Below are positions 1 to 64,000 of a stretch of DNA of 64,000 nt, piece after piece. The position numbers were made by a program, and so were the translations under genes. How positions within the stretch are numbered: position 1 is the first letter of the stretch; every line of letters begins with the position of its first letter. A model generated the notes under the pieces. It did not search any database. It saw only the letters and a list, made by a program, of their open reading frames with translations, and was not told where the DNA came from. This stretch comes from Anatilimnocola aggregata (lineage in GTDB: Bacteria > Planctomycetota > Planctomycetia > Pirellulales > Pirellulaceae): assembly GCF_007747655.1 (NCBI RefSeq), contig NZ_CP036274.1, positions 6,448,001 to 6,512,000 on the forward strand, in the 5' to 3' direction.

Positions 1-600
1 CGGATAGCTGCGGCTGCGGCCCGACTGATCGAGGACAACGATACTGTTCTGCTCGACGGCGGCAGCACGACCTATGAACTGGCTCAATTGCTCGTCGGTC
101 GTCCGTTGCAAGTCGTTACCAATTCATTGCCGGTTGCCAACTTGTTCACTTCCAGCGATCAAGCCGATTTGGTGTTTGTGGGTGGCTATGTCCATTCCCG
201 GACCGGCGTTTCGCTTGGGCCTTATGCCAATCAAATGCTCGCGTCGCTGAACGCTCGACGAGCGGTACTGAGTGTGGCCGGCATCAACGAACGAGGCTGT
301 TACAACAGCAACCTGCTGCTGGTCGAAACCGAGCGAGCCATGATGGCCGCCGCGGAACAAGTCATTGTGGTTGCCGACAGCACGAAGTTCGGCCACACCA
401 GCCTGGCGCTGATGTGCCCGCTCGACAAGATCGATGTGCTGGTGAGCGATCACGAACTGTCACGCGAATGGCAACACACTTTAGCCCAGTCCGGCACCGT
501 GGTGCGCTTGGCTGCTGAGTCGGGCGATACGACCAGCCCAGAAACCGCGAGCCCCGATGCCACGGCCGAAACCAATTCATCCTCCACGCATATTGCTTGA
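1..600 (+). CDS. DeoR-family transcriptional regulator (5' truncated)
   Basis: The reading frame is open from the first base of the window, so the N-terminal helix-turn-helix is off the edge and only the C-terminal sugar-phosphate sensor domain is seen. The DGGSTTYELA motif near the beginning is the phosphate-binding loop typical of DeoR-type sensors (ribose-5-phosphate isomerase-like fold), and KFGHTSLA towards the end is another family hallmark. The last 25 or so residues are a low-complexity Ser/Thr/Ala tail. It ends 12 nt before pduL, so it is probably the first or an early gene of the microcompartment operon. DeoR regulators of this type usually repress sugar catabolic genes until a phosphorylated sugar binds. 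Here the likely inducer is a fucose or rhamnose metabolite, which is inference from context. The operator should lie upstream, outside this window. Confidence 0.88.
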   Translation, partial: RIAAAAARLIEDNDTVLLDGGSTTYELAQLLVGRPLQVVTNSLPVANLFTSSDQADLVFVGGYVHSRTGVSLGPYANQMLASLNARRAVLSVAGINERGCYNSNLLLVETERAMMAAAEQVIVVADSTKFGHTSLALMCPLDKIDVLVSDHELSREWQHTLAQSGTVVRLAAESGDTTSPETASPDATAETNSSSTHIA

Positions 601-612
601 GATTTTGCCGCT

Positions 613-1332
613 ATGAGTACCTCTCCTACGCTTGACCGCGCGGTCGTCGAACAGATCGTTCGCCAACTCGTTTTGGGGGGCGCGACGAAATCTCCTGCCG
701 CTGAAACGGCTCCTGCTGCGTCCGGCAAAGTGCCCGAGTTGATCGTCAGCATTTCGGCCCGCCATTGCCACCTGAGCGATGCCGATGTCGAAACGCTGTT
801 TGGTCCCGGCGCTAAGCTGACCCCTGAGAAGGATCTGTATCAGGACGGTTTTTATGCGGCTGCCGAAACGGTGATGATCGTTGGTCCGCGCCGTCGCATG
901 TTGCCGAACGTGCGTGTGCTGGGACCGACCCGACCGTACAGCCAGGTCGAATTAGCTTTCACCGACAGCATCTCGCTGGGTATCGATGCTCCGGTTCGAC
1001 ATAGCGGCAACATCAAGGGAACACCGGGTTGCGTGCTGGTTGGCCCCAAGGGCGTAGTTGAATTGCAGGAAGGTGTGATTCGCGCTGCCCGCCACGTTCA
1101 CATGAACAACAAAGACGCCGAGCGCTATGGCGTGAAGAACGGCGACTTTATGAAGCTGCGGATCGAGTCGCCGCAATGCACGGTGGTTTTCGAAGACCTG
1201 CTGGTGCGGGCCGATGCGACGAGCAAGCTCGAAGTGCATATCGACACGGATGAAGGAAACGCTTGTTTCCTGGATGGTGCCACGAAGGTGGAACTGCAGC
1301 CTCAAGCTCACGACTGCAAGTGCAAACACTGA
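613..1332 (+). CDS. pduL: PduL-type phosphate acyltransferase of the microcompartment
   Basis: A 239-aa PduL-class phosphotransacylase that exchanges CoA for phosphate on the acyl-CoA made by the aldehyde dehydrogenase, regenerating CoA inside the organelle. Residues 1-22 form an amphipathic helix followed by an Ala/Pro-rich linker (about 24-40), which is the layout of a lumen-targeting encapsulation peptide. The two PduL beta-barrel halves follow, with the zinc-binding HCHLS motif at residues 51-55 and the second His cluster RHVHMNN at about 160-166. A Cys/His-rich tail (HDCKCKH) closes the protein. The start is the ATG 12 nt after the deoR stop. The expected substrate is lactyl- or propionyl-CoA, inferred from the neighbouring aldolase. 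The family assignment is secure. Confidence 0.95.
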
Positions 1333-1416
1333 GCTAACTCACAAATCAAATCACTCCGGTGATTGGCTTCTTTGGTTGACAATTGAAACGGTTCGTTTTT
1401 TATTTCGGAGATTGCA

Positions 1417-1716
1417 ATGGCTAAGAATTCAGAAGCGATCGGCATGATTGAGACGAAGGGCTTCATTGCCCTGGTCGAAGCAACCGACGCAATGCTCAAA
1501 GCTGCCAACGTGCAGTTGGTCGGTTGGGACAAGGTCGGCAGCGGCCTGGTTTCGGCCTTCGTCACGGGCGACGTGGCTGCTGTGAAGAGCGCCACCGATG
1601 CGGGTGCTGCTGCTGCGGGCCGCATTGGCGAAGTCGTCAGCGTGCATGTGATTCCTCGCCCGCACGAAGACCTGGGCATCGTGTTGCCACCATCGATCAA
1701 GCGAGTTGCCAAGTAA
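1417..1716 (+). CDS. BMC-H hexameric shell protein 1
   Basis: A 99-aa single BMC-domain protein that forms the hexagonal facets of the microcompartment shell. The opening [10 protein letters not shown] and the [15 protein letters not shown] helix are diagnostic of PduA/CcmK-like BMC-H proteins. The pore loop reads KVGSG (residues 37-41), as in PduA-type pores. A C-terminal extension of about 12 residues follows the conserved VIPRPH. A GGAG ribosome-binding site sits about 6 nt before the ATG. It stands 84 nt after pduL and 54 nt before a second BMC-H gene. The 84-nt gap holds a short hairpin (1349-1364), which could help raise shell-protein expression relative to upstream genes, but this is speculative. 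Confidence 0.97.
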
Positions 1717-1770
1717 CGGCCGACTCTGCAAGCTTTCGAACATTCATCACAAACAGACAGGTAACGGTTC

Positions 1771-2037
1771 ATGAATACGGCAATTGGTTTGATTGAAACG
1801 AAGGGCCTCGTCGGCCTGGTCGAAGCGACCGACGCGATGGCGAAGGCCGCCAACGTGCAAATCGTCAAGCGGATCGGCATCGGCGGCGCGCTGGTTACGA
1901 CCATCGTCACCGGTGACGTCGGCAGCGTGCGGGCTGCGGTTGAAGCGGGCGCTCATGCTGCTTCGCAAGTGGGCGAACTCGTGGGGAGCCACGTGATTCC
2001 TCGCCCAGCCGAAGGCCTGGTCGAAGCGTTCATGTAG
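1771..2037 (+). CDS. BMC-H hexameric shell protein 2
   Basis: An 88-aa paralogue of the preceding shell protein with the same BMC fold: [25 protein letters not shown], and a VIPRPAEGL end close to the C-terminus. It is shorter because it lacks the C-terminal extension of shell protein 1. Its pore loop differs (RIGIGG instead of KVGSG), so the two hexamers probably have different pore chemistry and may pass different metabolites. This matches the two-BMC-H composition of PVM-type loci. Assignment of which pore carries which metabolite is not possible from sequence. Confidence 0.97.
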
Positions 2038-2099
2038 TCGATTCGCTCGTGGCGGATCGAGGCAGCAGTAGCAAGGACGTTCAGGAGGAGACTGCAGCA

Positions 2100-3299
2100 A
2101 TGAAGGTGTTAGTCGCCAATCTCGGCTCGACGAGTTTCAAGTATCGGCTATTTGACATGGCCGACGAACGACAACTCGCGCGCGGTGGTGTCGAGCGTAT
2201 CGGCTCGGCAGAAAGCCCGTGCTTTGTCGAGATTCAAGGACGTCGGCAGGAATTGAAGGCTCCGGTTCCCGACCACGCAGTTGCGGTGCGGCAATGCCTC
2301 GCGCAATTGACCGATCCTCAGCAGGGTTGCCTGCAGAGCGAGAAGGAAGTGGCGGCCATCGGCTTCAAGGCCGTGCACGGAGGACGCGTGAGTGGTGTGC
2401 AACGAGTGACACCCGACGTGCTCGCTGCGATGGAAGAGATGAATCTGATTGCTCCCGCTCATAACCCGCCGTATATCCGCGCCATGCGGTTGCTCGGCGA
2501 AAAGCTGCCGGAGATACCGCTCGTCGCCGCGTTCGAGACTGGCTTTCACAACACGATTGCCGATCGGCTGCGACACTATCCGGTGCCTCATGAATGGGCC
2601 GATCGATTGCACATCAAGCGGTGGGGCTTTCACGGAGCCAGCCATAGTTACATCGCCCAGCGGACCAGTCAGTTGCTCGGTCGCTACGACCTGCGGATCA
2701 TTTCGTGCCATCTTGGTGGCTCGAACAGTCTGTGCGCGATTCGTGGCCAACAAAGCGTGGCAACCACGATGGGGATGAGTCCGCAAACGGGCTTGCCTCA
2801 CAACAACCGTGTGGGCGATTTCGATCCGTTCGCGATTCCGCTCATCATGCAGTCCGAAGGCAAGAGCCTGCATGAAGTGCTCGATACGCTGGCGGAGAAG
2901 AGTGGCCTGCTGGGATTGTCCGGCATCAGCGGCGATGTGCGGGATTTGGAAGAAGCAGCTGCACAAGGAAATGGACGAGCCAGGCTGGCGCTCGATGTGT
3001 TCGTCGCAGAGATCCGCCGGCATTTGGGCGGCATGCTGATCGAACTCGGGGGAGCCGACGCCATCGTCTTCACCGGAGGAATCGGTGAGAACGGGGCGAA
3101 CATTCGCGCGGGCGTTTGTGCCGACCTGCAAGGCCTAGGCATTGAACTCGATAGCAACCTGAACGCAACCAAAGGTTCTGCCGAACGCTGCCTGAGTACG
3201 CCTGCCAGCAAGACGCAGATTTGGGTCATTCCCACCAACGAAGAACTGATTGTGGCCCGCCAGACCAAACACGTGCTCGAAAATCGGTTCGAAGGGTAA
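2100..3299 (+). CDS. ackA: Acetate/propionate kinase family acyl-phosphate kinase
   Basis: A 399-aa ASKHA-fold kinase that turns acyl-phosphate plus ADP into carboxylate plus ATP, the energy-yielding last step after PduL. Start chosen at 2100 because AGGAGGAG lies 9 nt upstream and the protein then opens with the family phosphate loop [11 protein letters not shown]. An alternative in-frame start at 2049 would add 17 residues before this. The [11 protein letters not shown] motif and the C-terminal adenosine motif FTGGIGENG are present. Two usually invariant stretches are altered: HLGNG reads HLGGS, and the GLMMGTRSGD segment reads [10 protein letters not shown]. The substrate may therefore not be acetate. 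Lactyl- or propionyl-phosphate would suit the locus (inference). No targeting helix is visible. The next gene starts 5 nt later. Confidence 0.93.
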
Positions 3300-3304
3300 C
3301 TGTC

Positions 3305-3613
3305 ATGTTCGTCGCCAAAGTCACCGGCAGTCTGATTTCGACGCAGAAAGTAGCCACGATGGTGGGCTTCAAACTGCTCATCGTCGAGCCTTATCGCATT
3401 GAGCCGAAAGAACGCCAATCGCTGACGACCACAGGACGGACCTTTGTCGCGGTCGATACGCTCGGCGCGGGAATCGGCGATTACGTCATTTTGACTCAAG
3501 GTTCCAGCGCCCGTTTGACGCCAGAAACCAAGACACTTCCCATCGACGCCGTCGTGGTGGGAATTGTCGACAAAGTTCAAGTGGATGAAGGCACCGTGTA
3601 TTCACGGGACTAG
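3305..3613 (+). CDS. BMC-P pentameric shell vertex protein 1 (EutN/CcmL family)
   Basis: A 102-aa EutN/CcmL-family protein; pentamers of this family cap the twelve vertices of the shell. Family marks are the start MFVAKVTGSLIST, the KLLIVEPY strand, FVAVDTLGAGIGDYVIL in the core, and a C-terminal DAVVVGIVDKVQV. The ATG at 3305 follows the kinase stop by 5 nt and gives the usual family length. A longer in-frame version from 3221 would run back into the kinase gene and is not supported. It is the first of three pentamer genes in the operon. Confidence 0.96.
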   Translation: MFVAKVTGSLISTQKVATMVGFKLLIVEPYRIEPKERQSLTTTGRTFVAVDTLGAGIGDYVILTQGSSARLTPETKTLPIDAVVVGIVDKVQVDEGTVYSRD

Positions 3614-3665
3614 CGAACGATTCACGCGAATAACCGCCCGCACCTAACCAACTCACCAAAGCTAT

Positions 3666-5105
3666 ATGCAAATCAACGAAGCTCTCATTCGCAGCGTGGT
3701 CGCACAGGTCCTTTCCGAGGTGGCCCGCACGGCGCACGTCTCCGGCCCCAAGTACGCCGGCCGTCACGGCATCTTCAGCGATGTGAACGAGGCCGTCGGT
3801 GCCGCTCGCGATGCCTTTGAGCAATTGAGCGAACGCAGTCTCGAAGATCGCAAACGCGTCATCAGCCATATTCGCCGCATCTCAATCGAGCAGTGCGTCG
3901 AACTCGGCACGATGGAAATGAACGAGACCAAGGTCGGCCGCCTCGATCACAAGATCGAAAAGCTGAAGACCCTGGGTGAAAAGACTCCGGGCGTGGAGTT
4001 CATGCGGAGCGAAGTTTTCAGCGGCGATCATGGCCTGGCCGTGATCGAGCATGCTCCGTTCGGTGTGATCGGCGCGATTACTCCCGTGACTCACTCGCTG
4101 CCGACCATCACCGGCAATGCGGTGAGCATGATCGCTTCGGGCAACTCGGTGGTCGTCAATCCGCACCCCAGTGGCAAGAAGGTCGCCGCGGAAGGTGTGC
4201 GTCGCTTTAACGAAGCCATTTATCGCGACCTGGGCATCGACAACCTGATCTGCGTCATCGTTGAGCCCACGCTGGAAACGGCGAATCAACTTTTCAGCCA
4301 CCGCAACATCAACATGATCTGCGTGACGGGCGGCCCAGCCGTCGGTCGGGCGGCACTTCGCTCGGGCAAGCGGGCGGTTGTTGCCGGACCAGGTAATCCG
4401 CCGGTCGTGGTTGATGAGACTGCTGATCTCGATAACGCGGCCCGGTGCATCATCACCGGTGCTGCGTACGACAATAATCTGCTCTGCATTGCCGAGAAGG
4501 AAGTCTTCGTCGTCGAGTCTGTCTTCGACAAGATGATGGCTGCCATGGAACGAGCCGGTGCTGCCCGCTTGAATGCTCGGGAAGTCGACGAGTTCACCAA
4601 GAAGGCGATCATCAAGGTCGGCGAAGGGGAGCACAAGCACGACGGACCTTCGAAGGAGTTTCTCGGTCAAGACGCCAAGGTGCTGGCCCGCGCGATCGGC
4701 AAGAGCATCGGCGAAAAGACCGACCTGCTGTTTGGCGAGACCGATGAAAGCAATCCCTTCGTACCTGTGGAACAAATGATGCCGTTCGTGCCGTTCATTC
4801 GCGTGAAAAACGTCGACGAAGCGATCATGAAGGCCAAGCACTACGAACATGGGTTCCGCCACACCAGCATCATTCATAGCCAGAACGTCAAGAACATGAC
4901 CCGCATGGGCCGGCTGCTCGATACGACGCTGTTCGTGAAGAACGGTCCTTGCATGGCAGCACTGGGCCTTGGTGGTGAAGGCTACTTGTCATTCTCCATC
5001 GCTGGCCCGACTGGCGAGGGCGTGACAACTCCCCTCACCTTCACCCGCGAACGTCGCTGCTCGCTGATTGAAGATCTGTGGATCCTCGGTCGTCCCAAGT
5101 CGTAG
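3666..5105 (+). CDS. CoA-acylating aldehyde dehydrogenase (PduP/EutE-like), microcompartment cargo
   Basis: A 479-aa acylating aldehyde dehydrogenase that converts an aldehyde, CoA and NAD+ into acyl-CoA and NADH. Residues 1-20 form an amphipathic helix (NEALIRSVVAQVLSEV) separated from the catalytic domain by a short linker, the expected N-terminal encapsulation peptide. The catalytic domain has the acylating-ALDH proline/Thr-rich segment GAITPVTHSLPT (about 137-148), the VTGGPAVG nucleotide loop (220-227) and the catalytic Cys at 274 in NNLLCIAEK. In PVM microcompartments this enzyme is thought to use L-lactaldehyde from the aldolase. It sits between two pentamer genes. Confidence 0.95.
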   Translation: MQINEALIRSVVAQVLSEVARTAHVSGPKYAGRHGIFSDVNEAVGAARDAFEQLSERSLEDRKRVISHIRRISIEQCVELGTMEMNETKVGRLDHKIEKLKTLGEKTPGVEFMRSEVFSGDHGLAVIEHAPFGVIGAITPVTHSLPTITGNAVSMIASGNSVVVNPHPSGKKVAAEGVRRFNEAIYRDLGIDNLICVIVEPTLETANQLFSHRNINMICVTGGPAVGRAALRSGKRAVVAGPGNPPVVVDETADLDNAARCIITGAAYDNNLLCIAEKEVFVVESVFDKMMAAMERAGAARLNAREVDEFTKKAIIKVGEGEHKHDGPSKEFLGQDAKVLARAIGKSIGEKTDLLFGETDESNPFVPVEQMMPFVPFIRVKNVDEAIMKAKHYEHGFRHTSIIHSQNVKNMTRMGRLLDTTLFVKNGPCMAALGLGGEGYLSFSIAGPTGEGVTTPLTFTRERRCSLIEDLWILGRPKS

Positions 5106-5113
5106 TTTTGAAT

Positions 5114-5184
5114 GTAGCTGAATTCGCCAGAATTCAGATCCTTCCATCTTTGAGAGCGTTCGGAATTCTGGCGAATTCCGCTAC
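5114..5184. repeat. Long inverted repeat with GTAGC...GCTAC ends
   Basis: Arms 5114-5135 and 5163-5184 are 22-nt reverse complements of each other with one mismatch and a 27-nt spacer, each containing GAATTCGCCAGAATTC. As RNA it would form a strong stem-loop in the gap between the aldehyde dehydrogenase and the second pentamer gene. The terminal GTAGC/GCTAC pair is shared with the repeat at 6983-7060. Extragenic palindromes of this form are common in planctomycete genomes. Whether it processes, stabilises or attenuates the mRNA, or is just a spreading repeat, cannot be told from sequence. Confidence 0.9.
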
Positions 5185-5198
5185 GAAGAAAACACCAA

Positions 5199-5459
5199 AT
5201 GCAACTCGGCCTCGTCATTGGTACCGCGATCGCAACGGCGAGACACTCGTCGTTCAAAGGGCAGAAAATGCTCATCGTGCAGCCGTTGATGGCCGATGGC
5301 CGCACCCCCGACGCTGATCCTGTGATTGCCGCTGATGTAGTCGGCGCTGGTCGCGGAGAAGTCGTCATGATCACCAGCGACGGTAAATACGTCCGCGAAA
5401 TCACGCAGGATGAATCGACGCCGATTCGCTGGTCGATCATCGGAATTCAAGACAGTTAA
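5199..5459 (+). CDS. BMC-P pentameric shell vertex protein 2
   Basis: An 86-aa minimal EutN/CcmL-type pentamer protein. It opens MQLGLVIGTAIAT, continues with KMLIVQPL, has VVGAGRGEVVMITSDGKYVRE in the conserved nucleus, and ends in the strand WSIIGIQD. It is the shortest and most canonical of the three pentamers. It begins 15 nt after the long inverted repeat, with no strong Shine-Dalgarno sequence immediately before the ATG, so translation may depend on RNA structure there. The next gene follows after 5 nt. Confidence 0.95.
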   Translation: MQLGLVIGTAIATARHSSFKGQKMLIVQPLMADGRTPDADPVIAADVVGAGRGEVVMITSDGKYVREITQDESTPIRWSIIGIQDS

Positions 5460-5464
5460 TCGCA

Positions 5465-5743
5465 ATGAACTTATCCCCCGCCGACATCGACCGAATTGTG
5501 GCTGAAGTGGTTCGCCGCCTGCGACCACTGCTGGCTGCGTCGCCCGCTGCGCCGGTGGAGAAGTCGAACGAATTGAAGTTGAACGACAAGGTCGTCACCC
5601 TGCGCACCTTGCATGGCCGGCTGGAGGGCATCAGCCGCCTCATCGTCGATCAGCGCGCCGTGGTCACGCCTGCAGTGAAAGACGAACTGCGACAGCGTGG
5701 CATTTCCTGGGAACGATCCACCACCAACCAGGCGAGGGGCTAA
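5465..5743 (+). CDS. Small microcompartment-associated protein with encapsulation-peptide-like N-terminus
   Basis: A 92-aa protein of unknown function lodged between two pentamer genes (5 nt and 3 nt gaps), so it is almost certainly co-translated with them. Residues 2-23 (SPADIDRIVAEVVRRLRPLL in essence) predict an amphipathic helix like those that target PduL and the aldehyde dehydrogenase to the lumen. An Ala/Pro linker (24-31) follows. The remainder, about 35-85, holds TLHGRLEGISRLIVDQ and then VVTPAVKDELRQRGI. The last segment recalls a TPxAxDxLRxRGI stretch that I associate with some other microcompartment proteins, a resemblance from memory. A small protein at this place is a recurrent part of PVM loci. 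A scaffold, assembly or cargo-bridging role is possible but unproven. Confidence 0.85.
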   Translation: MNLSPADIDRIVAEVVRRLRPLLAASPAAPVEKSNELKLNDKVVTLRTLHGRLEGISRLIVDQRAVVTPAVKDELRQRGISWERSTTNQARG

Positions 5744-5746
5744 CCA

Positions 5747-6043
5747 ATGCGCATCGCCAAAGTTGTGGGCACCGTCACCATGAGTACTCAGCATCCCACG
5801 ATGCAAGGCGCTCGGTTGCGGCTGATTGTTCCGCTGTCGCTCGCTGAACTTCGTGATGGCATTGATCCGCAGGCCGACGAAATCGTCGCCTGGGACGAAC
5901 TCGGCGCCGGGATCGGCAGCCTGGTCGCAATCAGCGAAGGTGCTGAAGCGGCCCAACCATTCCGCCCCAACTACAAACCGATCGACGTCTATATTTCTGC
6001 GATTCTCGACCAGGTCGATATCGATCAAAAACTGCTCCGCTAA
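5747..6043 (+). CDS. BMC-P pentameric shell vertex protein 3
   Basis: A 98-aa EutN/CcmL-family protein: MRIAKVVGTVTMST at the start, then RLRLIVPLSLAEL, the conserved EIVAWDELGAGIGSLVAISEG nucleus, and a C-terminal VYISAILDQVDID strand. It is longer than pentamer 2 by a loop between the second and third strands. Having three different pentamer genes and no trimeric (tandem BMC) shell gene is the described pattern of PVM-type shells. It follows the 92-aa orphan by 3 nt. Confidence 0.96.
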   Translation: MRIAKVVGTVTMSTQHPTMQGARLRLIVPLSLAELRDGIDPQADEIVAWDELGAGIGSLVAISEGAEAAQPFRPNYKPIDVYISAILDQVDIDQKLLR

Positions 6044-6090
6044 CCGCTCAACCAACTGCACACAACTTTGAACCGTTAAGGATTCCTCGC

Positions 6091-6972
6091 ATGCTCAATC
6101 ATCACAAAATCAAGCAGGACATCTGCGAGATCGGACGCCGCCTGTACAACAAGGGCTTTGCCGCCGCCAACGACGGCAACATCACGGTTCGCGTGGGCGA
6201 GAACGAAGTTCTTTGCACGCCGACCATGCACAGCAAGGGCTTCCTCAAGCCGGACGATATCTCGCTGGTCGATATGACCGGCAAGCAACTCTCCGGTCGC
6301 AAGAAGCGTTCGAGCGAAGCGCTGTTGCACCTCGAAATTTACAAGCAGCGGCCCGACGTAAAGAGCGTCGTCCACTGCCATCCGCCACACGCCACCGCGT
6401 TCGCCATCGCCCGCGAACCGATTCCGCAGTGCGTGCTGCCCGAAGTCGAAGTGTTCCTCGGCGATGTGCCGATCACCACTTACGAAACTCCCGGCGGTCA
6501 GGCCTTCGCCGATACCGTGCTGCCGTTCGTCAGCAAGACGAACGTCATCATCCTCGCCAACCACGGCACGGTCAGTTACGGAGTCGATGTCGAGCAGGCC
6601 TATTGGTGGACCGAAATCCTCGACGCGTATTGCCGCATGCTCATGCTGGCCAAGAGCCTGGGCCGTGTGAACTACTTCGACGAGACGAAGGAACGCGAAC
6701 TGCTAGACCTGAAGCAGAAGTGGGGCTGGTCCGATCCGCGCAATACGCCCGAGTACAAAAACTGCGACATCTGCGCCAACGACATCTTCCGCGACAGTTG
6801 GAAGCAATCGGGCGTCGAGCGGAAGGCCTTTGAAGCTCCGCCGGCAATGGGTCCAAGCGTCGCCGCAGCCGTGAAAAAAGAAGTCGCTGCTGCTCCTGCC
6901 GGCGGCGATCAAGAGGCGCTGATCAAGATGATTACCGAACGCGTGATGGAAGCGCTGGCGGCCGGAAAGTAG
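6091..6972 (+). CDS. Class II aldolase (fuculose/rhamnulose-phosphate aldolase type), microcompartment cargo
   Basis: A 293-aa zinc aldolase of the AraD/FucA family. Zinc-ligand motifs are HCHPPHAT (about residues 93-100) and the later His in LANHGTVSYG. The early segment GFAAANDGNITVRV is the substrate-phosphate loop of the family. The catalytic domain ends near residue 225. An Ala-rich linker and a terminal amphipathic helix (EALIKMITERVMEALAAG) follow, that is, a C-terminal encapsulation peptide. In the studied planctomycete organelle this enzyme cleaves L-fuculose-1-phosphate and L-rhamnulose-1-phosphate to DHAP and L-lactaldehyde. The first half is close enough to FucA to expect the same. 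Kinase and isomerase genes for the upstream steps are not in the window. Confidence 0.94.
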   Translation: MLNHHKIKQDICEIGRRLYNKGFAAANDGNITVRVGENEVLCTPTMHSKGFLKPDDISLVDMTGKQLSGRKKRSSEALLHLEIYKQRPDVKSVVHCHPPHATAFAIAREPIPQCVLPEVEVFLGDVPITTYETPGGQAFADTVLPFVSKTNVIILANHGTVSYGVDVEQAYWWTEILDAYCRMLMLAKSLGRVNYFDETKERELLDLKQKWGWSDPRNTPEYKNCDICANDIFRDSWKQSGVERKAFEAPPAMGPSVAAAVKKEVAAAPAGGDQEALIKMITERVMEALAAGK

Positions 6973-6982
6973 TCGTTCCTAT

Positions 6983-7060
6983 GTAGCCCGACGCGTCTGC
7001 GAGGGAGCTACTTAGTTCGAGGTTCATTCACACTTCTCCCTCGCTTACGCGTCGGGCTAC
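6983..7060. repeat. Long inverted repeat with GTAGC...GCTAC ends
   Basis: Arms 6983-7007 and 7036-7060 are 25-nt reverse complements with two mismatches around a 28-nt loop. The arms read GTAGCCCGACGCGT then GCGAGGGAG, a repeat type found widely between genes of Pirellula-like planctomycetes. It nearly fills the 109-nt gap between the aldolase and the dehydrogenase gene. It could lower expression of the last gene relative to the rest of the operon, or act as a 3' stabiliser for the aldolase message. Confidence 0.92.
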
Positions 7061-7081
7061 CTAAATACGAAATCTGCAATC

Positions 7082-8029
7082 ATGAAAGTTTCCATCATTG
7101 GCGGCGGCGGTTTGGTTGGCTCGAGCGCGGGCTTTGCGCTGCAATGCGGCGGCGTCGTCAGCGAGATCGCACTCCTCGACGTGAACGCGGAACTGGCGAG
7201 TGGCCAGGCCCTCGACATGCTGCACGGCGCGCCAAGCGTGGCCGATCAAGTCATTACCTCGGGCGGCTACGAGCACATTCCGAGTTCCGACATCATCTGC
7301 ATCACGGCAGGTCTGCGTCGCAAGCCCGATGAAAGCCGCCTCGATCTGATCAATCGCAACACCGATCTGTTTGTCGGCATTCTCAACGAAGTGATCAAGG
7401 CCGGCGTCAAGAAGGATGCAATTGTCGTTGTGGTGTCGAACCCAGTCGACATTCTCACCTATGTCGCTGCCGATCGTCTGGGCCTGCCGCTGAGCCAGGT
7501 GATTGGTCTCGGCACGCAGCTCGATACCATTCGCTTCCGCAGCTTGATCGCGCAGCAAATGAAGGCCTCGCCGACGCAAGTCCAGGCGCTCATCCTCGGT
7601 GAGCACGGCGATAGCATGGTGCCAATCTGGTCGAGCGCTTGCATCGCGAATCTTCCACTGGAGAAGTTTCCGGGCTGGAGTCCCAAGCTGGCCGACGAGC
7701 TCTTCACGCGCACCAAGGGCTCGGGCGCGGAAGTGATCAAGAAGAAGACCGGGGCCGGTTTTGCCGTGGGCATCGCCATCCGCGACGTGATTCATTCGAT
7801 CGTGCTCGATCAGCAACGCATTCTGCCGGTGAGCAGCGTGCAAGAAGGTTGCTACGACATTCGCGATGTCGCCCTCAGCGTACCGACTGTGGTTGGCCGC
7901 AAGGGTGTGGTCGCTCGCCACCAGATCGAACTCTGGCCGAAGGAAGTTCAACTCCTGCGCAAGAGCGGGCTAGTTCTGCGTCAAACATTGGAAACTGTCC
8001 TGGCCCGAATTGGCCGGCAGAAGAAATAG
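7082..8029 (+). CDS. Lactate/malate dehydrogenase family enzyme
   Basis: A 315-aa NAD-dependent 2-hydroxyacid dehydrogenase of the LDH/MDH fold. The nucleotide loop is IIGGGGLVGSSAG (residues 5-17), the active-site loop ITAGLRRKPDESRLDL is at about 78-93, VVSNPVD follows, and the proton-relay His is in GEHGDSMVP. At the residue that separates LDH (Gln) from MDH (Arg), the loop has Arg, although the following ESRLDL looks like an LDH. It is the last gene of the operon. I see no clear targeting helix at either end, so it may be cytosolic or enter by another route. It could oxidise lactate leaving the pathway or balance NADH; sequence alone does not decide. Confidence 0.92.
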   Translation: MKVSIIGGGGLVGSSAGFALQCGGVVSEIALLDVNAELASGQALDMLHGAPSVADQVITSGGYEHIPSSDIICITAGLRRKPDESRLDLINRNTDLFVGILNEVIKAGVKKDAIVVVVSNPVDILTYVAADRLGLPLSQVIGLGTQLDTIRFRSLIAQQMKASPTQVQALILGEHGDSMVPIWSSACIANLPLEKFPGWSPKLADELFTRTKGSGAEVIKKKTGAGFAVGIAIRDVIHSIVLDQQRILPVSSVQEGCYDIRDVALSVPTVVGRKGVVARHQIELWPKEVQLLRKSGLVLRQTLETVLARIGRQKK

Positions 8030-8179
8030 TCCGAAGCACCGGCCATTTTTCTTCGCGTTTCTCGCGAATTCGCCCGCGCAGCAGCAACTACGGCTCTGCG
8101 CGCGGTCGCTCAAATCCCTACAATCGCGCTGCCCGGTCGCTGACAAATTGTCTCGGTCAATGTCGATAGCCTGAAGTAG

Positions 8180-8207
8180 TTGGAAGGCCAAGGGAGCCAA
8201 TTATACT
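8180..8207 (+). promoter_or_regulatory. Candidate promoter for the GH88 gene
   Basis: TTGGAA (8180-8185) and TATACT (8202-8207) are separated by 16 nt in the 220-nt gap after the microcompartment operon. Transcription would start near 8214, giving a leader of about 36 nt before the GH88 ATG. It is a pattern match only. Confidence 0.45.
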
Positions 8208-8249
8208 GACTGCTCGCGATCGATTTGCCACCCGCAGGCAGCAACTCCC

Positions 8250-10301
8250 ATGACTCACTCTGCACGTTCTCGCAAGCAACTTTTCCAGCGCCCCTTGCGA
8301 CTCGAATCGTTGGAACTGCGGGCCATGATGGCTGCACTGCCACTTGCGGAAACGATCTATCTTTCGACCGACACTCCCGGCACGGTGACCGGCTCGGACG
8401 GCGTGTCCGTAAAAGTGGATGACTCAGACGTGCTGCGGCTCGACATTGAGCGGTCAGCTGGCGGGAGCGTACTTTCGTATCGCTACCGGTTGCTGTTCGA
8501 TGGCAGCGATGTGGGTCTGGAGACCGACGATGAAGACATCGACGCCCTGGCAATCCTGCCCGATGGAAGCCTGGTAATTTCCACTATGGGTCGCGCAACT
8601 GTGCCGGGCGTGACTGCTGAAGACGAAGACCTGCTGCGATTTGTGCCGGCCATTGATGGCTACGGCAGCAAGACGATGGGAACCTGGTCGCTCTATTTCG
8701 ATGGCAGCGATGTCGGACTGACGTATGCCAGCTCCGATATTGATGCTCTCTCGATCATGCCCGACGGCAAATTGGTCATTTCGACCGAAGGGCTCTACTC
8801 CGTTGGCGGCGTGATTGGTTACGGCGAAGACCTCCTTCAATTTGCCCCGACTGCGCTCGGCAACACCACGGCAGGCAAATGGACGCAGCTGTTCGACGGC
8901 AGCAAGTTTGGCCTGACGACCACCAACGAGAAACTCGATGCCATCGACATGCTGGACGCGACTGTCGTGCAGATGTCGACGAACGGGCCTTTTGCGGTGA
9001 CAGGTGCAGCCGGTGACGACGAGGATGTGTTTAATTTCAACCTCACTACCAAGACCTACGAAAGTGGCCTGCGCCTCGATGGAAGTGCACTCGGCCTGAC
9101 CGCGTTCGATATCGATGCCATCGAGTTCCGCGCAGTCGGCGAAATCCTGCCGGAACCGACGGTGCACGTCGAAGTCCTGCCGACGCTAGATGTTTCCGGT
9201 ATTCTGGCCGTCGCACGAGCGAAACTTGCTTCGCACGATGCCAAGAACACAGTCAAGACTCGCTATGCCGGCTCGGCCAGTGTTTCGGCTACCAGTTGGA
9301 GCGCCGTGGGAGCCGGTGATTGGACTGCAGGCTTCTATCCCGGCCTGTTGTGGCAAATGTACGAGGCGACTGGCGATGTCGCGTGGCGGACAAAAGCCGA
9401 AGCGTGGACGGCGGGACTCGAAAGCCAGAAGAATCGGACGAGCACGCACGACTTGGGGTTCATGATCCACAACAGCTTTGGTCAAGGCGAACGCTTGACG
9501 GGCAGCGAAAGTTACAAGGCGGTGGTACTGCAGGCTGCCAAGTCGCTCAGCAGTCGATTTAACACGAAGGCCGGAGTAATGCGTTCGTGGGATGGCGGCG
9601 GCTTCCGCGTGATCATCGACAACATGATGAACCTGGAAATGTTGTTCTATGCCGCAAAAAATGGCGGCACCACTTCCACGGGTGGATCAGCGCAAGAGCT
9701 GTACAACATGGCCGTCAGCCACGCGACGAAGACACTGCAAAATCACGTGCGCGCGGATGGCAGCACTTTTCACGTCGTCAATTACAACACGACCACCGGG
9801 GGCGTCACCTCGAAGTCGACCGCCCAAGGGATGAACACCAATTCCACCTGGTCGCGCGGACAGTCTTGGGCCGTGTATGGCTTCACCATGACGTATCGCG
9901 AGACCGGCGATGCGACGTTCCTCGAAGGTGCGCGCCGCACCGCCGACTACTTCATTGCCAATTTGCCGGAAGATTATGTCCCGGCAGCTGACTTTCAGTC
10001 GCCGTATACGGGTCTCGCTCACAAAGATTCGTCAGCTGCGGCGATCTCTGCCTCGGCACTGCTGGAACTATCGACGCTCGAAACCGATCCGGCCCGCAGC
10101 GTGAAATATTTTGAGGCCGCCGTGCGCATGCTCGACTCGCTCTCTTCGCCCAGCTACTTTGCTCCACCACAACATCCTTCAATGTTGTTGCACGGGGCCC
10201 AGAAGTATCCCGGCAATAACAGCAGCTTGATCTATGGCGACTACTACTATGTAGAAGCGCTGTTGCGATATGCGAAGATCACCAATCCGTCGAGCACGTA
10301 A
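8250..10301 (+). CDS. Exported GH88-type unsaturated uronyl hydrolase with N-terminal repeats
   Basis: A 683-aa exported protein. Residues 15-28 carry the planctomycete export motif (RPLRLESLELRAMMA). Residues about 80-295 hold four imperfect repeats of some 65 aa built on FDGSDVGL, then DIDAL, then a PDG-LVIST type strand and an EDLLxF end. The C-terminal half (about 340-683) is a glycoside hydrolase family 88 domain: DWTAGFYPGLLWQMYEATGD, THDLGFM with the likely catalytic Asp 401, and IIDNMMNLE with Asp 457. GH88 enzymes remove delta-4,5-unsaturated uronic acids left by polysaccharide lyases, for example from rhamnose in ulvan or rhamnogalacturonan. It lies directly downstream of the deoxy-sugar organelle, so supply of rhamnose to it is an attractive inference. 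Confidence 0.9.
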   Translation: MTHSARSRKQLFQRPLRLESLELRAMMAALPLAETIYLSTDTPGTVTGSDGVSVKVDDSDVLRLDIERSAGGSVLSYRYRLLFDGSDVGLETDDEDIDALAILPDGSLVISTMGRATVPGVTAEDEDLLRFVPAIDGYGSKTMGTWSLYFDGSDVGLTYASSDIDALSIMPDGKLVISTEGLYSVGGVIGYGEDLLQFAPTALGNTTAGKWTQLFDGSKFGLTTTNEKLDAIDMLDATVVQMSTNGPFAVTGAAGDDEDVFNFNLTTKTYESGLRLDGSALGLTAFDIDAIEFRAVGEILPEPTVHVEVLPTLDVSGILAVARAKLASHDAKNTVKTRYAGSASVSATSWSAVGAGDWTAGFYPGLLWQMYEATGDVAWRTKAEAWTAGLESQKNRTSTHDLGFMIHNSFGQGERLTGSESYKAVVLQAAKSLSSRFNTKAGVMRSWDGGGFRVIIDNMMNLEMLFYAAKNGGTTSTGGSAQELYNMAVSHATKTLQNHVRADGSTFHVVNYNTTTGGVTSKSTAQGMNTNSTWSRGQSWAVYGFTMTYRETGDATFLEGARRTADYFIANLPEDYVPAADFQSPYTGLAHKDSSAAAISASALLELSTLETDPARSVKYFEAAVRMLDSLSSPSYFAPPQHPSMLLHGAQKYPGNNSSLIYGDYYYVEALLRYAKITNPSST

Positions 10302-10729
10302 CAATCACCACTTGAAATTGCTTCCCGAAATTGAACAGGCAGCAGCCGACGGAGTGCGACGTCGCCACCCGAGCCGAGACAGAAGGAAAATATCCCTTAC
10401 ATGTACTTGACAACTATTCACTAGTTATCGACAATCTAAGCGGCTATTTGACAACCTGGTGGAGCGCACTTCTGCACCGCGGGCGTAGTTTGATCGGCGC
10501 GGAATTGCTGCCTGGCACACCTGGAAATTCACGGGCCGTGAAGCGCCGCCGAGGGGTTAATCAACAAAGAGGATGTTTTCGCGATTGGCAAGTTGGGCGC
10601 AATTCGTTGCCGCCAAAGGACTTGACTGCAATGCACGCAAAAGGGGGGGTGTTGATTAACCTCGCGTCCTGTGAGCCGAGGCGGGCGTCGAGTGACTTGG
10701 CTCTTGGGGTTGCGTTGAGAAAATACCAA
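10302..10729. other. Gene-free 428-nt gap between convergent genes
   Basis: No convincing coding sequence is present; a + strand open frame here continues as antisense through the phosphodiesterase gene and has no family features. A promoter-like pair TTGACA (10407-10412) and GACAAT (10430-10435), 17 nt apart, points to the right although no gene follows on that strand. I see no strong terminator hairpin. Confidence 0.6.
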
Positions 10730-11650
10730 CTATTTCAAGCCCACCGGCTTGCCGTCAAGTTTCCATTCGTCCTTCGGTGTTGCGCCGAGGTGGGCCAGTA
10801 CCGTAACCGGTGCATCGACCAGATAGACCTGCTCGGCAAAGGTGCCACGCTCTGCAGCGGGACCACTGACGATCAGAAAGCTGCTGAGGATCTCGGGAAT
10901 TTTATGGCCGCTGCCATGCCCCTTGCCTTTGCCACCGTGGTCGCTGGTGACGACCACTAGCCAGTCTTCGGCCGCATAGGTCTGGCGGGCCTTCATGGCC
11001 GCGACCAACTGGCCCACCAATTTGTCGGCCCGTTCGATTGCGGAAATGTACTCCGGCACGGTGGGATGAAAGCCATGCGCGTGCCCGGCAACGTCTACCT
11101 GGCCGATATACACGAACAGCACATCCGGATTGCCTTCGGCCAGTTCCTGCACACCGGCCGCCACCGCTGCGTTGTCGTAACGGTCGTAATCGAGCACGCC
11201 GTGCGCCTTCTCTTCGTAATTGACCGAAACGTCGGCAGCCGAAGTGATCTTCTCATGCACGGGTTTCCAGGTGACGTGCGACACGGTGCGGGCAGCGGGG
11301 CGAACTTCCTTGAGGCGGGCGAAGAAGTGAGGGAAGTCGGTGTACTTGCTGTCTTTGAATTGATTGTCGTGTACGCCATGTTTATCGGCCCACACGCCGG
11401 TGAGAATGGTCGACCACCCCGGCCCGCTGACGGTATCGTTCTTTTGATAGCGATCGCCGAGAATCAGGCAACTGGGCGAATGAATGCCCTCTTTCAGGAG
11501 CGCGTGCAACTGCGGCGTTTCGGCCTTCTCGACTGCATCGAAGCGGGTGCCATCGATGCCGATGTAGAGGACTTTTTTTACTTTCTCGGCAGCGGAGGCA
11601 CAGGCAGGAACCAGCAAGACAATGGCAAGGACCAATAGACGACGAAACAT
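10730..11650 (-). CDS. Secreted alkaline-phosphatase-superfamily phosphodiesterase
   Basis: A 306-aa protein with a signal peptide (MFRRLLVLAIVLLVPACASA). The domain is a type I phosphodiesterase/nucleotide pyrophosphatase. The first metal site is in YIGIDGTRFDA (about residues 30-40). The nucleophile region is SGPGWSTILTG. Further metal ligands are in DVAGHAHGFH and VVTSDHGGKGKGHGSG. Cutting of a phosphodiester or phosphonate outside the cytoplasm is expected; the substrate is unknown. It is last of a minus-strand run behind the hydroxyacid dehydrogenase, with an 88-nt gap. The acidic and His ligands all appear present, so it should be active. Confidence 0.88.
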   Translation of the reverse strand: MFRRLLVLAIVLLVPACASAAEKVKKVLYIGIDGTRFDAVEKAETPQLHALLKEGIHSPSCLILGDRYQKNDTVSGPGWSTILTGVWADKHGVHDNQFKDSKYTDFPHFFARLKEVRPAARTVSHVTWKPVHEKITSAADVSVNYEEKAHGVLDYDRYDNAAVAAGVQELAEGNPDVLFVYIGQVDVAGHAHGFHPTVPEYISAIERADKLVGQLVAAMKARQTYAAEDWLVVVTSDHGGKGKGHGSGHKIPEILSSFLIVSGPAAERGTFAEQVYLVDAPVTVLAHLGATPKDEWKLDGKPVGLK

Positions 11651-11738
11651 CGTAGAGTTTCCTCAAACCTGCTAGCGCAAAAGCCGTTTAACCCCCGGGG
11701 CAGGCCTGGGGGCGGGTGAATCACAGTCAAGGAAACTT

Positions 11739-12722
11739 TTACCAACGCCAACCTTCGCGTAGCGTGTCGTTCACGATGCAGCCTTGTGGCCAGCGGCCTT
11801 GGGCCAGATCGACCAGGCACTCGGCCGCCAACTTGCCCATGGCATCGAGGGCCGTTTGATCGATGCCGCCGAGATGCGGTGCGAAGACGACATTCTCGAA
11901 CTGCCGCAGCGGACTGGAATGCGGCAACGGTTCGGTCTTGGTGACGTCGAGTCCCGCGCCGAACAAATGCCCGCTGGCGATCGCTTCGGCCAGTGCGTCT
12001 TCGTCGACAAGGCCACCGCGCGAAGTATTAATCAGCACGCTGTTTTGCTTCATCAGCGCCAAGGTGCGGCGATTGATGATGTCTGTCGTTTCCGGCGTGC
12101 AGGGCATGTGCAAACTGACGATATCGGCCTGGGCCAGCAGATCCTGAAACGAAACCAACTCGATGCCTCGCTGCTGGGCGAAGGCGGCATCGGCGTACGG
12201 ATCGTATGCGATCACCTTCAGCCCCAGCCCCTGGCAGCGGGGAGTCATCGCGCGGCCAATGCGACCGAGACCGACAAGGCCGATGGTGTTGCCAGCCAAA
12301 CGTCGTGGGCAATCGCGCCGCCACAGATTGCGGCGGATCTCGCGGTCGCGTGTGCAAGTATCGCGAAAGACGGCCGTAATCAGGGCAATCGCCTGCTCGG
12401 CAACTGAGTGCTCGTTGGTGCCGGGCGTGATGATGACGGCCGCGTTGTGCCTGGTGGCTGCCGCAACATCCACCGCATCGTAACCAACACCAACCCGAGC
12501 CACCGCGCGGAGCTTGCTGCCGGCGAAGATCGGCTCAGAGTAACGTTCGACACTGGCCAGCGTGCAATCGATCCCTTGCAACTGGCGAATGAACTCGGCT
12601 GGCGGATGCAAGGTGCAATCACCCTCGGCCATCACCACTTCGAAGCCCGCCGCATCGAGAACGTCACGCCACGGGCCCTTGCCCGATGCATAGACGACAG
12701 GAGTAATCAGAACACGTGGCAT
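11739..12722 (-). CDS. D-isomer-specific 2-hydroxyacid dehydrogenase (phosphoglycerate dehydrogenase-like)
   Basis: A 327-aa NAD(P)-dependent dehydrogenase. The Rossmann motif is GLVGLGRIGRAM (about 148-159). Catalytic Arg is in NTSRGGLVDE, Glu in KTEPLP and His in FAPHLGGID, giving the complete triad of the family. It lacks the C-terminal ACT domain of full SerA, so a role in serine synthesis is uncertain. Glyoxylate, hydroxypyruvate or a sugar acid are equally possible. It starts 15 nt after the macro-domain gene stop and is probably co-transcribed with it. Confidence 0.88.
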   Translation of the reverse strand: MPRVLITPVVYASGKGPWRDVLDAAGFEVVMAEGDCTLHPPAEFIRQLQGIDCTLASVERYSEPIFAGSKLRAVARVGVGYDAVDVAAATRHNAAVIITPGTNEHSVAEQAIALITAVFRDTCTRDREIRRNLWRRDCPRRLAGNTIGLVGLGRIGRAMTPRCQGLGLKVIAYDPYADAAFAQQRGIELVSFQDLLAQADIVSLHMPCTPETTDIINRRTLALMKQNSVLINTSRGGLVDEDALAEAIASGHLFGAGLDVTKTEPLPHSSPLRQFENVVFAPHLGGIDQTALDAMGKLAAECLVDLAQGRWPQGCIVNDTLREGWRW

Positions 12723-12737
12723 CGAAAGCTCCAGAGG

Positions 12738-13250
12738 TCAGCAAGCAGAGATCAGATGTCGGAGAGAATCGGCTAATGATTCGTTGGTGGTCGCAAGAGT
12801 CATATCGTCGACATTGTCGATCGGATTGGCAATCAAGGCGCGAACAGATTTCAGGAATTCTTCTGCGGGGCACCGACCATAGCCACAACCTAGACATGCG
12901 GCAGCGATTGAACGGCAGCCAGCTGCGGCCAAGGCGAGTGTTGCGGCAGAATACGTTTGCAAAATCACTTCGGAGCTTGTGCCATAGAAGACGTCAATTG
13001 CCACCGCTTGAGCTACCGCTCGAAAAGGCGAACCACAGCCCGGCATTACTACTGCAGTACCAGTTGGCACATTGCGCAGGCCGCGATCGCGCAGATACTC
13101 GTGCAGAAGAGTCTGCATCGAAGGTCCGTAGCGGAGTGAGAATGCTCCTCCCACTCCACCCGAAAGGTTGAGACTCGGATTCGCGGAGCACAACAGGCCG
13201 TCTGCGGCGACATCGAGAAGGTCGCCGTGGATGATTTGCCATTTCGTCAT
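12738..13250 (-). CDS. Macro-domain (ADP-ribose binding) protein
   Basis: A 170-aa single-domain protein with macro-fold marks: IIHGDLLDVAADGLLCSANPSLNLSGGVGGAF at the N-terminus, containing the ADP-ribose binding Asn and Gly-rich loop, and AVVMPGCG plus AACLGCGYGRCP later. Members bind or hydrolyse ADP-ribose, O-acetyl-ADP-ribose or ADP-ribosylated targets. The Cys-rich loop CLGCGYGRCP is a little unusual. It lies between the Gfo/Idh oxidoreductase (83 nt upstream) and the hydroxyacid dehydrogenase (15 nt downstream) on the same strand. The pairing gives no obvious pathway. Confidence 0.85.
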   Translation of the reverse strand: MTKWQIIHGDLLDVAADGLLCSANPSLNLSGGVGGAFSLRYGPSMQTLLHEYLRDRGLRNVPTGTAVVMPGCGSPFRAVAQAVAIDVFYGTSSEVILQTYSAATLALAAAGCRSIAAACLGCGYGRCPAEEFLKSVRALIANPIDNVDDMTLATTNESLADSLRHLISAC

Positions 13251-13333
13251 CGAAGCGTTCGAAATGGTTGGACCATTTACAGTTCGGCCCCCTCACCCCG
13301 GAGTACCGAGGAGAGGGAGTAAATGATAAATCC

Positions 13334-15172
13334 TCACGCTAGTTCCGCACCGAACTTGGCAGCTTCAGCTTTGACGTCGCTGCCGTCGGGCGTGGCGTCG
13401 CTGTTGATGTCGTACCAGTCTTCGCTGAATGCCAGGTAACCGCCCTTACCCTTGTTGGCATTGTCGATGGCCACGTTCGTGGCGAGAGCGATCACGGCGT
13501 CGCCGAGAGCAACCTTGGCATTGCAGCGCGGCTGATTCTCGCGAGCTGGGTTGCGGATGCACCAGGCCCAATGCTCGATCTCTTCGGTGTAACCGCGACT
13601 GACGGGGCCCGAAGTGGCGGCTGCCTTGGCGAGGGAAGGTCCCTTGCCGCTGGCTTGCGTATCGAGCGTCGGACCACCCTTGTCGTCCTTCACGCCAATC
13701 TTGGTCGAGGTATCGCTGTTCTTGAACAGCAGTACTTCCTGCTCGCGCTCGAGCAGCAGGGTGCCCTTGGTCCCCATGACCGTTTCGCCATAGCCACCCC
13801 AACCGTTGCCGTTGATCGAAGAGTAGGTAACCACGACCTTCTTCTCCGGATGCTTCACGGCGTCGTACGAAGGAATTCCATCCTTGCCGGGATAGTTCAT
13901 TGCCGGATCGTAGTAGCCCGGATCGTAACCCGGTTCGTAGCCTGGCCCAGGGAATTCGTACATGCAGTAAACGTGATCCTCTGCCTCGCGATCGAGGGGG
14001 AAGGTGTGACGGCCACCCACGGCATGCACGCTGAGCGGGTGAGCCTTTTTGCCGTCCTTGCGGAGGGCACTGCAGAAGATGCTGGCCGCATCGAGTTGAT
14101 GGCTGCCGAGTTCGGCCATCAAGCCGCCGCCAGTCCGCTGGAACAACCGCCAGCGCATCAGCTCTTCGCGAGCTTCGCGCATCTTGCCGTCTCCAAGCGG
14201 GAAGTCCTGGTACCCGTACTTCTTCGCATCGACGTCGGCATCAAGCAGCCAGGCAGTCCACTGGGCCACTTGCTTTGCGAGCATGTTTGCGGTGCCGGGA
14301 TTCTTTTCGTCCTTGAGGGACTTCTTCAGTGCATCGAGCTTCTTGGCAACGAAGTTGATCTTCTCGGATTCTCCCTTAGCGTTGACCGTGTCGATTTCCC
14401 AGGGCAGTGGTGGTTGCCAAGTGTCTGAACCGGGCAAATTGCCGCGGTGCCACTGCGCGCGAATGTGGTGCATCTCGCCCAGCACGCCCCAGCGGAGCAG
14501 ATTGACCGCATTGTCATAGAGCACGCTGTAGTGCCGCTGATGACCGACACACAGAATCTTGCCGGTCTTATCGGCCACGCGCCCCATCAACTTGCATTGG
14601 GCCACATTGTGGGCCATTAACTTTTCCGTCAGCACATGCTTGCCGGCCTGCATGGCTTCGATAGCCACCGGAGCGTGCAGGTGCAACGGCAGGGCGATAA
14701 TGATCGCCTCGACGTCGGGATTCTTCAGCACTGCTTTGTAGTCTTCGGTGACCTTGATGTGCTGCTTGGCCGCGGTCTCGTCCGAGAAACCGTAACGCTT
14801 GATCAGCCCCTGGCGATTGGCGAGAGCCACGTCACCGGCCCAGTCGCCGTGAAACGCGCGATGGACGTTGTAGGGCCGAATGTCGCAGATCTCCACGACA
14901 TCGACATATTCTGGATTGCAGGCGTTGATGAGTACGCCCCCTTCGTCTCCAGTTCCGATGATTGCAATTCGCACCGGGCTGGCGAGTTTCTGGTCTTGCT
15001 GCCAGAAGTAAGCGGCTCCGAGACCTGCACCGGAGACGATGCCGGCACCAACGACACCTTTGAGGAAGTCGCGGCGATTGAATGGTTCAGCAGCAGGGGA
15101 GCGGTCGAGCGCATCCATTGCCGAATAGTAGTTCTCTTGACCAACGGCCCGTTCTTCTGGGGTCAGGTTCAT
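13334..15172 (-). CDS. Gfo/Idh/MocA-family oxidoreductase with Tat signal
   Basis: A 612-aa exported oxidoreductase. A Tat signal begins at about residue 33 (NRRDFLKGVVGAGIVSG). The NAD(P) Rossmann domain follows with IAIIGTGDEGG, and the family TEKLMAHN motif gives the EK pair (Lys catalytic or cofactor-binding). The C-terminal domain is long and includes an insertion rich in Tyr, Pro and Gly (GYEPGYDPGYYDPAM) typical of planctomycete members. Such enzymes oxidise or epimerise sugars or inositols using tightly bound NAD. The ATG overlaps the DoxX gene stop by 4 nt (ATGA) and has AAGGAG upstream inside that gene, so the two are translationally coupled. Confidence 0.9.
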   Translation of the reverse strand: MNLTPEERAVGQENYYSAMDALDRSPAAEPFNRRDFLKGVVGAGIVSGAGLGAAYFWQQDQKLASPVRIAIIGTGDEGGVLINACNPEYVDVVEICDIRPYNVHRAFHGDWAGDVALANRQGLIKRYGFSDETAAKQHIKVTEDYKAVLKNPDVEAIIIALPLHLHAPVAIEAMQAGKHVLTEKLMAHNVAQCKLMGRVADKTGKILCVGHQRHYSVLYDNAVNLLRWGVLGEMHHIRAQWHRGNLPGSDTWQPPLPWEIDTVNAKGESEKINFVAKKLDALKKSLKDEKNPGTANMLAKQVAQWTAWLLDADVDAKKYGYQDFPLGDGKMREAREELMRWRLFQRTGGGLMAELGSHQLDAASIFCSALRKDGKKAHPLSVHAVGGRHTFPLDREAEDHVYCMYEFPGPGYEPGYDPGYYDPAMNYPGKDGIPSYDAVKHPEKKVVVTYSSINGNGWGGYGETVMGTKGTLLLEREQEVLLFKNSDTSTKIGVKDDKGGPTLDTQASGKGPSLAKAAATSGPVSRGYTEEIEHWAWCIRNPARENQPRCNAKVALGDAVIALATNVAIDNANKGKGGYLAFSEDWYDINSDATPDGSDVKAEAAKFGAELA

Positions 15173-16125
15173 GCTTTCGCTCCTTGTTTCACCGATCCAC
15201 TAGGAACCGGAACTGTTTTGGCTGCCGCTGGTCGCGTCCGGCGATACTGTCGCCAGATGCCACCTACCACATAATCTAAACCTAAAAATTGTCCCGCACC
15301 CATCGCGGCCAGCACGAACAGGGCGAGCATCTCGACAAACTGATAATAAATCGGGGCCGCGCCACTGGAACCCGGCCATTGCGACGCACACACGCTGGCC
15401 AGAAACAACCCAGCCACAACTGCAACTGGGCGGGTGAACAAGCCGACGATCAATAAAAACCCCACGACGGTATCGAAGTACGGCATGAACCAATCCATGA
15501 ACTCGGAATCGAGCGGTTGACGCCCGAGCTTGCCAATGGGCATTCGTCCGTGCCTGACTAATTGTTGCTCGGTGGCAATGGCGTTCAGGTCGTTCTCCAG
15601 GTCTTTCCAGATCTTGTCGATATCCGCAAGCAGCGGCCCGCGGAGTTGATTGCGATCGGCATCGATGCGGGCATCGTGCGCTTGCATTGATGTTAGCCCT
15701 TTGCGTGCCAAATCATTGCGGTTCGCGTCGCGCCGCTCCAATTGGTCCAGGTACTCGCTGATTTCCTCTCGCTTGGAGCCAAAGTACCACTTGAACCGCT
15801 TGGTGAAGTCTTCCACAACCTTATCGGCGGCCTTGGCTTGCTTCTCGTCGAAATGAAAATGTCTGGCAACCTGCTTACCGTACGTTTTCCAATACGCGAG
15901 GGTTGCCTGACCATCGAGACGAAACTTGCCGTCGATGTCCCAGACCATGTTGCGATACAGGGGAGCCAGCGGGCCCTTGGCATTGGCAAAGAAGCCGCCC
16001 GTAAACGGCTTTTTATCCCGCAGTTTGGCAGTCCCTTCCAAGTAGAAATGCAGACCCACGCCCACGCGTAGGGCCACAATAGCCGCGACCACCCACCAGC
16101 CAACCGAAATGCGATACGTACTCAG
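15169..16125 (-). CDS. DoxX-family membrane protein with large loop insertion (likely CTG start)
   Basis: A DoxX-like membrane protein, about 318 aa. The first helix is GWWVVAAIVALRVGVGLHFYLEG (the 20-residue core starts at about 9), and the others, near the C-terminus, include DTVVGFLLIVGLF, VVAGLFLASVCAS and MLALFVLAAMGAG. Between helix 1 and helix 2 lies an insertion of about 170 mostly charged residues, predicted helical, which ordinary DoxX proteins (about 130-150 aa) lack. No ATG opens the frame. A GTG at 16092 would cut into helix 1. CTG at 16125 has GAGGAG 8 nt upstream (16134-16139) and restores the whole helix, so I place the start there. DoxX proteins are linked to respiratory or redox functions, and this one may serve the coupled oxidoreductase. 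Confidence 0.82.
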   Translation of the reverse strand: MSTYRISVGWWVVAAIVALRVGVGLHFYLEGTAKLRDKKPFTGGFFANAKGPLAPLYRNMVWDIDGKFRLDGQATLAYWKTYGKQVARHFHFDEKQAKAADKVVEDFTKRFKWYFGSKREEISEYLDQLERRDANRNDLARKGLTSMQAHDARIDADRNQLRGPLLADIDKIWKDLENDLNAIATEQQLVRHGRMPIGKLGRQPLDSEFMDWFMPYFDTVVGFLLIVGLFTRPVAVVAGLFLASVCASQWPGSSGAAPIYYQFVEMLALFVLAAMGAGQFLGLDYVVGGIWRQYRRTRPAAAKTVPVPSGSVKQGAKA

Positions 16126-16211
16126 GGGAGAGGCTCCTCAAAGAATCCTAGTTCGATTCAGGCCGCCGGCGATCATTGCCAGCACTGCCCAAACCGACCG
16201 AAGAATCTGCC

Positions 16212-16240
16212 ATTATGACTAGTCGCCGGCGGTTCGCCAA
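16212..16240 (-). promoter_or_regulatory. Candidate promoter for the DoxX-Gfo/Idh operon
   Basis: On the minus strand TTGGCG (16240-16235) and CATAAT (16217-16212) are exactly 17 nt apart, placing the start of transcription near 16205 and the DoxX ribosome-binding site about 65 nt downstream. The remaining 16241-16485 holds nothing I can identify. Confidence 0.45.
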
Positions 16241-16485
16241 CCGCTTCGTAGCCGGCGGATATGAGATTTCAGCCAGTCGGAAGCGGGTTGCCGCCAGCGA
16301 CCAAAAGCAACTGGTCCCTGCCGGATACACTCTGTTTGGTTATTTCCAGGTCAGTTTTTTCCACAATCAGACGCACCGCTGACAGTGAGTGTTGCGTTGG
16401 AAGGCACAATAAGTTGAAAGGCCTCTCAACACGACCGACCCGGCCCTGAAGGGCAGTGGTGAGCGGAAGATCAGAACCCCAGACC

Positions 16486-16893
16486 TTAAACTTGCGTCGA
16501 ATTAGCTAGTCGAACGAGTAAGCCAGTCGAGATGACTGCAGCGACCACGAGACACATAAGTATCCAGATCCATGGAGTAGTGTCGCACTTTCTAGCAATC
16601 TGCCCATAGAGTTCGATACTCTCTCGCTTCGCTTTCCGGCTCAAGTATGCAGGCCGTTCACAGCGTCCTGAAAGCGTGCAAATCAGCGCCTGCCCTATCG
16701 GAAAATAGAGCAAAAGTAGCGGAGTCGATCTTAGGGTTTGGGTAAATGTGATTCCATCAATGAGCGAAGCAGCAGCAAGCGGAACGAATGAGACGAGCGA
16801 GCAAAAAAACAAAACTCGCAGCAAAGTGAACTCCAAAGTACTGCAGCAGTTTCCGCCATCGACGCCTCTTGCGATATGAACTGGCAGCAACAT
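16486..16893 (-). CDS. Hypothetical small membrane protein
   Basis: A 135-aa frame with three hydrophobic segments: about 22-45 (LLRVLFFCSLVSFVPLAAA), 58-75 (PLLLLYFPIGQALICT) and 108-128 (WIWILMCLVVAAVISTGLLV). A basic stretch (RKAKRES) lies between the second and third. I recognise no family. It stands alone between the DoxX operon and a secreted unknown, in DNA somewhat richer in A+T than the neighbours. The start is uncertain. It is kept because the hydrophobic pattern is clearly protein-like and no opposite-strand gene explains it. Confidence 0.55.
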   Translation of the reverse strand: MLLPVHIARGVDGGNCCSTLEFTLLRVLFFCSLVSFVPLAAASLIDGITFTQTLRSTPLLLLYFPIGQALICTLSGRCERPAYLSRKAKRESIELYGQIARKCDTTPWIWILMCLVVAAVISTGLLVRLANSTQV

Positions 16894-17012
16894 GACTCAT
16901 TCGTGGATCCGCTTGCGGAATGCACCGTGTTTTTCAACCGGAAATTCTACACTCGCATAAATTGGGCGTACCAGCATGTTGTGCCCATTTGGCGAATCGC
17001 GTACGGAGGAAA

Positions 17013-17846
17013 CTACTTTTTTAGTGCCTCATTGATCTCCACCGATGCGTCCTTCATGGCCTTTGAGAGCTCGTCGAGCTTGCCCGTTTCGCCAGCGGCA
17101 AAGACGGCGTCGATCCGCGAGAGTGGGCCCTTGAGCTTGGCTTGGAGGGCGGTCAGGTCGTCTCCTTGGCGAGTAGAAAGAAGTTCGCGGGCCCCGTGCA
17201 GGCCGTTCCCTTGGCCGGGTGCCAAGACATCGCCGTAAAACGGGCGACGCGAAGCGGTGTGGGCCAGCGCGAACCGAATTCGCAAGTGCCGGAGACCGAA
17301 GCCGTCCGGACTGCCGCGTCCCAGCGGCGACGCAGTGTTCAGGATCGCGAACGTAATCTTGTCGCCCGCTTTGGTTGGCATCGGGGCGTTGCTCATCCAG
17401 ACCGTCGGCCGCTGGTCCTGATTCATTTGCATGCCGTCTTTGCTCCACAGGCCAGCGGGCTTGCCGTTGATGTAGGCGTAGGTCTCCCAGCGACCGAGGC
17501 AGTTGGTTTCGATCCCTAGGTTGTAGCCGTTCTTCGGGATCGCAATCTTCCCCAGCTTCTCCGGCACCACAAAGCTGATCCGGTACCAGCCTGCGGCACC
17601 CGGTTTGTTCTGGCCGAACACTTCGTAAGGATTCGAGAGAACCTTCATCGCCGACTCATCCGCGTCGAGTTCGTGCAGAGGCGGTTCCAGGCCGGGGCGA
17701 AATTTTACTTCCTTCGCGAGATCGATCGAATCGAGTTCCACGAGCCGCGCGATGAGCGCCGTGATCTCGTCGGGCGTTTGCGCCGAGAGGGTGGCTGAGG
17801 CGAGCAGCAAGACAACAAAACTAATCAGGCAGGAGAGGTGTCGCAT
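17013..17846 (-). CDS. Secreted protein of unknown function with beta-rich domain
   Basis: A 277-aa protein with a clear signal peptide (MRHLSCLISFVVLLLASATLSAQ). The middle, about 80-200, looks like a beta-sandwich of the kind found in galactose-binding-like modules: GWYRISFVVPEKL, YNLGIETNCLGRWETYAYINGKPAG, then AGDKITFAILNTASPLG. A C-terminal helical part (about 225-277) ends in lysines. There are no catalytic motifs I recognise. The gene stands alone on the minus strand, 26 nt downstream of the HEPN-like gene. It may bind a carbohydrate in the cell envelope (inference). Confidence 0.7.
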   Translation of the reverse strand: MRHLSCLISFVVLLLASATLSAQTPDEITALIARLVELDSIDLAKEVKFRPGLEPPLHELDADESAMKVLSNPYEVFGQNKPGAAGWYRISFVVPEKLGKIAIPKNGYNLGIETNCLGRWETYAYINGKPAGLWSKDGMQMNQDQRPTVWMSNAPMPTKAGDKITFAILNTASPLGRGSPDGFGLRHLRIRFALAHTASRRPFYGDVLAPGQGNGLHGARELLSTRQGDDLTALQAKLKGPLSRIDAVFAAGETGKLDELSKAMKDASVEINEALKK

Positions 17847-17871
17847 TTATCAGAGATCCTTAAACAAAAAC

Positions 17872-18642
17872 TCAATACGCGTACTTCCCAACCACAAAAA
17901 AGTGTTCGATCAGGTGACTGTCTATGCGAAATGACCAATCTCGAAAGAACTCATTTGCATCGCGTATGTAGGACAAATCAATTGCTGTTGGCGTGCCGTG
18001 GGCCGCGTTGTTGCGACATTTCTTGATGTCGTTAAATTTGGTTTTCTCCATAGAAGTTATGCGAACTGAAAGGCCGTGCTCAAGAAGGTCAGGAATTCCT
18101 GCGGCCTTTAGCTTCTTAAGTTCACTGATTAACATGCGAGCACCATACGACGAGAGACGTTCCGACGGAAACCGATAACCGTGAGCTCGAAGTACTTTCG
18201 AGTACTTTTGATATTTTGCGTACTTTGAACTCACGTCCTTTCTGAGCTTCTTCTTTGCTTCCAAAACATCAGCCGTTTCTGAAACGCCAGTTAGCGTTCT
18301 ATCGCGTTTTTCCGCAAGTGCCAAAAATGCGTCGGCACCACCATGAAACTCGAGCATCTCTGTTACAACAGACTTTATGTAGCTTTCAAAAAAGCTGAAT
18401 ATGCTCAGCAGCAAATACGTCGACAGCCGGTTTTCAAACTCGACCACGTTGTCCTTGAGGAAAACTGTACTGTTTTGTGGCGCGAAGTAGTGTGGCTGCT
18501 GCAACGCAGTCTTGCCACTTTCGACTTCGGCCAAGTGCTGACTTAGTTGAGGGATGGAATAGCAAATCGTAACAGCAAAATCAAATGCTCCCTGGACCGC
18601 TGCTTTGTGACGTTCGAGTGATTTGGTCTTTTGTGTTGCCAT
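17872..18642 (-). CDS. HEPN-like protein (RiboL-PSP-HEPN type), possible RNase
   Basis: A 256-aa helical protein. The C-terminal third has KKCRNNAAHGTP, a match to the Rx4-6H catalytic motif of HEPN ribonucleases, and the N-terminal half has LLSIFSFFESYIKSVV, the conserved Phe-Glu helix of the RiboL-PSP-HEPN group. HEPN proteins occur in toxin-antitoxin, abortive infection and other defence systems. Start taken at 18642, where GGAAG precedes the ATG; a frame seven codons longer exists. The gene is visibly richer in A+T than its neighbours, with Lys, Ser, Phe and Tyr well represented, which suggests transfer. No antitoxin-like partner lies next to it. Confidence 0.7.
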   Translation of the reverse strand: MATQKTKSLERHKAAVQGAFDFAVTICYSIPQLSQHLAEVESGKTALQQPHYFAPQNSTVFLKDNVVEFENRLSTYLLLSIFSFFESYIKSVVTEMLEFHGGADAFLALAEKRDRTLTGVSETADVLEAKKKLRKDVSSKYAKYQKYSKVLRAHGYRFPSERLSSYGARMLISELKKLKAAGIPDLLEHGLSVRITSMEKTKFNDIKKCRNNAAHGTPTAIDLSYIRDANEFFRDWSFRIDSHLIEHFFVVGKYAY

Positions 18643-18699
18643 GCCCGCTTCCAATGAATGCACGGATTGCCGACGATCAATAAATGAAACTTAGATTAG

Positions 18700-19662
18700 C
18701 TACTCATCCAATTCTTTCCACACGCGAAACGCAGCGTGCGGCTTACGATCAGGTCCTAGCAGGCCCCAGGACTTTTCGATTTCGAGTTTGGACTCGACCG
18801 CCTTCCAGGGAAGATCGAAGGCTTCGAAGCCAACGGCGTGGCAGGCCCATGATTCGCCCGCTTCGGCGATGCGGCCGGCCTGGGTGTAGTGATGCCAGAA
18901 GTCGCTTTGCGAAGTGGGCGAGTAGAGCGGGCCCCCCGCGTGCGGAAAGCCGGTCTCTTTGACAATCACGGGCTTACCGGTCTTCTTGGCGATCTTGGCA
19001 GCTTCTTCGCGAGTCCACTGCGCTGCCTTGTCGGCCGGCAAGTCTTTGCGGTCAAAGACCGGGTGAATGTTCGGGCAGAGAAAATCGCCGAACTTGAGAA
19101 TCGTGTCGATTGAGTAGCCGTGCAATGGCTCGCTCGTGCTGACGGGAATGTTCTGCGGCAGCGCGCGACGCAGGCGTGCTTCCGCGATGGCGAGATCTTC
19201 CAATTCGTAACGCTTGAAGGTGATCCCTTCATTGCCGACCAGCACGCCCATGTTGAAGATGCCGTCGTACTGCTTGGCCAGCGCCGCGACGCCATCGACC
19301 TCAGCGGTCGATTTCGGATTCCAGATCGCGAGCAGCAGCCCGCGATACTTCAGCTCGCGCGCAACCGCCACAATCCGCGGCGTGCAAGCTTCGTGATAGC
19401 CATACAACACGAGTCCGTCGAACGCAGGACGAAGTGCCGTCAGGTCAGCGCGAATCGAACTGGTCAGCAACTTGCCTTGATTGGCTTCCACGCGCGGGTC
19501 GAGTTCCGCGGGCGTGTAGCAAATCATCTTGCCGGGAGTTTCTTTACTCGTCAGGTACGAAAAGAACGGGTACGAGTTATCGGTCCGATGCTGAGCGAAG
19601 GACGTTGCCGCCGTCAACAGCGTGAGCAGAAAGGAAGCAATTCGAACGTGCAAACGATTCAT
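18700..19662 (-). CDS. Secreted GH17-like glycoside hydrolase
   Basis: A 320-aa secreted protein with signal peptide (NRLHVRIASFLLTLLTAATSFA). The body is a TIM-barrel hydrolase like glycoside hydrolase family 17: the acid/base Glu in GVLVGNEGI (about 142-150), the nucleophile Glu in VIVKETGFPHAGG (about 233-245, compare ETGWP of GH17), and a C-terminal FEAFDLPWK then EKSWGLLGPDRKPH. GH17 enzymes cut or transfer beta-1,3-glucans such as laminarin. It is divergent from a sulfatase (143-nt gap), so both may belong to a marine or plant polysaccharide response. Confidence 0.82.
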   Translation of the reverse strand: MNRLHVRIASFLLTLLTAATSFAQHRTDNSYPFFSYLTSKETPGKMICYTPAELDPRVEANQGKLLTSSIRADLTALRPAFDGLVLYGYHEACTPRIVAVARELKYRGLLLAIWNPKSTAEVDGVAALAKQYDGIFNMGVLVGNEGITFKRYELEDLAIAEARLRRALPQNIPVSTSEPLHGYSIDTILKFGDFLCPNIHPVFDRKDLPADKAAQWTREEAAKIAKKTGKPVIVKETGFPHAGGPLYSPTSQSDFWHHYTQAGRIAEAGESWACHAVGFEAFDLPWKAVESKLEIEKSWGLLGPDRKPHAAFRVWKELDE

Positions 19663-19805
19663 GAATAAACTCTTGCGGGTGAGGAGCCAGGCATTGCCAG
19701 GAGTAATTGAATCGACTGAGAATGTAAACCGTCCGGTCGGGCGCGGCCAGCTATTTCGCCATGATGCTGCCGGCTCAAGTAGAAAAACGGAAACGGAACC
19801 CTCCC

Positions 19806-21617
19806 ATGCGATTCATTACCGTCTGTTGGTCAGCGCTGCTGTTGCTGTTACTGGTGGCAACGGGAGAAATGTCGCGAGCCGCCGAGAACGCCCGGCCCAA
19901 TGTCGTCATCTTCCTCGCCGACGATGCGGGCTGGGGAGACTATAGCCGCAACGGCAATAAAAGCGTCGCCACGCCGCACATCGATTCGTTGGCGGCCAAT
20001 GGCGTCACCCTCGACCGGTTTTTTGTCTGCCCCGTTTGTGCTCCCACGCGCGCCGAGTTTCTCACCGGCCGTTATCATCCGCGCACTGGTGTGTACGGCG
20101 TTTCGACCGGTCAGGAGCGGATGAATCTCGATGAGCGGACGATCGCCGACGCCTTCCAAGCGGCCGGCTATGCCACCGGCGCTTTCGGCAAGTGGCACAA
20201 CGGCAGCCAATGGCCCTATCACCCGATGGCTCGCGGCTTCGACGAATACTACGGCTACACCTCGGGGCATTGGGGCGAATACTTCGATCCGCCGCTGGAG
20301 CACAACGGCCAACCCGTGCGCGAGAAAGGCTATATCGTCGACATATGCACGACGGCGGCGATCAAGTTCATTGAACGGAACGCGAAGCAGCCTTTTTTCT
20401 GCTACGTGCCGTTCACAACTCCGCATTCTCCCTGGGCAGTGCCGGAACAAAACTGGCAGCGGTTCAAAGAGAAGCCGATCACTCAGCGAGGAACACAGTC
20501 AAAGCAAGAGAATCTTGACGAAACTCGCTGCGCTCTCGCAATGATTCAGAACCAAGATGAAAACGTTGGTCGCGTGCTCAGCAAGCTCGACGAATTAAAG
20601 CTTGCGGACAATACGATTGTCCTCTACTTCAGTGACAACGGCCCCAATTCATGGCGTTGGAATGGCGAGATGAAGGGACGCAAAGGGTCGACCGACGAAG
20701 GGGGCGTGCGCTCGACTTGCTATTGGCGCTGGCCCGCAAAATTGCCCAAAGACCGCACCATCAGCGGAATTTCCGGCGCGATTGATCTCCTGCCCACGCT
20801 CTGCACGCTGGCGGGCATTGAGCGCGTCGGCGACAAACCGTTGGATGGCCAGGATCTTTCGCCGTACTTAATGGAAACAAAGAAAGTGCCCGCCGAGCGG
20901 ATGATCTTCTCGACCTGGGGACGCAATGTAAGCGTGCGGACGAATCAATACCGCCTCGACAATGCCGGGCAGCTATTCGACCTGGTCGCCGACCCGAGTC
21001 AGACCAAAGCCGTCAACGATCAACAGCAGGGAACGGTCGATCGCCTCGCTGCTACCGTGCAGGCGTGGCGGATAGAAATGGGTTTCGATGTCACACCCGG
21101 CGCGCCAAGTGGCAACAAGCGAAAATCCGTTGATCCGCGTCCCATTCCCGTCGGCTATCGAGAATTCCCTCGCACCTGGCTGCCGGCCCGCGATGGCGAA
21201 CCAGTGGGCAGTGTGAAACGAAGCTCTGGCGCGCCGAACAGTTCCTACTTCGTGAATTGGAAGAGCAAGGAAGATTCGCTCGTGTGGGAGATCGACGTCA
21301 ATACGACAGGCAACTATGCCGTCGAGTTGCGCTACACTTGCCCACTCGCAGCCGCGGGCTCGACGATTGAACTCACCTTTCTCAAGCAAACGCTAAGTGG
21401 CAAAGTGATGCCGGGCTGGGATCCGCTGCTCTACACCAACCAAGAAACGCTGCCGCGGCCCCCAGCGGAATCGAAGATGAAAGAGTTCCGCCCGCTGAAA
21501 CTCGGCACGATCCACTTGGAACGTGGCCGGGGACCACTCACGCTGCAGGCCTCTGATATTCCCGGCAGCGAAGTGATGGACCTGCTGGAAGTAACTTTGA
21601 CGCTACTCGACAGGTAG
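19806..21617 (+). CDS. Exported arylsulfatase-family sulfatase
   Basis: A 603-aa sulfatase. The chosen ATG gives a signal peptide (RFITVCWSALLLLLLVATG); an in-frame ATG 15 codons upstream places charged residues before it and is less likely. The metal site is in NVVIFLADDAGWGDY (about 32-46), and the formylglycine motif CAPTR is at 78-82 within VCPVCAPTRAEFLTG. FSDNGP carries later metal ligands. After about residue 430 a beta-rich C-terminal region (YFVNWKSKEDSLVWEIDV and onward) resembles the extra domain of planctomycete sulfatases. It removes sulfate esters from polysaccharides or glycosides; the exact substrate cannot be given. Its last 15 nt overlap the convergent membrane protein gene. 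Confidence 0.92.
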   Translation: MRFITVCWSALLLLLLVATGEMSRAAENARPNVVIFLADDAGWGDYSRNGNKSVATPHIDSLAANGVTLDRFFVCPVCAPTRAEFLTGRYHPRTGVYGVSTGQERMNLDERTIADAFQAAGYATGAFGKWHNGSQWPYHPMARGFDEYYGYTSGHWGEYFDPPLEHNGQPVREKGYIVDICTTAAIKFIERNAKQPFFCYVPFTTPHSPWAVPEQNWQRFKEKPITQRGTQSKQENLDETRCALAMIQNQDENVGRVLSKLDELKLADNTIVLYFSDNGPNSWRWNGEMKGRKGSTDEGGVRSTCYWRWPAKLPKDRTISGISGAIDLLPTLCTLAGIERVGDKPLDGQDLSPYLMETKKVPAERMIFSTWGRNVSVRTNQYRLDNAGQLFDLVADPSQTKAVNDQQQGTVDRLAATVQAWRIEMGFDVTPGAPSGNKRKSVDPRPIPVGYREFPRTWLPARDGEPVGSVKRSSGAPNSSYFVNWKSKEDSLVWEIDVNTTGNYAVELRYTCPLAAAGSTIELTFLKQTLSGKVMPGWDPLLYTNQETLPRPPAESKMKEFRPLKLGTIHLERGRGPLTLQASDIPGSEVMDLLEVTLTLLDR

Positions 21618-22187
21618 TGGCGGCGCGTACAACCAGAAAGTGAAATTGCGCAGCCCAGGAATGAACCAAGGATGTGCCAGATGGCAGAGCAGCAAGATTG
21701 CGAGTAATCCTGCAGTGATGTAACTTTCCCGAGCATCCACTTTGCCCGCCACAAGGCAATTGATGACAAATATAGTCAGGATAAGAATCTCGGTGACCAG
21801 TAGCAGCACCATTTGTAAGGAATAGATCGACAACCCAAAGACGATTGGTTCTCCGAAAAGGTAATCGAGACCAGCATCCGTGGAAGTCATGAGCACGAAA
21901 CAATGCCAAATTCGATACGTCACCAAAACGTGGGCTGCAATTAAAATTCGTAGTATCGAATTGGGGTCATACTGCGAGCCGACTGGATTTCCAGCGGACC
22001 ACTTTGGGGACGCCGCGGCCGCAATGCGGCCCACCAGCAACACTCCCGACAACACGCTGCAGTAGAGCATGACCAGGATTACATCGATGTACATCCGCAG
22101 TCCGAGCAAGATTGCGATGCCGACGGCGAATCCAAGTAGCGTGCGCAGGCTGAAGGTTGCGGAGTTTCGTGAACGGCGGGCGCGCAT
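21603..22187 (-). CDS. Hypothetical multi-pass membrane protein
   Basis: A 194-aa protein with an N-terminal SLRTLLGFAVGIAILLGLR segment, a pattern common at the start of planctomycete membrane proteins, and about five hydrophobic helices (near 12-30, 33-55, 80-100, 117-147 and 155-175). I recognise no family. It follows rnhA on the minus strand with a 1-nt gap and so is the third gene of the transglutaminase-rnhA operon. Its 3' end overlaps the sulfatase end by 15 nt. Confidence 0.7.
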   Translation of the reverse strand: MRARRSRNSATFSLRTLLGFAVGIAILLGLRMYIDVILVMLYCSVLSGVLLVGRIAAAASPKWSAGNPVGSQYDPNSILRILIAAHVLVTYRIWHCFVLMTSTDAGLDYLFGEPIVFGLSIYSLQMVLLLVTEILILTIFVINCLVAGKVDARESYITAGLLAILLLCHLAHPWFIPGLRNFTFWLYAPPLPVE

Positions 22188-22188
22188 T

Positions 22189-22665
22189 TCACATCATCCG
22201 ATAAGCTTCCACGGCGAGTTCATCGCAGCGGTCATTTTCGGGATGGCCGCTATGGCCAGCCACACGTGTGAGCTTGAGTTGATGTTTGGCCATTTGCTCG
22301 TCGAGCTGCTTCCACAGATCGTCGTTCTTCAAGGGCTTTAGCTTGCCTTGCTCTTTCCGCTTCCAGCCGTTCCGTTTCCAGCCAGCCATCCACTCCTGCA
22401 TCCCTTTGCGGACGTATTCGCTGTCGGTAAAGATCTCGACATAAACGGGCCGCTTGAGTGTGTTCAGTCCTTGGATGACGGCCATCAATTCCATGCGATT
22501 GTTTGTGGTATCGCGCTCGGCACCGTTGACTTCCTTCACCGTGCCGCTGGCGGGATGCTTCAGAATGAAAGCCCAGCCACCCGGACCGGGGTTCCCGCTG
22601 CATGCCCCATCGGTGAAGAGGAGAACTTCGGGTTGAGTGGGAACGGTTTCGCTGTCGGACGGCAT
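22189..22665 (-). CDS. rnhA: Ribonuclease HI
   Basis: A 158-aa RNase HI that degrades the RNA strand of RNA-DNA hybrids, including R-loops and primers. The catalytic acidic residues are in LFTDGACSGNPGPGGW, NNRMELMAVI, IFTDSEYVRKG and RCDELAVEA, and a basic handle is seen in the GWKRNGWKRKEQGK region. It is of normal length with no extra domains. It sits 3 nt after the transglutaminase gene and 1 nt before a membrane protein gene. Confidence 0.96.
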   Translation of the reverse strand: MPSDSETVPTQPEVLLFTDGACSGNPGPGGWAFILKHPASGTVKEVNGAERDTTNNRMELMAVIQGLNTLKRPVYVEIFTDSEYVRKGMQEWMAGWKRNGWKRKEQGKLKPLKNDDLWKQLDEQMAKHQLKLTRVAGHSGHPENDRCDELAVEAYRMM

Positions 22666-22668
22666 GAG

Positions 22669-25155
22669 TTAATCCGCGGCCTGATGATAGATTGCCTTGT
22701 TCGTGGCGCTGGACGTCGCCGTCGCTTGCTGCAATTGGGCCAGGCCCTCCACCAACGCACGTTTGTCGCCGTCGGTCGCCTGCCCACTAAAGCGCAGGCG
22801 ATGATAGCGATCGATTACCGTTCGCAACATGCCAGTTAGAGAGCCGGACTGCCCCACGACCGCCGGACCAGAGCCCGCTTCACCGAGCCCGGCCACCGCG
22901 CTCAGCAACTCGTTCGCGGTTGTCTGCGGTCGCACCACAACTCCGCGTCGCTGTACCGCGCGCTGAATCCCGGCGAACATTTCAGAAACGGAAGCCTTGG
23001 CAGAGCGATCACGTTGCCAGAGCAGGTGTAGCAGAAAACGAATGCTGAGCAAAACTCCCGCCATCGCCGCTGGCAATACAATGACGAAGAACGCGAGCAG
23101 CAAGAAGCGAAACCAGGGAGTGGAAGGCTTGACTGCGGCTTCCTCGGAGTCGCGTTTCTCGGCGGCTTGCAAGTTGCCACTAGCCGCGACAGGCTTGCCC
23201 CCCATCATTGACTGAGCCCAGCGTTGCCAGCGCGCGGGATCCATGCTTTTAGGAAGCACATCGCGCGAGCGGGTGGTGATGGGATCGAGCACAGAATCTT
23301 GGCGTCCGGCATTTAGTCCCAAGACATAGTCGCGCCATAGACACTCGGCATAGTCAAACGCATCAGAGAAGCGTCCATTGCGTTTCTCTTGAATCGCTTC
23401 CGGTCCCGCCTCACTCGAGCCGGGAGTTGGGTCGAGTCGATACCAGGCTCCGCCATTGCTGGGCGTGCCGGCCAGTTCATCTTCTGGCACTTCATGTGGT
23501 TCGAGCAGTACCTCCACCCAGGCATGCGCGTGTCGTTGCCGTACTAAAAAGTACTCGCCCAGTGCATTCCAATCGCCCCCCTTATAACCAATCACCAATC
23601 GCGCGGGTATGCCTTGACTACGAAGCATTATGACGAGCGCGCTCGCAAAGTATTCGCAGTGCCCCTGACGACGGTGCACGACAAAATCTTCGAGCGGGTC
23701 GATACCCACTCGGTCGCCTGTGGCGGCCTGGGGATCCCTCAGATCGAGCGAGTAAGAATAGCTGCCCGATGAAAATAGCAGGTTCTGCAATGCTGTCGCC
23801 CGAGCAAGGGTCGATGCCTTTTCCAACTGAAGGTCGCGAATGAGCGAATCGGCAATCTCTTTGGTGCCAGGAAAGCGATCCACCGAGAACTCGCAAAGCT
23901 CCTTGCGCTCGGTTATGAGATACGATTTCTCTTGCTCCGTGAGTGCTGGATTGAAATGGGGGACCGCAGGGAGTTGGCGCCCATTTCGAATGGCCAGCGT
24001 GCCGATCGTGTAGCGATATTCGCGGCCTGATTGGATTTGGTCTTCTTGTCCAAAACGGATCAGCCGCGGCGATTGGCGAAACTCGCGAATGCCAGTTGGT
24101 GTCTCGGGCAAGAAGTGCACCGGCATCATTGCAAACAGAACCGGAGAATTCGTGGCTTCGAGAATGATATCTTGCCGTACCAGTTCTCCCGGCCGAGTGG
24201 CCTGCACGACATGCGGCCGCATGTTTGCCCGTTGTAAGCGGAATGCCGGCTGGTACGACCAGCGAGCACCATATTCGTCTTGCTGGTACTTGGTTAACAC
24301 TTGGCCGTGAAAGTAGGGCTCGGTGACGATCGCTGCTGTCTCGCGGTTGTCGTCGCGCTTGAAGCTGACGCGCATGACGGGCTGATCGCTAAGTTCAATG
24401 CGCCCCCGCGTCTTTAGAACCACCTCACCGCTAAAGCCGCTGACAGTTCCCCGCACACGCGACGTTTGCCATAGCGCTTCACTCAATCTGGGGGCGGAGA
24501 AAAAGAACACGAGCGTAAAGAGAAAGCTAGCCGAGGTGAACATGAGCACGCTGCGGACGAGCCAGGGCGCACGAATCCAATTTTCGAGTTGTTCGCGCCG
24601 CGGACCACTGATGCGCAGTGTTGGGGGATCGAGCAGACGATGGAGCGACGTCGGCGATTTACCTGCTAAAGCGTCGCGCGGCGTCCCCTCGCTCACTTCA
24701 CGCTGATAGCAAAGCAGCATCATGCAGGCGACGGCGTTCGCCATATAAAGTACGAGCAGCAGGCCGAATTGCGGCCCCAGCGAAAGAGCTGCGGTCACGA
24801 CAACTTGCAACACGCTGAGCACTAGCAATTGCCAATAAACCCGGCGACTCTTCTCCTGAAATACCAAGACGATTTGCAGATAAATCAGCATGTGCGAGAT
24901 CGTCAGGAGCTGGTCCTCGCGAACTTGCCGCATGAAGTTCCGCATCGACCAACCGACGGCAACGAGGGCTCCGACATTGCCCAGCGTGCGCGGTAACTTG
25001 ACCCAATTCTTGATGTCGGTAACCAAGAGGGCGACGAGCGTCGCAATCGCCAGCGCATAGGGAAACGGACTGCTATCGCCGGTGAGAAGTAAGAACCAAC
25101 CTCCCAGCACGGCGAGTGCGGCGGTGTGAAATTGCAGCCAGCGTTGCAAACTCAT
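22669..25155 (-). CDS. TgpA-like membrane transglutaminase (DUF3488 + transglutaminase core)
   Basis: An 828-aa membrane protein. The ATG at 25155 is chosen because GGAGC stands 5 nt upstream and the first helix then starts at once (LQFHTAALAVLGGWFLLL); the frame is open for 46 more codons with no signal. The N-terminal part holds about six helices (DUF3488). The transglutaminase core has catalytic Cys in GHCEYFASALVIML, His in HAHAWVEVLL and Asp in WYRLDPTPG. Another helix near 700 and a C-terminal cytosolic region (DUF4129-like) follow. TgpA-type proteins are linked to cell envelope processing and are often paired with a MoxR ATPase and DUF58 gene, which are not seen here. Confidence 0.9.
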   Translation of the reverse strand: MSLQRWLQFHTAALAVLGGWFLLLTGDSSPFPYALAIATLVALLVTDIKNWVKLPRTLGNVGALVAVGWSMRNFMRQVREDQLLTISHMLIYLQIVLVFQEKSRRVYWQLLVLSVLQVVVTAALSLGPQFGLLLVLYMANAVACMMLLCYQREVSEGTPRDALAGKSPTSLHRLLDPPTLRISGPRREQLENWIRAPWLVRSVLMFTSASFLFTLVFFFSAPRLSEALWQTSRVRGTVSGFSGEVVLKTRGRIELSDQPVMRVSFKRDDNRETAAIVTEPYFHGQVLTKYQQDEYGARWSYQPAFRLQRANMRPHVVQATRPGELVRQDIILEATNSPVLFAMMPVHFLPETPTGIREFRQSPRLIRFGQEDQIQSGREYRYTIGTLAIRNGRQLPAVPHFNPALTEQEKSYLITERKELCEFSVDRFPGTKEIADSLIRDLQLEKASTLARATALQNLLFSSGSYSYSLDLRDPQAATGDRVGIDPLEDFVVHRRQGHCEYFASALVIMLRSQGIPARLVIGYKGGDWNALGEYFLVRQRHAHAWVEVLLEPHEVPEDELAGTPSNGGAWYRLDPTPGSSEAGPEAIQEKRNGRFSDAFDYAECLWRDYVLGLNAGRQDSVLDPITTRSRDVLPKSMDPARWQRWAQSMMGGKPVAASGNLQAAEKRDSEEAAVKPSTPWFRFLLLAFFVIVLPAAMAGVLLSIRFLLHLLWQRDRSAKASVSEMFAGIQRAVQRRGVVVRPQTTANELLSAVAGLGEAGSGPAVVGQSGSLTGMLRTVIDRYHRLRFSGQATDGDKRALVEGLAQLQQATATSSATNKAIYHQAAD

Positions 25156-25292
25156 CGGTAGCTCCGAGCTCCGTCGGCAGACGCCGCGAAGGGAGTTGGT
25201 CCCCAATCGCGCGTCACTTTCGAGTATAGCAAACTTGCGTTGGAAGGTTAGAAGCGCTCGCGTAACACGCTTTAAGTGGCGAAATGCAAACA

Positions 25293-25331
25293 TAAAAAAA
25301 GATCCTACTCACAGGGTGAGTAGGATCTTTT
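25293..25331 (-). terminator. Intrinsic terminator of the giant exported protein gene
   Basis: A perfect 16-bp stem (AAAAGATCCTACTCAC and its complement, 25297-25312 and 25316-25331) with a 3-nt loop, followed on the minus strand by a run of seven T including the stem end. It stands 38 nt past the stop of the giant gene and 138 nt before the transglutaminase start, separating the two transcripts. Confidence 0.88.
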
Positions 25332-25368
25332 GGCAGTTCCCTGCAGACCTTTTTCGCGTCCGGCGGGC

Positions 25369-28300
25369 TTATAGTTCGCCGTCATCCAGGAAGGCCAGCA
25401 GCGCTTCGTCGTTCTCGGTGTTCTCGCCACCCGAACCGCCGACATCTTCCAAGCCGACAACGGAAGGCATAATCGGATTGGCGTTCAAGTAGTTGATCAC
25501 CTGCAAGGCATCGAAGGCCGAAACTCGCAGGTTTTGATCGACGTCGAGGAACGGTGCTCGGATAAAGCCCTTGGTCGGAACTGAAACCGACCCGTTCGAC
25601 CGGTTTAACCGATTGATGACTTCGATGGCATCAAAGGCGGAGATGCGGCCATCGTTGTTCACATCCAAAGGATCGTTGCGGTTCGTGCCGGGTAACACGG
25701 ACGAGAGGGTCGCGGGTGGATCGAAGTTGCCAACGATCGGCAGCGAGAACTCGTCGCCGAATTGCATATACAAGTCGTTGCCGAACGGCACCGGCGTGAA
25801 TTTGACCGTCCGTTGGACACCGGGGAATGGCGAAATTGGATCAATGACGACGCGGTCTGGAATGGAAGGTCCTAGCAAGTCTCCTGGATTGGCAGAGTTG
25901 CCACTTGGGTTCGGGGTGTCGTTGACAACTTCGCCCGACATCAGCCAGTACCATTCGCCACCGATGCCCTCAACCTGCGTTGCCCGATCGGGCGTCCACA
26001 GACCAAGATCATCGAAGCCGTCCATGTTCATATCGGCAACCACGGGTCGCTCACGAGCGCCTGCAAAGCCGAAGTGGAATGTTAAGTCGATCCTACCGTC
26101 TGCGCCAAAGGCACCCACATTGGTCGGATCGCTACTGAGTGATAGCTGGAATGTGTCGTCGGTCCAACTTCCAAGGTCGTATTCGCCGTCTCCGTCGAAG
26201 TCACCAGTGAAGCCGTAACCACTAACCGATACACCTGCGGCATTCACCCAGGGAATAACGCGTACACCGGCACCATCACCCAAGTTATAGTCCTGGTCTA
26301 CGTCCAAAAACCAGGTGTTGCCAGTGAACAGGCCGACTTCATCACCGACAATGGCATTGTTGAAGTTGCCCGCCACAGGGAAACCATTGATGCCCGCTGG
26401 ATCGACCCTCTCAATATCGGGAACACCGTCGTTATCAGTATCGATCTGCCAACGCCATTGGCCATTCACACGGCCGTAGGCAGCCAACTTGTCGAAGCCA
26501 TCGGCCGCCAGAGCGCCCGCCGGTGCAAAATTGCCTGCGAACAGTTCGTCGCTGGTGTAACCCATTAGGTAAGCGATGTCGCGATTCGTGAAGTCCACAT
26601 TGTCTTGATCGAAGATCTGGTTGCCGTTGATATCGACCCAGGCCGAGCCGGCAGCCCAGTTGCCAAGTTCCGGACGAGTATCGACCGTGAAGCGAGCGAC
26701 AAAGTCTCCGCCGGGGATGCCATCGCCACTGGGGAACGCGGGCTGATCGTGAGGCTCAATGGCCTGTGATTCTCCATCCAGATGATTGCCCACTGGATCT
26801 TGAATGGCATCGTACACGGTCAGGGTGAACCGATCGTCGGGCAGAGTGAGGATCACGTCGTCTAGATCGCCGGGAATGCCGTTCGGATCGCTGCCGAAGG
26901 TAATCGTGATGTAGCCACGAGCAATGTCCGGGAGGACAAAGGGATCGAGGGCTGGCGTATTGGGGTTCTGATCGGCCGTGAAGGTAATACGGCGAATCGG
27001 AATATTGCCACTGTAATCGCCAAAGACATTCACCAATCCCAGCGGCAAGTCGTCAACTCCACCGTTGATAATGGCACCCGTCACTGGATTTACTAAGTTG
27101 GTGTCAGTCTTAATCGCCTGGTACACGAAGTTGGCGACACGTTCCGGCAGATCCTGCACCTTTACGATGATCGAATTGACCAGTGGTGTCGGCACCAACG
27201 TGCCCGGATCACCACCGATCACCGACTCGTACTTGTGGTCAAACACGTTATACGTGCTATCAACCGTGTTGAACCGAACGTCGGTTACTTGCGGACCCTG
27301 AGTATCGATGAACACGGCGAGCAATTCGGCGGCAATACCGGTCGGATTGACGTTGCCAGACAAATCTTCTGAAGTCGCGAAGACGGTTCTCAAACCATCT
27401 TCATTGGGGAAGAAAGTCGGGTCGTTGAACGACACGGTCGATTCAGCTTCCCACCAACCGGTCGGCAATTGGTTCGTACCATCCTCGGGATTCGCCACGG
27501 TTTGTGCGATCAGAATGTCGAACGCGTCGAGCACGCCAATCGTGGTGCCTGGGAAAGCCGCCGTGTTGCGGTTATCGAGATACAACCGCACGATGCTATT
27601 GGCTTCTGCCGAGCCGTAGAACTTCGGCGTCAGGTCGCTGGTGATGCCATCGGTGAAGGTGGCAGGCATGCCGTTCACACCGGTATCGCTGTCGGGGTGC
27701 AAACCGTCGGTCGCTGTGAACTCGAAGCCCGTTTCGGTGCTCGTGGGCAGGCCGAAGTAAACCGGCGGCACTTGCGTATCGACCACGATCTCGAGCGATT
27801 GGCTTGATGCACCGAAACCGGTGGCACGGTCAATATCAACTGGTAGCCCAGTACCTGGAGTAGTATCGGCTGGGTCAATCATTTCGACCTTGGCCGTGAT
27901 GAAGTGGCTGCCAGGTGACAAGGGATTCGCGTCTGGGAACGTGTACGTATACAGCCCCGGACTGCCGGCAACCGGCGACGCATAGCCAAGGAATGTTAGC
28001 CCTGTTCCTGGAACTGGACTGTGCGTGTTGTTCTCGCTGAAGATTGCAATACGGAAACCGGCTGCAAATCCTTCGGGAGGTTGATTGGTAGGATTCAACG
28101 AGCTGTTGATTTGATAGGTAATTGGAATCACCTGATCGGGCGGCGGCGCGTTGGTCTGACCAGATGGATTACCTGGCAGATCGTTCAACAAGCTGGCATC
28201 GTCCAATCGTAAGAAGATCGTCGGCGTGATATCGCGCGTGTGATTATCGAATTGCGAGCGACCGGTGTCGACGCTTTCGATTTGGAACAGATCGCCGACA

Positions 28301-31300
28301 GCAGGCGCGCCGGTGAAGGAACCTGCAGCAAACGTGAAGCCACCTGCGCCATTGTAACCGGTCACACGTGCGCGTTGACCGTTGAGATCACTCGGATTGC
28401 CCGGTGCCTGTAGGAAGTAGACATACTTGCCCACGTAAAAATCTGGGGTGATTGACAATCCGGCAACGTTGGCGGTGAAGGCGGTGGCCGTGACCACCAA
28501 ATTCGGTGCCAACGGACCAGCGACCGAGGACATGGCGACAACATCGTCTAATTCCAAATCGCGCGGCACTGGAGCAGCCGAGTTCACCACGCTCACGCTG
28601 TAGGCGTTCACGGCCAGGCTGGCATTCGGTGAGCCATCGGCAGTAAGAGCCGCACCACCAATCCGCAGGTAGTAGGTCTGGCCAGCGACAGCAGGAATGC
28701 GAACTCGCTCGTTGGCGAACGGCGCCGTATCGAGTTCGGGGCCGTTGGCACCATCGTTGCCGCCAAACGTCGAAACTCCACCAATGGCGAGCGGCGCACC
28801 GTTCACCAGGCCGTCGGCATCGTAGACGGCGATATCGAGGTTGCCATTGCCCGGCAAACCAACACGAGCCCCTCGGGAGGCCACTTCTTCGAAGTAGACC
28901 TGGAAATCGAGCGTGCCCGTTTCATTGGCAACAATGCGGTACCAGTCTTCGTCGCCAGGCAAGCCGAAGCCAGCCGGGTTTGCCATTGGACCAGGATCCA
29001 CACCTGGGTCGATGGTGGCTTGCAGGTTGGTAGTTCCATTGCCGAGGAACGTGGCATTCTGCAACTGGCCGTTCTGTTCGTTCGGATCGAACGGGAAGAC
29101 AATCAAGCGACCGGTACCATCTCCGCCCGTTCCACCCGTGATGGTGTTCACGGGATCAAGCGTCGCAAACTCAATATCGCTGTAAACAACCGGAGCATTC
29201 GAGCCCATGCTGAACGAACCACTGCCGGCGGTACCACCGATACGTTGAATCGTGGTGTCGCCTACGAGCAAATCGGTCACGGTCAAGCGATCGCTGGTTG
29301 CGCCAGCGCCGCCGTCAACCGTGATCCGCATCGTGAAGAGCGGTTGGTTGAAGTACAAGTCGTTGTGGGCAACGCGAATGGTATCGGCTCCCGAACCGGC
29401 CACGATGCTCACGTTTTCGACGGTTGTCGCCAGATCGGTCGTGAGAATCGTATCGGTTTCGGTTCCTGCACCACCTAGGATGCCGTCGAACCCAAGCAAT
29501 ACGTTTGAAACTTCGTGCCGCAACGTGTACGACGTGGCAGCCGGTGGCACGGCATTCAGGAAGTCCTGCTGAACATCGATTCGATCGTTGGCGCTAGTGC
29601 CTTGAATCAGAATCGTGTCGAAGCCGTCGCCACCGTGGAATGTGTCGGCACCCGTTCCGCCGATCATCGTGTCTTCGCCACCGCCACCCGAGAGAATGTC
29701 TGCACCGCCACCGCCGATGATTAGATCGTCGCCCGTGCCCGGAACCGATGCCATCCCGATGAACGAGATACCCGCTGGGGCGTTGCCGATGAGCGTGGCA
29801 GTTCCAGTGAGGAGGTTGATCGTATAGAGCTGCTGCACACCACCCACAACCAGCGTGGCAACCGCGGTGTTGCTGCCGGTCAGAATATCGAAGCCAACCA
29901 CGGCCGAAGGATCAACACCCAACGCACCGATGGTGTTGAGCGTGCCGGCATTTGGCGGGTTCTGACTGACCAGGATATTCAGCGTGCTATCGATGCCAAA
30001 CAGCGTGGTCGTCGTTGCGCCACCAAAGCTGTTGGTGTAGGCCGAGCCGACGATATTTGGATTAGCACCGAAGTTCGGATCGCCGACAGCGTAAGCCAAG
30101 TTGCCATCGGTGATGGCCAGCGCACCGGTGTTCGGATTCAGACGCAGATTCTGTTCGTTGTCGCTGGTGAATCGAATCCGGTCCGGCACAGGATTGAAGT
30201 CGAAGCCGAACGAAGTGCCATTCGGCACGAAGCCAAAGCCTGCACCAACCAGAGTTGCGGCGCCCGAGATAGGGTCGATCGTGTAAATGCTTCCCGCACT
30301 GGACACACCGTACAACTGCGAAGTCGCTGGGCGGAAGTCGATGCCCAACAGAGTTTCGCCACCGGGGAGCCCGGTGATTGGAGTTGTGGTGAGGGCTGCG
30401 GCAGGATTCGACATTTCGAAGCGGACGAGCGAACCAGTTGCGGTCAAGCCGAGCATGATGTCGCTCGAGCCGTCACCGATCAGGATATCGTTGCCGCTGC
30501 CACCGACGAGCGTATCGTTGCCGTCGCCACCGACGAGGGTCGCATCAGCCGACAAGTAGTCGTCGCCGTCACCACCGTTGAGCACGATGGCAACCACACC
30601 TTCGACACCTTCCGAAGCCACCACCGTGTCGTTGCCGGCATTGGCATTGACGATGAGCGTATCGCCTTGGGCCACCACGCTGTTGAGCAGGCGAACATCG
30701 TAGCGGAGGCCAGTCACTTGAATCAGACCGCCCACATTCAGCACGTTGATCGAATCGCTGACCTCGCGACCGTTCACGGTGAGTGTGTCGGCTGCCACAA
30801 CCGGAGCGACTGCTCCTTCGTTGTTCACACTGACATGGCGAACATCGGTGGCGTAGAGGTCGTTGATGATCGTATTGTCGATGCCGTCCCGAGTGACGAT
30901 TTCGACTTCTTCCGTCCCAGCGACATCGAGATCGACCGCACCAAAGCGGAACTCGAGGCGAGTGCCGACCTGGTTCAGGATGAACGTGTTGTTGTTATTG
31001 TTCCCTTCGAACTGCAGCACATCCGCATCGCCGGCACCACCTTCGAACAGGTCGTTGCCGTCACCCGGGTTCCAAATGAACCGGTCGCTGCCATCGCCAC
31101 CGAAGAATAAGTCGTCGCCCGCGTCTTGAGCCGCACCGACCGAAACCACGCCGAAGGTGTCGTTGCCATCTTCGCCGTAGATGGTGTCGTTGCCGGCACC
31201 ACCACGCAGGATGTCATTGCCAGAGCCGCCATAGATCAAATCGCCGGTCGCCACCACGCCCGTGCCAATGATTGTGTCGTTGCCCAAGCCACCTTTAATG

Positions 31301-34300
31301 ATTGCGTTGACCGACGTAAACGTCCCCAGGTTGATATTGTCGTCACCGTCGAAGGCATCAATGTTCAGTCGTTCGAGCGCCGTGCCAAAAGTCACCGTGC
31401 CGCCGGCCTGAGTGACCGTCGTTGCCGCCGACGTGATCGTATCGATCCCATTGGTGCCCAGCAAATGCACATCGTCGAAGCCCGTCCCGCCATTAAGCGT
31501 GAAGGCTGCATTGTTCACGCCAGTGTAAGTGAACTGCGGGCTGGTCTTGACGATCGAACCAGTCGTGAACACCTTCAAGCTGCCAGCTCCAGCAGCCGTC
31601 GGTTGAACGTCAAAGCGATCGTCAGCGGCAGTGCCATTCACTGTCAACGCTGCGGCAGCGCCCGCGATGGCGACGTCTTCAATACCGACGTAATTGACTG
31701 GACCGAAAGCACCTTCGGTAATTGTGTCTGCAGTCAGGCTGACCGTTATGGCTGCACCCGCGCCGACAAAGTTGAGCACATCGCTGCCAGACGAAGGATT
31801 GCCGCCGTCAACTTGAACGCCACCCGCGAATGGATGATTGCCCACGATAGTAAACACATCATCGCCATTCAGACCGGACAGTGCCAATGAATTCACACCC
31901 GGTGTGCTGATTGTGAAGGCCAGCAGCGTGAGGAAACTGCCGGGCGTGTCGTAGTAGCCGTAGTTCACGTCGCCGGCCGCATTGAAGGCTTGAAATACGT
32001 CGGAACTGTTCGTACCCAACAGCACCAAACTATCGACGCGTGTCCCACCAACGTCGGCAAAGGCAATCGAGCCGGTTAGCCCATTGATACCTTCCCACGA
32101 AATCGGCAATCTTACATCGCCATTTACCGAGGAAGTGATTGCAACCGCTCCTTCACCTGAAGCCAGAGTAGGTGTTGCAGTGGCAATATCCGCTCCGGCT
32201 GGAGTCGTAATCGTGAGGTCATCGCCGCCTTCCAGTCCGTTGTAGTGGAGCTTCTCGGCGGTCGTGACGGTGATCACTGCCGCTCCAGCGCCTGTGATGC
32301 GTGCGCCGCTGGCTGTGAGTTGGTCAATCGTCACGGCATCTGCGGCCGCTGTGCCGACCACGACAACCGTGTCGCTGGCGGTGGGATCACCACCATTAAC
32401 GGTGATTCCGCCTGTTGCGGCGAATGGACCTGCCGCAACCGAGATTTCGTCGTCGCCACCCAGGGCGTTGATGGTCAGCGAACTGGCACCGCTGCCCAAC
32501 CCAAGTAGTGCTACGAGGGGAGTTCCGTTGATGACCAGGTTGCCATCGGTCGCGTTGATGCCATTGAAGGCAATGGAGTCATTCGCACTGGTAGCATTTA
32601 CGGTAACCGTATCGGCACCTGTGCCACCCTGGCCTTCAATGTCGACTCGTTCCGTGTTGATGAAGTTCACAATGGTCGCGGCCGCTGCGCCGGAGCGAGT
32701 TACTGCAAGTCGTCCCGAATCGTTCGTAGCGCCGACGGAGTAAATGAAGTTGTCAGCGCCATCGGTCAAGCCGAACACACTCACGGAGTCGATATCGGTA
32801 TTACCGCCCACACCAGTCGGGCTACCGCCATCGACGTTCACCGTAACTGATCCGTCGTTACGGCCGATAACGCGTACGTAATCGCTGCCAGCGAGCGTTT
32901 CGATATTCAGGCTGTCGAAGCCCGTGAAGTTACGCAGGCGATAAAGGTCTAACCCACCGACGTTATCCGAAACGGTGACCAGCGGATTCGCAACGTCACC
33001 TGCCGCTGTCAAGTTGATCAGGAAATTATCCGCTCCACTGGCTTGCGGCGTGTTTGGCGCAGTGCCGCGAAGCGTCAAGCTGTCGTCGTCACTGAGGAAG
33101 CCATCGTTATCGAGAACGATGATGTCCGTATTGTTGACGTAGTTAATCGTGACGATCGGCGTGCCGAAGGCCCCGTTGGTGACTCGCAGTTCACCATTCG
33201 TCGGTCCTGACGGCTGCACGACGATGTCTTCCGAGACCGGGTTCGCAAAGACCGTGTTGTAAATCAACAGGTCGAGTTGCGAGCCGTCCCCTGTATCTGG
33301 CACACCTTCGTTGAAGTTGACATGCACGTCCCACGAGCGGGGTGAATTGTCAGCCCAAGCAGCGATATCCAGCGTATCGATGTTGTCCGCGCCACCGACC
33401 GTGTTGTCCGGCGCGTTGACGTCGGGGTCGTTCAGGTTCTGGCCGGTCAGGTCGTAGCCGAAGACGTTCAGGAATTGCACGTCATTAAGCAGAATCGGAT
33501 TGCTGCCATTGATGCTGACGAACATTTCGCCAATGCCACCGTCGATCGAGCCACCAACGTCGATATCGCGGCCACGAACGACGAAGTTGTCGTTTTGATC
33601 GACGAGTGGATCGTTGTTGTCACCAATCAGATTCAGCACACCGTTCGAAGGAGTCAAACGCAGGCGTTCGATCGAAGTATTCAGCACTCCGAAGATGCCG
33701 TTACCGAACGTAGTGGTCACGTTCGGTGGAGTCGCTTTATCGCTGAAGATGTTGACCGAGCCGTTGCCGATGACGTTCAACTCATCACCCAGCGGGAAGC
33801 CTTCCGGATCGAACGTGGCAGGGTCAGGCAGGTTGCCGTTGACTTGAATGTTGTAGTTGGCCGAAACAGTCACAAAGAACTGATCGGCAACGCCCGTGAC
33901 CGGATCGGGTGCTGCTTCATCACCACCGTTGACGATCAAGGCCGCATTCTCGGTGACGACCGGGCCACCCACTTGATCGAACGAAGCAATGTTCAGGCTC
34001 ACCGTGGTCAGCGAGCCATTGACGATGTTGTTTGTAAACACCTGAGAGTCAGAAACATTGAAAAAATCATAGGCATTCCCGACGCCAGCTCCTGGCTGAA
34101 GGACACCAGCACCAAAGCCGAAGATGTCGGTCGGATTGCCAACATCCACCAAATCAGCTTCGCTTCGGCCCTGTACCACTGCGCGATCGCCGGTGCCAAC
34201 CACACCCGAGTTGCCGTTGCCGACAAGCAGAATGCCGAAAGGGCCAATCGGCGTGGGGGACAAACCGCGAATCAACAAGTCCGTCGCAGTGCCGCCACCG

Positions 34301-37300
34301 GCGATACCAGGGCGCGAGCCAACCAGCGTGGCGGGAGGGGTGCTCAAGTAGGGCGCACCGTCTTTGAACACGAGGGCCGAGGTGTTGTTGTTCAGCAAAC
34401 CCACGGTCAGCACATCGTTGACCGGATTGGCCCCGCCGATGGTGCCGTCGTCGGTGCCACCGAACACGCGCACGATGTCATTGTTTTCACCAGCATCATT
34501 GAAAATGAGGGTTTCCGTGGTACGAACTCGTACCTCGCCGTTCGCCAGGTTTGTGCCGAACAGGCCCAGATTTGGCGCGCCGGCGGCTACGTTGATATCT
34601 CCCTGAGTATTCAGGTACAGATAGTTCAATCCGCGAGCCGTTCCGCTGAAGTCAAAGATCTGTACCCGGTCGCGGTTGATCGAATCGCTGGCAGCTTGCC
34701 CTTCGATCGTCAAGCCGGTGATCGGTCCACCGGGGATGGCATTCGTGCCAATGTTGCCCAAAACCAACAATTGGAACTCATCGGTGCCATCGAAGCCCTG
34801 GAAGGTGTTATTACCACTCAAATCGTCGCCATCGATGAAAAGAAAATCATTCCCTTCGCGGGCGTCAATGACCGTCGCCACCGTTGCCGTGGTGTCGTTG
34901 ACCGTGATGATGTCATCGCCCCTCGACGAGCGAACGTTGAGGTTTTCCAGACGACTGGGGAAGACTGCCGGGGTCGTTATATCGCCGTGGGCGTACTGAA
35001 TGGCTGCAGGAGCAAAGCCGGCGAGTTCCGTGGTTGGGTAGGATAACACGATAGGGTTGTTGACGTTGAGCAACGACAACGACATTGTCACGCCGATGTT
35101 GGTGATGCTGGCCGCGGCATCGCCGACGAGCGTGCCCGAATCGTCGACGTTGAGCGTATCCGTGTCGCCTCTGCCGACGAAAATGATATTTCCCAAAATC
35201 TGATCTAGTGTGCCATCGAAAACGGGCCCAGTGGTGAATTCGGCGGTGGTGTTGCCGACCGTGAAAGTATCGCCACCACCATTACCCAGCACGATGTACG
35301 CGGTACCCGCTGCCGTGCTGAGGACATCGAGGCGATCCGCATTGGCCGTCGTTGCGGAATAGTTGAGCTGCTGCAGCGAACTGTAGTTAATCGCCGCCGG
35401 TGCTGCGCCCGTGAGACTCGCATTGGTCAAGGTTGCGTTATGGGCCGCAACGTCGTTGAATCCACTAATAAAAGCCCGATCATTACCCGTTCCGCCGGCC
35501 AGGTTGATCGCACCGTTGATGTTGGCCAGAACACTCGATGTCCCCACAAGATAGTCATCGTCGCCGCCGTCACCGCTGAGCAGGACTGTGTTGGCGATCG
35601 CGGCAGTGGCATTCACTTGGAAGAAGTCGGTCACATTGTCATCGAGTTGCACGCCGGCGACTGCGCCATCGCCGTTACCAAAGACTTGCAGCGTGTTGAG
35701 CCCCGCGGCCGCAATCGTGTAGTCGAGGAACGCCGTGTCGGCTCCACCATTCAGGTGCAGGGCGACGTTGGCCTTGTTGGCAAAGCGGAAGGTCTCGAAC
35801 GTGCTGCTGTTGTCGGAGACTTGCAGCGAATTGAAACCGTTGAGCAGACCGCCGTTGACGATGGAGATGTTGTCCGCAGCGGCAGCGAAATAGACCACGT
35901 CGAAATTCGTGGCAATCGTATCGCTGTCGGCCGGTTCCAGGCCCGTGAAGTTCACGATCAGGCCATCGACGCCGGGAATCAGGCTGCCGCGGCCACCACT
36001 GCCATCAGGGTCTTGTACCCAAATGCCCGCATCTTCGGTGAGACCGACGCTATAGGTTTCGTTGACGACCGTACCGCCGCGAATGCTGAGTGCATCGCCA
36101 TTGACATCGCCCACATTGACCGGCCCACCAGCGTCGTAATTAAACGTCCGATTAATGAAGCCGCCCGAGTGATCGATGATCAGCGTATCGGCTTCGGCGC
36201 TGCCATTGACCGTGATGACAGGGGCGGTGCTGGTATAGAGTTGCTGCAGAATCAGCACCTCGCCAGGTCCGGCGGCGGTGTCATTGTCGTAATAGAACTC
36301 GATGTTTGCACCACCCGCACCGCTGCGAACCACGCGGAGGGAATTTCGGCCGCCAGCGACTTCGCCGGGCAATAAGGCCCCCATCGTAATCGTATCGGTC
36401 AGTTGGCTGACGCCCGTGCCGGTCACCGTTTCGATGTTCGTGAAGACGACGGGATTCGAGCCACCGGGACCATCGTCCAGGTTGCCAGCGCCGACGCCGG
36501 TAATGGTCTTGATCGCGTTCCCGGTGAAGTTCAGCACGTCGGCAAGGGTTTGAACACCACCATCGATGTTGAGGGTCGCGGTACTCGCCGGTAACCCCGT
36601 GACGTTAAAAGTATCGTTCCCAATTCCGCCATTGAAATTGTTGGTGCTGTTACCGCCACCCAGTCCCGCGGAGCTAATGTTGAAGATGTCGTCGCCGGAG
36701 TTGCCATTCAACGTGGTCGTTCCCGGAAAGCCATTCATGGTGCTCGTGACGGTAAACAAGTCGGCACCGGTACCAGCATTAATGGTGAGTGCGGAAGTGT
36801 CGCCGGGAACATAGTTGATGACGGCGGGAGCCAAACCGGTGATCGAGCTATTGGTCAACGTCACCACGCGTCCACTGGAATCCGCCGAATTGTCCACCAC
36901 GATACTGTTAAGGCTGACGGTATTGGCAAGGGAGATCGGTCCTAAGATCCCCTGGACGCTGCCAGCATTCGTAATCAGAACCGAATCTGTCCCACTTACG
37001 CCGTTGTAGCTGGTGGAGACGCCGACTGGCGTGGCAAGAATATTCGCGATGTCGATTCCAACATTGCCATTGACCGTTAGCGTCGTAAGTCCGGCACTGG
37101 CGGCTGTCAGATTGACGTTGAACGTGTCGAGTCCGCCATTGCCGTTGACAACGATCTCTGTTTTGTTCGACAGATCGTGCAATTCAAAGGAAGGAGCACT
37201 TACACGCGTGAAGGCTCCACTGGGAGCAATCGAAATTGTCTCACCAGCAGCGGTGCCGTTGACGGTAAATGAAGCCACGACGTTGGAATCGGTTATCGGT

Positions 37301-38388
37301 GCGAGCCCGGCATACTGGATTGTTGCGTTACCGGTAGTCCCACCCGTATATACGATCGTGCCATCGTTGGCACTCGTCGGGGTGGAAACAGCGCTTGCAA
37401 AATTCCCGCCGGTGGAAATCAGCGAGTCGAAGTTTCCACCGCCATTGAAGGTGATTGGGCCCGAGGGAAAGGGGTTTCCGTTCACATAATCAACGGTTAA
37501 TGTGTCGTCGCCCGCGTTGCCATTAATTACGATTGAATTGATCAGCGCCGTAGGCGTGGATCGCGTAATGCCATTCAACGTGACATCGGTGTTTACTCCG
37601 TTTCTCCGAATTGAAATGGAGTCCGAAGAAGCGGTTCCAGGTAACACAAGATCGATTTTTTGCGCAACCGTTATGCCAGCTGGGTCACCGACAAGTCGAT
37701 TCGTAGAAAATGCACCGGGGCCGTTGGCATAAAACTCAACCTCAGCAAAATTGTCTCGCTCGAAATAAACGAGGTCGTACCGATAGATTCCTGGTGCTGG
37801 AATTGTGGCCGAAGCGGTGATATTAGTTGCTGGCCCAGGCCCACTCTTAACGGCGATCTGTTCATTATCCGAACCAAGTAACAACCTGAAGCCGTCGTCA
37901 CTAAAAACGGTGAAGTTCCAGGCGCCAGCAACCGGGATATTCAAAAAACCCGTCGAACGCATCGCCAGATCGTTATCGTCAACCCCTGCCGTTCCCACCG
38001 GTGCTGGAAAGTCTACGCCGCCAGGAAAAAGGCTGGGGTCAGAAGTCGCGGGGTCATAAAATCCCGCATCGATATAGTTGATGGTTGATGCGCCACTTGC
38101 GAACGCTTGTGCGCTGACGTTCGGTCCTGGAATAGCGGAGGCAAAAAGCGAATCCGCTTTAGCCAGATTGTCGACTTGTCCAAAGGCGACGCTCGCTTTA
38201 CGGAATTCGACGCTGTGACCAGCGGAGAATCCGGTGCCGCCCCATTCAGCCACCGCCATCACGCGGCGATCTTCGAGCGTTTCCATTCGCAAGATTCGCT
38301 TGCGATAGCTGCCCAGCTTTTGATTTAAAAATTGGCGGCGTTGCTGGCTGCGGGAGAGAGAACGGCGGTTTGGCAGGCGAATGCTCAC
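25369..38388 (-). CDS. Giant exported multidomain protein with RTX blocks and C-terminal dockerin
   Basis: About 4339 aa. GTG at 38388 is taken as start because AGGAG lies 8 nt upstream; the frame is open to an ATG at 38451 with no such site. Residues about 20-45 carry the planctomycete export motif (RMETLEDRRVMA). In order on the minus strand: a PA14-like region (about 38100-37680); a very long array of beta-rich repeats with VNGxxxxD-type strands (37650-31350); RTX-like GGxGNDxx blocks (31300-30990 and 30660-30450); a DUF4394-like module (about 30430-29730); another RTX block (29740-29600); a PPC-like module (29100-28560); Ig-like and FG-GAP-like parts (28500-25900); and a dockerin with two calcium loops, DVNNDGRISAFDA and DVDQNLRVSAFDA (25690-25480). 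No membrane anchor or enzyme motif is visible. It is likely a surface or matrix protein. Confidence 0.85.
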   Translation of the reverse strand: MSIRLPNRRSLSRSQQRRQFLNQKLGSYRKRILRMETLEDRRVMAVAEWGGTGFSAGHSVEFRKASVAFGQVDNLAKADSLFASAIPGPNVSAQAFASGASTINYIDAGFYDPATSDPSLFPGGVDFPAPVGTAGVDDNDLAMRSTGFLNIPVAGAWNFTVFSDDGFRLLLGSDNEQIAVKSGPGPATNITASATIPAPGIYRYDLVYFERDNFAEVEFYANGPGAFSTNRLVGDPAGITVAQKIDLVLPGTASSDSISIRRNGVNTDVTLNGITRSTPTALINSIVINGNAGDDTLTVDYVNGNPFPSGPITFNGGGNFDSLISTGGNFASAVSTPTSANDGTIVYTGGTTGNATIQYAGLAPITDSNVVASFTVNGTAAGETISIAPSGAFTRVSAPSFELHDLSNKTEIVVNGNGGLDTFNVNLTAASAGLTTLTVNGNVGIDIANILATPVGVSTSYNGVSGTDSVLITNAGSVQGILGPISLANTVSLNSIVVDNSADSSGRVVTLTNSSITGLAPAVINYVPGDTSALTINAGTGADLFTVTSTMNGFPGTTTLNGNSGDDIFNISSAGLGGGNSTNNFNGGIGNDTFNVTGLPASTATLNIDGGVQTLADVLNFTGNAIKTITGVGAGNLDDGPGGSNPVVFTNIETVTGTGVSQLTDTITMGALLPGEVAGGRNSLRVVRSGAGGANIEFYYDNDTAAGPGEVLILQQLYTSTAPVITVNGSAEADTLIIDHSGGFINRTFNYDAGGPVNVGDVNGDALSIRGGTVVNETYSVGLTEDAGIWVQDPDGSGGRGSLIPGVDGLIVNFTGLEPADSDTIATNFDVVYFAAAADNISIVNGGLLNGFNSLQVSDNSSTFETFRFANKANVALHLNGGADTAFLDYTIAAAGLNTLQVFGNGDGAVAGVQLDDNVTDFFQVNATAAIANTVLLSGDGGDDDYLVGTSSVLANINGAINLAGGTGNDRAFISGFNDVAAHNATLTNASLTGAAPAAINYSSLQQLNYSATTANADRLDVLSTAAGTAYIVLGNGGGDTFTVGNTTAEFTTGPVFDGTLDQILGNIIFVGRGDTDTLNVDDSGTLVGDAAASITNIGVTMSLSLLNVNNPIVLSYPTTELAGFAPAAIQYAHGDITTPAVFPSRLENLNVRSSRGDDIITVNDTTATVATVIDAREGNDFLFIDGDDLSGNNTFQGFDGTDEFQLLVLGNIGTNAIPGGPITGLTIEGQAASDSINRDRVQIFDFSGTARGLNYLYLNTQGDINVAAGAPNLGLFGTNLANGEVRVRTTETLIFNDAGENNDIVRVFGGTDDGTIGGANPVNDVLTVGLLNNNTSALVFKDGAPYLSTPPATLVGSRPGIAGGGTATDLLIRGLSPTPIGPFGILLVGNGNSGVVGTGDRAVVQGRSEADLVDVGNPTDIFGFGAGVLQPGAGVGNAYDFFNVSDSQVFTNNIVNGSLTTVSLNIASFDQVGGPVVTENAALIVNGGDEAAPDPVTGVADQFFVTVSANYNIQVNGNLPDPATFDPEGFPLGDELNVIGNGSVNIFSDKATPPNVTTTFGNGIFGVLNTSIERLRLTPSNGVLNLIGDNNDPLVDQNDNFVVRGRDIDVGGSIDGGIGEMFVSINGSNPILLNDVQFLNVFGYDLTGQNLNDPDVNAPDNTVGGADNIDTLDIAAWADNSPRSWDVHVNFNEGVPDTGDGSQLDLLIYNTVFANPVSEDIVVQPSGPTNGELRVTNGAFGTPIVTINYVNNTDIIVLDNDGFLSDDDSLTLRGTAPNTPQASGADNFLINLTAAGDVANPLVTVSDNVGGLDLYRLRNFTGFDSLNIETLAGSDYVRVIGRNDGSVTVNVDGGSPTGVGGNTDIDSVSVFGLTDGADNFIYSVGATNDSGRLAVTRSGAAAATIVNFINTERVDIEGQGGTGADTVTVNATSANDSIAFNGINATDGNLVINGTPLVALLGLGSGASSLTINALGGDDEISVAAGPFAATGGITVNGGDPTASDTVVVVGTAAADAVTIDQLTASGARITGAGAAVITVTTAEKLHYNGLEGGDDLTITTPAGADIATATPTLASGEGAVAITSSVNGDVRLPISWEGINGLTGSIAFADVGGTRVDSLVLLGTNSSDVFQAFNAAGDVNYGYYDTPGSFLTLLAFTISTPGVNSLALSGLNGDDVFTIVGNHPFAGGVQVDGGNPSSGSDVLNFVGAGAAITVSLTADTITEGAFGPVNYVGIEDVAIAGAAAALTVNGTAADDRFDVQPTAAGAGSLKVFTTGSIVKTSPQFTYTGVNNAAFTLNGGTGFDDVHLLGTNGIDTITSAATTVTQAGGTVTFGTALERLNIDAFDGDDNINLGTFTSVNAIIKGGLGNDTIIGTGVVATGDLIYGGSGNDILRGGAGNDTIYGEDGNDTFGVVSVGAAQDAGDDLFFGGDGSDRFIWNPGDGNDLFEGGAGDADVLQFEGNNNNNTFILNQVGTRLEFRFGAVDLDVAGTEEVEIVTRDGIDNTIINDLYATDVRHVSVNNEGAVAPVVAADTLTVNGREVSDSINVLNVGGLIQVTGLRYDVRLLNSVVAQGDTLIVNANAGNDTVVASEGVEGVVAIVLNGGDGDDYLSADATLVGGDGNDTLVGGSGNDILIGDGSSDIMLGLTATGSLVRFEMSNPAAALTTTPITGLPGGETLLGIDFRPATSQLYGVSSAGSIYTIDPISGAATLVGAGFGFVPNGTSFGFDFNPVPDRIRFTSDNEQNLRLNPNTGALAITDGNLAYAVGDPNFGANPNIVGSAYTNSFGGATTTTLFGIDSTLNILVSQNPPNAGTLNTIGALGVDPSAVVGFDILTGSNTAVATLVVGGVQQLYTINLLTGTATLIGNAPAGISFIGMASVPGTGDDLIIGGGGADILSGGGGEDTMIGGTGADTFHGGDGFDTILIQGTSANDRIDVQQDFLNAVPPAATSYTLRHEVSNVLLGFDGILGGAGTETDTILTTDLATTVENVSIVAGSGADTIRVAHNDLYFNQPLFTMRITVDGGAGATSDRLTVTDLLVGDTTIQRIGGTAGSGSFSMGSNAPVVYSDIEFATLDPVNTITGGTGGDGTGRLIVFPFDPNEQNGQLQNATFLGNGTTNLQATIDPGVDPGPMANPAGFGLPGDEDWYRIVANETGTLDFQVYFEEVASRGARVGLPGNGNLDIAVYDADGLVNGAPLAIGGVSTFGGNDGANGPELDTAPFANERVRIPAVAGQTYYLRIGGAALTADGSPNASLAVNAYSVSVVNSAAPVPRDLELDDVVAMSSVAGPLAPNLVVTATAFTANVAGLSITPDFYVGKYVYFLQAPGNPSDLNGQRARVTGYNGAGGFTFAAGSFTGAPAVGDLFQIESVDTGRSQFDNHTRDITPTIFLRLDDASLLNDLPGNPSGQTNAPPPDQVIPITYQINSSLNPTNQPPEGFAAGFRIAIFSENNTHSPVPGTGLTFLGYASPVAGSPGLYTYTFPDANPLSPGSHFITAKVEMIDPADTTPGTGLPVDIDRATGFGASSQSLEIVVDTQVPPVYFGLPTSTETGFEFTATDGLHPDSDTGVNGMPATFTDGITSDLTPKFYGSAEANSIVRLYLDNRNTAAFPGTTIGVLDAFDILIAQTVANPEDGTNQLPTGWWEAESTVSFNDPTFFPNEDGLRTVFATSEDLSGNVNPTGIAAELLAVFIDTQGPQVTDVRFNTVDSTYNVFDHKYESVIGGDPGTLVPTPLVNSIIVKVQDLPERVANFVYQAIKTDTNLVNPVTGAIINGGVDDLPLGLVNVFGDYSGNIPIRRITFTADQNPNTPALDPFVLPDIARGYITITFGSDPNGIPGDLDDVILTLPDDRFTLTVYDAIQDPVGNHLDGESQAIEPHDQPAFPSGDGIPGGDFVARFTVDTRPELGNWAAGSAWVDINGNQIFDQDNVDFTNRDIAYLMGYTSDELFAGNFAPAGALAADGFDKLAAYGRVNGQWRWQIDTDNDGVPDIERVDPAGINGFPVAGNFNNAIVGDEVGLFTGNTWFLDVDQDYNLGDGAGVRVIPWVNAAGVSVSGYGFTGDFDGDGEYDLGSWTDDTFQLSLSSDPTNVGAFGADGRIDLTFHFGFAGARERPVVADMNMDGFDDLGLWTPDRATQVEGIGGEWYWLMSGEVVNDTPNPSGNSANPGDLLGPSIPDRVVIDPISPFPGVQRTVKFTPVPFGNDLYMQFGDEFSLPIVGNFDPPATLSSVLPGTNRNDPLDVNNDGRISAFDAIEVINRLNRSNGSVSVPTKGFIRAPFLDVDQNLRVSAFDALQVINYLNANPIMPSVVGLEDVGGSGGENTENDEALLAFLDDGEL

Positions 38389-38432
38389 GCGACAGGCTCC
38401 TAGAACGGACAGATCATGGCCCAAGCGATGAA

Positions 38433-38452
38433 AATGCGGAAAATTTCGCATT
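38433..38452. promoter_or_regulatory. Palindrome upstream of the giant gene
   Basis: AATGCG (38433-38438) and CGCATT (38447-38452) flank an A/T core (GAAAATTT), forming an operator-like element about 45 nt before the GTG start of the giant gene. It contains the more distal ATG, which is a further reason to prefer the GTG. Function is unproven. Confidence 0.3.
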
Positions 38453-38603
38453 CAAAGCAACTTCCACCGATTGCGTCAGAAACGGCACAACCGGAAAAGT
38501 CGGTAATTTGGGTAGGATCGTAGCTCGCCGAACAGGCCCCCGTCAAGCTTCTTCGCGCTAAAACGCGTGGTTCTTGTCAACTTTCCAAAACCAAAAGTAA
38601 ACA

Positions 38604-38646
38604 ATTTCTCTGGAGAAATGTTCATTTCCGGTTATTTCCGGAAATG
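38604..38646 (-). terminator. Tandem hairpins after hemC
   Basis: Two stem-loops follow the hemC stop on the minus strand. The first has 9-bp arms CATTTCCGG/CCGGAAATG (38646-38638 and 38631-38623) with a 6-nt loop. The second has 7-bp arms ATTTCTC/GAGAAAT (38619-38613 and 38610-38604), followed by TGTTTACTTTTGG. They probably end the hemC transcript, though the T tract is broken. Confidence 0.55.
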
Positions 38647-38665
38647 ATGGGTGTTTTGCCAGTTG

Positions 38666-39598
38666 CTAGCGGCCGGCATGGGCCGCGGAGATAAGTTCGC
38701 TGGCCCCTTGCCGCGCTAGGTCGGCAGCGACCGTTTGGCCCAGCTTCATTGCCTGCTCGGGCGGAGCAATTCCTTCGGCAGCGATTCTCTTTTGGCCATC
38801 GGGGTGGAGGACCGTGGCTTGCAGCAACAGATTGTCGCCACTCGCGCGGGCCCAAGCACCGACGGGGGCCAGACACCCCGCGCGCAGGGAGTTGAGCAGG
38901 GTCCGCTCGGCCAGCACGGCCGCGTGCGTGAGCCCGTCGTTCAAAGGCTGCAGCAGTTCGATGGTAGTCGCATCGTCCGCACGCGTTTCGAGCCCGAGCG
39001 CCCCTTGGCCGACAGCCGGGAGCATGAGTTGCGGCGGAATGATGTACGCGATGCGCGCGGCCAGCCCCAGCCGCGAGAGCCCCGCTTGAGCCAGCACAAT
39101 TGCGTCGTACTCGCCACTATCTAGTTTGCGGAGACGGGTATCGACATTGCCGCGAATTTCGAGCAGTTGCAAGTCTGGCCGAGCATGCAGCAATTGAGCA
39201 CGGCGGCGCAAACTACCGGTCCCAATGCGGGCACCCGGGGGCAAATCGTCGAGCGCTTTGTAGGGGCCGACCAGCACATCGGCCGTGCTCTCGCGCGTCG
39301 GCACGGCGGCGATGGTGAGGCCAGGAATGGCCTCGGTGGGCAAGTCTTTGAGACTGTGGACCGCCAGATCGATGCGCTGATCGAGCAGGGCGCGCTGAAT
39401 CTCTTTGGTGAAGAGTCCCTGGCCGCCAATCTGGCCGAGAGGACCCGTCGTGACATCGCCTTGCGTGGTGATGTGAATCATCTCGACCCGAATGCCGAGC
39501 GACACCAACCGCGCAGAGACCCACTCGGCTTGCCAGCGGGCGAGCGGACTGGACCGAGTTCCAAGCCTGATGAAGGGCTGTCCGCTCACTACTCCCAT
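38666..39598 (-). CDS. hemC: Hydroxymethylbilane synthase (porphobilinogen deaminase)
   Basis: A 310-aa enzyme that joins four porphobilinogens into hydroxymethylbilane in tetrapyrrole synthesis. Family marks: IRLGTRSSPLARWQAEWV at the N-terminus, HSLKDLPTE (catalytic Asp region), GTGSLRRRAQLL, EIRGNVDTRLRKL, and the Cys that holds the dipyrromethane cofactor in LRAGCLAPVGAWA. Length is normal. Other heme genes are not in the window. It is transcribed together with the small exported protein 15 nt upstream. Confidence 0.97.
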   Translation of the reverse strand: MGVVSGQPFIRLGTRSSPLARWQAEWVSARLVSLGIRVEMIHITTQGDVTTGPLGQIGGQGLFTKEIQRALLDQRIDLAVHSLKDLPTEAIPGLTIAAVPTRESTADVLVGPYKALDDLPPGARIGTGSLRRRAQLLHARPDLQLLEIRGNVDTRLRKLDSGEYDAIVLAQAGLSRLGLAARIAYIIPPQLMLPAVGQGALGLETRADDATTIELLQPLNDGLTHAAVLAERTLLNSLRAGCLAPVGAWARASGDNLLLQATVLHPDGQKRIAAEGIAPPEQAMKLGQTVAADLARQGASELISAAHAGR

Positions 39599-39613
39599 GC
39601 TGACTCGATCTAT

Positions 39614-40063
39614 TTACTTCGTTGACTTGACGGTGGGGGGCACGGCCGGAACCGCAACCGCGGCGGTAATGCCGGCCTTTTCGGCAGCCGCTTTGCGGGC
39701 AGCTGCTTTTTCTTGAGCCTTGGCTTTGGCATCGGCTCGCAGTTTTTCCAGCTTGGCTTTTTGTTCGGCCGACAGCAAGGCCTCAATTTCACCGTCGCGC
39801 TGTTTTTGAATCGTCTTGATCTGGTCGGCGAGTGTCGCGATTTGCGCGTCGTATTTGCTTTGGAGCGCGTAAATCTTATCTTTCTGCTCCGTTGTCACCA
39901 GATCTTTGTAGTAGGCCGGGAGCCGACCTTTGGGTTTCGCAGCCGGCGCTGCAGCCTTCGCTTCCGCTTTTTGTGCGAGCAGCTGTAATGGCTGCGAGGC
40001 GACTCCGGCAAAACCCATCATGACCGTTACAACGACTAACTTCTTCCACAGCGGCAGATTCAT
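39614..40063 (-). CDS. Small exported coiled-coil protein (Spy/CpxP-like layout)
   Basis: A 149-aa protein starting at 40063, where GGGAG precedes the ATG by 7 nt; a frame 19 codons longer has no such site. Residues 1-30 are a signal peptide (LPLWKKLVVVTVMMGFAGVAS). The mature part has a Lys/Ala/Pro linker, then about 50-125 a helix rich in Lys, Glu, Gln and Ala (YALQSKYDAQIATLADQIKT, EALLSAEQKAKLEKLRADAK) and an Ala/Pro tail. Size and helix pattern recall periplasmic Spy/CpxP-like proteins but the LTxxQ motif is not clear. It is upstream of hemC in one operon; a functional link is not evident. Confidence 0.75.
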   Translation of the reverse strand: MNLPLWKKLVVVTVMMGFAGVASQPLQLLAQKAEAKAAAPAAKPKGRLPAYYKDLVTTEQKDKIYALQSKYDAQIATLADQIKTIQKQRDGEIEALLSAEQKAKLEKLRADAKAKAQEKAAARKAAAEKAGITAAVAVPAVPPTVKSTK

Positions 40064-40106
40064 GCGAGCGGCTCCCAAACGCGGCTTATCCCAGTAAAAA
40101 ACCTGT

Positions 40107-40174
40107 GCCTGGAAATTCACCCCTTCTGGGTGCCAGGCTGCGATAATTTAAACCAGGATTAAACCGCTTGACAA
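40107..40174 (-). promoter_or_regulatory. Candidate promoter and leader hairpin of the coiled-coil/hemC operon
   Basis: On the minus strand TTGTCA (40174-40169) and TTAAAT (40151-40146) are 17 nt apart, so transcription would begin near 40139. The leader then starts with a hairpin, GCCTGG/CCAGGC (40138-40133 and 40112-40107), whose inner part also pairs CACCC with GGGTG. A structured 5' end of this kind can stabilise mRNA. Confidence 0.5.
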
Positions 40175-40267
40175 CTCATTTTCGCGTGAACTTGGCCAGA
40201 CGCTGACGTACAGCTGTCACTACAAGAAGCGGCTCGGTAGAGCCATAATGGGGCTGAGCAAGAATGA

Positions 40268-40416
40268 AAAAAGGTCATGATACGCCGCTCCATCGTCGTA
40301 TCATGACCTCTATCCTGAAACGGAATGGCCGAGACCATTCCGTCCTCCCGGCATGTTGTTAGTTGAAATATCGGCTGGTCCTGCAGGGACGCTTGAAGCA
40401 ATTTTTCCCGGCGTCC
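40268..40416 (-). ncRNA. Candidate structured RNA ending in an orphan intrinsic terminator
   Basis: On the minus strand a perfect 13-bp stem (AGGTCATGATACG, 40310-40298, with its complement 40285-40273) is followed by six T (40273-40268, the first shared with the stem), a standard intrinsic terminator. No minus-strand gene precedes it: mgtE is on the other strand and the hemC operon begins further down. Two more stems lie before it, CGGAATGG/CCATTCCG (40342-40335 and 40328-40321) and GGACGC/GCGTCC (40416-40411 and 40392-40387). This suits a small RNA, or a long attenuated leader of the hemC operon. Its own promoter is not clear. Confidence 0.4.
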
Positions 40417-40480
40417 GGCTCGATTGGGTTCTGCCGACTTGCCCCCAAAAGGCGCGGACAACAGGCAGATTTCAGACGCT

Positions 40481-40509
40481 TTGACAGAAACCGAACTGCG
40501 GTCGATACT
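40481..40509 (+). promoter_or_regulatory. Promoter of mgtE
   Basis: A perfect TTGACA (40481-40486), a 17-nt spacer and GATACT (40504-40509) place the transcription start near 40516, 36 nt before the mgtE ATG at 40552. This also argues against the longer in-frame coding version starting at 40363, which would run through the promoter. Confidence 0.65.
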
Positions 40510-40551
40510 TCAGGCTCTCAATCCGCGCAGCCTTCGACTGTCAGCTCGGTT

Positions 40552-41922
40552 ATGGTCAACACGCTTTTCCTGCCCGAACTGCGCGAAATGCTCGCCGAGC
40601 GTAATGCTCACGACTTGCAGGAATTCGTCACCGCCCTCAATCCGGCTCGCCTGGCCGAGTATATGGAAGGGCTCGACGCCTCCGAAGCGTGGGAAGTGCT
40701 GCAACATGCCGAGTTGAAGTTGCGAGAAGACATCTTTCTGTACTTCACGCACGAACGGCAGATTGAGATCATCGAGACGCAAGACCGGGCGGGAGTCGCC
40801 GAACTGCTGGCCGATCTTCCTGCCGATGATCGCGTCGACTTGCTGCACGATGTGCAGGAAGAGGTCGTCGAAGAGTTGCTACCGCTGTTGCCAGCCGACG
40901 AGCGGCGCGAATTGCTACGGCTGCGGGCGTATGCCCCCGACTCGGCCGGCGCGATGATGACCACCGAAATGGCCATGATCGAGGAAGATCTCTCGGTTCG
41001 CGACGCGCTGGTGGCCCTCAGTCGCGAAGCTGAGCACGTCGAAACGATCTACTACATTTACGTCGTCGATCACGATCTGCATTTGCGTGGTGTGGTTTCG
41101 GCACGGCAACTGGTGTCGTCTCTCGGCAAGCCCGACCTCAAAGTCGGCGACCTGATGGAGACGGACTTGATTCTGGTGAACGCCACGGACAACAGCGACG
41201 AAGTAACTCGTCTTGTCGAGCGCTACGACTTGCAGGCGATTCCCGTCGTCGATAATCAGCGGCGTCTGGTCGGCATCATTACGCACGACGACGTGCTCGA
41301 TGCTGTGCGGCAAGAAGCAACCGACGACGCGCAGCAGATGGCCGGTATCGCCCCGCTGGAAGACGACTACCTCAAGACCGGTCTGGTTACCCTGGCCTGG
41401 AAACGCGGCATTTGGCTGACGATCTTGTTCGTCGCCGCTTCGGTAACCGCGACCACGCTCGATAACTACGAATCCAAGCTGCAAAAGTGGGCCTGGCTGA
41501 TGATGTTTGTGCCGATGATCATGTCGAGCGGCGGCAACAGCGGCAATCAATCGGCTACGCTCATCATCACCGCGATGACAGCTGGCGGACTTTCGGTCAA
41601 AGACTGGCGTAAGGTTGTCGTCCGCGAATTGTGCGTCGGTCTGATGCTCGGCACCATTCTGGCCACATTCGGCGGTATCCTCTCAACCGTACTCACCATC
41701 AGCGATCCTGGTGCCCGTGAGCAATTCTATTGGCCCTTCGTCATTCCGGTGACGCTAGTGCTCGTCGTTACCTCTGGTGCAGTCGCCGGTTCGCTCCTGC
41801 CACTCATGTTCAAACGCCTCGGCCTGGACCCGGCGCTCATGAGCAATCCGTTCGTCGCCGGCATCAGTGACATTCTGGGGATCGTCATCTATATGACGGT
41901 GTCGATGCTGCTGCTGCGATAG
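40552..41922 (+). CDS. mgtE: MgtE-family magnesium transporter
   Basis: A 456-aa magnesium channel/transporter, normal for the family. The N-terminal superhelical domain (about 1-130) contains repeated acidic motifs such as LLADLPADDRVDLLHDV and LLPLLPADERREL. Two CBS domains follow (about 135-260, with YIYVVDHDLHLRGVVS and QAIPVVDNQRRLVGIITHDDVL), then a connecting helix and five membrane helices from about 280, including the pore segment MSSGGNSGNQSATLIITA. Magnesium binding to the cytosolic domains closes the pore in known members. The gene stands alone between the hemC operon and the DUF1080 gene. Confidence 0.96.
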   Translation: MVNTLFLPELREMLAERNAHDLQEFVTALNPARLAEYMEGLDASEAWEVLQHAELKLREDIFLYFTHERQIEIIETQDRAGVAELLADLPADDRVDLLHDVQEEVVEELLPLLPADERRELLRLRAYAPDSAGAMMTTEMAMIEEDLSVRDALVALSREAEHVETIYYIYVVDHDLHLRGVVSARQLVSSLGKPDLKVGDLMETDLILVNATDNSDEVTRLVERYDLQAIPVVDNQRRLVGIITHDDVLDAVRQEATDDAQQMAGIAPLEDDYLKTGLVTLAWKRGIWLTILFVAASVTATTLDNYESKLQKWAWLMMFVPMIMSSGGNSGNQSATLIITAMTAGGLSVKDWRKVVVRELCVGLMLGTILATFGGILSTVLTISDPGAREQFYWPFVIPVTLVLVVTSGAVAGSLLPLMFKRLGLDPALMSNPFVAGISDILGIVIYMTVSMLLLR

Positions 41923-41933
41923 TCCTCCCGCCG

Positions 41934-42010
41934 GCGAGTCATTCCTTGACTCGCACTTTCTAATTCAGTCAGCGCCGACTTTCTGTTCTCTCAGTCATGG
42001 AATGACTGAG
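41934..42010. terminator. Two hairpins between convergent mgtE and DUF1080 genes
   Basis: GCGAGTCA/TGACTCGC (41934-41941 and 41947-41954, 5-nt loop) and CTCAGTCAT/ATGACTGAG (41990-41998 and 42002-42010, 3-nt loop) are perfect stems. They share an AGTCATtCC-like core and lie in the gap between the two gene ends, so they probably end transcription from both sides. T tracts are weak. Confidence 0.55.
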
Positions 42011-42019
42011 CGACGGAAG

Positions 42020-42742
42020 TTACTTGCTGGCTTCGCGCGGGATTTCGCGCAGCCAGATGTTGCGCCAGCGAATTTCGCCGCCGTGCGTTTGTAGTTGAAT
42101 CGGGCCCGATGCGAGCAGAGGCTGGCCTTTATCGAAGAAGCTGGCAAGCGGAGCCTGGTCGACGACGAGTTTATCGTTGAGATAAACAGTGACCAGATCG
42201 CCGATGATCGTGATCCGGAAGGCGTTCCACTCGCCAAAGGGCTTATCGGCGAACACAAGCGGATATTTTCCCTTGCCAGGATTGTTGTACAAGCCGCCCG
42301 AGCCTTTGTCGGCACCGCGATCCCACTTGCCACCTTCTTTGGTGTAGTCCCAAATTTGCACTTGCGGAATGCCACGCAGATAAATACCTGAATCAGCTTT
42401 CGCAACTGTCTTGTACTCCAAATGGAGTTCGAAGTCGCCGTAGTCCTTGTCGGTGGTCAGGTAGAGTCCCTTGCCATCGTTGACGAGTTCGCCGTTTTCG
42501 ACGGTCCAATGCTGGTGGATATCTTCGAGCGTCTTCTTGTCCGCTTCGGCCCGTGCGTCCGGCGCAAGTTTCAGGCGATTGAGCGGATTCTCGGTCTTGC
42601 CGCCACGCCAGCCGGTCAGGTCCTTGCCGTTGAAGATGGCCACAAAACCCGCGGGGGGCTGAGCCGGCGAGTCCGCAGCTAACAATGTCGCTGCGGGAAG
42701 TAGCAATAACAGGCAAGCTGTAAGCGAAGGGCGGATCGACAT
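42020..42742 (-). CDS. Secreted DUF1080 (3-keto-disaccharide hydrolase-like) protein
   Basis: A 240-aa protein with signal peptide (SIRPSLTACLLLLLPAATLLAA). The domain is DUF1080, a concanavalin-like beta-jelly roll: GFVAIFNGKDLTGWRGG, then LHLEYKTVAKADSGIYLRG, KWDRGADKGSGGLYN, GEWNAFRITIIGDLVTVYLNDKLV and a closing IRWRNIWLREI. These proteins are very abundant in planctomycetes. Some act on 3-keto sugars, but for most the substrate is unknown. The start is the ATG at 42742, since longer forms add unrelated basic sequence before the signal peptide. Divergent from the ABC transporter. Confidence 0.9.
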   Translation of the reverse strand: MSIRPSLTACLLLLLPAATLLAADSPAQPPAGFVAIFNGKDLTGWRGGKTENPLNRLKLAPDARAEADKKTLEDIHQHWTVENGELVNDGKGLYLTTDKDYGDFELHLEYKTVAKADSGIYLRGIPQVQIWDYTKEGGKWDRGADKGSGGLYNNPGKGKYPLVFADKPFGEWNAFRITIIGDLVTVYLNDKLVVDQAPLASFFDKGQPLLASGPIQLQTHGGEIRWRNIWLREIPREASK

Positions 42743-42899
42743 GGCGGGGAACTCCGGAAAAGGCGGGATGGGCGGGAATCGAAGTCGCCATGATCGTACG
42801 TGGCGCGCCGCAAAACAAGAGATGCGCTTAAGTGGCCATTGCCAGCGTTGCCACTTCCGCGCCCTTGCCCGATTTCCACTGGTCCCGATGATAAAGTGT

Positions 42900-42918
42900 G
42901 CCGCGCACAGTGCGCGGC
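42900..42918. promoter_or_regulatory. Palindrome just before the ABC transporter gene
   Basis: GCCGCGCAC and GTGCGCGGC (42900-42908 and 42910-42918) are perfect 9-nt arms around a single A, ending 20 nt before the ATG. A weak promoter (TTGCCC near 42865, TGATAA near 42889) would start transcription just before it, so it could be an operator or a leader hairpin covering the translation start. Confidence 0.4.
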
Positions 42919-42938
42919 AGAAAACTCGAAAGCAACCC

Positions 42939-44858
42939 ATGACGATTGCCAGCAGCAGCCAACGATTCAAAGACTATCGACAGAAAGTCCGTGCGCGACA
43001 TAGCGGGCAAACATCGGACGCAACTGCGGGTGACGATGAAGAATCGAAGAGCAAGGCAAAAAGGTCGCGCTCGTTTGGCCAGTTACTCCGCGAGTTCATC
43101 AAACTGCTACGCGGGTATCGAACGGCAATTGTGATTGCGCTGGCAACGCTCACCTGCGCCACGCTGTTGCAACTGGTTCCTCCGTTGGCAACGAAATTGG
43201 TCATCGATAATATTTTGACCGATCGCCCACTGCCGGAGTGGTGGAGCAAAGAATGGGGTTTGCCGACCGACCGTTATCAACTGTTGTATCTCGTGGGTGT
43301 GATGGTGGTTGGTATTTCGCTCCTCACCACGGTCATTTCTCTCACGGGTCGCTGGCTCGCCACAAAGACGGTCAATCGGCTGCATGTCGTCATTCGCCGG
43401 CGCGTCTTTGCGCATGCGGTTCGCTTGCCGCTTCATCGCGTTTATAGCTTGAAGTCGGGTGGCGCAACGAGTTTGTTGCGCGACGATGCCGGCGGCATTT
43501 CCGAACTCGTCTTCAGTATGATTTATAACCCGTACCGCGCGGTGATTCAGTTGGTTGGCAGTCTGCTCGTGCTCACATGGGTCGATTGGCGCATGACGCT
43601 GGGCGGGCTGTTGCTGCTGCCCGCAGTGTATGTTACGCATCGCACGTGGATCAGCCGCATTCGGCCACTCTATCGAGACATTCGCTCGCAGCGACAAGAT
43701 ATCGATGGTCAAACGACCGAGGCCTTCGGCGGCATTCGAATCGTGCGAACATACGGCCGCGAGCGCAACGAAACGCACCGCTACGTGACCGGCAATCACT
43801 TGATGGCCCGGCAGCAGTTGTTTGTCTGGTGGTGGACACGCATTGTCGAACTGATCTGGGACGTAATCATTCCGCTATCATCGATTGCGTTGCTCATCTA
43901 TGGCGGGTCGCAAGTGCTGCAAGGGCGACTGACCATCGGCGATGTCACGATGTTCCTGGTTTACCTTACCATGCTCCTGGGGCCGCTCGAAACATTGGCC
44001 AATAGTGCCACGACGTTTCAAAACAATCTGGCGGGACTCGACCGCGTGCTCGATCTGTTGGGCGAACCACTCGAAACTGCACACACGCCACCCACGGATT
44101 CACTCGATCCACACACCGTGCAAGGTCGCATCGAGTTCCGCGATGTTTCGTTTCAATATCCGGCGGCCAAGCAGCCCGCTGTGGAAAATATCAATCTTGA
44201 AATCGCGCCCGGCAATGTCGTGGCACTTGTCGGGCGAAGTGGTGCCGGCAAGACGACGCTCTGCAACCTGGTCGCGCGGTTTTATGATCCGACCGCCGGC
44301 AGCATTCATCTCGATGGTCGTGATCTGCGGGCGTTGCCGGTCGATGTTTATCGAGGGCTGCTGGGGATAGTCGAGCAGGATGTGTTTTTGTTCGATGGTA
44401 CGATTGGCGACAACATCGGTTATGCCTCGCGCAATGCCACTCCCGAGCAGATCAAAGACGCGGCGCTGGCAGCCAATGCCGATGAATTCATTCGCGAACT
44501 GGAAAATGGTTACGACACGCTCATCGGCGAACGAGGCGTGCGTTTGAGTGGCGGTCAACGGCAGCGACTGGCCATCGCGCGAGCGTTGTTGGCAAACCCG
44601 CGAATCCTGATTCTCGACGAAGCAACCAGCAACCTCGATACCGAGAGCGAGCGGCTGATTCATCAGAGCTTGGAACGGTTGATGCGCGGCCGCACGTCGC
44701 TAGTGATCGCGCATCGCTTGAGCACCATCGCCCGGGCCGACAAAATCGTGGTGCTCGATCAAGGGCGAGTGGTGGAGACGGGAACGCATCTCGAACTCCT
44801 TGCCCGCAGCGGTCGATACCGACAAATGGTCGATTCGCAAATGACGGCGGACCGTTGA
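42939..44858 (+). CDS. ABC exporter with fused membrane and ATPase domains
   Basis: A 639-aa half-transporter of the MsbA/MDR type. The ATG at 42939 leaves an N-terminal charged cytosolic stretch of about 45 residues and then six membrane helices (from about 60 to 360). The ATPase domain has Walker A in GRSGAGKTT, signature LSGGQRQRLAIARALL, Walker B ILILDEATSNLD and the switch His in LVIAHRLSTIARAD. All catalytic residues are present. It should work as a homodimer, exporting lipid, polysaccharide or peptide. The substrate is unknown, and no membrane-fusion partner is adjacent. Confidence 0.93.
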   Translation: MTIASSSQRFKDYRQKVRARHSGQTSDATAGDDEESKSKAKRSRSFGQLLREFIKLLRGYRTAIVIALATLTCATLLQLVPPLATKLVIDNILTDRPLPEWWSKEWGLPTDRYQLLYLVGVMVVGISLLTTVISLTGRWLATKTVNRLHVVIRRRVFAHAVRLPLHRVYSLKSGGATSLLRDDAGGISELVFSMIYNPYRAVIQLVGSLLVLTWVDWRMTLGGLLLLPAVYVTHRTWISRIRPLYRDIRSQRQDIDGQTTEAFGGIRIVRTYGRERNETHRYVTGNHLMARQQLFVWWWTRIVELIWDVIIPLSSIALLIYGGSQVLQGRLTIGDVTMFLVYLTMLLGPLETLANSATTFQNNLAGLDRVLDLLGEPLETAHTPPTDSLDPHTVQGRIEFRDVSFQYPAAKQPAVENINLEIAPGNVVALVGRSGAGKTTLCNLVARFYDPTAGSIHLDGRDLRALPVDVYRGLLGIVEQDVFLFDGTIGDNIGYASRNATPEQIKDAALAANADEFIRELENGYDTLIGERGVRLSGGQRQRLAIARALLANPRILILDEATSNLDTESERLIHQSLERLMRGRTSLVIAHRLSTIARADKIVVLDQGRVVETGTHLELLARSGRYRQMVDSQMTADR

Positions 44859-45253
44859 GCGAGCACGATCGGCGACCTTACAACCCGCACAGCCGGACAA
44901 ATTGTCACTAGCGGGCCCCCAGGGGTGAATTCTGCGGGCTGACTCGACTCGAAGTGAGCCATTTTTGCGAATTCGATTACAATCGAACCTGGGATGCACT
45001 GCACGAGGAAACTGGTCGAATCGCGATCAGCGGACTAGAGAGGCAACCGAATGCTTGCGATTCGGCTGCCAACCCCCTATCCTGCGCCTTCGCGATCTGC
45101 ATCCCATGAGTTTGGCTTGTCCTGGTATTTTCGCAATTGGCCGCGTGCGCTGTTTATCCTTATCTGCCCAGCGCTTGCAGGCTACGTGACCGCTGTTGTT
45201 GTCATCGACAATAACGGTCGCAGGCGGTTCCGCTTTCGTGCCGGTAATTTTGC
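44859..45253. other. 395-nt gap with an operator-like palindrome
   Basis: No coding sequence is supported. A 16-nt palindrome TTCGATT-AC-AATCGAA lies at 44973-44988 and includes TACAAT (44979-44984), which could serve as a -10 box; no good -35 box is found. The rest of the gap shows nothing I can name. Confidence 0.4.
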
Positions 45254-48200
45254 ATGTCGCGCCCTCTCCAAGCACTTTGGAAGCGGCTGCTGGGTTCGTC
45301 CCGGCACGCTGACCAACGACAACCGCCCGTCGGTGCTGGTCGGCTTGCGCGCCGTCGCATGCTTTTCGAATCGCTGGAAGATCGCCGGGTGATGGCGGTC
45401 AACTTCATTGACCCCAATCCGTCTCTCGGCAACCAGTTCGGCCATTCGGTCGTACCACTCACCAACGGCAACGTGGTGATCACGGCTCCACTGGATGACG
45501 CGGGTGGCGTGAATGCTGGCGCTGTCTATCTATTTAATGGCACCACTGGCGCGCTTATCAGTACTCTGCGAGGCTCAAGCAATCTTGACAACGTCGGTCT
45601 CAATGGAGTCATTCCGCTAGCCAACGGTAACTTTGTCGTCAGTTCTGCCAATTGGCATCTGGGTGGTTCGGCGGGCCCGGCCGTGGGAGCCGTCACGTGG
45701 GGCAGTGGCACCACAGGTGTCGAGGGAGTCGTTAGTGCCGGCAACAGCTTGATCGGCAGCACCGATGGTGACGGTTTGGGCGCTCCATCCAGCGTTGTGG
45801 CCCTGCCAAGCGGCAACTACGTCGTTACCAGCTCAGGTTGGGACAACGGACTGTTGACCGATGTCGGTGCCGTGACTTGGGTCGATGGAACGGTCGGGCT
45901 GCAGGGTACAGTCAGTGCAGCAAACAGCCTGATTGGTACCACCGCAAATGACCGTGTCGGCCGAAATGGAATTCAGGTCCTCAGTAGCGGCAACTTTGTG
46001 GTCGTTAGTCCCCAGTGGAACAATGGTTCGGCGACTGCTGCCGGTGCGGTCACGTGGGTCAGCGGTACTGTGGGGCTCATTGGTTCTGTCTCAACTGTGA
46101 ACAGCCTGGTGGGCGCTCGCACCGACGATTCCGTCGGCAATTTTGGTATTAGCAAGTTGAGCAATGGCAACTTTGTGGTCGTCAGTCCCGATTGGGACAA
46201 CGGCACCACGTTGGACGCGGGCGCGGCGACTTGGGCCAGCGGCACCGCGCCCACAACCGGCATCGTTAGCGTGGCGAACAGTCTGATTGGTTCGACCGCC
46301 AGCGATCGCATCGGTCGCAGCGGCGTGGTGGCCCTCACCAATGGTAACTATGTAGTGACTTCGCCCGATTGGGACCGCGGGGGCATTGTGAATGCCGGTG
46401 CCACAACGTGGGGCAACGGCAACACGGGTACAAGTGGAATCATCTCAATTGCCAACAGTCTGGTGGGCGAGCGCGCGGAAGACATGGTGGGTTTGAACCA
46501 GGTGGTTCCGCTCGCCAATGGCAACTATGTTGTCACGAGTGCACTGTGGGACAATGGAGCAATCGGCAACGCGGGGGCGGCAACATGGGGAAGTGGCACT
46601 GCCGGAGTCACAGGTTTTATTGGCAGTACAAATAGCTTGGTGGGTACAAGCGCGAACGACACGGTCGGTTCGAGCGGAGTGAAAGCGCTGGCCAACGGCA
46701 ACTACGTGGTCCCTAGTCCGTCGTGGGACCAAGGTTTACTCACGGACATTGGAGCCGTTACCTGGGGCAACGGCTCCACGGGCCTGTCTGGTGAAGTGTC
46801 GGTGGCAAATAGTTTGACGGGTAGTCAAATCGGCGACTCCATTGGACTTGCAATCACTCCACTGGCGAATGGCAACTACGTTGTCAGTTCGCAGGCGTGG
46901 GATTTTGGTGCCATTGCAAATGTCGGCGCTGTGACGTGGCGCGACGGAAGCACCCCAACGAGCGGCACTGTCAATGAACTGAACAGCCTGATCGGCAGCA
47001 GCAGCGGCGACCTCGTCGGCAGTGTGGGGAGCGTCCGCGTACTGAGCAACGGCAACTATGTTGTCACCACTTCCTCGTGGAACCATGGAGCGGTTTCCGA
47101 CGTGGGAGCCGTGACTTGGGGGAGTGGACTGGGCGGAGTGGCTGGCGCGATCAGTCCCGCTAACAGCCTGATTGGCTCCACCGCCAGCGATATGGTCGGC
47201 AGCAATGGAATTGTGGAACTGGCCTCCGGCAATTATCTGATTCGCAGCGCGAATTGGGACAACGGCAGCGCCGCCAACGCGGGCGCGGTGACGTATGCCA
47301 GTAGCACTGGGTCCATTACCGGAGTTGTGTCGGCGGCCAATAGCCTGGTGGGAAGTACGGCCTCCGACCTGTTCGGTTCGGAAGTGATTCGCACCTTCTC
47401 GAACGGCAATTTTGTCATCGTCAGCTCGCGCTACGATTTGCCAGGAATCGTCGATGCGGGTTCAGTTACCTGGGGCGACGGCAGTAGCGGCATCGTGGGA
47501 ACGGTCAGCACCAATGCTGAACAATCGGTCGTGGGGACGACGACGCTGGCCCTCCAGTCGGTCGTTTCGAATGATGCCACGGGAACATTCATTGTTCGCT
47601 TTACAGGAACAGGCGCCGGCCGAGTGCAGGTCGGCTGGCAAGCAACTGGCTTCGTCGAGCCCATTCCTCCCACACTTTCGGCGTCCCTCGTTAGCGGCAA
47701 TTTGACGATTACCGATACCGACGCGACCGGCAAAGACAACACACTCTCTGTTGCGCTCGTCAATCTGAGTGGCGTCGACTATTTAGAGTTCACCGATGCG
47801 GCGCAGGCCTTCGATACTCCGCCAGCGACCACGCCGGCCAGTACCCTCAGCAGCAGCAACCGGCGACTGCGAGTTCCGCTCAGTGCGGTGACTGGCTCGC
47901 TTACGCTCAACCTGGCGGGAGGCTCGGACGCTGTCACGCTGAATCTGGCCAGTGGCGACGTAATTCCTGCAGGGGGCTTGGTGCTGACTGCTGGCGAACC
48001 AACGACGGCCAGTGCTGATCGGCTCCTCATCAACGGGGGCAATCAAGGAACGACGACCTACAACTACACCACGGCGAGCAGTGGCAATGTCGTCCTCGGC
48101 AGTTTTGGTACGGTCACCTACAGCGGCTTGGAGTCGCTAGTGAACAGCGGCACGACGACCGATTCCATTCTGAACTTGCCGACGGGATTGAACTCCGTTT

Positions 48201-51200
48201 CGCTCAGCGACGATAGCTCACCGGCCAATGGTTTATCGCGCGTCAGCGGCAGCACGTTGGTAACGACCGATTTTGCCAATCCCATTGGTTCATTCGCCAT
48301 GAACCGCGGTAGCGCAACGGACTCCGTGGCACTTGCAGCCCTGCCCGATCTGACTGCCTCGCTCCTTTTGGGAACCTCGCTGTTGCCGCTGGGCACCATT
48401 GACTTTAGCGGAGCAATCACACTCGCCGTCAATAAAAACCTGATTGCGTATGCTGCGGGAAACATTACTTTCCCCACTGCGGCCAGCGACATCGCCACGA
48501 CTGGCTCGGGTGAAATCCTGCTCACTGCGGGGCAAAAGATCGCACTCGCCGCCGGTTCCAGTTTGCAATCTGCGGGCGGCAACATCGCACTTACAGCTGC
48601 ACAGCCAACGACAACCACCGCAGGTAACTTCCACGCAATTGATGTGAATGGTGGAGTCATTGCCAGCACCGCGGGATCAGTGCAGTTGACGGCCGACAGC
48701 CTGAGTTTGGCCGGGGCAGCTGTCATTAGCGCTATTGCGGGAAGCGTAAACGTCGCGCCGAGGACAGCTGGCTTTGCCATTGATCTTGGTTCGGCGGATA
48801 GCACGACCGCACTCGGCATTACCGATGTTGAATTAGATCTGGTGACTGCTGGGACGATCGTGATTGGCAGTAGCAGCTCGGGAGCGCTGACAGTCAGTGG
48901 CGATATTTCTCGCAGTGCCGCGACATCGCTGGCCATGCAATCGGCTGCAGCAATTCAGTTCACAACCGGCTCGCTGAATTCGGCGGGTGGTAGTGTGCTG
49001 CTAAATCCTGGCACGAGCATCAGCCCAGCCACCAGTGGTGTCGATATCTCGACCGGTGCCGGCACGCTAGGTTTTGGCAGTGGTGACGATTTAGCGTTGG
49101 CCATCAACGGCACCACAGCTGACTTGCAATATCAGCGGCTGAACGTGGCCGGTCTGCTCAATCTCAACGGCTTGGACTTGGTGATCACCGGCACTGCTCC
49201 GGCCCTCAGCGATAACTTCATCATCGTCAGCAACGACGGCAGCCATCCGATCAGCGGTACCTTCAATGGCCTGGCAGAAGGTTCGTTGGTGTCGGTCAAT
49301 GGAGTTACGAAACGTATCACGTATTTGGGCGGCGATGGGAACGATGTAGCACTGCTGGCCAACTCGTTGCCGACGATTACGGCTATCGGCGCGGTGAACA
49401 TCAACGAGGACGCGCTGCAGCAGACGATTCCGCTAACCGGGCTTTCGTCAGGAACTGAATCGCAAGCCTTTGCCGTGACGGCAACGAGTGACAATGTCAC
49501 ACTCCTTCCCACCTTGACGGTCAATCACAGTGCGAACAGCGCGACCGGTAACCTGCAGTTCACTCCAGCGCCAAATGCGAGTGGGTCTGCCACCATCACG
49601 GTTACCGTACGCGATGTGGGCTTCGACGACGTCCCCCAGACGGCCGACGACGGCGTCACCACGACATTCTTTAGCGTGAATGTGGCCGCGGTGAACGATG
49701 TTCCCGTCTTTACTAAGGGAAACGACTTCACGCTCCCCTATGGCTCCTCAACCCAGACCGTGAATGGCTGGGCAACAGGCATTTCTGCCGGACCTGCCGA
49801 CGAAGCGAGCCAGGAAATCACGTTCCAAATCACCACGAACACCGACGCCACCCTCTTCAGCGTGCAACCTGCTGTTGCCAGCAACGGCAGGCTCACTTTC
49901 ACACCGGCTGGCGGCAAGTTTGGTTCGGCCACGATTACGCTGGTCGCTTTCGATGGAATTGATTCGAGCGCGGCTCAATCATTTGTCATTACAGTCGATC
50001 CCCCACCACCAACGTTCGTCGTGTCGTCGTTCACCGCCACCAGCACAGGGGCCGTGATTGAATTCATTCGCGACCTGGATGTCGCCGCGCTGAATCTGTA
50101 CTACACCCAAGCGGGCGGCAGCGGTCCAGCCGACGTCAGCTTCGTGGGGGCCACAACGGGCACAATTTCCGGTTCACTCCTTGTGGACGCGAATCTGCGC
50201 CGCGTGACCTTCGTGGCCACGAGCGGTACGTTGCCAGCCGATCAGTACACCGTAACTCTGCGCAGCGCTGGGGATGGCTTCCGCGATTCAGAGCAAGCCC
50301 TTCTCGATGGCGATAGTAACGGCACAGCTGGTGGCGATTTTGTGCGAATGTTTACCGTCGCCGCGGTACCAGCAAATGCGGTCACCATTCGAATCCCGAG
50401 CTTCGCCCGCGGCCCGCTGCAGGCTGTGAATGTTCCCGCGTCAGCCACCAGTGGGCTGCCAATCTCCTTCAGCAACGGCGGCGGCATTACCTCGGCGAAT
50501 TTCGAAATTCGCTACAATCCCGCGATCCTCAATTTGACCGGCGCAACAGTCGCCAGCGGACTCCCCGTTGGTGCGGCAGTCAACATCAACACCAGTACAC
50601 CCGGTGTGGCGCTTGTGCAGTTCACTAGTCCCACACCGCTGGCCGAAGGAACCACCCACTTTCTCGATTTGCAAACGATGGTTCCCGCAACGGCTCCTTA
50701 TCTGCAAAAGCAAGTTCTGGACATTGCCAACATTTCGCTCAACGGTGGCAGCATCCCTGGCCTCGATGATGACGGCGTTCATGTGGCCGCCTACTTTGGC
50801 GATGTTACCGGCAACGGCACGCTGAGCGCACAAGACGCCGCCCGCGTGGCGCGGATGGCGGTGGGGTACGATAACGGCTTTCAGTCGTATAAGCTGCTCG
50901 ATCCAACGATTGTCGGCGATATCAGTGGCAATGGCTCGATTTCGTCGCTCGACACCAACTACGTGCTACAAGTAGCCGTAGCGATCGCGGTGCCCGAGAT
51001 CCCCGCGCTGCCGACCACTGCCCTGTCCCTGCTCAGTGGCGGTCCCGATCCGAAGCTCAGCATTCCCACCACGCTGGCCGCAACGGCAGGCGATAGCCTG
51101 ATCGTGCCGGTCCTCATCGATAGCATCGTCGACTTGACGGGCAACGGCCTCGAATCGGCCGACCTGGCGATTTACTACGATCCCACGGTGCTGGAAATCA

Positions 51201-51967
51201 CCAGCGTCACTGCTGGAGAACTGCTCGGCAGCAACTGGACCATCGCCACGCGGATCGATCCAATCGCCGGGCGCATTTTCATTTCAACTGCTGGTTCGCA
51301 ACCGCTGGAAGGTTCGTTTGTCGGTGAGTTTCTTAAGCTGCATACCAACGTAAAATCCACGGCAGCCGGAGGGGCAAGTCCCATCAACCTGGCTGCTTCC
51401 TCGCACGACCCCGCGCGGGCGACACAGTTGAATGAAGGCTTCCTCACGCTCATTCCCGCGCCGACGGACGCAGCCAACGATGTTGGTGTCGATGGATTGT
51501 TGACCGTTACGCCGGGCCCCGCTTCACTGCAATCGCCGCCAGCAACAGCGACCGTGGATGCAGGCAAACTGCAAATTGTCGGAACGCCAGGCAAGGATTT
51601 CATTTACATCAGTGCACGGAGTGCGACCGAGGTGCGAGTCCGGGTGAATAGTCGGATTCTCGGCGACTTCCCGACACCGAGCGAAATCCAGATCGATTCA
51701 CTGGGCGGCGACGACTACATCTATGTCGATCAGTCCCTGCCGCAGCCAGGCGCGGCTGCCGTGCAAAACTCATCAGCGGGCGAGTTCGTGGACGACGCTG
51801 GAATCCCTCCCGTTCAAGTCGTGAGCCCGGCAGTCGAACCGGCTCACTCCACGACAAATCCTCCGCCAGCAGCGAATGACCTCGCCCTACTCCAGTTGCT
51901 GTGGAACTGGGGCAACGATGCCGAGGATGGCCCGCTCGCTGGAACCGCCAATCGCCGTCGCCGCTAA
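45254..51967 (+). CDS. Giant exported protein with 59-residue repeats, cadherin-like, cohesin and dockerin modules
   Basis: A 2237-aa protein with the planctomycete export motif at about 35-50 (RRMLFESLEDRRVMA). Residues about 60-750 are a tandem array of roughly eleven repeats near 59 aa, each of the form NGNYVVTSPxWDNG, GAVTWGxGxxG, then SxANSLIGSTxxDxVG; the first unit looks like an FG-GAP repeat. A large beta-rich region follows (about 760-1370), then a cadherin-like segment with INEDALQQTIPLTGL and VAAVNDVPVF (about 1375-1490), a Big-type domain (about 1580-1690), a cohesin-like domain beginning VTIRIPSFARGPLQAVNVPA (about 1715-1840), dockerin-type calcium loops FGDVTGNGTLSAQD and VGDISGNGSISSLD (about 1850-1910), and a second cohesin-like domain (about 1935-2080). 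It probably sits on the cell surface. No enzyme motif seen. Confidence 0.87.
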   Translation: MSRPLQALWKRLLGSSRHADQRQPPVGAGRLARRRMLFESLEDRRVMAVNFIDPNPSLGNQFGHSVVPLTNGNVVITAPLDDAGGVNAGAVYLFNGTTGALISTLRGSSNLDNVGLNGVIPLANGNFVVSSANWHLGGSAGPAVGAVTWGSGTTGVEGVVSAGNSLIGSTDGDGLGAPSSVVALPSGNYVVTSSGWDNGLLTDVGAVTWVDGTVGLQGTVSAANSLIGTTANDRVGRNGIQVLSSGNFVVVSPQWNNGSATAAGAVTWVSGTVGLIGSVSTVNSLVGARTDDSVGNFGISKLSNGNFVVVSPDWDNGTTLDAGAATWASGTAPTTGIVSVANSLIGSTASDRIGRSGVVALTNGNYVVTSPDWDRGGIVNAGATTWGNGNTGTSGIISIANSLVGERAEDMVGLNQVVPLANGNYVVTSALWDNGAIGNAGAATWGSGTAGVTGFIGSTNSLVGTSANDTVGSSGVKALANGNYVVPSPSWDQGLLTDIGAVTWGNGSTGLSGEVSVANSLTGSQIGDSIGLAITPLANGNYVVSSQAWDFGAIANVGAVTWRDGSTPTSGTVNELNSLIGSSSGDLVGSVGSVRVLSNGNYVVTTSSWNHGAVSDVGAVTWGSGLGGVAGAISPANSLIGSTASDMVGSNGIVELASGNYLIRSANWDNGSAANAGAVTYASSTGSITGVVSAANSLVGSTASDLFGSEVIRTFSNGNFVIVSSRYDLPGIVDAGSVTWGDGSSGIVGTVSTNAEQSVVGTTTLALQSVVSNDATGTFIVRFTGTGAGRVQVGWQATGFVEPIPPTLSASLVSGNLTITDTDATGKDNTLSVALVNLSGVDYLEFTDAAQAFDTPPATTPASTLSSSNRRLRVPLSAVTGSLTLNLAGGSDAVTLNLASGDVIPAGGLVLTAGEPTTASADRLLINGGNQGTTTYNYTTASSGNVVLGSFGTVTYSGLESLVNSGTTTDSILNLPTGLNSVSLSDDSSPANGLSRVSGSTLVTTDFANPIGSFAMNRGSATDSVALAALPDLTASLLLGTSLLPLGTIDFSGAITLAVNKNLIAYAAGNITFPTAASDIATTGSGEILLTAGQKIALAAGSSLQSAGGNIALTAAQPTTTTAGNFHAIDVNGGVIASTAGSVQLTADSLSLAGAAVISAIAGSVNVAPRTAGFAIDLGSADSTTALGITDVELDLVTAGTIVIGSSSSGALTVSGDISRSAATSLAMQSAAAIQFTTGSLNSAGGSVLLNPGTSISPATSGVDISTGAGTLGFGSGDDLALAINGTTADLQYQRLNVAGLLNLNGLDLVITGTAPALSDNFIIVSNDGSHPISGTFNGLAEGSLVSVNGVTKRITYLGGDGNDVALLANSLPTITAIGAVNINEDALQQTIPLTGLSSGTESQAFAVTATSDNVTLLPTLTVNHSANSATGNLQFTPAPNASGSATITVTVRDVGFDDVPQTADDGVTTTFFSVNVAAVNDVPVFTKGNDFTLPYGSSTQTVNGWATGISAGPADEASQEITFQITTNTDATLFSVQPAVASNGRLTFTPAGGKFGSATITLVAFDGIDSSAAQSFVITVDPPPPTFVVSSFTATSTGAVIEFIRDLDVAALNLYYTQAGGSGPADVSFVGATTGTISGSLLVDANLRRVTFVATSGTLPADQYTVTLRSAGDGFRDSEQALLDGDSNGTAGGDFVRMFTVAAVPANAVTIRIPSFARGPLQAVNVPASATSGLPISFSNGGGITSANFEIRYNPAILNLTGATVASGLPVGAAVNINTSTPGVALVQFTSPTPLAEGTTHFLDLQTMVPATAPYLQKQVLDIANISLNGGSIPGLDDDGVHVAAYFGDVTGNGTLSAQDAARVARMAVGYDNGFQSYKLLDPTIVGDISGNGSISSLDTNYVLQVAVAIAVPEIPALPTTALSLLSGGPDPKLSIPTTLAATAGDSLIVPVLIDSIVDLTGNGLESADLAIYYDPTVLEITSVTAGELLGSNWTIATRIDPIAGRIFISTAGSQPLEGSFVGEFLKLHTNVKSTAAGGASPINLAASSHDPARATQLNEGFLTLIPAPTDAANDVGVDGLLTVTPGPASLQSPPATATVDAGKLQIVGTPGKDFIYISARSATEVRVRVNSRILGDFPTPSEIQIDSLGGDDYIYVDQSLPQPGAAAVQNSSAGEFVDDAGIPPVQVVSPAVEPAHSTTNPPPAANDLALLQLLWNWGNDAEDGPLAGTANRRRR

Positions 51968-52232
51968 GCTGCCAACTCTCTTTTGGCGATTTCGCTGAGA
52001 TACCGACCTCGGGACGCCTCACAAAGGCAGAAAATCCGAAAAAATCTCGCGTCGCCGTGACCAGACTAGTCAAACGAATCGCGAAGAATTGACCTGTAGT
52101 GTTATCGCGTTCTGCGCCACGCACTCTGGGACCGCAACTCGGCTGGCCGTGCCTACTTCCCAAGAGGGGCAGAGGTTTCCTAGGTTAAGGAATTCGCACT
52201 TCACGGCCGATTCACTCGCTGCTGGACTACGG

Positions 52233-55106
52233 ATGGCTATTCAACGGGCATTTCTCGGCTGGAAACAAGCGGCCCTGCTGGCTGCCACCGATTACATCGT
52301 CGAGCGCTATTCCCGGGACCGGGAGTGTGATCTATCGAACGTGATTGTGGTGGTGCCGGGCTCGCGCGCCGGGCGGCGATTGTTGGAACTCCTCGTGCAA
52401 CGCGCGGATGACCGGCAGTTGTTGTTCATGCCGCCGCGAATCGTCACCGAAGGCGAGTTGCCGGAGTTGCTATACGAGCCGCAGCGCCCCTTGGCAGCGG
52501 TGCTGGTGCAGCAGTTGGCTTGGATGAATGTCCTACAACAAACGCCGCCGGCACAGTTGCGCCCGCTGGTGCCTCACCCGCCGGGTGCCGACGATCCGAT
52601 CCGTTGGCTTGAATTGGCAGAGATGTTTCGCCGCCAGCATGCAGAGTTTGCAGCCGATGGACTCGATTTCTCGGCGGTTCTGCAGCGGTCGAAGGAATGG
52701 GACAACTTCTCAGAGGAAGCTCGTTGGCAAACACTTCGCAAACTGCAATTGGCTTATCTGCTCAAGCTGGACGAACTCCACTTGTGGGATGCTCAGACAG
52801 CGCGCCTCGTTGCCATTCAAAAGAAGGAACCACGAACCGACTGCGATGTGATCCTGCTGGGCATGGTCGATATGAACAAAGCGCTGCGGCAAATGCTCGA
52901 CCTGGTGTCGACGCGAGTCACAGCTTTGATCGTCGCTCCCACTGCCGAAGCCGAACGGTTCGATAGTCACGGCTGCCTCATTCCCGAAGCGTGGCAACAA
53001 CTCCCCTTGCCGCTGGCCGAATCGCAAATGGTTCGCGTGGAAGGGCCCGCGGAACAGGCCGATTCTGTGGTGAACTGGGTGCGCGACCTGAACGGTCGTT
53101 ATGCTGCCGATGAAGTGGTTGTGGGCGTTGCCGATGAAGCGCTCGTGCCGCAACTGCAACGCGAGTTGCAACAGTATGGTCTAACAGCACGTTGGGTCGA
53201 AGGCAAGAAAGTCGCCGAGTCAGCTCCGTATCGATTGCTCGATGCGACGACAGCATACGCTGAACGACGCCGCTTCGCGGACCTCGCCAGCTGCGTGCGG
53301 CACCCGGATATCTACGATTGGTTGCAGGCGCGACTAGCGTCCAAACTTAAGACCACCAAGCGCGCGGGGCGCGATGTCCCCACGATTCTCGATTGTCACT
53401 ATGCCGAGCGGCTTTCGGCGTGGCTCGATGGCGAAGATCTTTCGGCAGCAGTGCAGCGCAACGAGCAGGACGAAATTGCACAGGCCATGCAACTGCTGGT
53501 ATCCGAACTCGAATCGCTCTTCGTCGCCTGGCCAACCACGCGACAACCGGTGGGCGTGTGGATGCGACATACGAGCAAGTTGCTAGAGACCATCTATGGC
53601 GAGCGGTTCGTCGAGCGTTATGAGTTGGCCGATCGTTACCTGCTCGAATGTTGCCATAAAGTGCAAGATTCGCTTACTGCGCTCGCCGATTTGCCGGCGC
53701 ATTTGCAACCGCTGATGTCTCTCACCGATGCCATCGCACTGGCCCTGCGGCCTCTGGAACGAGTCGCCATTTCGCCACCCCCCGATTCATCCGCAATCGA
53801 GTTGCTCGGTTGGCTCGAGTTGCCGCTCGATGACGCGCCGGCGCTGATTGTGACGACCGTCAATGAAGGCTTCGTTCCGGAATCCCGCAAAAACGATGCG
53901 TTTCTGCCCGATGCGTTACGCCGTGAATTGGGTCTGCTGCACGACGATCGCCGCTACGCGCGCGATGCCTACTCGCTGCAAGTTCTGGCGCATTCGCGGC
54001 CCGATTTCAAATTGATTACGGCCCGGTTCGATACCAAGCGCGATCCGCTGGCCCCCAGCCGGCTGCTCTTCACCGGCCCCGCCGAACAGATTGCCCAGCG
54101 GGCACTGCGCTGGTTCTCGCCCCCTCCGCCGGCGCTGCCGCGGCCGAACCTGCTCGCGCCAGCAGGGAAGATTCCGCTTCATTCCACGCTCGAAGTTCCG
54201 CGGCCCGATGCCAGCAGTTGGGAACTGGACGAGATCACCGTCACGCAATTTCGGTCGTACCTGGCTTGTCCCTATCGCTTCTATCTCTCCCATGTATTGC
54301 GTCTGCAATCGCATTCGGATCAAGCGGCCGAACTCGATGCGCCGTCGTTTGGCAATTTGATTCACGATGTGCTGCAAGATTTTGGACGCCAGGAAGAAAT
54401 CAATCGCAGTACGGATTCGCACAAGCTCCGCAACTATTTCAACGAACGTCTCGACGCGATTGCTGCGGTCCGTTGTCGCCCCCGTCATGCCCGAGCGGCA
54501 GTACGAGTGCAGATTGAGCAAGCTCGCCTGCGATTACGTGCGTTTGCCGATTGGCAAGCTGCCCGCACCGAGGCCGGATGGCAGATCGTCTTTAGCGAAA
54601 CGATCGACCTGAACGAGAAATGGCGCGTGAAATGGCAGGTCGATGATCTGCCGATTACTCTCGCCGGGCGGATCGATCGGATCGACTATCATCCCGGCCA
54701 GCGGACACTCAGCGTGCTCGACTATAAGACCAGCGACACGGCAAAAGGGCCCGATCAGGTACATCGCCGCGCTGGGGAGTGGGTCGACTTGCAACTGCCG
54801 CTCTATCGGCATCTGTATAAAAGTATCGGCCTTGATGCGAATTTCGATATTCGCTCCGAAGGGGTGCAATTGGGTTATGTCAACTTGCCCAAGGACCCTG
54901 CCAGCGTCGGCGATCGAATTGCAGAATGGTCCCCTGGCGAATTGGCAGATGCCGACGAACAGGCTCGCCACGTAATTCGCGCGCTGCGGGAAAAGACATT
55001 CTGGCCACCCAACGAAGTGGCACCCACATTTGAAGATGCTTACTCGGCGATTTGTCAGGACTATTCGCTCAGTCGGCTCTTTGGCTCGCGCGAGGTGGCA
55101 CCATGA
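52233..55106 (+). CDS. AddB-like PD-(D/E)XK nuclease subunit
   Basis: A 957-aa protein resembling AddB, the partner of AddA in double-strand break resection. The N-terminal half has LSNVIVVVPGSRAGRRLLELL, a degenerate helicase fold without a true Walker A. A long helicase-like middle follows, and the C-terminus is a PD-(D/E)XK nuclease: AGRIDRIDYHPGQ then SVLDYKTSD (Asp and Lys of the active site). Only isolated cysteines such as LACPYRFYL are seen, so the four-Cys iron-sulfur site of Bacillus AddB is not evident. ATG at 52233 chosen because the longer in-frame version from 52089 adds no homologous sequence. The stop overlaps the next ATG (ATGA). Confidence 0.86.
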   Translation: MAIQRAFLGWKQAALLAATDYIVERYSRDRECDLSNVIVVVPGSRAGRRLLELLVQRADDRQLLFMPPRIVTEGELPELLYEPQRPLAAVLVQQLAWMNVLQQTPPAQLRPLVPHPPGADDPIRWLELAEMFRRQHAEFAADGLDFSAVLQRSKEWDNFSEEARWQTLRKLQLAYLLKLDELHLWDAQTARLVAIQKKEPRTDCDVILLGMVDMNKALRQMLDLVSTRVTALIVAPTAEAERFDSHGCLIPEAWQQLPLPLAESQMVRVEGPAEQADSVVNWVRDLNGRYAADEVVVGVADEALVPQLQRELQQYGLTARWVEGKKVAESAPYRLLDATTAYAERRRFADLASCVRHPDIYDWLQARLASKLKTTKRAGRDVPTILDCHYAERLSAWLDGEDLSAAVQRNEQDEIAQAMQLLVSELESLFVAWPTTRQPVGVWMRHTSKLLETIYGERFVERYELADRYLLECCHKVQDSLTALADLPAHLQPLMSLTDAIALALRPLERVAISPPPDSSAIELLGWLELPLDDAPALIVTTVNEGFVPESRKNDAFLPDALRRELGLLHDDRRYARDAYSLQVLAHSRPDFKLITARFDTKRDPLAPSRLLFTGPAEQIAQRALRWFSPPPPALPRPNLLAPAGKIPLHSTLEVPRPDASSWELDEITVTQFRSYLACPYRFYLSHVLRLQSHSDQAAELDAPSFGNLIHDVLQDFGRQEEINRSTDSHKLRNYFNERLDAIAAVRCRPRHARAAVRVQIEQARLRLRAFADWQAARTEAGWQIVFSETIDLNEKWRVKWQVDDLPITLAGRIDRIDYHPGQRTLSVLDYKTSDTAKGPDQVHRRAGEWVDLQLPLYRHLYKSIGLDANFDIRSEGVQLGYVNLPKDPASVGDRIAEWSPGELADADEQARHVIRALREKTFWPPNEVAPTFEDAYSAICQDYSLSRLFGSREVAP

Positions 55107-58100
55107 GTACCGCGTTCCCACACTTGCTCATCCGCGCATCGGCGGGCACTGGCAAAACCTATCAACTTTCGAATCGCTATCTGCAGCTGCTGGCGGCCGG
55201 TGTTGCCCCTGACAAAGTCCTGGCGACGACGTTCACTCGCAAAGCGGCAGGCGAGATTTTCGATCGGGTGTTGCATCGACTGGCAGAAGCAGCCGTCGAT
55301 CGCAGCGCCAGCAAAAGCCTCAGCAAAGCCCTGCAACTGCCGGAGCTGACTCAAGCTCGCTGCCGGGAATTACTCATCGCCACGCTGGCTAATCAACATC
55401 GCCTGCGCATCGGCACGCTCGATAGTCACTTTGCCCAACTGGCCACGACATTCGCCCTGGAACTCGGTTTGCCCGCTGGCTGGCGGATTGGTGAAGTGCA
55501 AGAAGACTCCGACTTGCAGGCGGAGGCCATCGAGCGCGTGCTGGAACGCGAGAATCTCGAAGAATTGTTGGCACTGCTGCATCTGCTCACGAAAGGTGAA
55601 ACGCAGCGCGGCGTGAGCGATTTGATCGCGGGAACCGTGAGCGATCTTTACAGCTTGTACAGTCAAACAACTGAGGAAGCGTGGAATCGACTCTCGTCGA
55701 AGCCGGGTCTTACCGCAGAGCAGTTGGAAGCCACACTGTCTGAGTTGCAAAAGATTTCTCCCCCAGCCGACAAGCGCGCAGTAGCGGCCTGGCAAAAAGA
55801 CATTCTGAATGCGGAGACCGGCGATTGGGAAAGCTTCATTGCGACCGGCCTGGCGGGAAAGATCGCATCGGGCGCGGAGAAGTACTATGCCTGGGTATTT
55901 CCGGACGAGGTCTTGCGTCCGTATCAAGCCCTGATCGATCACGCGCAAAGCGTGTTGCTGAAGCGATTGTCTCAACAGACCGCAGCCACCTTCAAATTGC
56001 TGAAGCGATTCGATACCGAGTATCGCCACCTCAAACAAGAACGGCGCTTGTTGCGTTTCGACGACGTCACGCTGGCGCTGGCAGCTGCCGATCAAGGGAC
56101 CACCGCGGATATGTCGTTTCGCCTGGGCGGGCGACTGAATCACTTGCTGCTCGACGAGTTTCAAGATACCTCACTCACGCAGTGGCAAGTCCTGCGGCCG
56201 CTGGCTCAAGCAATTACGAAGCAGCAGGCCGAAGCATCCTTGTTTTGCGTGGGGGACGTGAAGCAAGCCATCTATGGCTGGCGCGGTGGGCTTGCCGAGA
56301 TCTTTGGCGCGCTCGAGCAAGAGCTCGTTGGCATCGAAAACGCTAAGCTGGTGGAGAGTCGACGTTCGGCCCAGCCGATCATCGACGTCGTGAATCAGGT
56401 GTTTCAGAATCTGACGAAACATCCTTCACTCGATCGGTACGAAGCGGGCGTCACTGCGTGGGAGCGAGCCTTTCCGCCGCATACCACCGTCCATCGCGAG
56501 ATGCCGGGGCATGTCACGCTCGAAACCTCCCCGGCGGCAATTGACGACGATGACACGCAGGATCATCACAGTCCTTTCGTTGCCCAGCGAATCGCTGACC
56601 TGGCCAAACAGGCTCCGGGTTGCTCGATCGGCGTGCTGGTTCGTTCGAATGCGATGGTGGCGCAGCTGATCTATCTGCTCCGCAAACTGGATATGCCGGC
56701 CAGCGAAGAGGGAGGCAATCCACTTTCCGATTCTCCCGCGGTCAGCCTGGTTCTCTCGCTGCTGCGGCTGATCGATCATCCGGGCGATACTGCTTGCCAA
56801 TTTCATGTGGCAACCAGCCCGCTGGCACCCAACCTGAACATCACCCGCAAGTCATTTCCGGCTGATATAGCCAGGCTTTCGCAGAAGTTGCGGCGTGAGT
56901 TGCTCGACGAAGGTTACGGCGCTGTTGTCTATCGCTGGGCCAAGTGGCTGGCGCCGCACTGTGACCGCCGCGATTTAAGTCGCTTGCAGCAATTGGTTGA
57001 GTTGGCCTTCGGCTATCAACCGCGCAGTTCACTGCGTACGGCGGACTTTGTGAATCTGGTCGCAGCCGAGAAAGTGGCCGATCCGCAGGCCGCGCAAATT
57101 CGCGTCATGACGATTCATCAATCGAAAGGTTTGCAGTTCGATATCGTCGTGCTGCCTGAACTTGAAGGGACGATTGCCGGCCAGCCTGATCCGTTTGTCA
57201 CGGGACGTGCGGGCCTCGCGCAGCCGGTGAATGTGGTCTGCCGCTATGCGAACGAACAACTGCGAAACCTGATGCCGAATGACTTCCAAAAGCTGTTCGA
57301 CGCCAATCTGCGGCAGAAGATCGACGAATCGCTGTGCGTGCTGTATGTGGCCCTCACGCGCCCGGTACACGCGCTGCACATGATTATCGAACCTGCCAAG
57401 CTCACCGAAAAGAAGCCCCCCAAGACTGCGGCCGGTCTGCTCCGCGCGGCGCTGGCTCTCGATAGTCCCGCCAGCAGTGGCAAGTTGCTTTATCAACATG
57501 GCCAGGCCAATTGGCGGCAGTTGCAGAAAAGCAAATCGCCGACGGGACTGCTCGATGGGCTGCTTCCCGCGATGCCTGCCTCGCCGCCGGCGCCCATTCA
57601 ACTTGCTGCCAAGAGCAAACTAGCGCCGCATTTAGATCGAGTGGCTCCGTCGCAACTCGAAGGAGGGAGCCGGCTCAAGTTGGCCGAGTTGTTCCGTCCC
57701 TCATCTCTTGGAATGCGATATGGCTCGCTCTTTCATGCCTGGTTCGAGCAAGTCGAATGGCTCGACGATGGTTTGCCCAGCGAAGCCTTGTTACGAAAGA
57801 TCGCGCAGCAAAAGCTCGACCTGGGAGCCACCTTCAATCTGACCGAGGCAGTTGAACGCTTTTACGCAGTCCTCAAAAAACCCTCGCTGCAACAATCACT
57901 CAGTCGAGACGCCTATCGTCGTTCGCTCATCGTCGAACAACCGCAGCGTCAAACGGAGCTTGCCTCGTGCGAGTTCAAGGTGCTCCGCGAACGGACATTT
58001 GCGTTGCGCGATGGTGAACGATTGCTGAATGGGGCCATCGATCGCCTGGTCGTGCAGTGGCAAGGCAAGCGGCGCATCGGTGCGCAAGTGATCGACTATA

Positions 58101-58282
58101 AGACCGATGATGTGAGCCCCCAGGGATCGCTGGCAAAAAAGACCGAGTTGTATCGGCCGCAAATGGCAGCCTACTGTGCGGCAGTTGCTAAGTTATACGA
58201 TCTGCCCTTGAACGTCGTCAGCGCGCGGTTGATCTTCCTGAACAGCGACGAAGCGATCGTAATTTCCTCGACCTCCCCCTGA
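55103..58282 (+). CDS. AddA-like UvrD/Rep helicase-nuclease
   Basis: A 1059-aa superfamily 1A helicase with fused nuclease. Motif I is RASAGTGKT (11-19), motif II LLLDEFQDTS, motif III FCVGDVKQAIYGWRGG, motif V MTIHQSKGLQFDIVVLPEL and motif VI VLYVALTRPVHALH. The C-terminus has a PD-(D/E)XK nuclease with QVIDYKTDD. With the overlapping AddB-like gene it should form the enzyme that unwinds and resects broken DNA ends for RecA recombination. It begins inside the end of that gene by a 4-nt ATGA overlap, a sign of equal production of both subunits. SbcD-like gene follows after 27 nt. Confidence 0.92.
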   Translation: MSTAFPHLLIRASAGTGKTYQLSNRYLQLLAAGVAPDKVLATTFTRKAAGEIFDRVLHRLAEAAVDRSASKSLSKALQLPELTQARCRELLIATLANQHRLRIGTLDSHFAQLATTFALELGLPAGWRIGEVQEDSDLQAEAIERVLERENLEELLALLHLLTKGETQRGVSDLIAGTVSDLYSLYSQTTEEAWNRLSSKPGLTAEQLEATLSELQKISPPADKRAVAAWQKDILNAETGDWESFIATGLAGKIASGAEKYYAWVFPDEVLRPYQALIDHAQSVLLKRLSQQTAATFKLLKRFDTEYRHLKQERRLLRFDDVTLALAAADQGTTADMSFRLGGRLNHLLLDEFQDTSLTQWQVLRPLAQAITKQQAEASLFCVGDVKQAIYGWRGGLAEIFGALEQELVGIENAKLVESRRSAQPIIDVVNQVFQNLTKHPSLDRYEAGVTAWERAFPPHTTVHREMPGHVTLETSPAAIDDDDTQDHHSPFVAQRIADLAKQAPGCSIGVLVRSNAMVAQLIYLLRKLDMPASEEGGNPLSDSPAVSLVLSLLRLIDHPGDTACQFHVATSPLAPNLNITRKSFPADIARLSQKLRRELLDEGYGAVVYRWAKWLAPHCDRRDLSRLQQLVELAFGYQPRSSLRTADFVNLVAAEKVADPQAAQIRVMTIHQSKGLQFDIVVLPELEGTIAGQPDPFVTGRAGLAQPVNVVCRYANEQLRNLMPNDFQKLFDANLRQKIDESLCVLYVALTRPVHALHMIIEPAKLTEKKPPKTAAGLLRAALALDSPASSGKLLYQHGQANWRQLQKSKSPTGLLDGLLPAMPASPPAPIQLAAKSKLAPHLDRVAPSQLEGGSRLKLAELFRPSSLGMRYGSLFHAWFEQVEWLDDGLPSEALLRKIAQQKLDLGATFNLTEAVERFYAVLKKPSLQQSLSRDAYRRSLIVEQPQRQTELASCEFKVLRERTFALRDGERLLNGAIDRLVVQWQGKRRIGAQVIDYKTDDVSPQGSLAKKTELYRPQMAAYCAAVAKLYDLPLNVVSARLIFLNSDEAIVISSTSP

Positions 58283-58309
58283 TGCCGCCACTTGTGAGAA
58301 GGACCGAAC

Positions 58310-59566
58310 TTGCGATTCATCCATGCCGCCGACATTCATCTCGATAGTCCGCTCAAGAATCTGGACCGCTACGAAGGTGCCCCGGTTGCCGAAACTCGGG
58401 CCGCATCGCGCCGCGCGCTGGAGAACCTGGTCAAGCTGGCAATTGATCAGGAAGTGAACTTTGTCGTTCTCGCTGGCGACATTTATGACGGCGATTGGAA
58501 GGACTATCAGACTGGTCTTTTCTTCGTCGACCAGATGGCCAGGTTGCAACGGGCAAAGATTCCCGTGATCGGCATCAGTGGCAACCACGATGCCCAAAGT
58601 CGTATCTCGAAGTCACTCAGTCAGACCAGCATCGTCATGCTGCCGACCAAGAAGCCGGTCACACATCGGCTGGAAGACTTTGGGGTCGCGATTCATGGTC
58701 GCGGCTTCGAAAGTGCTGCGGAACCGAACAACGTGGTTCGCGACTATCCGGCCGCGGTGAAGGGGTACTTCAATCTTGGCCTGTTGCACACTTCGCTCGA
58801 TGGCGACGGTGGCGAGCATCAACGATACGCACCGTGCAGCATCGACGACTTGGTGGCCCATGGTTACGACTACTGGGCGCTTGGTCATATTCACAAACGG
58901 CAAGTGCTGAGTGAGCGGCCTTGGATTGTGTTTCCCGGCAATTTGCAGGGGCGACATATTCGCGAAGCCGGGGCGAAGGGTTGCTACCTGGTGGAAGTGG
59001 ATGGACGCGGCCAGGCAACGCCAACGTTCATGCCGCTGGACGTGATGCGCTGGGAACATTGCCGCGTTGATGTTTCGGCCGCCGCGTGTGCAGCCGAGGC
59101 CCTCGAATTGATGACGCAAGAATTGCAGCGCTATCAAACTTTACACGCCGATTTACCGCTGGCACTGCGGGTAACCTTTGCGGGCAGGTCGGTCGCGCAA
59201 GCGGAAATTGCTGGTGACTTGGAGAACTGGAAGCAAACTGTCCGGGCGCGTGCGCGGGAGTCTCAGTACGGACAAGTTTGGGTCGAGAAGGTCATCGACA
59301 ATACGTTGCCCCCGCTAACGCAACAGCCTTTGGACGAAGGGCCGCTCTTACTACTCAACCAGTTGTTTCAGCAGGCGCAGAGCGACCCAACCATGCTCGC
59401 CGAATTGCAAACGGAGTACGCCGACCTGATGCAGAAGCTGCCGAAAGAGCTCATGTCAGAAGTCGACAGCTTGCCACTGTCCGATTCGGCATGGCTTCAG
59501 CAAACACTCGTGAGCGTCCAGGCGCAGCTCTTCGATCGCTTGCAACGAGGAGCGTCCAGCGCATGA
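58310..59566 (+). CDS. SbcD/YhaO-like metallophosphoesterase (DNA repair exonuclease)
   Basis: A 418-aa calcineurin-like phosphoesterase with a TTG start at 58310 preceded by AGAAGGA. Metal-binding motifs: FIHAADIHLDSPL (about 3-15), VLAGDIYDGDW (about 53-63), GISGNHDAQSR (about 86-96), then HTSLDG and GHIHKRQ. The length and the C-terminal part fit YhaO, a SbcD/Mre11 relative, rather than E. coli SbcD. It should form the nuclease part of a Mre11-Rad50-like complex with the following gene, with which it overlaps by ATGA. Confidence 0.9.
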   Translation: MRFIHAADIHLDSPLKNLDRYEGAPVAETRAASRRALENLVKLAIDQEVNFVVLAGDIYDGDWKDYQTGLFFVDQMARLQRAKIPVIGISGNHDAQSRISKSLSQTSIVMLPTKKPVTHRLEDFGVAIHGRGFESAAEPNNVVRDYPAAVKGYFNLGLLHTSLDGDGGEHQRYAPCSIDDLVAHGYDYWALGHIHKRQVLSERPWIVFPGNLQGRHIREAGAKGCYLVEVDGRGQATPTFMPLDVMRWEHCRVDVSAAACAAEALELMTQELQRYQTLHADLPLALRVTFAGRSVAQAEIAGDLENWKQTVRARARESQYGQVWVEKVIDNTLPPLTQQPLDEGPLLLLNQLFQQAQSDPTMLAELQTEYADLMQKLPKELMSEVDSLPLSDSAWLQQTLVSVQAQLFDRLQRGASSA

Positions 59567-62500
59567 GATTCTTGAAGCTTGACCTGCTGGCCTACGGCCG
59601 ATTTACTGGCGAATCGCTCGATCTGTCTGGTGGCAGTTGCGGTGTGCATCTGATTCACGGCCCCAACGAGGCGGGCAAGAGTACGCTGCTGCGGGCGATC
59701 AAATCGTTGTTGTTCGGAATTAAGAACGATCGTCAAGGGAACGATCTGTTGGAGTTGGGCTTTTTGCACGGGAGCGAAAAGCTGCGCATCGGCGGGCTGA
59801 TTGCAGATCGAGCGGGGAAACAACTGCAGTTCATTCGCCGTAAGGGAGGAAAGAACTCGCTGCGCGCTGGGGATGACGAAACGCGACTCGAGGAAAGCCA
59901 ACTCCAAACTTTCCTGAACATCGAACAACGCCAATTCGCGCAGCAGTTTGGCATTCACTATCAAGAGCTTGTCGAGGGTGGTCGGGCGATTGCAGCCGGC
60001 AAAGGTGACGTTGGCGAAATATTGTTCGCAGCCGCCGCGGGGTTGGCGAATCTCACTGCGGTGCAAAAAGAGCTGAGTAATCAGTGCGAAGAACTGTTTG
60101 CCCCGCGCGGTCGCAATCCTCCCATCAACAAAGCTCTGAATGATCTTAAGGACGCGCGCAAGCGAGTCACCGACACGCTGTTGTCTGCCGATGAATGGAA
60201 ACGAAAGGCGGATGAACACAGTGAGGCACAGCTACAAAAGGCGCGACTTCAAGAGCAACATCAAGCGGCCAGCCAGCGACAGTCGCAAGTCGAAGCCTAC
60301 CTGCGCGCACAACCTGAACTGCAGCGACGCGATCAGTTGCTTGCCGAACTGAAACCTCTCGCCGAGGTTCCGCTGTTGCCCACCGAGTTCAGCCAGATGC
60401 GAACCGACAAGGTACTCGCGCTGGCTAGTGCGGCCGCGCTGTTGAGCCAGGCCACCGGTGCCTTGCAAGAGGTTTCATCGGCACTGGCGAAACTCCCCGC
60501 GAATGAGCCGCTTTTACAACAACAGGCAGAGATTCAAGAACTTGTCGAGCAGCACGGTGCCTGCCGCAAAGCGGCCTCCGATCGCACCAAGCGAACGGGC
60601 GAACGAGATCAATTGCGGCGAGAAATTGCCGAATTGAGGCGCGAACTGGGCGAGCAGCAGAGCCTGACTGCTCCGCCGCGGGCCACGCGCAAACGGATCG
60701 ATCAATTGGTCGAGGAGGCCGGCAAGTTGCGGCAGCAACAGGAAACGCTGCGGACCCAATTGAGCCACTGGGAGAGCGAGCACACCGCTGGTGCAGCGCT
60801 CGCCGCCCCCAGCTATACCGAGCCGCCACCCAAGCCGTTGCTGGCCGCACTGCAACAGGCTCATGCAGAAGTGGCGCAACGGACTCGCTTGGACGAATTG
60901 ACAAGCAGCGTCGCGCGCGCGAAGCAGGCACTGCAAACCGATGTGCAGCGACTGCGCCCAGCGCTGCCTGACAACGCCAAACTGGAAGCAATCGCGATCC
61001 CAACTTTGGAATCGCTCGAACATCACGAACAACGGCAACAAGATCTGACGGCGACCCTCAAACGTCATCAGCAGACCGTTGCAGAGTTGCAAGCAAAACT
61101 GTCCGAGATGCAAGCTCGCTTGCGGATTCTGCGACAAGCAGACGAAGTTCCTTCGCTGGCCGAACTTCAACAAGCACGCCAGCGGCGCGACGAACTCTGG
61201 CAACAACTGAAGGCAGAGTGGAACGGGAGCGGTCCCAAGCCAATCCTCGTTAGCGAACTTGTCAGCCAATTCGAATTGGCCGTGCGCCACGCGGACGATA
61301 TCTCGGATCGCCTGCGCCGCGATGCTTCGCAAGTCGCCGAACGGGCTGCCTGTGAAGCGGGCGAACAGGCGTTGCTGACGCAATTCGAGGCTGCCACCAA
61401 GCGGCAACAAGCCGCGGCAGCTGAAGTCGAACAGGCGCAACATGAATGGGAAGCCGTTTGGCAGCAGGCTGGCATCGCCACCAATTCGCCCCGAGAAATG
61501 CGGGGCTGGTTGGCAAAGTTCGAGGCAATCCTGCAACAGCAGGCTGCCTGCAAACAGAAACAGCAGGAACTGGAAACGGCACTGCAGCGACAACAGGCAG
61601 CTGCAGTCGCACTGAAAGATTCGCTGACCGCAGCCGGTCATCCGCTTCTGGCGAGCATCCAGTCGCTCACCGAGGTGACAAGCCACGCGCAGGAATTGAT
61701 TGCAACCTGGCAGGAAGGCTATCAACGGCAGTTGCAGGCTAAGCAAGTGGCCGACGAAAGAGGGCGCCATCAACAACGACTGCAGGCAGAACTGAAGGCG
61801 CTCGCGGGCCAGCAAGATGCCTGGCAACAGCAATGGCAGGGACTCCTGCAACCGCTGGGGCTGCCCGCAGACGGCGATCCGGCCATCGTGCGAGAGTTGG
61901 TGCAAATCAGCGACGAGATTCAGTTGAAGAGTTCGCAGCAGCAGGCGCTCGAGATTCGCATCGCCGCGATCGACAACGATCAAACTCAGTTCCACAATTC
62001 GCTGGCAGCGCTGGCGAAGGAATGGCTGGGCAATGAAGCAAGCGGCTCGGATGAGGCGCTGCTCGCGCACTTGCAAACGCGAATCAACGATGCGCGCGGA
62101 CGCGCAGTCCGCCGGCAAGAGTTGTTGGAGCAGCAGCAGCGGTCGATGTCGCAGCGCGATAAGGCAGCCGCGGACGAGACCCAATTGAAGGCGCAACTCA
62201 AACAGCTGTGCCTGGATGCAAAGTGCGCCGATCCGGAACAATTGGTGTCTGCCATCGAGAACTCCGAGTGCCGTCGGCAGTTGGAAGCGGAGTTGCGACA
62301 ATTGCAGCAACGTTTATTGACGCTGGCCGGCTCCACACCGCTCGAACAGTTTGCCGTTGCAGCCCGCGCATTGACGAGCGAACAATTGCGGGCCGAGCAG
62401 CTGCAATTGCAAAGTGATATCAAGTCGCTCTATGGCGAGTTGGTTGCAGCCTCGGAACGTGCGGGCGCGCTTGCCAGCGAGCGAAGTCGCTGGCAAGGTG

Positions 62501-63054
62501 CCGACGATGCAGCTGCCGCCGAACAAGATGCGCAGTGCTTGCTTAGCCAGATTCGCGAGCAGAGCGAACAATACATTCGCCTGCGGTTGGCAGCCGCGAT
62601 GCTGCGCAAAGCAGTCGAGGCCTGGCGAGAGAGCAATCAAGATCCCGTCTTGCAGCGAGCCAGCGATCTGTTCGCGAAGCTCACGTTGCAGTCGTTCGCC
62701 GGCATTCGCTCGGATTTGGACGACGAAGGGAAGTCGATCCTGGTCGGCGTAAGGCCGAGCAGGGAAGCCGTGCCGATCGAGGGAATGAGTTCGGGCACTT
62801 GCGATCAACTGTATCTGGCAATTCGCCTCGCGAGTTTGGAGGTGCAACTCGCGCATCGCGAGCCGCTGCCGTTTATCGTCGACGACTGTTTGATTAACTT
62901 TGACGACGACCGATCGCGGGCTGCACTGGAAGTGCTTGGCGAACTTTCAAAATCAACGCAAGTGATTGTGCTCACACATCACGAGCGATTGGTTCGTCTC
63001 GCCGAAGAAGCGCTCCCCAAGGATGTATTGTTTGTCCAGCGACTGAAAGCTTGA
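59563..63054 (+). CDS. SbcC/YhaN-like SMC-family ATPase
   Basis: A 1163-aa Rad50/SbcC-like ATPase. Walker A is IHGPNEAGKST (31-41). Two very long Gln-, Ala-, Leu- and Glu-rich coiled coils span about 180-1000. The C-terminal ATPase half has the signature region GMSSGTCDQLYLAIRLASLE and Walker B PFIVDDCLINFDDDRS. There is no CxxC zinc hook visible in the middle, as in YhaN-type proteins. With the YhaO-like nuclease it should act on DNA ends or hairpins. The ATG at 59563 overlaps the previous stop by 4 nt; a longer version starting within the previous gene is not supported. Confidence 0.9.
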   Translation: MRFLKLDLLAYGRFTGESLDLSGGSCGVHLIHGPNEAGKSTLLRAIKSLLFGIKNDRQGNDLLELGFLHGSEKLRIGGLIADRAGKQLQFIRRKGGKNSLRAGDDETRLEESQLQTFLNIEQRQFAQQFGIHYQELVEGGRAIAAGKGDVGEILFAAAAGLANLTAVQKELSNQCEELFAPRGRNPPINKALNDLKDARKRVTDTLLSADEWKRKADEHSEAQLQKARLQEQHQAASQRQSQVEAYLRAQPELQRRDQLLAELKPLAEVPLLPTEFSQMRTDKVLALASAAALLSQATGALQEVSSALAKLPANEPLLQQQAEIQELVEQHGACRKAASDRTKRTGERDQLRREIAELRRELGEQQSLTAPPRATRKRIDQLVEEAGKLRQQQETLRTQLSHWESEHTAGAALAAPSYTEPPPKPLLAALQQAHAEVAQRTRLDELTSSVARAKQALQTDVQRLRPALPDNAKLEAIAIPTLESLEHHEQRQQDLTATLKRHQQTVAELQAKLSEMQARLRILRQADEVPSLAELQQARQRRDELWQQLKAEWNGSGPKPILVSELVSQFELAVRHADDISDRLRRDASQVAERAACEAGEQALLTQFEAATKRQQAAAAEVEQAQHEWEAVWQQAGIATNSPREMRGWLAKFEAILQQQAACKQKQQELETALQRQQAAAVALKDSLTAAGHPLLASIQSLTEVTSHAQELIATWQEGYQRQLQAKQVADERGRHQQRLQAELKALAGQQDAWQQQWQGLLQPLGLPADGDPAIVRELVQISDEIQLKSSQQQALEIRIAAIDNDQTQFHNSLAALAKEWLGNEASGSDEALLAHLQTRINDARGRAVRRQELLEQQQRSMSQRDKAAADETQLKAQLKQLCLDAKCADPEQLVSAIENSECRRQLEAELRQLQQRLLTLAGSTPLEQFAVAARALTSEQLRAEQLQLQSDIKSLYGELVAASERAGALASERSRWQGADDAAAAEQDAQCLLSQIREQSEQYIRLRLAAAMLRKAVEAWRESNQDPVLQRASDLFAKLTLQSFAGIRSDLDDEGKSILVGVRPSREAVPIEGMSSGTCDQLYLAIRLASLEVQLAHREPLPFIVDDCLINFDDDRSRAALEVLGELSKSTQVIVLTHHERLVRLAEEALPKDVLFVQRLKA

Positions 63055-63064
63055 CCGAATGCGA

Positions 63065-64000
63065 TTACGATGCCGGGCCATATTGATTGGCCGCTTGACG
63101 CAACACGCCGGCGATCATCTTCCGGCATACTTCGGGCGCGAGTAATTCCGCCTCGGTACCGAGCGACAGCACGCGCGGAATGATTTCCAACTCGTGCGCG
63201 GCCTTCACCGTTAGCAGAATGCTGCCGTCAGCCTGTTGATCGATAGTTTGTTCAGGATGCCACGGATCTTCAGCCACCCATCGTGCGCCGCGGGCAGTGA
63301 TCCGGATTTTGAAGTCTCGCGGCTTGCCGCCGGAGAAGATGCCCGTGCCTTGTCCGAGATGCTCTTCGAGATTGAAGTCTGGCGGCAACTGAAACCACTG
63401 ATCGAGAGCGACGGCTTTTAAGAAGCGATCCAGCTTCAAGTGCCGGATTCGCTCTTGACCTTCGGGAATCTCACTGGCCGCAGCCAGGATGTACAGACTG
63501 TTGTTATAGAAAACGACTGCGTAAGGCTCGATGGTCCGCTTCTGCACATCTTTGCCCGGCGGCTGATACTCGATGTCGACAATGCGATGCTCCAGAATTG
63601 CCCGATGGAGCGTACCCAGAATGCCTTGCTGCTTCTGATACGACTTGGCGGGCATGCCGCGCACGTAGAGCGTCTGTCGATACTCTTGGTAGTGCTTGCG
63701 AACAGCAGGGGGCAGCTCTTCTTGCAGCTTATTCCAAAACGATTCAATGCCTTGCCAAAAGGGAGTACCCGCGAGGGGATAGAGCAAGTCACGACTCAGC
63801 GACAGGGCGATTAGTTCGGTCGCGGAAGCTGCCACTTTCACCGCGGCACGACCGCGGGGACCAAACTTCCAAATTCGGCCGCGCTGCGATTCCTGCATCT
63901 CGATATCGATGCCCGCTGCCTGCAGAGCTTCGAGGTCGCGCCGGACGCTCCGTTCGTGCAGTGTCCCCAGGCCAAGTTCAGTCACCACAGCTTCGCGCAG
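63065..64000 (-). CDS. WYL-domain transcriptional regulator (N-terminus beyond window)
   Basis: The frame stays open to the last base of the window, so the HTH part is cut. The first visible residues contain HERSVRRDLEALQAAGIDIEM, the second half of a DeoR/HTH_11-type winged helix. A WYL domain follows: EHRIVDIEYQPPGKDVQKRTIEPYAVVFYNNSLYILAA, in which the usual W-Y-L positions are occupied by NNSLYIL, and a C-terminal WCX-type region rich in EIIPRVLSLGTEAELLAPE. WYL proteins sense nucleic acid ligands or small molecules and often control DNA-damage or defence genes. It is convergent with the SbcCD-like operon (10-nt gap). Confidence 0.88.
   Translation of the reverse strand: MREAVVTELGLGTLHERSVRRDLEALQAAGIDIEMQESQRGRIWKFGPRGRAAVKVAASATELIALSLSRDLLYPLAGTPFWQGIESFWNKLQEELPPAVRKHYQEYRQTLYVRGMPAKSYQKQQGILGTLHRAILEHRIVDIEYQPPGKDVQKRTIEPYAVVFYNNSLYILAAASEIPEGQERIRHLKLDRFLKAVALDQWFQLPPDFNLEEHLGQGTGIFSGGKPRDFKIRITARGARWVAEDPWHPEQTIDQQADGSILLTVKAAHELEIIPRVLSLGTEAELLAPEVCRKMIAGVLRQAANQYGPAS

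Follow-up and report, generated by a model that had tools for sequence, protein, structure and literature searches.

A short helix-module protein in a planctomycete PVM-type microcompartment operon, a candidate luminal adaptor with likeness to PduM

PduM of propanediol-utilisation microcompartments (TIGR04493 / PF15953), among the least understood proteins of metabolosome assembly, has an N-terminal encapsulation helix, a middle domain of about 100 residues and a C-terminal module, lacks a catalytic domain, and is encoded directly upstream of a BMC-P gene, pduN. Its signal helix is sufficient for targeting to the core, and its loss leaves core and shell partly separate and some organelles oversized (PMC12108088, PMC9132943), the same two studies disagreeing on whether PduM bridges to PduB. 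No homologue is said to exist outside Pdu organelles (PMC12108088). A comparable architecture—an encapsulation-like N-terminal helix, a middle domain of about 120 residues and a C-terminal module—belongs to TIGR02536 of Gram-positive eut operons, also encoded directly upstream of a BMC-P gene (EutN-type). In the Listeria eut locus, for example, the TIGR02536 protein (L200:4529-5385) is built helix-middle-module like PduM and lies between eutD and the EutN-type pentamer gene. CcmN of beta-carboxysomes likewise joins an encapsulation peptide, through a linker, to a core-binding part, its peptide being C-terminal and shell-binding; the protein described here resembles it in the concept of the linker, and no sequence relation is claimed. 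The comparison with a CcmN-type linker has been drawn previously (PMC9132943).

The window analysed is a 64,000-nucleotide stretch of the Anatilimnocola aggregata genome (NZ_CP036274.1, positions 6,448,001 to 6,512,000). It carries an operon in the order DeoR regulator, PduL, two BMC-H, acetate kinase and BMC-P, followed by a CoA-acylating aldehyde dehydrogenase (AldDH), BMC-P, a gene for a 92-residue protein, BMC-P, class II aldolase and lactate/malate dehydrogenase. All gene types of the PVM locus definition (PMC4207490) were found, and the locus is a PVM-type fucose/rhamnose microcompartment operon. The features referred to below are as follows.

613..1332, + strand, PduL phosphotransacylase, with an N-terminal encapsulation-peptide-like helix at 640-690
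1417-1716 and 1771-2037, + strand, two BMC-H genes of the same PVM locus
2094 (ATG) to 3299, + strand, acetate kinase of the same PVM locus
3305-3613, + strand, BMC-P 1 of the same PVM locus
3666..5105, + strand, AldDH, with an N-terminal encapsulation-peptide-like helix at 3681-3731
5199..5459, + strand, BMC-P pentamer 2 (EutN/CcmL family), 5 nt before the 92-residue gene
5465..5743, + strand, 92-residue helix-module gene, short form (open reading frame; homologues in the same slot)
5477..5527, + strand, N-terminal amphipathic, encapsulation-peptide-like helix, residues 5-21 (AlphaFold, conservation, profile test)
5528..5578, + strand, variable Ala/Pro-type linker, residues 22-38 (8-68 residues in relatives)
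5579..5716, + strand, predicted beta-alpha-beta-alpha-beta module with T-P-x(3)-D motif, residues 39-84 (AlphaFold, profile-profile comparison)
5717..5740, + strand, unconserved tail, with a degenerate RpiB domain at the same point in most relatives
5747..6043, + strand, BMC-P pentamer 3, a conserved neighbour 3 nt past the 92-residue gene
6091..6972, + strand, class II aldolase, the signature enzyme, with a C-terminal encapsulation-peptide-like helix at 6916-6966
7082..8029, + strand, lactate/malate dehydrogenase-like gene, with which the conserved locus ends

Read within the window, the 92-codon frame at 5465-5743 (+) starts with ATG, and its coordinates agree with the earlier description of a gene between two pentamer genes, at gaps of 5 and 3 nt. 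That description, of a helix, an Ala/Pro linker and a compact part with no catalytic domain, holds for the protein as well, except at its end: the compact part does not finish at VVTPAVKDELRQRGI, as had been stated, but continues through SWER and an unconserved tail. No family in Pfam or NCBIfam matched the protein above cut-off. The cluster of Planctopirus limnophila comprises pvmABDEGHIJKLMNO, with pvmA the DeoR regulator (PMC11958385), and gene order makes the 92-residue gene the presumed counterpart of pvmL.

The gene is widely kept. Searched with the 92-residue protein, 98 related genomes yielded matches in 87, the weakest of these matches perhaps being due to chance; where the whole locus was inspected, in 20 of the matching genomes, gene order was the same in all 20 and the family gene always lay between BMC-P 2 and BMC-P 3 (20/20). 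Independently of these, 80 named genome loci were collected with the aldolase as bait; they yielded a family homologue in all 78 planctomycete PVM loci reaching far enough upstream (in three of these the gene was only partly recovered), the two loci without one (L122 and L144) both being cut off by a contig end. With homologues present in 20/20 genomes and 78/78 named loci, conservation of the slot is beyond chance, and the slot is identical in other classes of the phylum. Within the protein, mean pairwise identity was 40% for the helix and 39% for the module, against 15% for the linker and 12% for the tail. In one genus (that of G184 and G202; L173, L201-L208) the pvm genes are dispersed over the genome rather than gathered in one operon; G184 and G202 retain the family gene despite this scattering.

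AlphaFold placed a helix at residues 6-19, at low confidence (pLDDT 50-60). The earlier note had made its reading depend on conservation of this helix in orthologues, and the helix is conserved, residues V12, V15 and L19 each being at least 90% conserved in the family alignment. Its proposed likeness to the encapsulation peptides of PduL and AldDH was borne out quantitatively: a 17-column profile, made from this family alone, was scored against every terminus of the locus and, as background, against 696 unrelated N-termini taken from ORFs next to the loci, and in this locus PduL, AldDH and the aldolase C-terminus stood out (0-4 background sequences scored as high), while the shell proteins, acetate kinase and lactate dehydrogenase did not. 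PduM of Klebsiella and Salmonella, Listeria TIGR02536 and E. coli EutE exceeded all 696 background N-termini; Listeria PduM failed, so that two of the three PduM sequences scored passed (four of the five PduM sequences lay outside any training). About half of the N-termini from SPU-type loci, introduced below, scored likewise. In a PDB search with the family profile, the matches after RpiB were the N-termini of EutC, the ethanolamine ammonia-lyase light chain, and of the diol dehydratase gamma chain (PduE-type), both from microcompartment enzymes and, at E 0.08-0.27, only suggestive. The 92-residue protein thus carries, by AlphaFold, profile and PDB matches, an amphipathic terminal helix of encapsulation type, as expected of encapsulated cargo, and is presumably encapsulated. 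Two sister PVM loci encode long-form relatives (L143:6935-7636 and L151:2849-3478) with the module and an RpiB-like domain and without the N-terminal helix, and the helix is therefore not strictly essential everywhere.

The module (residues 39-84, ~46 residues) was modelled as beta-alpha-beta-alpha-beta at pLDDT 85-91, and only T68, P69 and D73 are invariant or nearly so. When 55 family members were scanned against 18,950 NCBIfam models, the models matched by most members were TIGR02536 (24/55) and two PduM models (13/55 and 11/55; best E 2.5e-5 and 1.5e-5); further matches were to RpiB, from long forms, and in four members to EutQ. Profile-profile comparison aligned residues 30-85 with PduM 106-162 (hhalign E 2.6e-7) and also matched EutT (E 3.6e-6) and the Listeria TIGR02536 protein (hhalign E 2e-6). 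Because such E-values are for single comparisons, controls were run: the scores of 50 (PduM), 45 (EutT) and 44 (TIGR02536) compare with maxima of 26 among 134 unrelated ORFs and 19 among 100 shuffles. Single PduM sequences, unlike the five-row alignment, gave weaker results, one of five scoring above the controls; these sequences were annotated records. Profile similarity therefore indicates a common ancestry for the module, the C-terminal ends of PduM and TIGR02536, and the EutT N-terminus. The N-terminus of EutQ, as a single sequence, did not rise above the controls, and kinship with EutQ, whose model matched four members, is likely but unproven. In E. coli, EutQ (L171:17303-18004) and EutT (L171:16503-17306) both start with a module-like stretch, and solved EutQ structures cover the cupin part only. 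In a Foldseek search with the 92-residue model, even the best PDB match fell short of significance (E 0.16), and a sequence search of the PDB returned no solved structure covering the module in any module-bearing protein. The T-P motif helix also gave a single weak match to the E3-binding domains of dehydrogenase complexes, which was dropped.

Kinship of the module does not make the protein a PduM. Against TIGR04493 it scored 12.1 bits (E 0.13), the curated cut-off being 50 bits, and where PduM has its middle domain it has a 17-residue linker; with a full-length score so far below cut-off and the middle domain missing, it is not a member of PduM proper. TIGR02536 matched residues 41-80 only (17.1 bits, E 0.0033, below the 152.6-bit cut-off), and its middle domain, too, is absent. 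What the 92-residue protein has in common with both is the terminal helix, the C-terminal module and a gene directly upstream of a BMC-P gene, and with PduM also the lack of a catalytic domain. The pduM-pduN and TIGR02536-EutN gene pairs are adjacent, in the same order and 3-15 nt apart, and whichever operon was examined, pdu, Listeria eut or PVM, a pentamer gene comes immediately after the helix-module gene or its counterpart. The upstream neighbour of the counterpart in pdu and eut is the phosphotransacylase gene or a gene close to it.

Treated by itself the protein had seemed an isolated oddity, a picture that its relatives correct: it belongs, as a short form, to a conserved family in which the chain usually ends in a catalytically dead RpiB domain. 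Short relatives (about 80-120 residues) are a minority, most being 195-280 residues long and consisting of helix, linker and module, as in the short form, followed by a second, C-terminal domain. This second domain gave weak scores with RpiB models, and in an AlphaFold model of the long form (mean pLDDT 86 over the domain) its top structure matches were only RpiB/LacAB (against 6fxs, Z 14.9 and 2.5 A over 132 residues; next unrelated fold, Z 7.0). The RpiB catalytic Cys, GTG loop and His, judged by reference to the true RpiB of the same genome and to an E. coli sequence, were kept in 0 of 101 PVM-type long-form sequences, some of which come from the same genomes; given their absence in 101/101, the domain is a pseudoenzyme domain. 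The RpiB/LacAB (PF02502) fold is absent from the 92-residue protein, and a search for a separate gene with the lost domain led to one ordinary RpiB, far away in the genome. A comparison of the RpiB-like domain with the middle regions of PduM and TIGR02536 gave no sign of homology, and PduM has no domain order in common with the long form.

The same family profile recovered helix-module-RpiB proteins from other planctomycetes, in loci with BMC-P and DeoC. These are SPU-type microcompartment loci (PMC4207490, PMC8217296), and their RpiB is the closest relative of the PVM long form, with the same helix-module order, BMC-P neighbours and position upstream of an aldolase. In PVM and SPU loci alike the family gene lies among pentamer genes, upstream of the aldolase, which is DeoC (deoxyribose) in SPU and the class II aldolase in PVM loci. 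The SPU proteins differ in that most copies keep the RpiB domain, its catalytic loop (D/V-D-G-x-G-x-G type in 17/20) and a His-Asn motif ([RK]-x-H-N). In SPU-type loci L184-L199, L178-L180 and L183 the RpiB gene was seen between BMC-P genes and upstream of DeoC, and in many SPU RpiB the GTG loop carries Asp where the catalytic Cys would normally stand.

The simplest history, and a likely one, runs from an encapsulated RpiB enzyme through the PVM pseudoenzyme and loss of its domain to a bare helix-module protein. On a tree of AldDH plus aldolase from 90 loci (a quick tree, with some long branches), the short form needs six changes by parsimony, at least four of which are forced by strongly supported branches. 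All outgroups being long, these changes are read as domain losses; with the direction resting on the outgroups, the RpiB-like domain appears to have been lost at least four independent times. Helix and module were retained in every domain loss.

The best label for the 92-residue protein is a helix-module adaptor of PVM organelles, like PduM, and not RpiB. By analogy with PduM, we favour with moderate confidence an adaptor without catalytic activity that works in the lumen of the PVM microcompartment. The N-terminal helix would enter the core of enzymes through helix-helix packing of the kind used by the AldDH, PduL and aldolase encapsulation peptides, the flexible linker would reach outward from the core, and the C-terminal module would make a second contact, probably at or near a pentamer vertex or with another core protein. 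Core and shell would thereby be coupled, and organelle size set; both the coupling role and the partner of the module are proposed from the PduM comparison. In a mirror-tree analysis the residual correlation, weak throughout, was strongest with PduL, BMC-P 3 and AldDH and lacking with BMC-H; on the strength of this and of BMC-P adjacency, our guess is that the module touches the vertex or the core enzymes. The earlier note had offered a scaffold, an organiser or an enzyme-core nucleator. The first two agree with the kinship to PduM, without which core and shell come partly apart (PMC9132943, PMC12108088); the nucleator has no specific support, PduM being a low-abundance protein that acts on core-shell coupling and on the size of the organelle.

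Two other roles are each appreciably less probable than that of an adaptor, though not negligible. The protein could assist the adjoining BMC-P proteins, either as a chaperone of their assembly or as a cofactor at the vertex, its helix serving for co-packaging only. Its gene is invariably followed at once by a BMC-P gene, in PVM loci as in those of pdu and Listeria eut, and in SPU loci it lies between BMC-P genes; this arrangement and the residual rate correlation with BMC-P 3 suit such a partner, but adjacency may reflect dosage or operon history, and PduM co-localises with the core, not the shell, once the two are separated (PMC9132943). Alternatively, and with about the same modest probability, the module may cross-link core enzymes (for example AldDH and PduL) and make no shell contact. 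The module also forms part of core proteins for which a tether to the shell is unnecessary (EutT, SPU RpiB and, weakly, EutQ), and the rate correlations with PduL and AldDH point the same way; deletion of PduM, however, uncouples shell and core and does not disperse the core (PMC12108088).

Less probable still is that the gene is an evolutionary leftover, a remnant of the encapsulated RpiB enzyme carried in the operon to no purpose. Clear descent from a helix-module-RpiB protein, loss of the catalytic residues (101/101), repeated loss of the domain and rapid divergence (59% identity with the homologue from the same genus, against about 90% for neighbouring genes) would be expected of a remnant. 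A useless gene should also be lost or broken in some lineages, however, whereas this one is never missing in the 78 loci, was kept after the operon scattered, and conserves its helix and module while the linker drifts. That the protein is an overlooked enzyme, or a luminal regulator that binds a ligand, as the near-invariant T-P-x(3)-D motif might suggest, is very improbable: T68, P69 and D73 are the only (nearly) invariant residues of the module, there is no pocket-sized domain, and the motif recurs in PduM, which has no known activity.

Should the adaptor reading be true, PduM would be part of a wider set of helix-plus-module proteins, of which the planctomycete protein would be a minimal version, with a nonessential domain removed several times by nature. 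Core-shell coupling could then be tested with a protein of 92 residues, partly in P. limnophila, which is genetically tractable (PMC11958385), and the protein would offer a compact part for engineering synthetic microcompartments. A wider proposal, which we put forward tentatively and think rather doubtful, sees in the module a general building block of microcompartments. Shared by PduM, TIGR02536, EutT, SPU RpiB, the present family and, weakly, EutQ, it would tether proteins of the lumen at the same docking site, for which the pentamer vertex is the likeliest place. In that event the PVM protein would illustrate the stepwise conversion of an encapsulated enzyme into a dedicated core-shell adaptor.

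The pentamer genes on either side of the 92-residue gene (5199-6043 in the window) are themselves fast-evolving, BMC-P 2 and BMC-P 3 diverging ~2x faster than BMC-P 1 and ~4x faster than BMC-H (mean distances across loci: BMC-P 2, 0.70; BMC-P 3, 0.86; BMC-P 1, 0.36; BMC-H, about 0.2).
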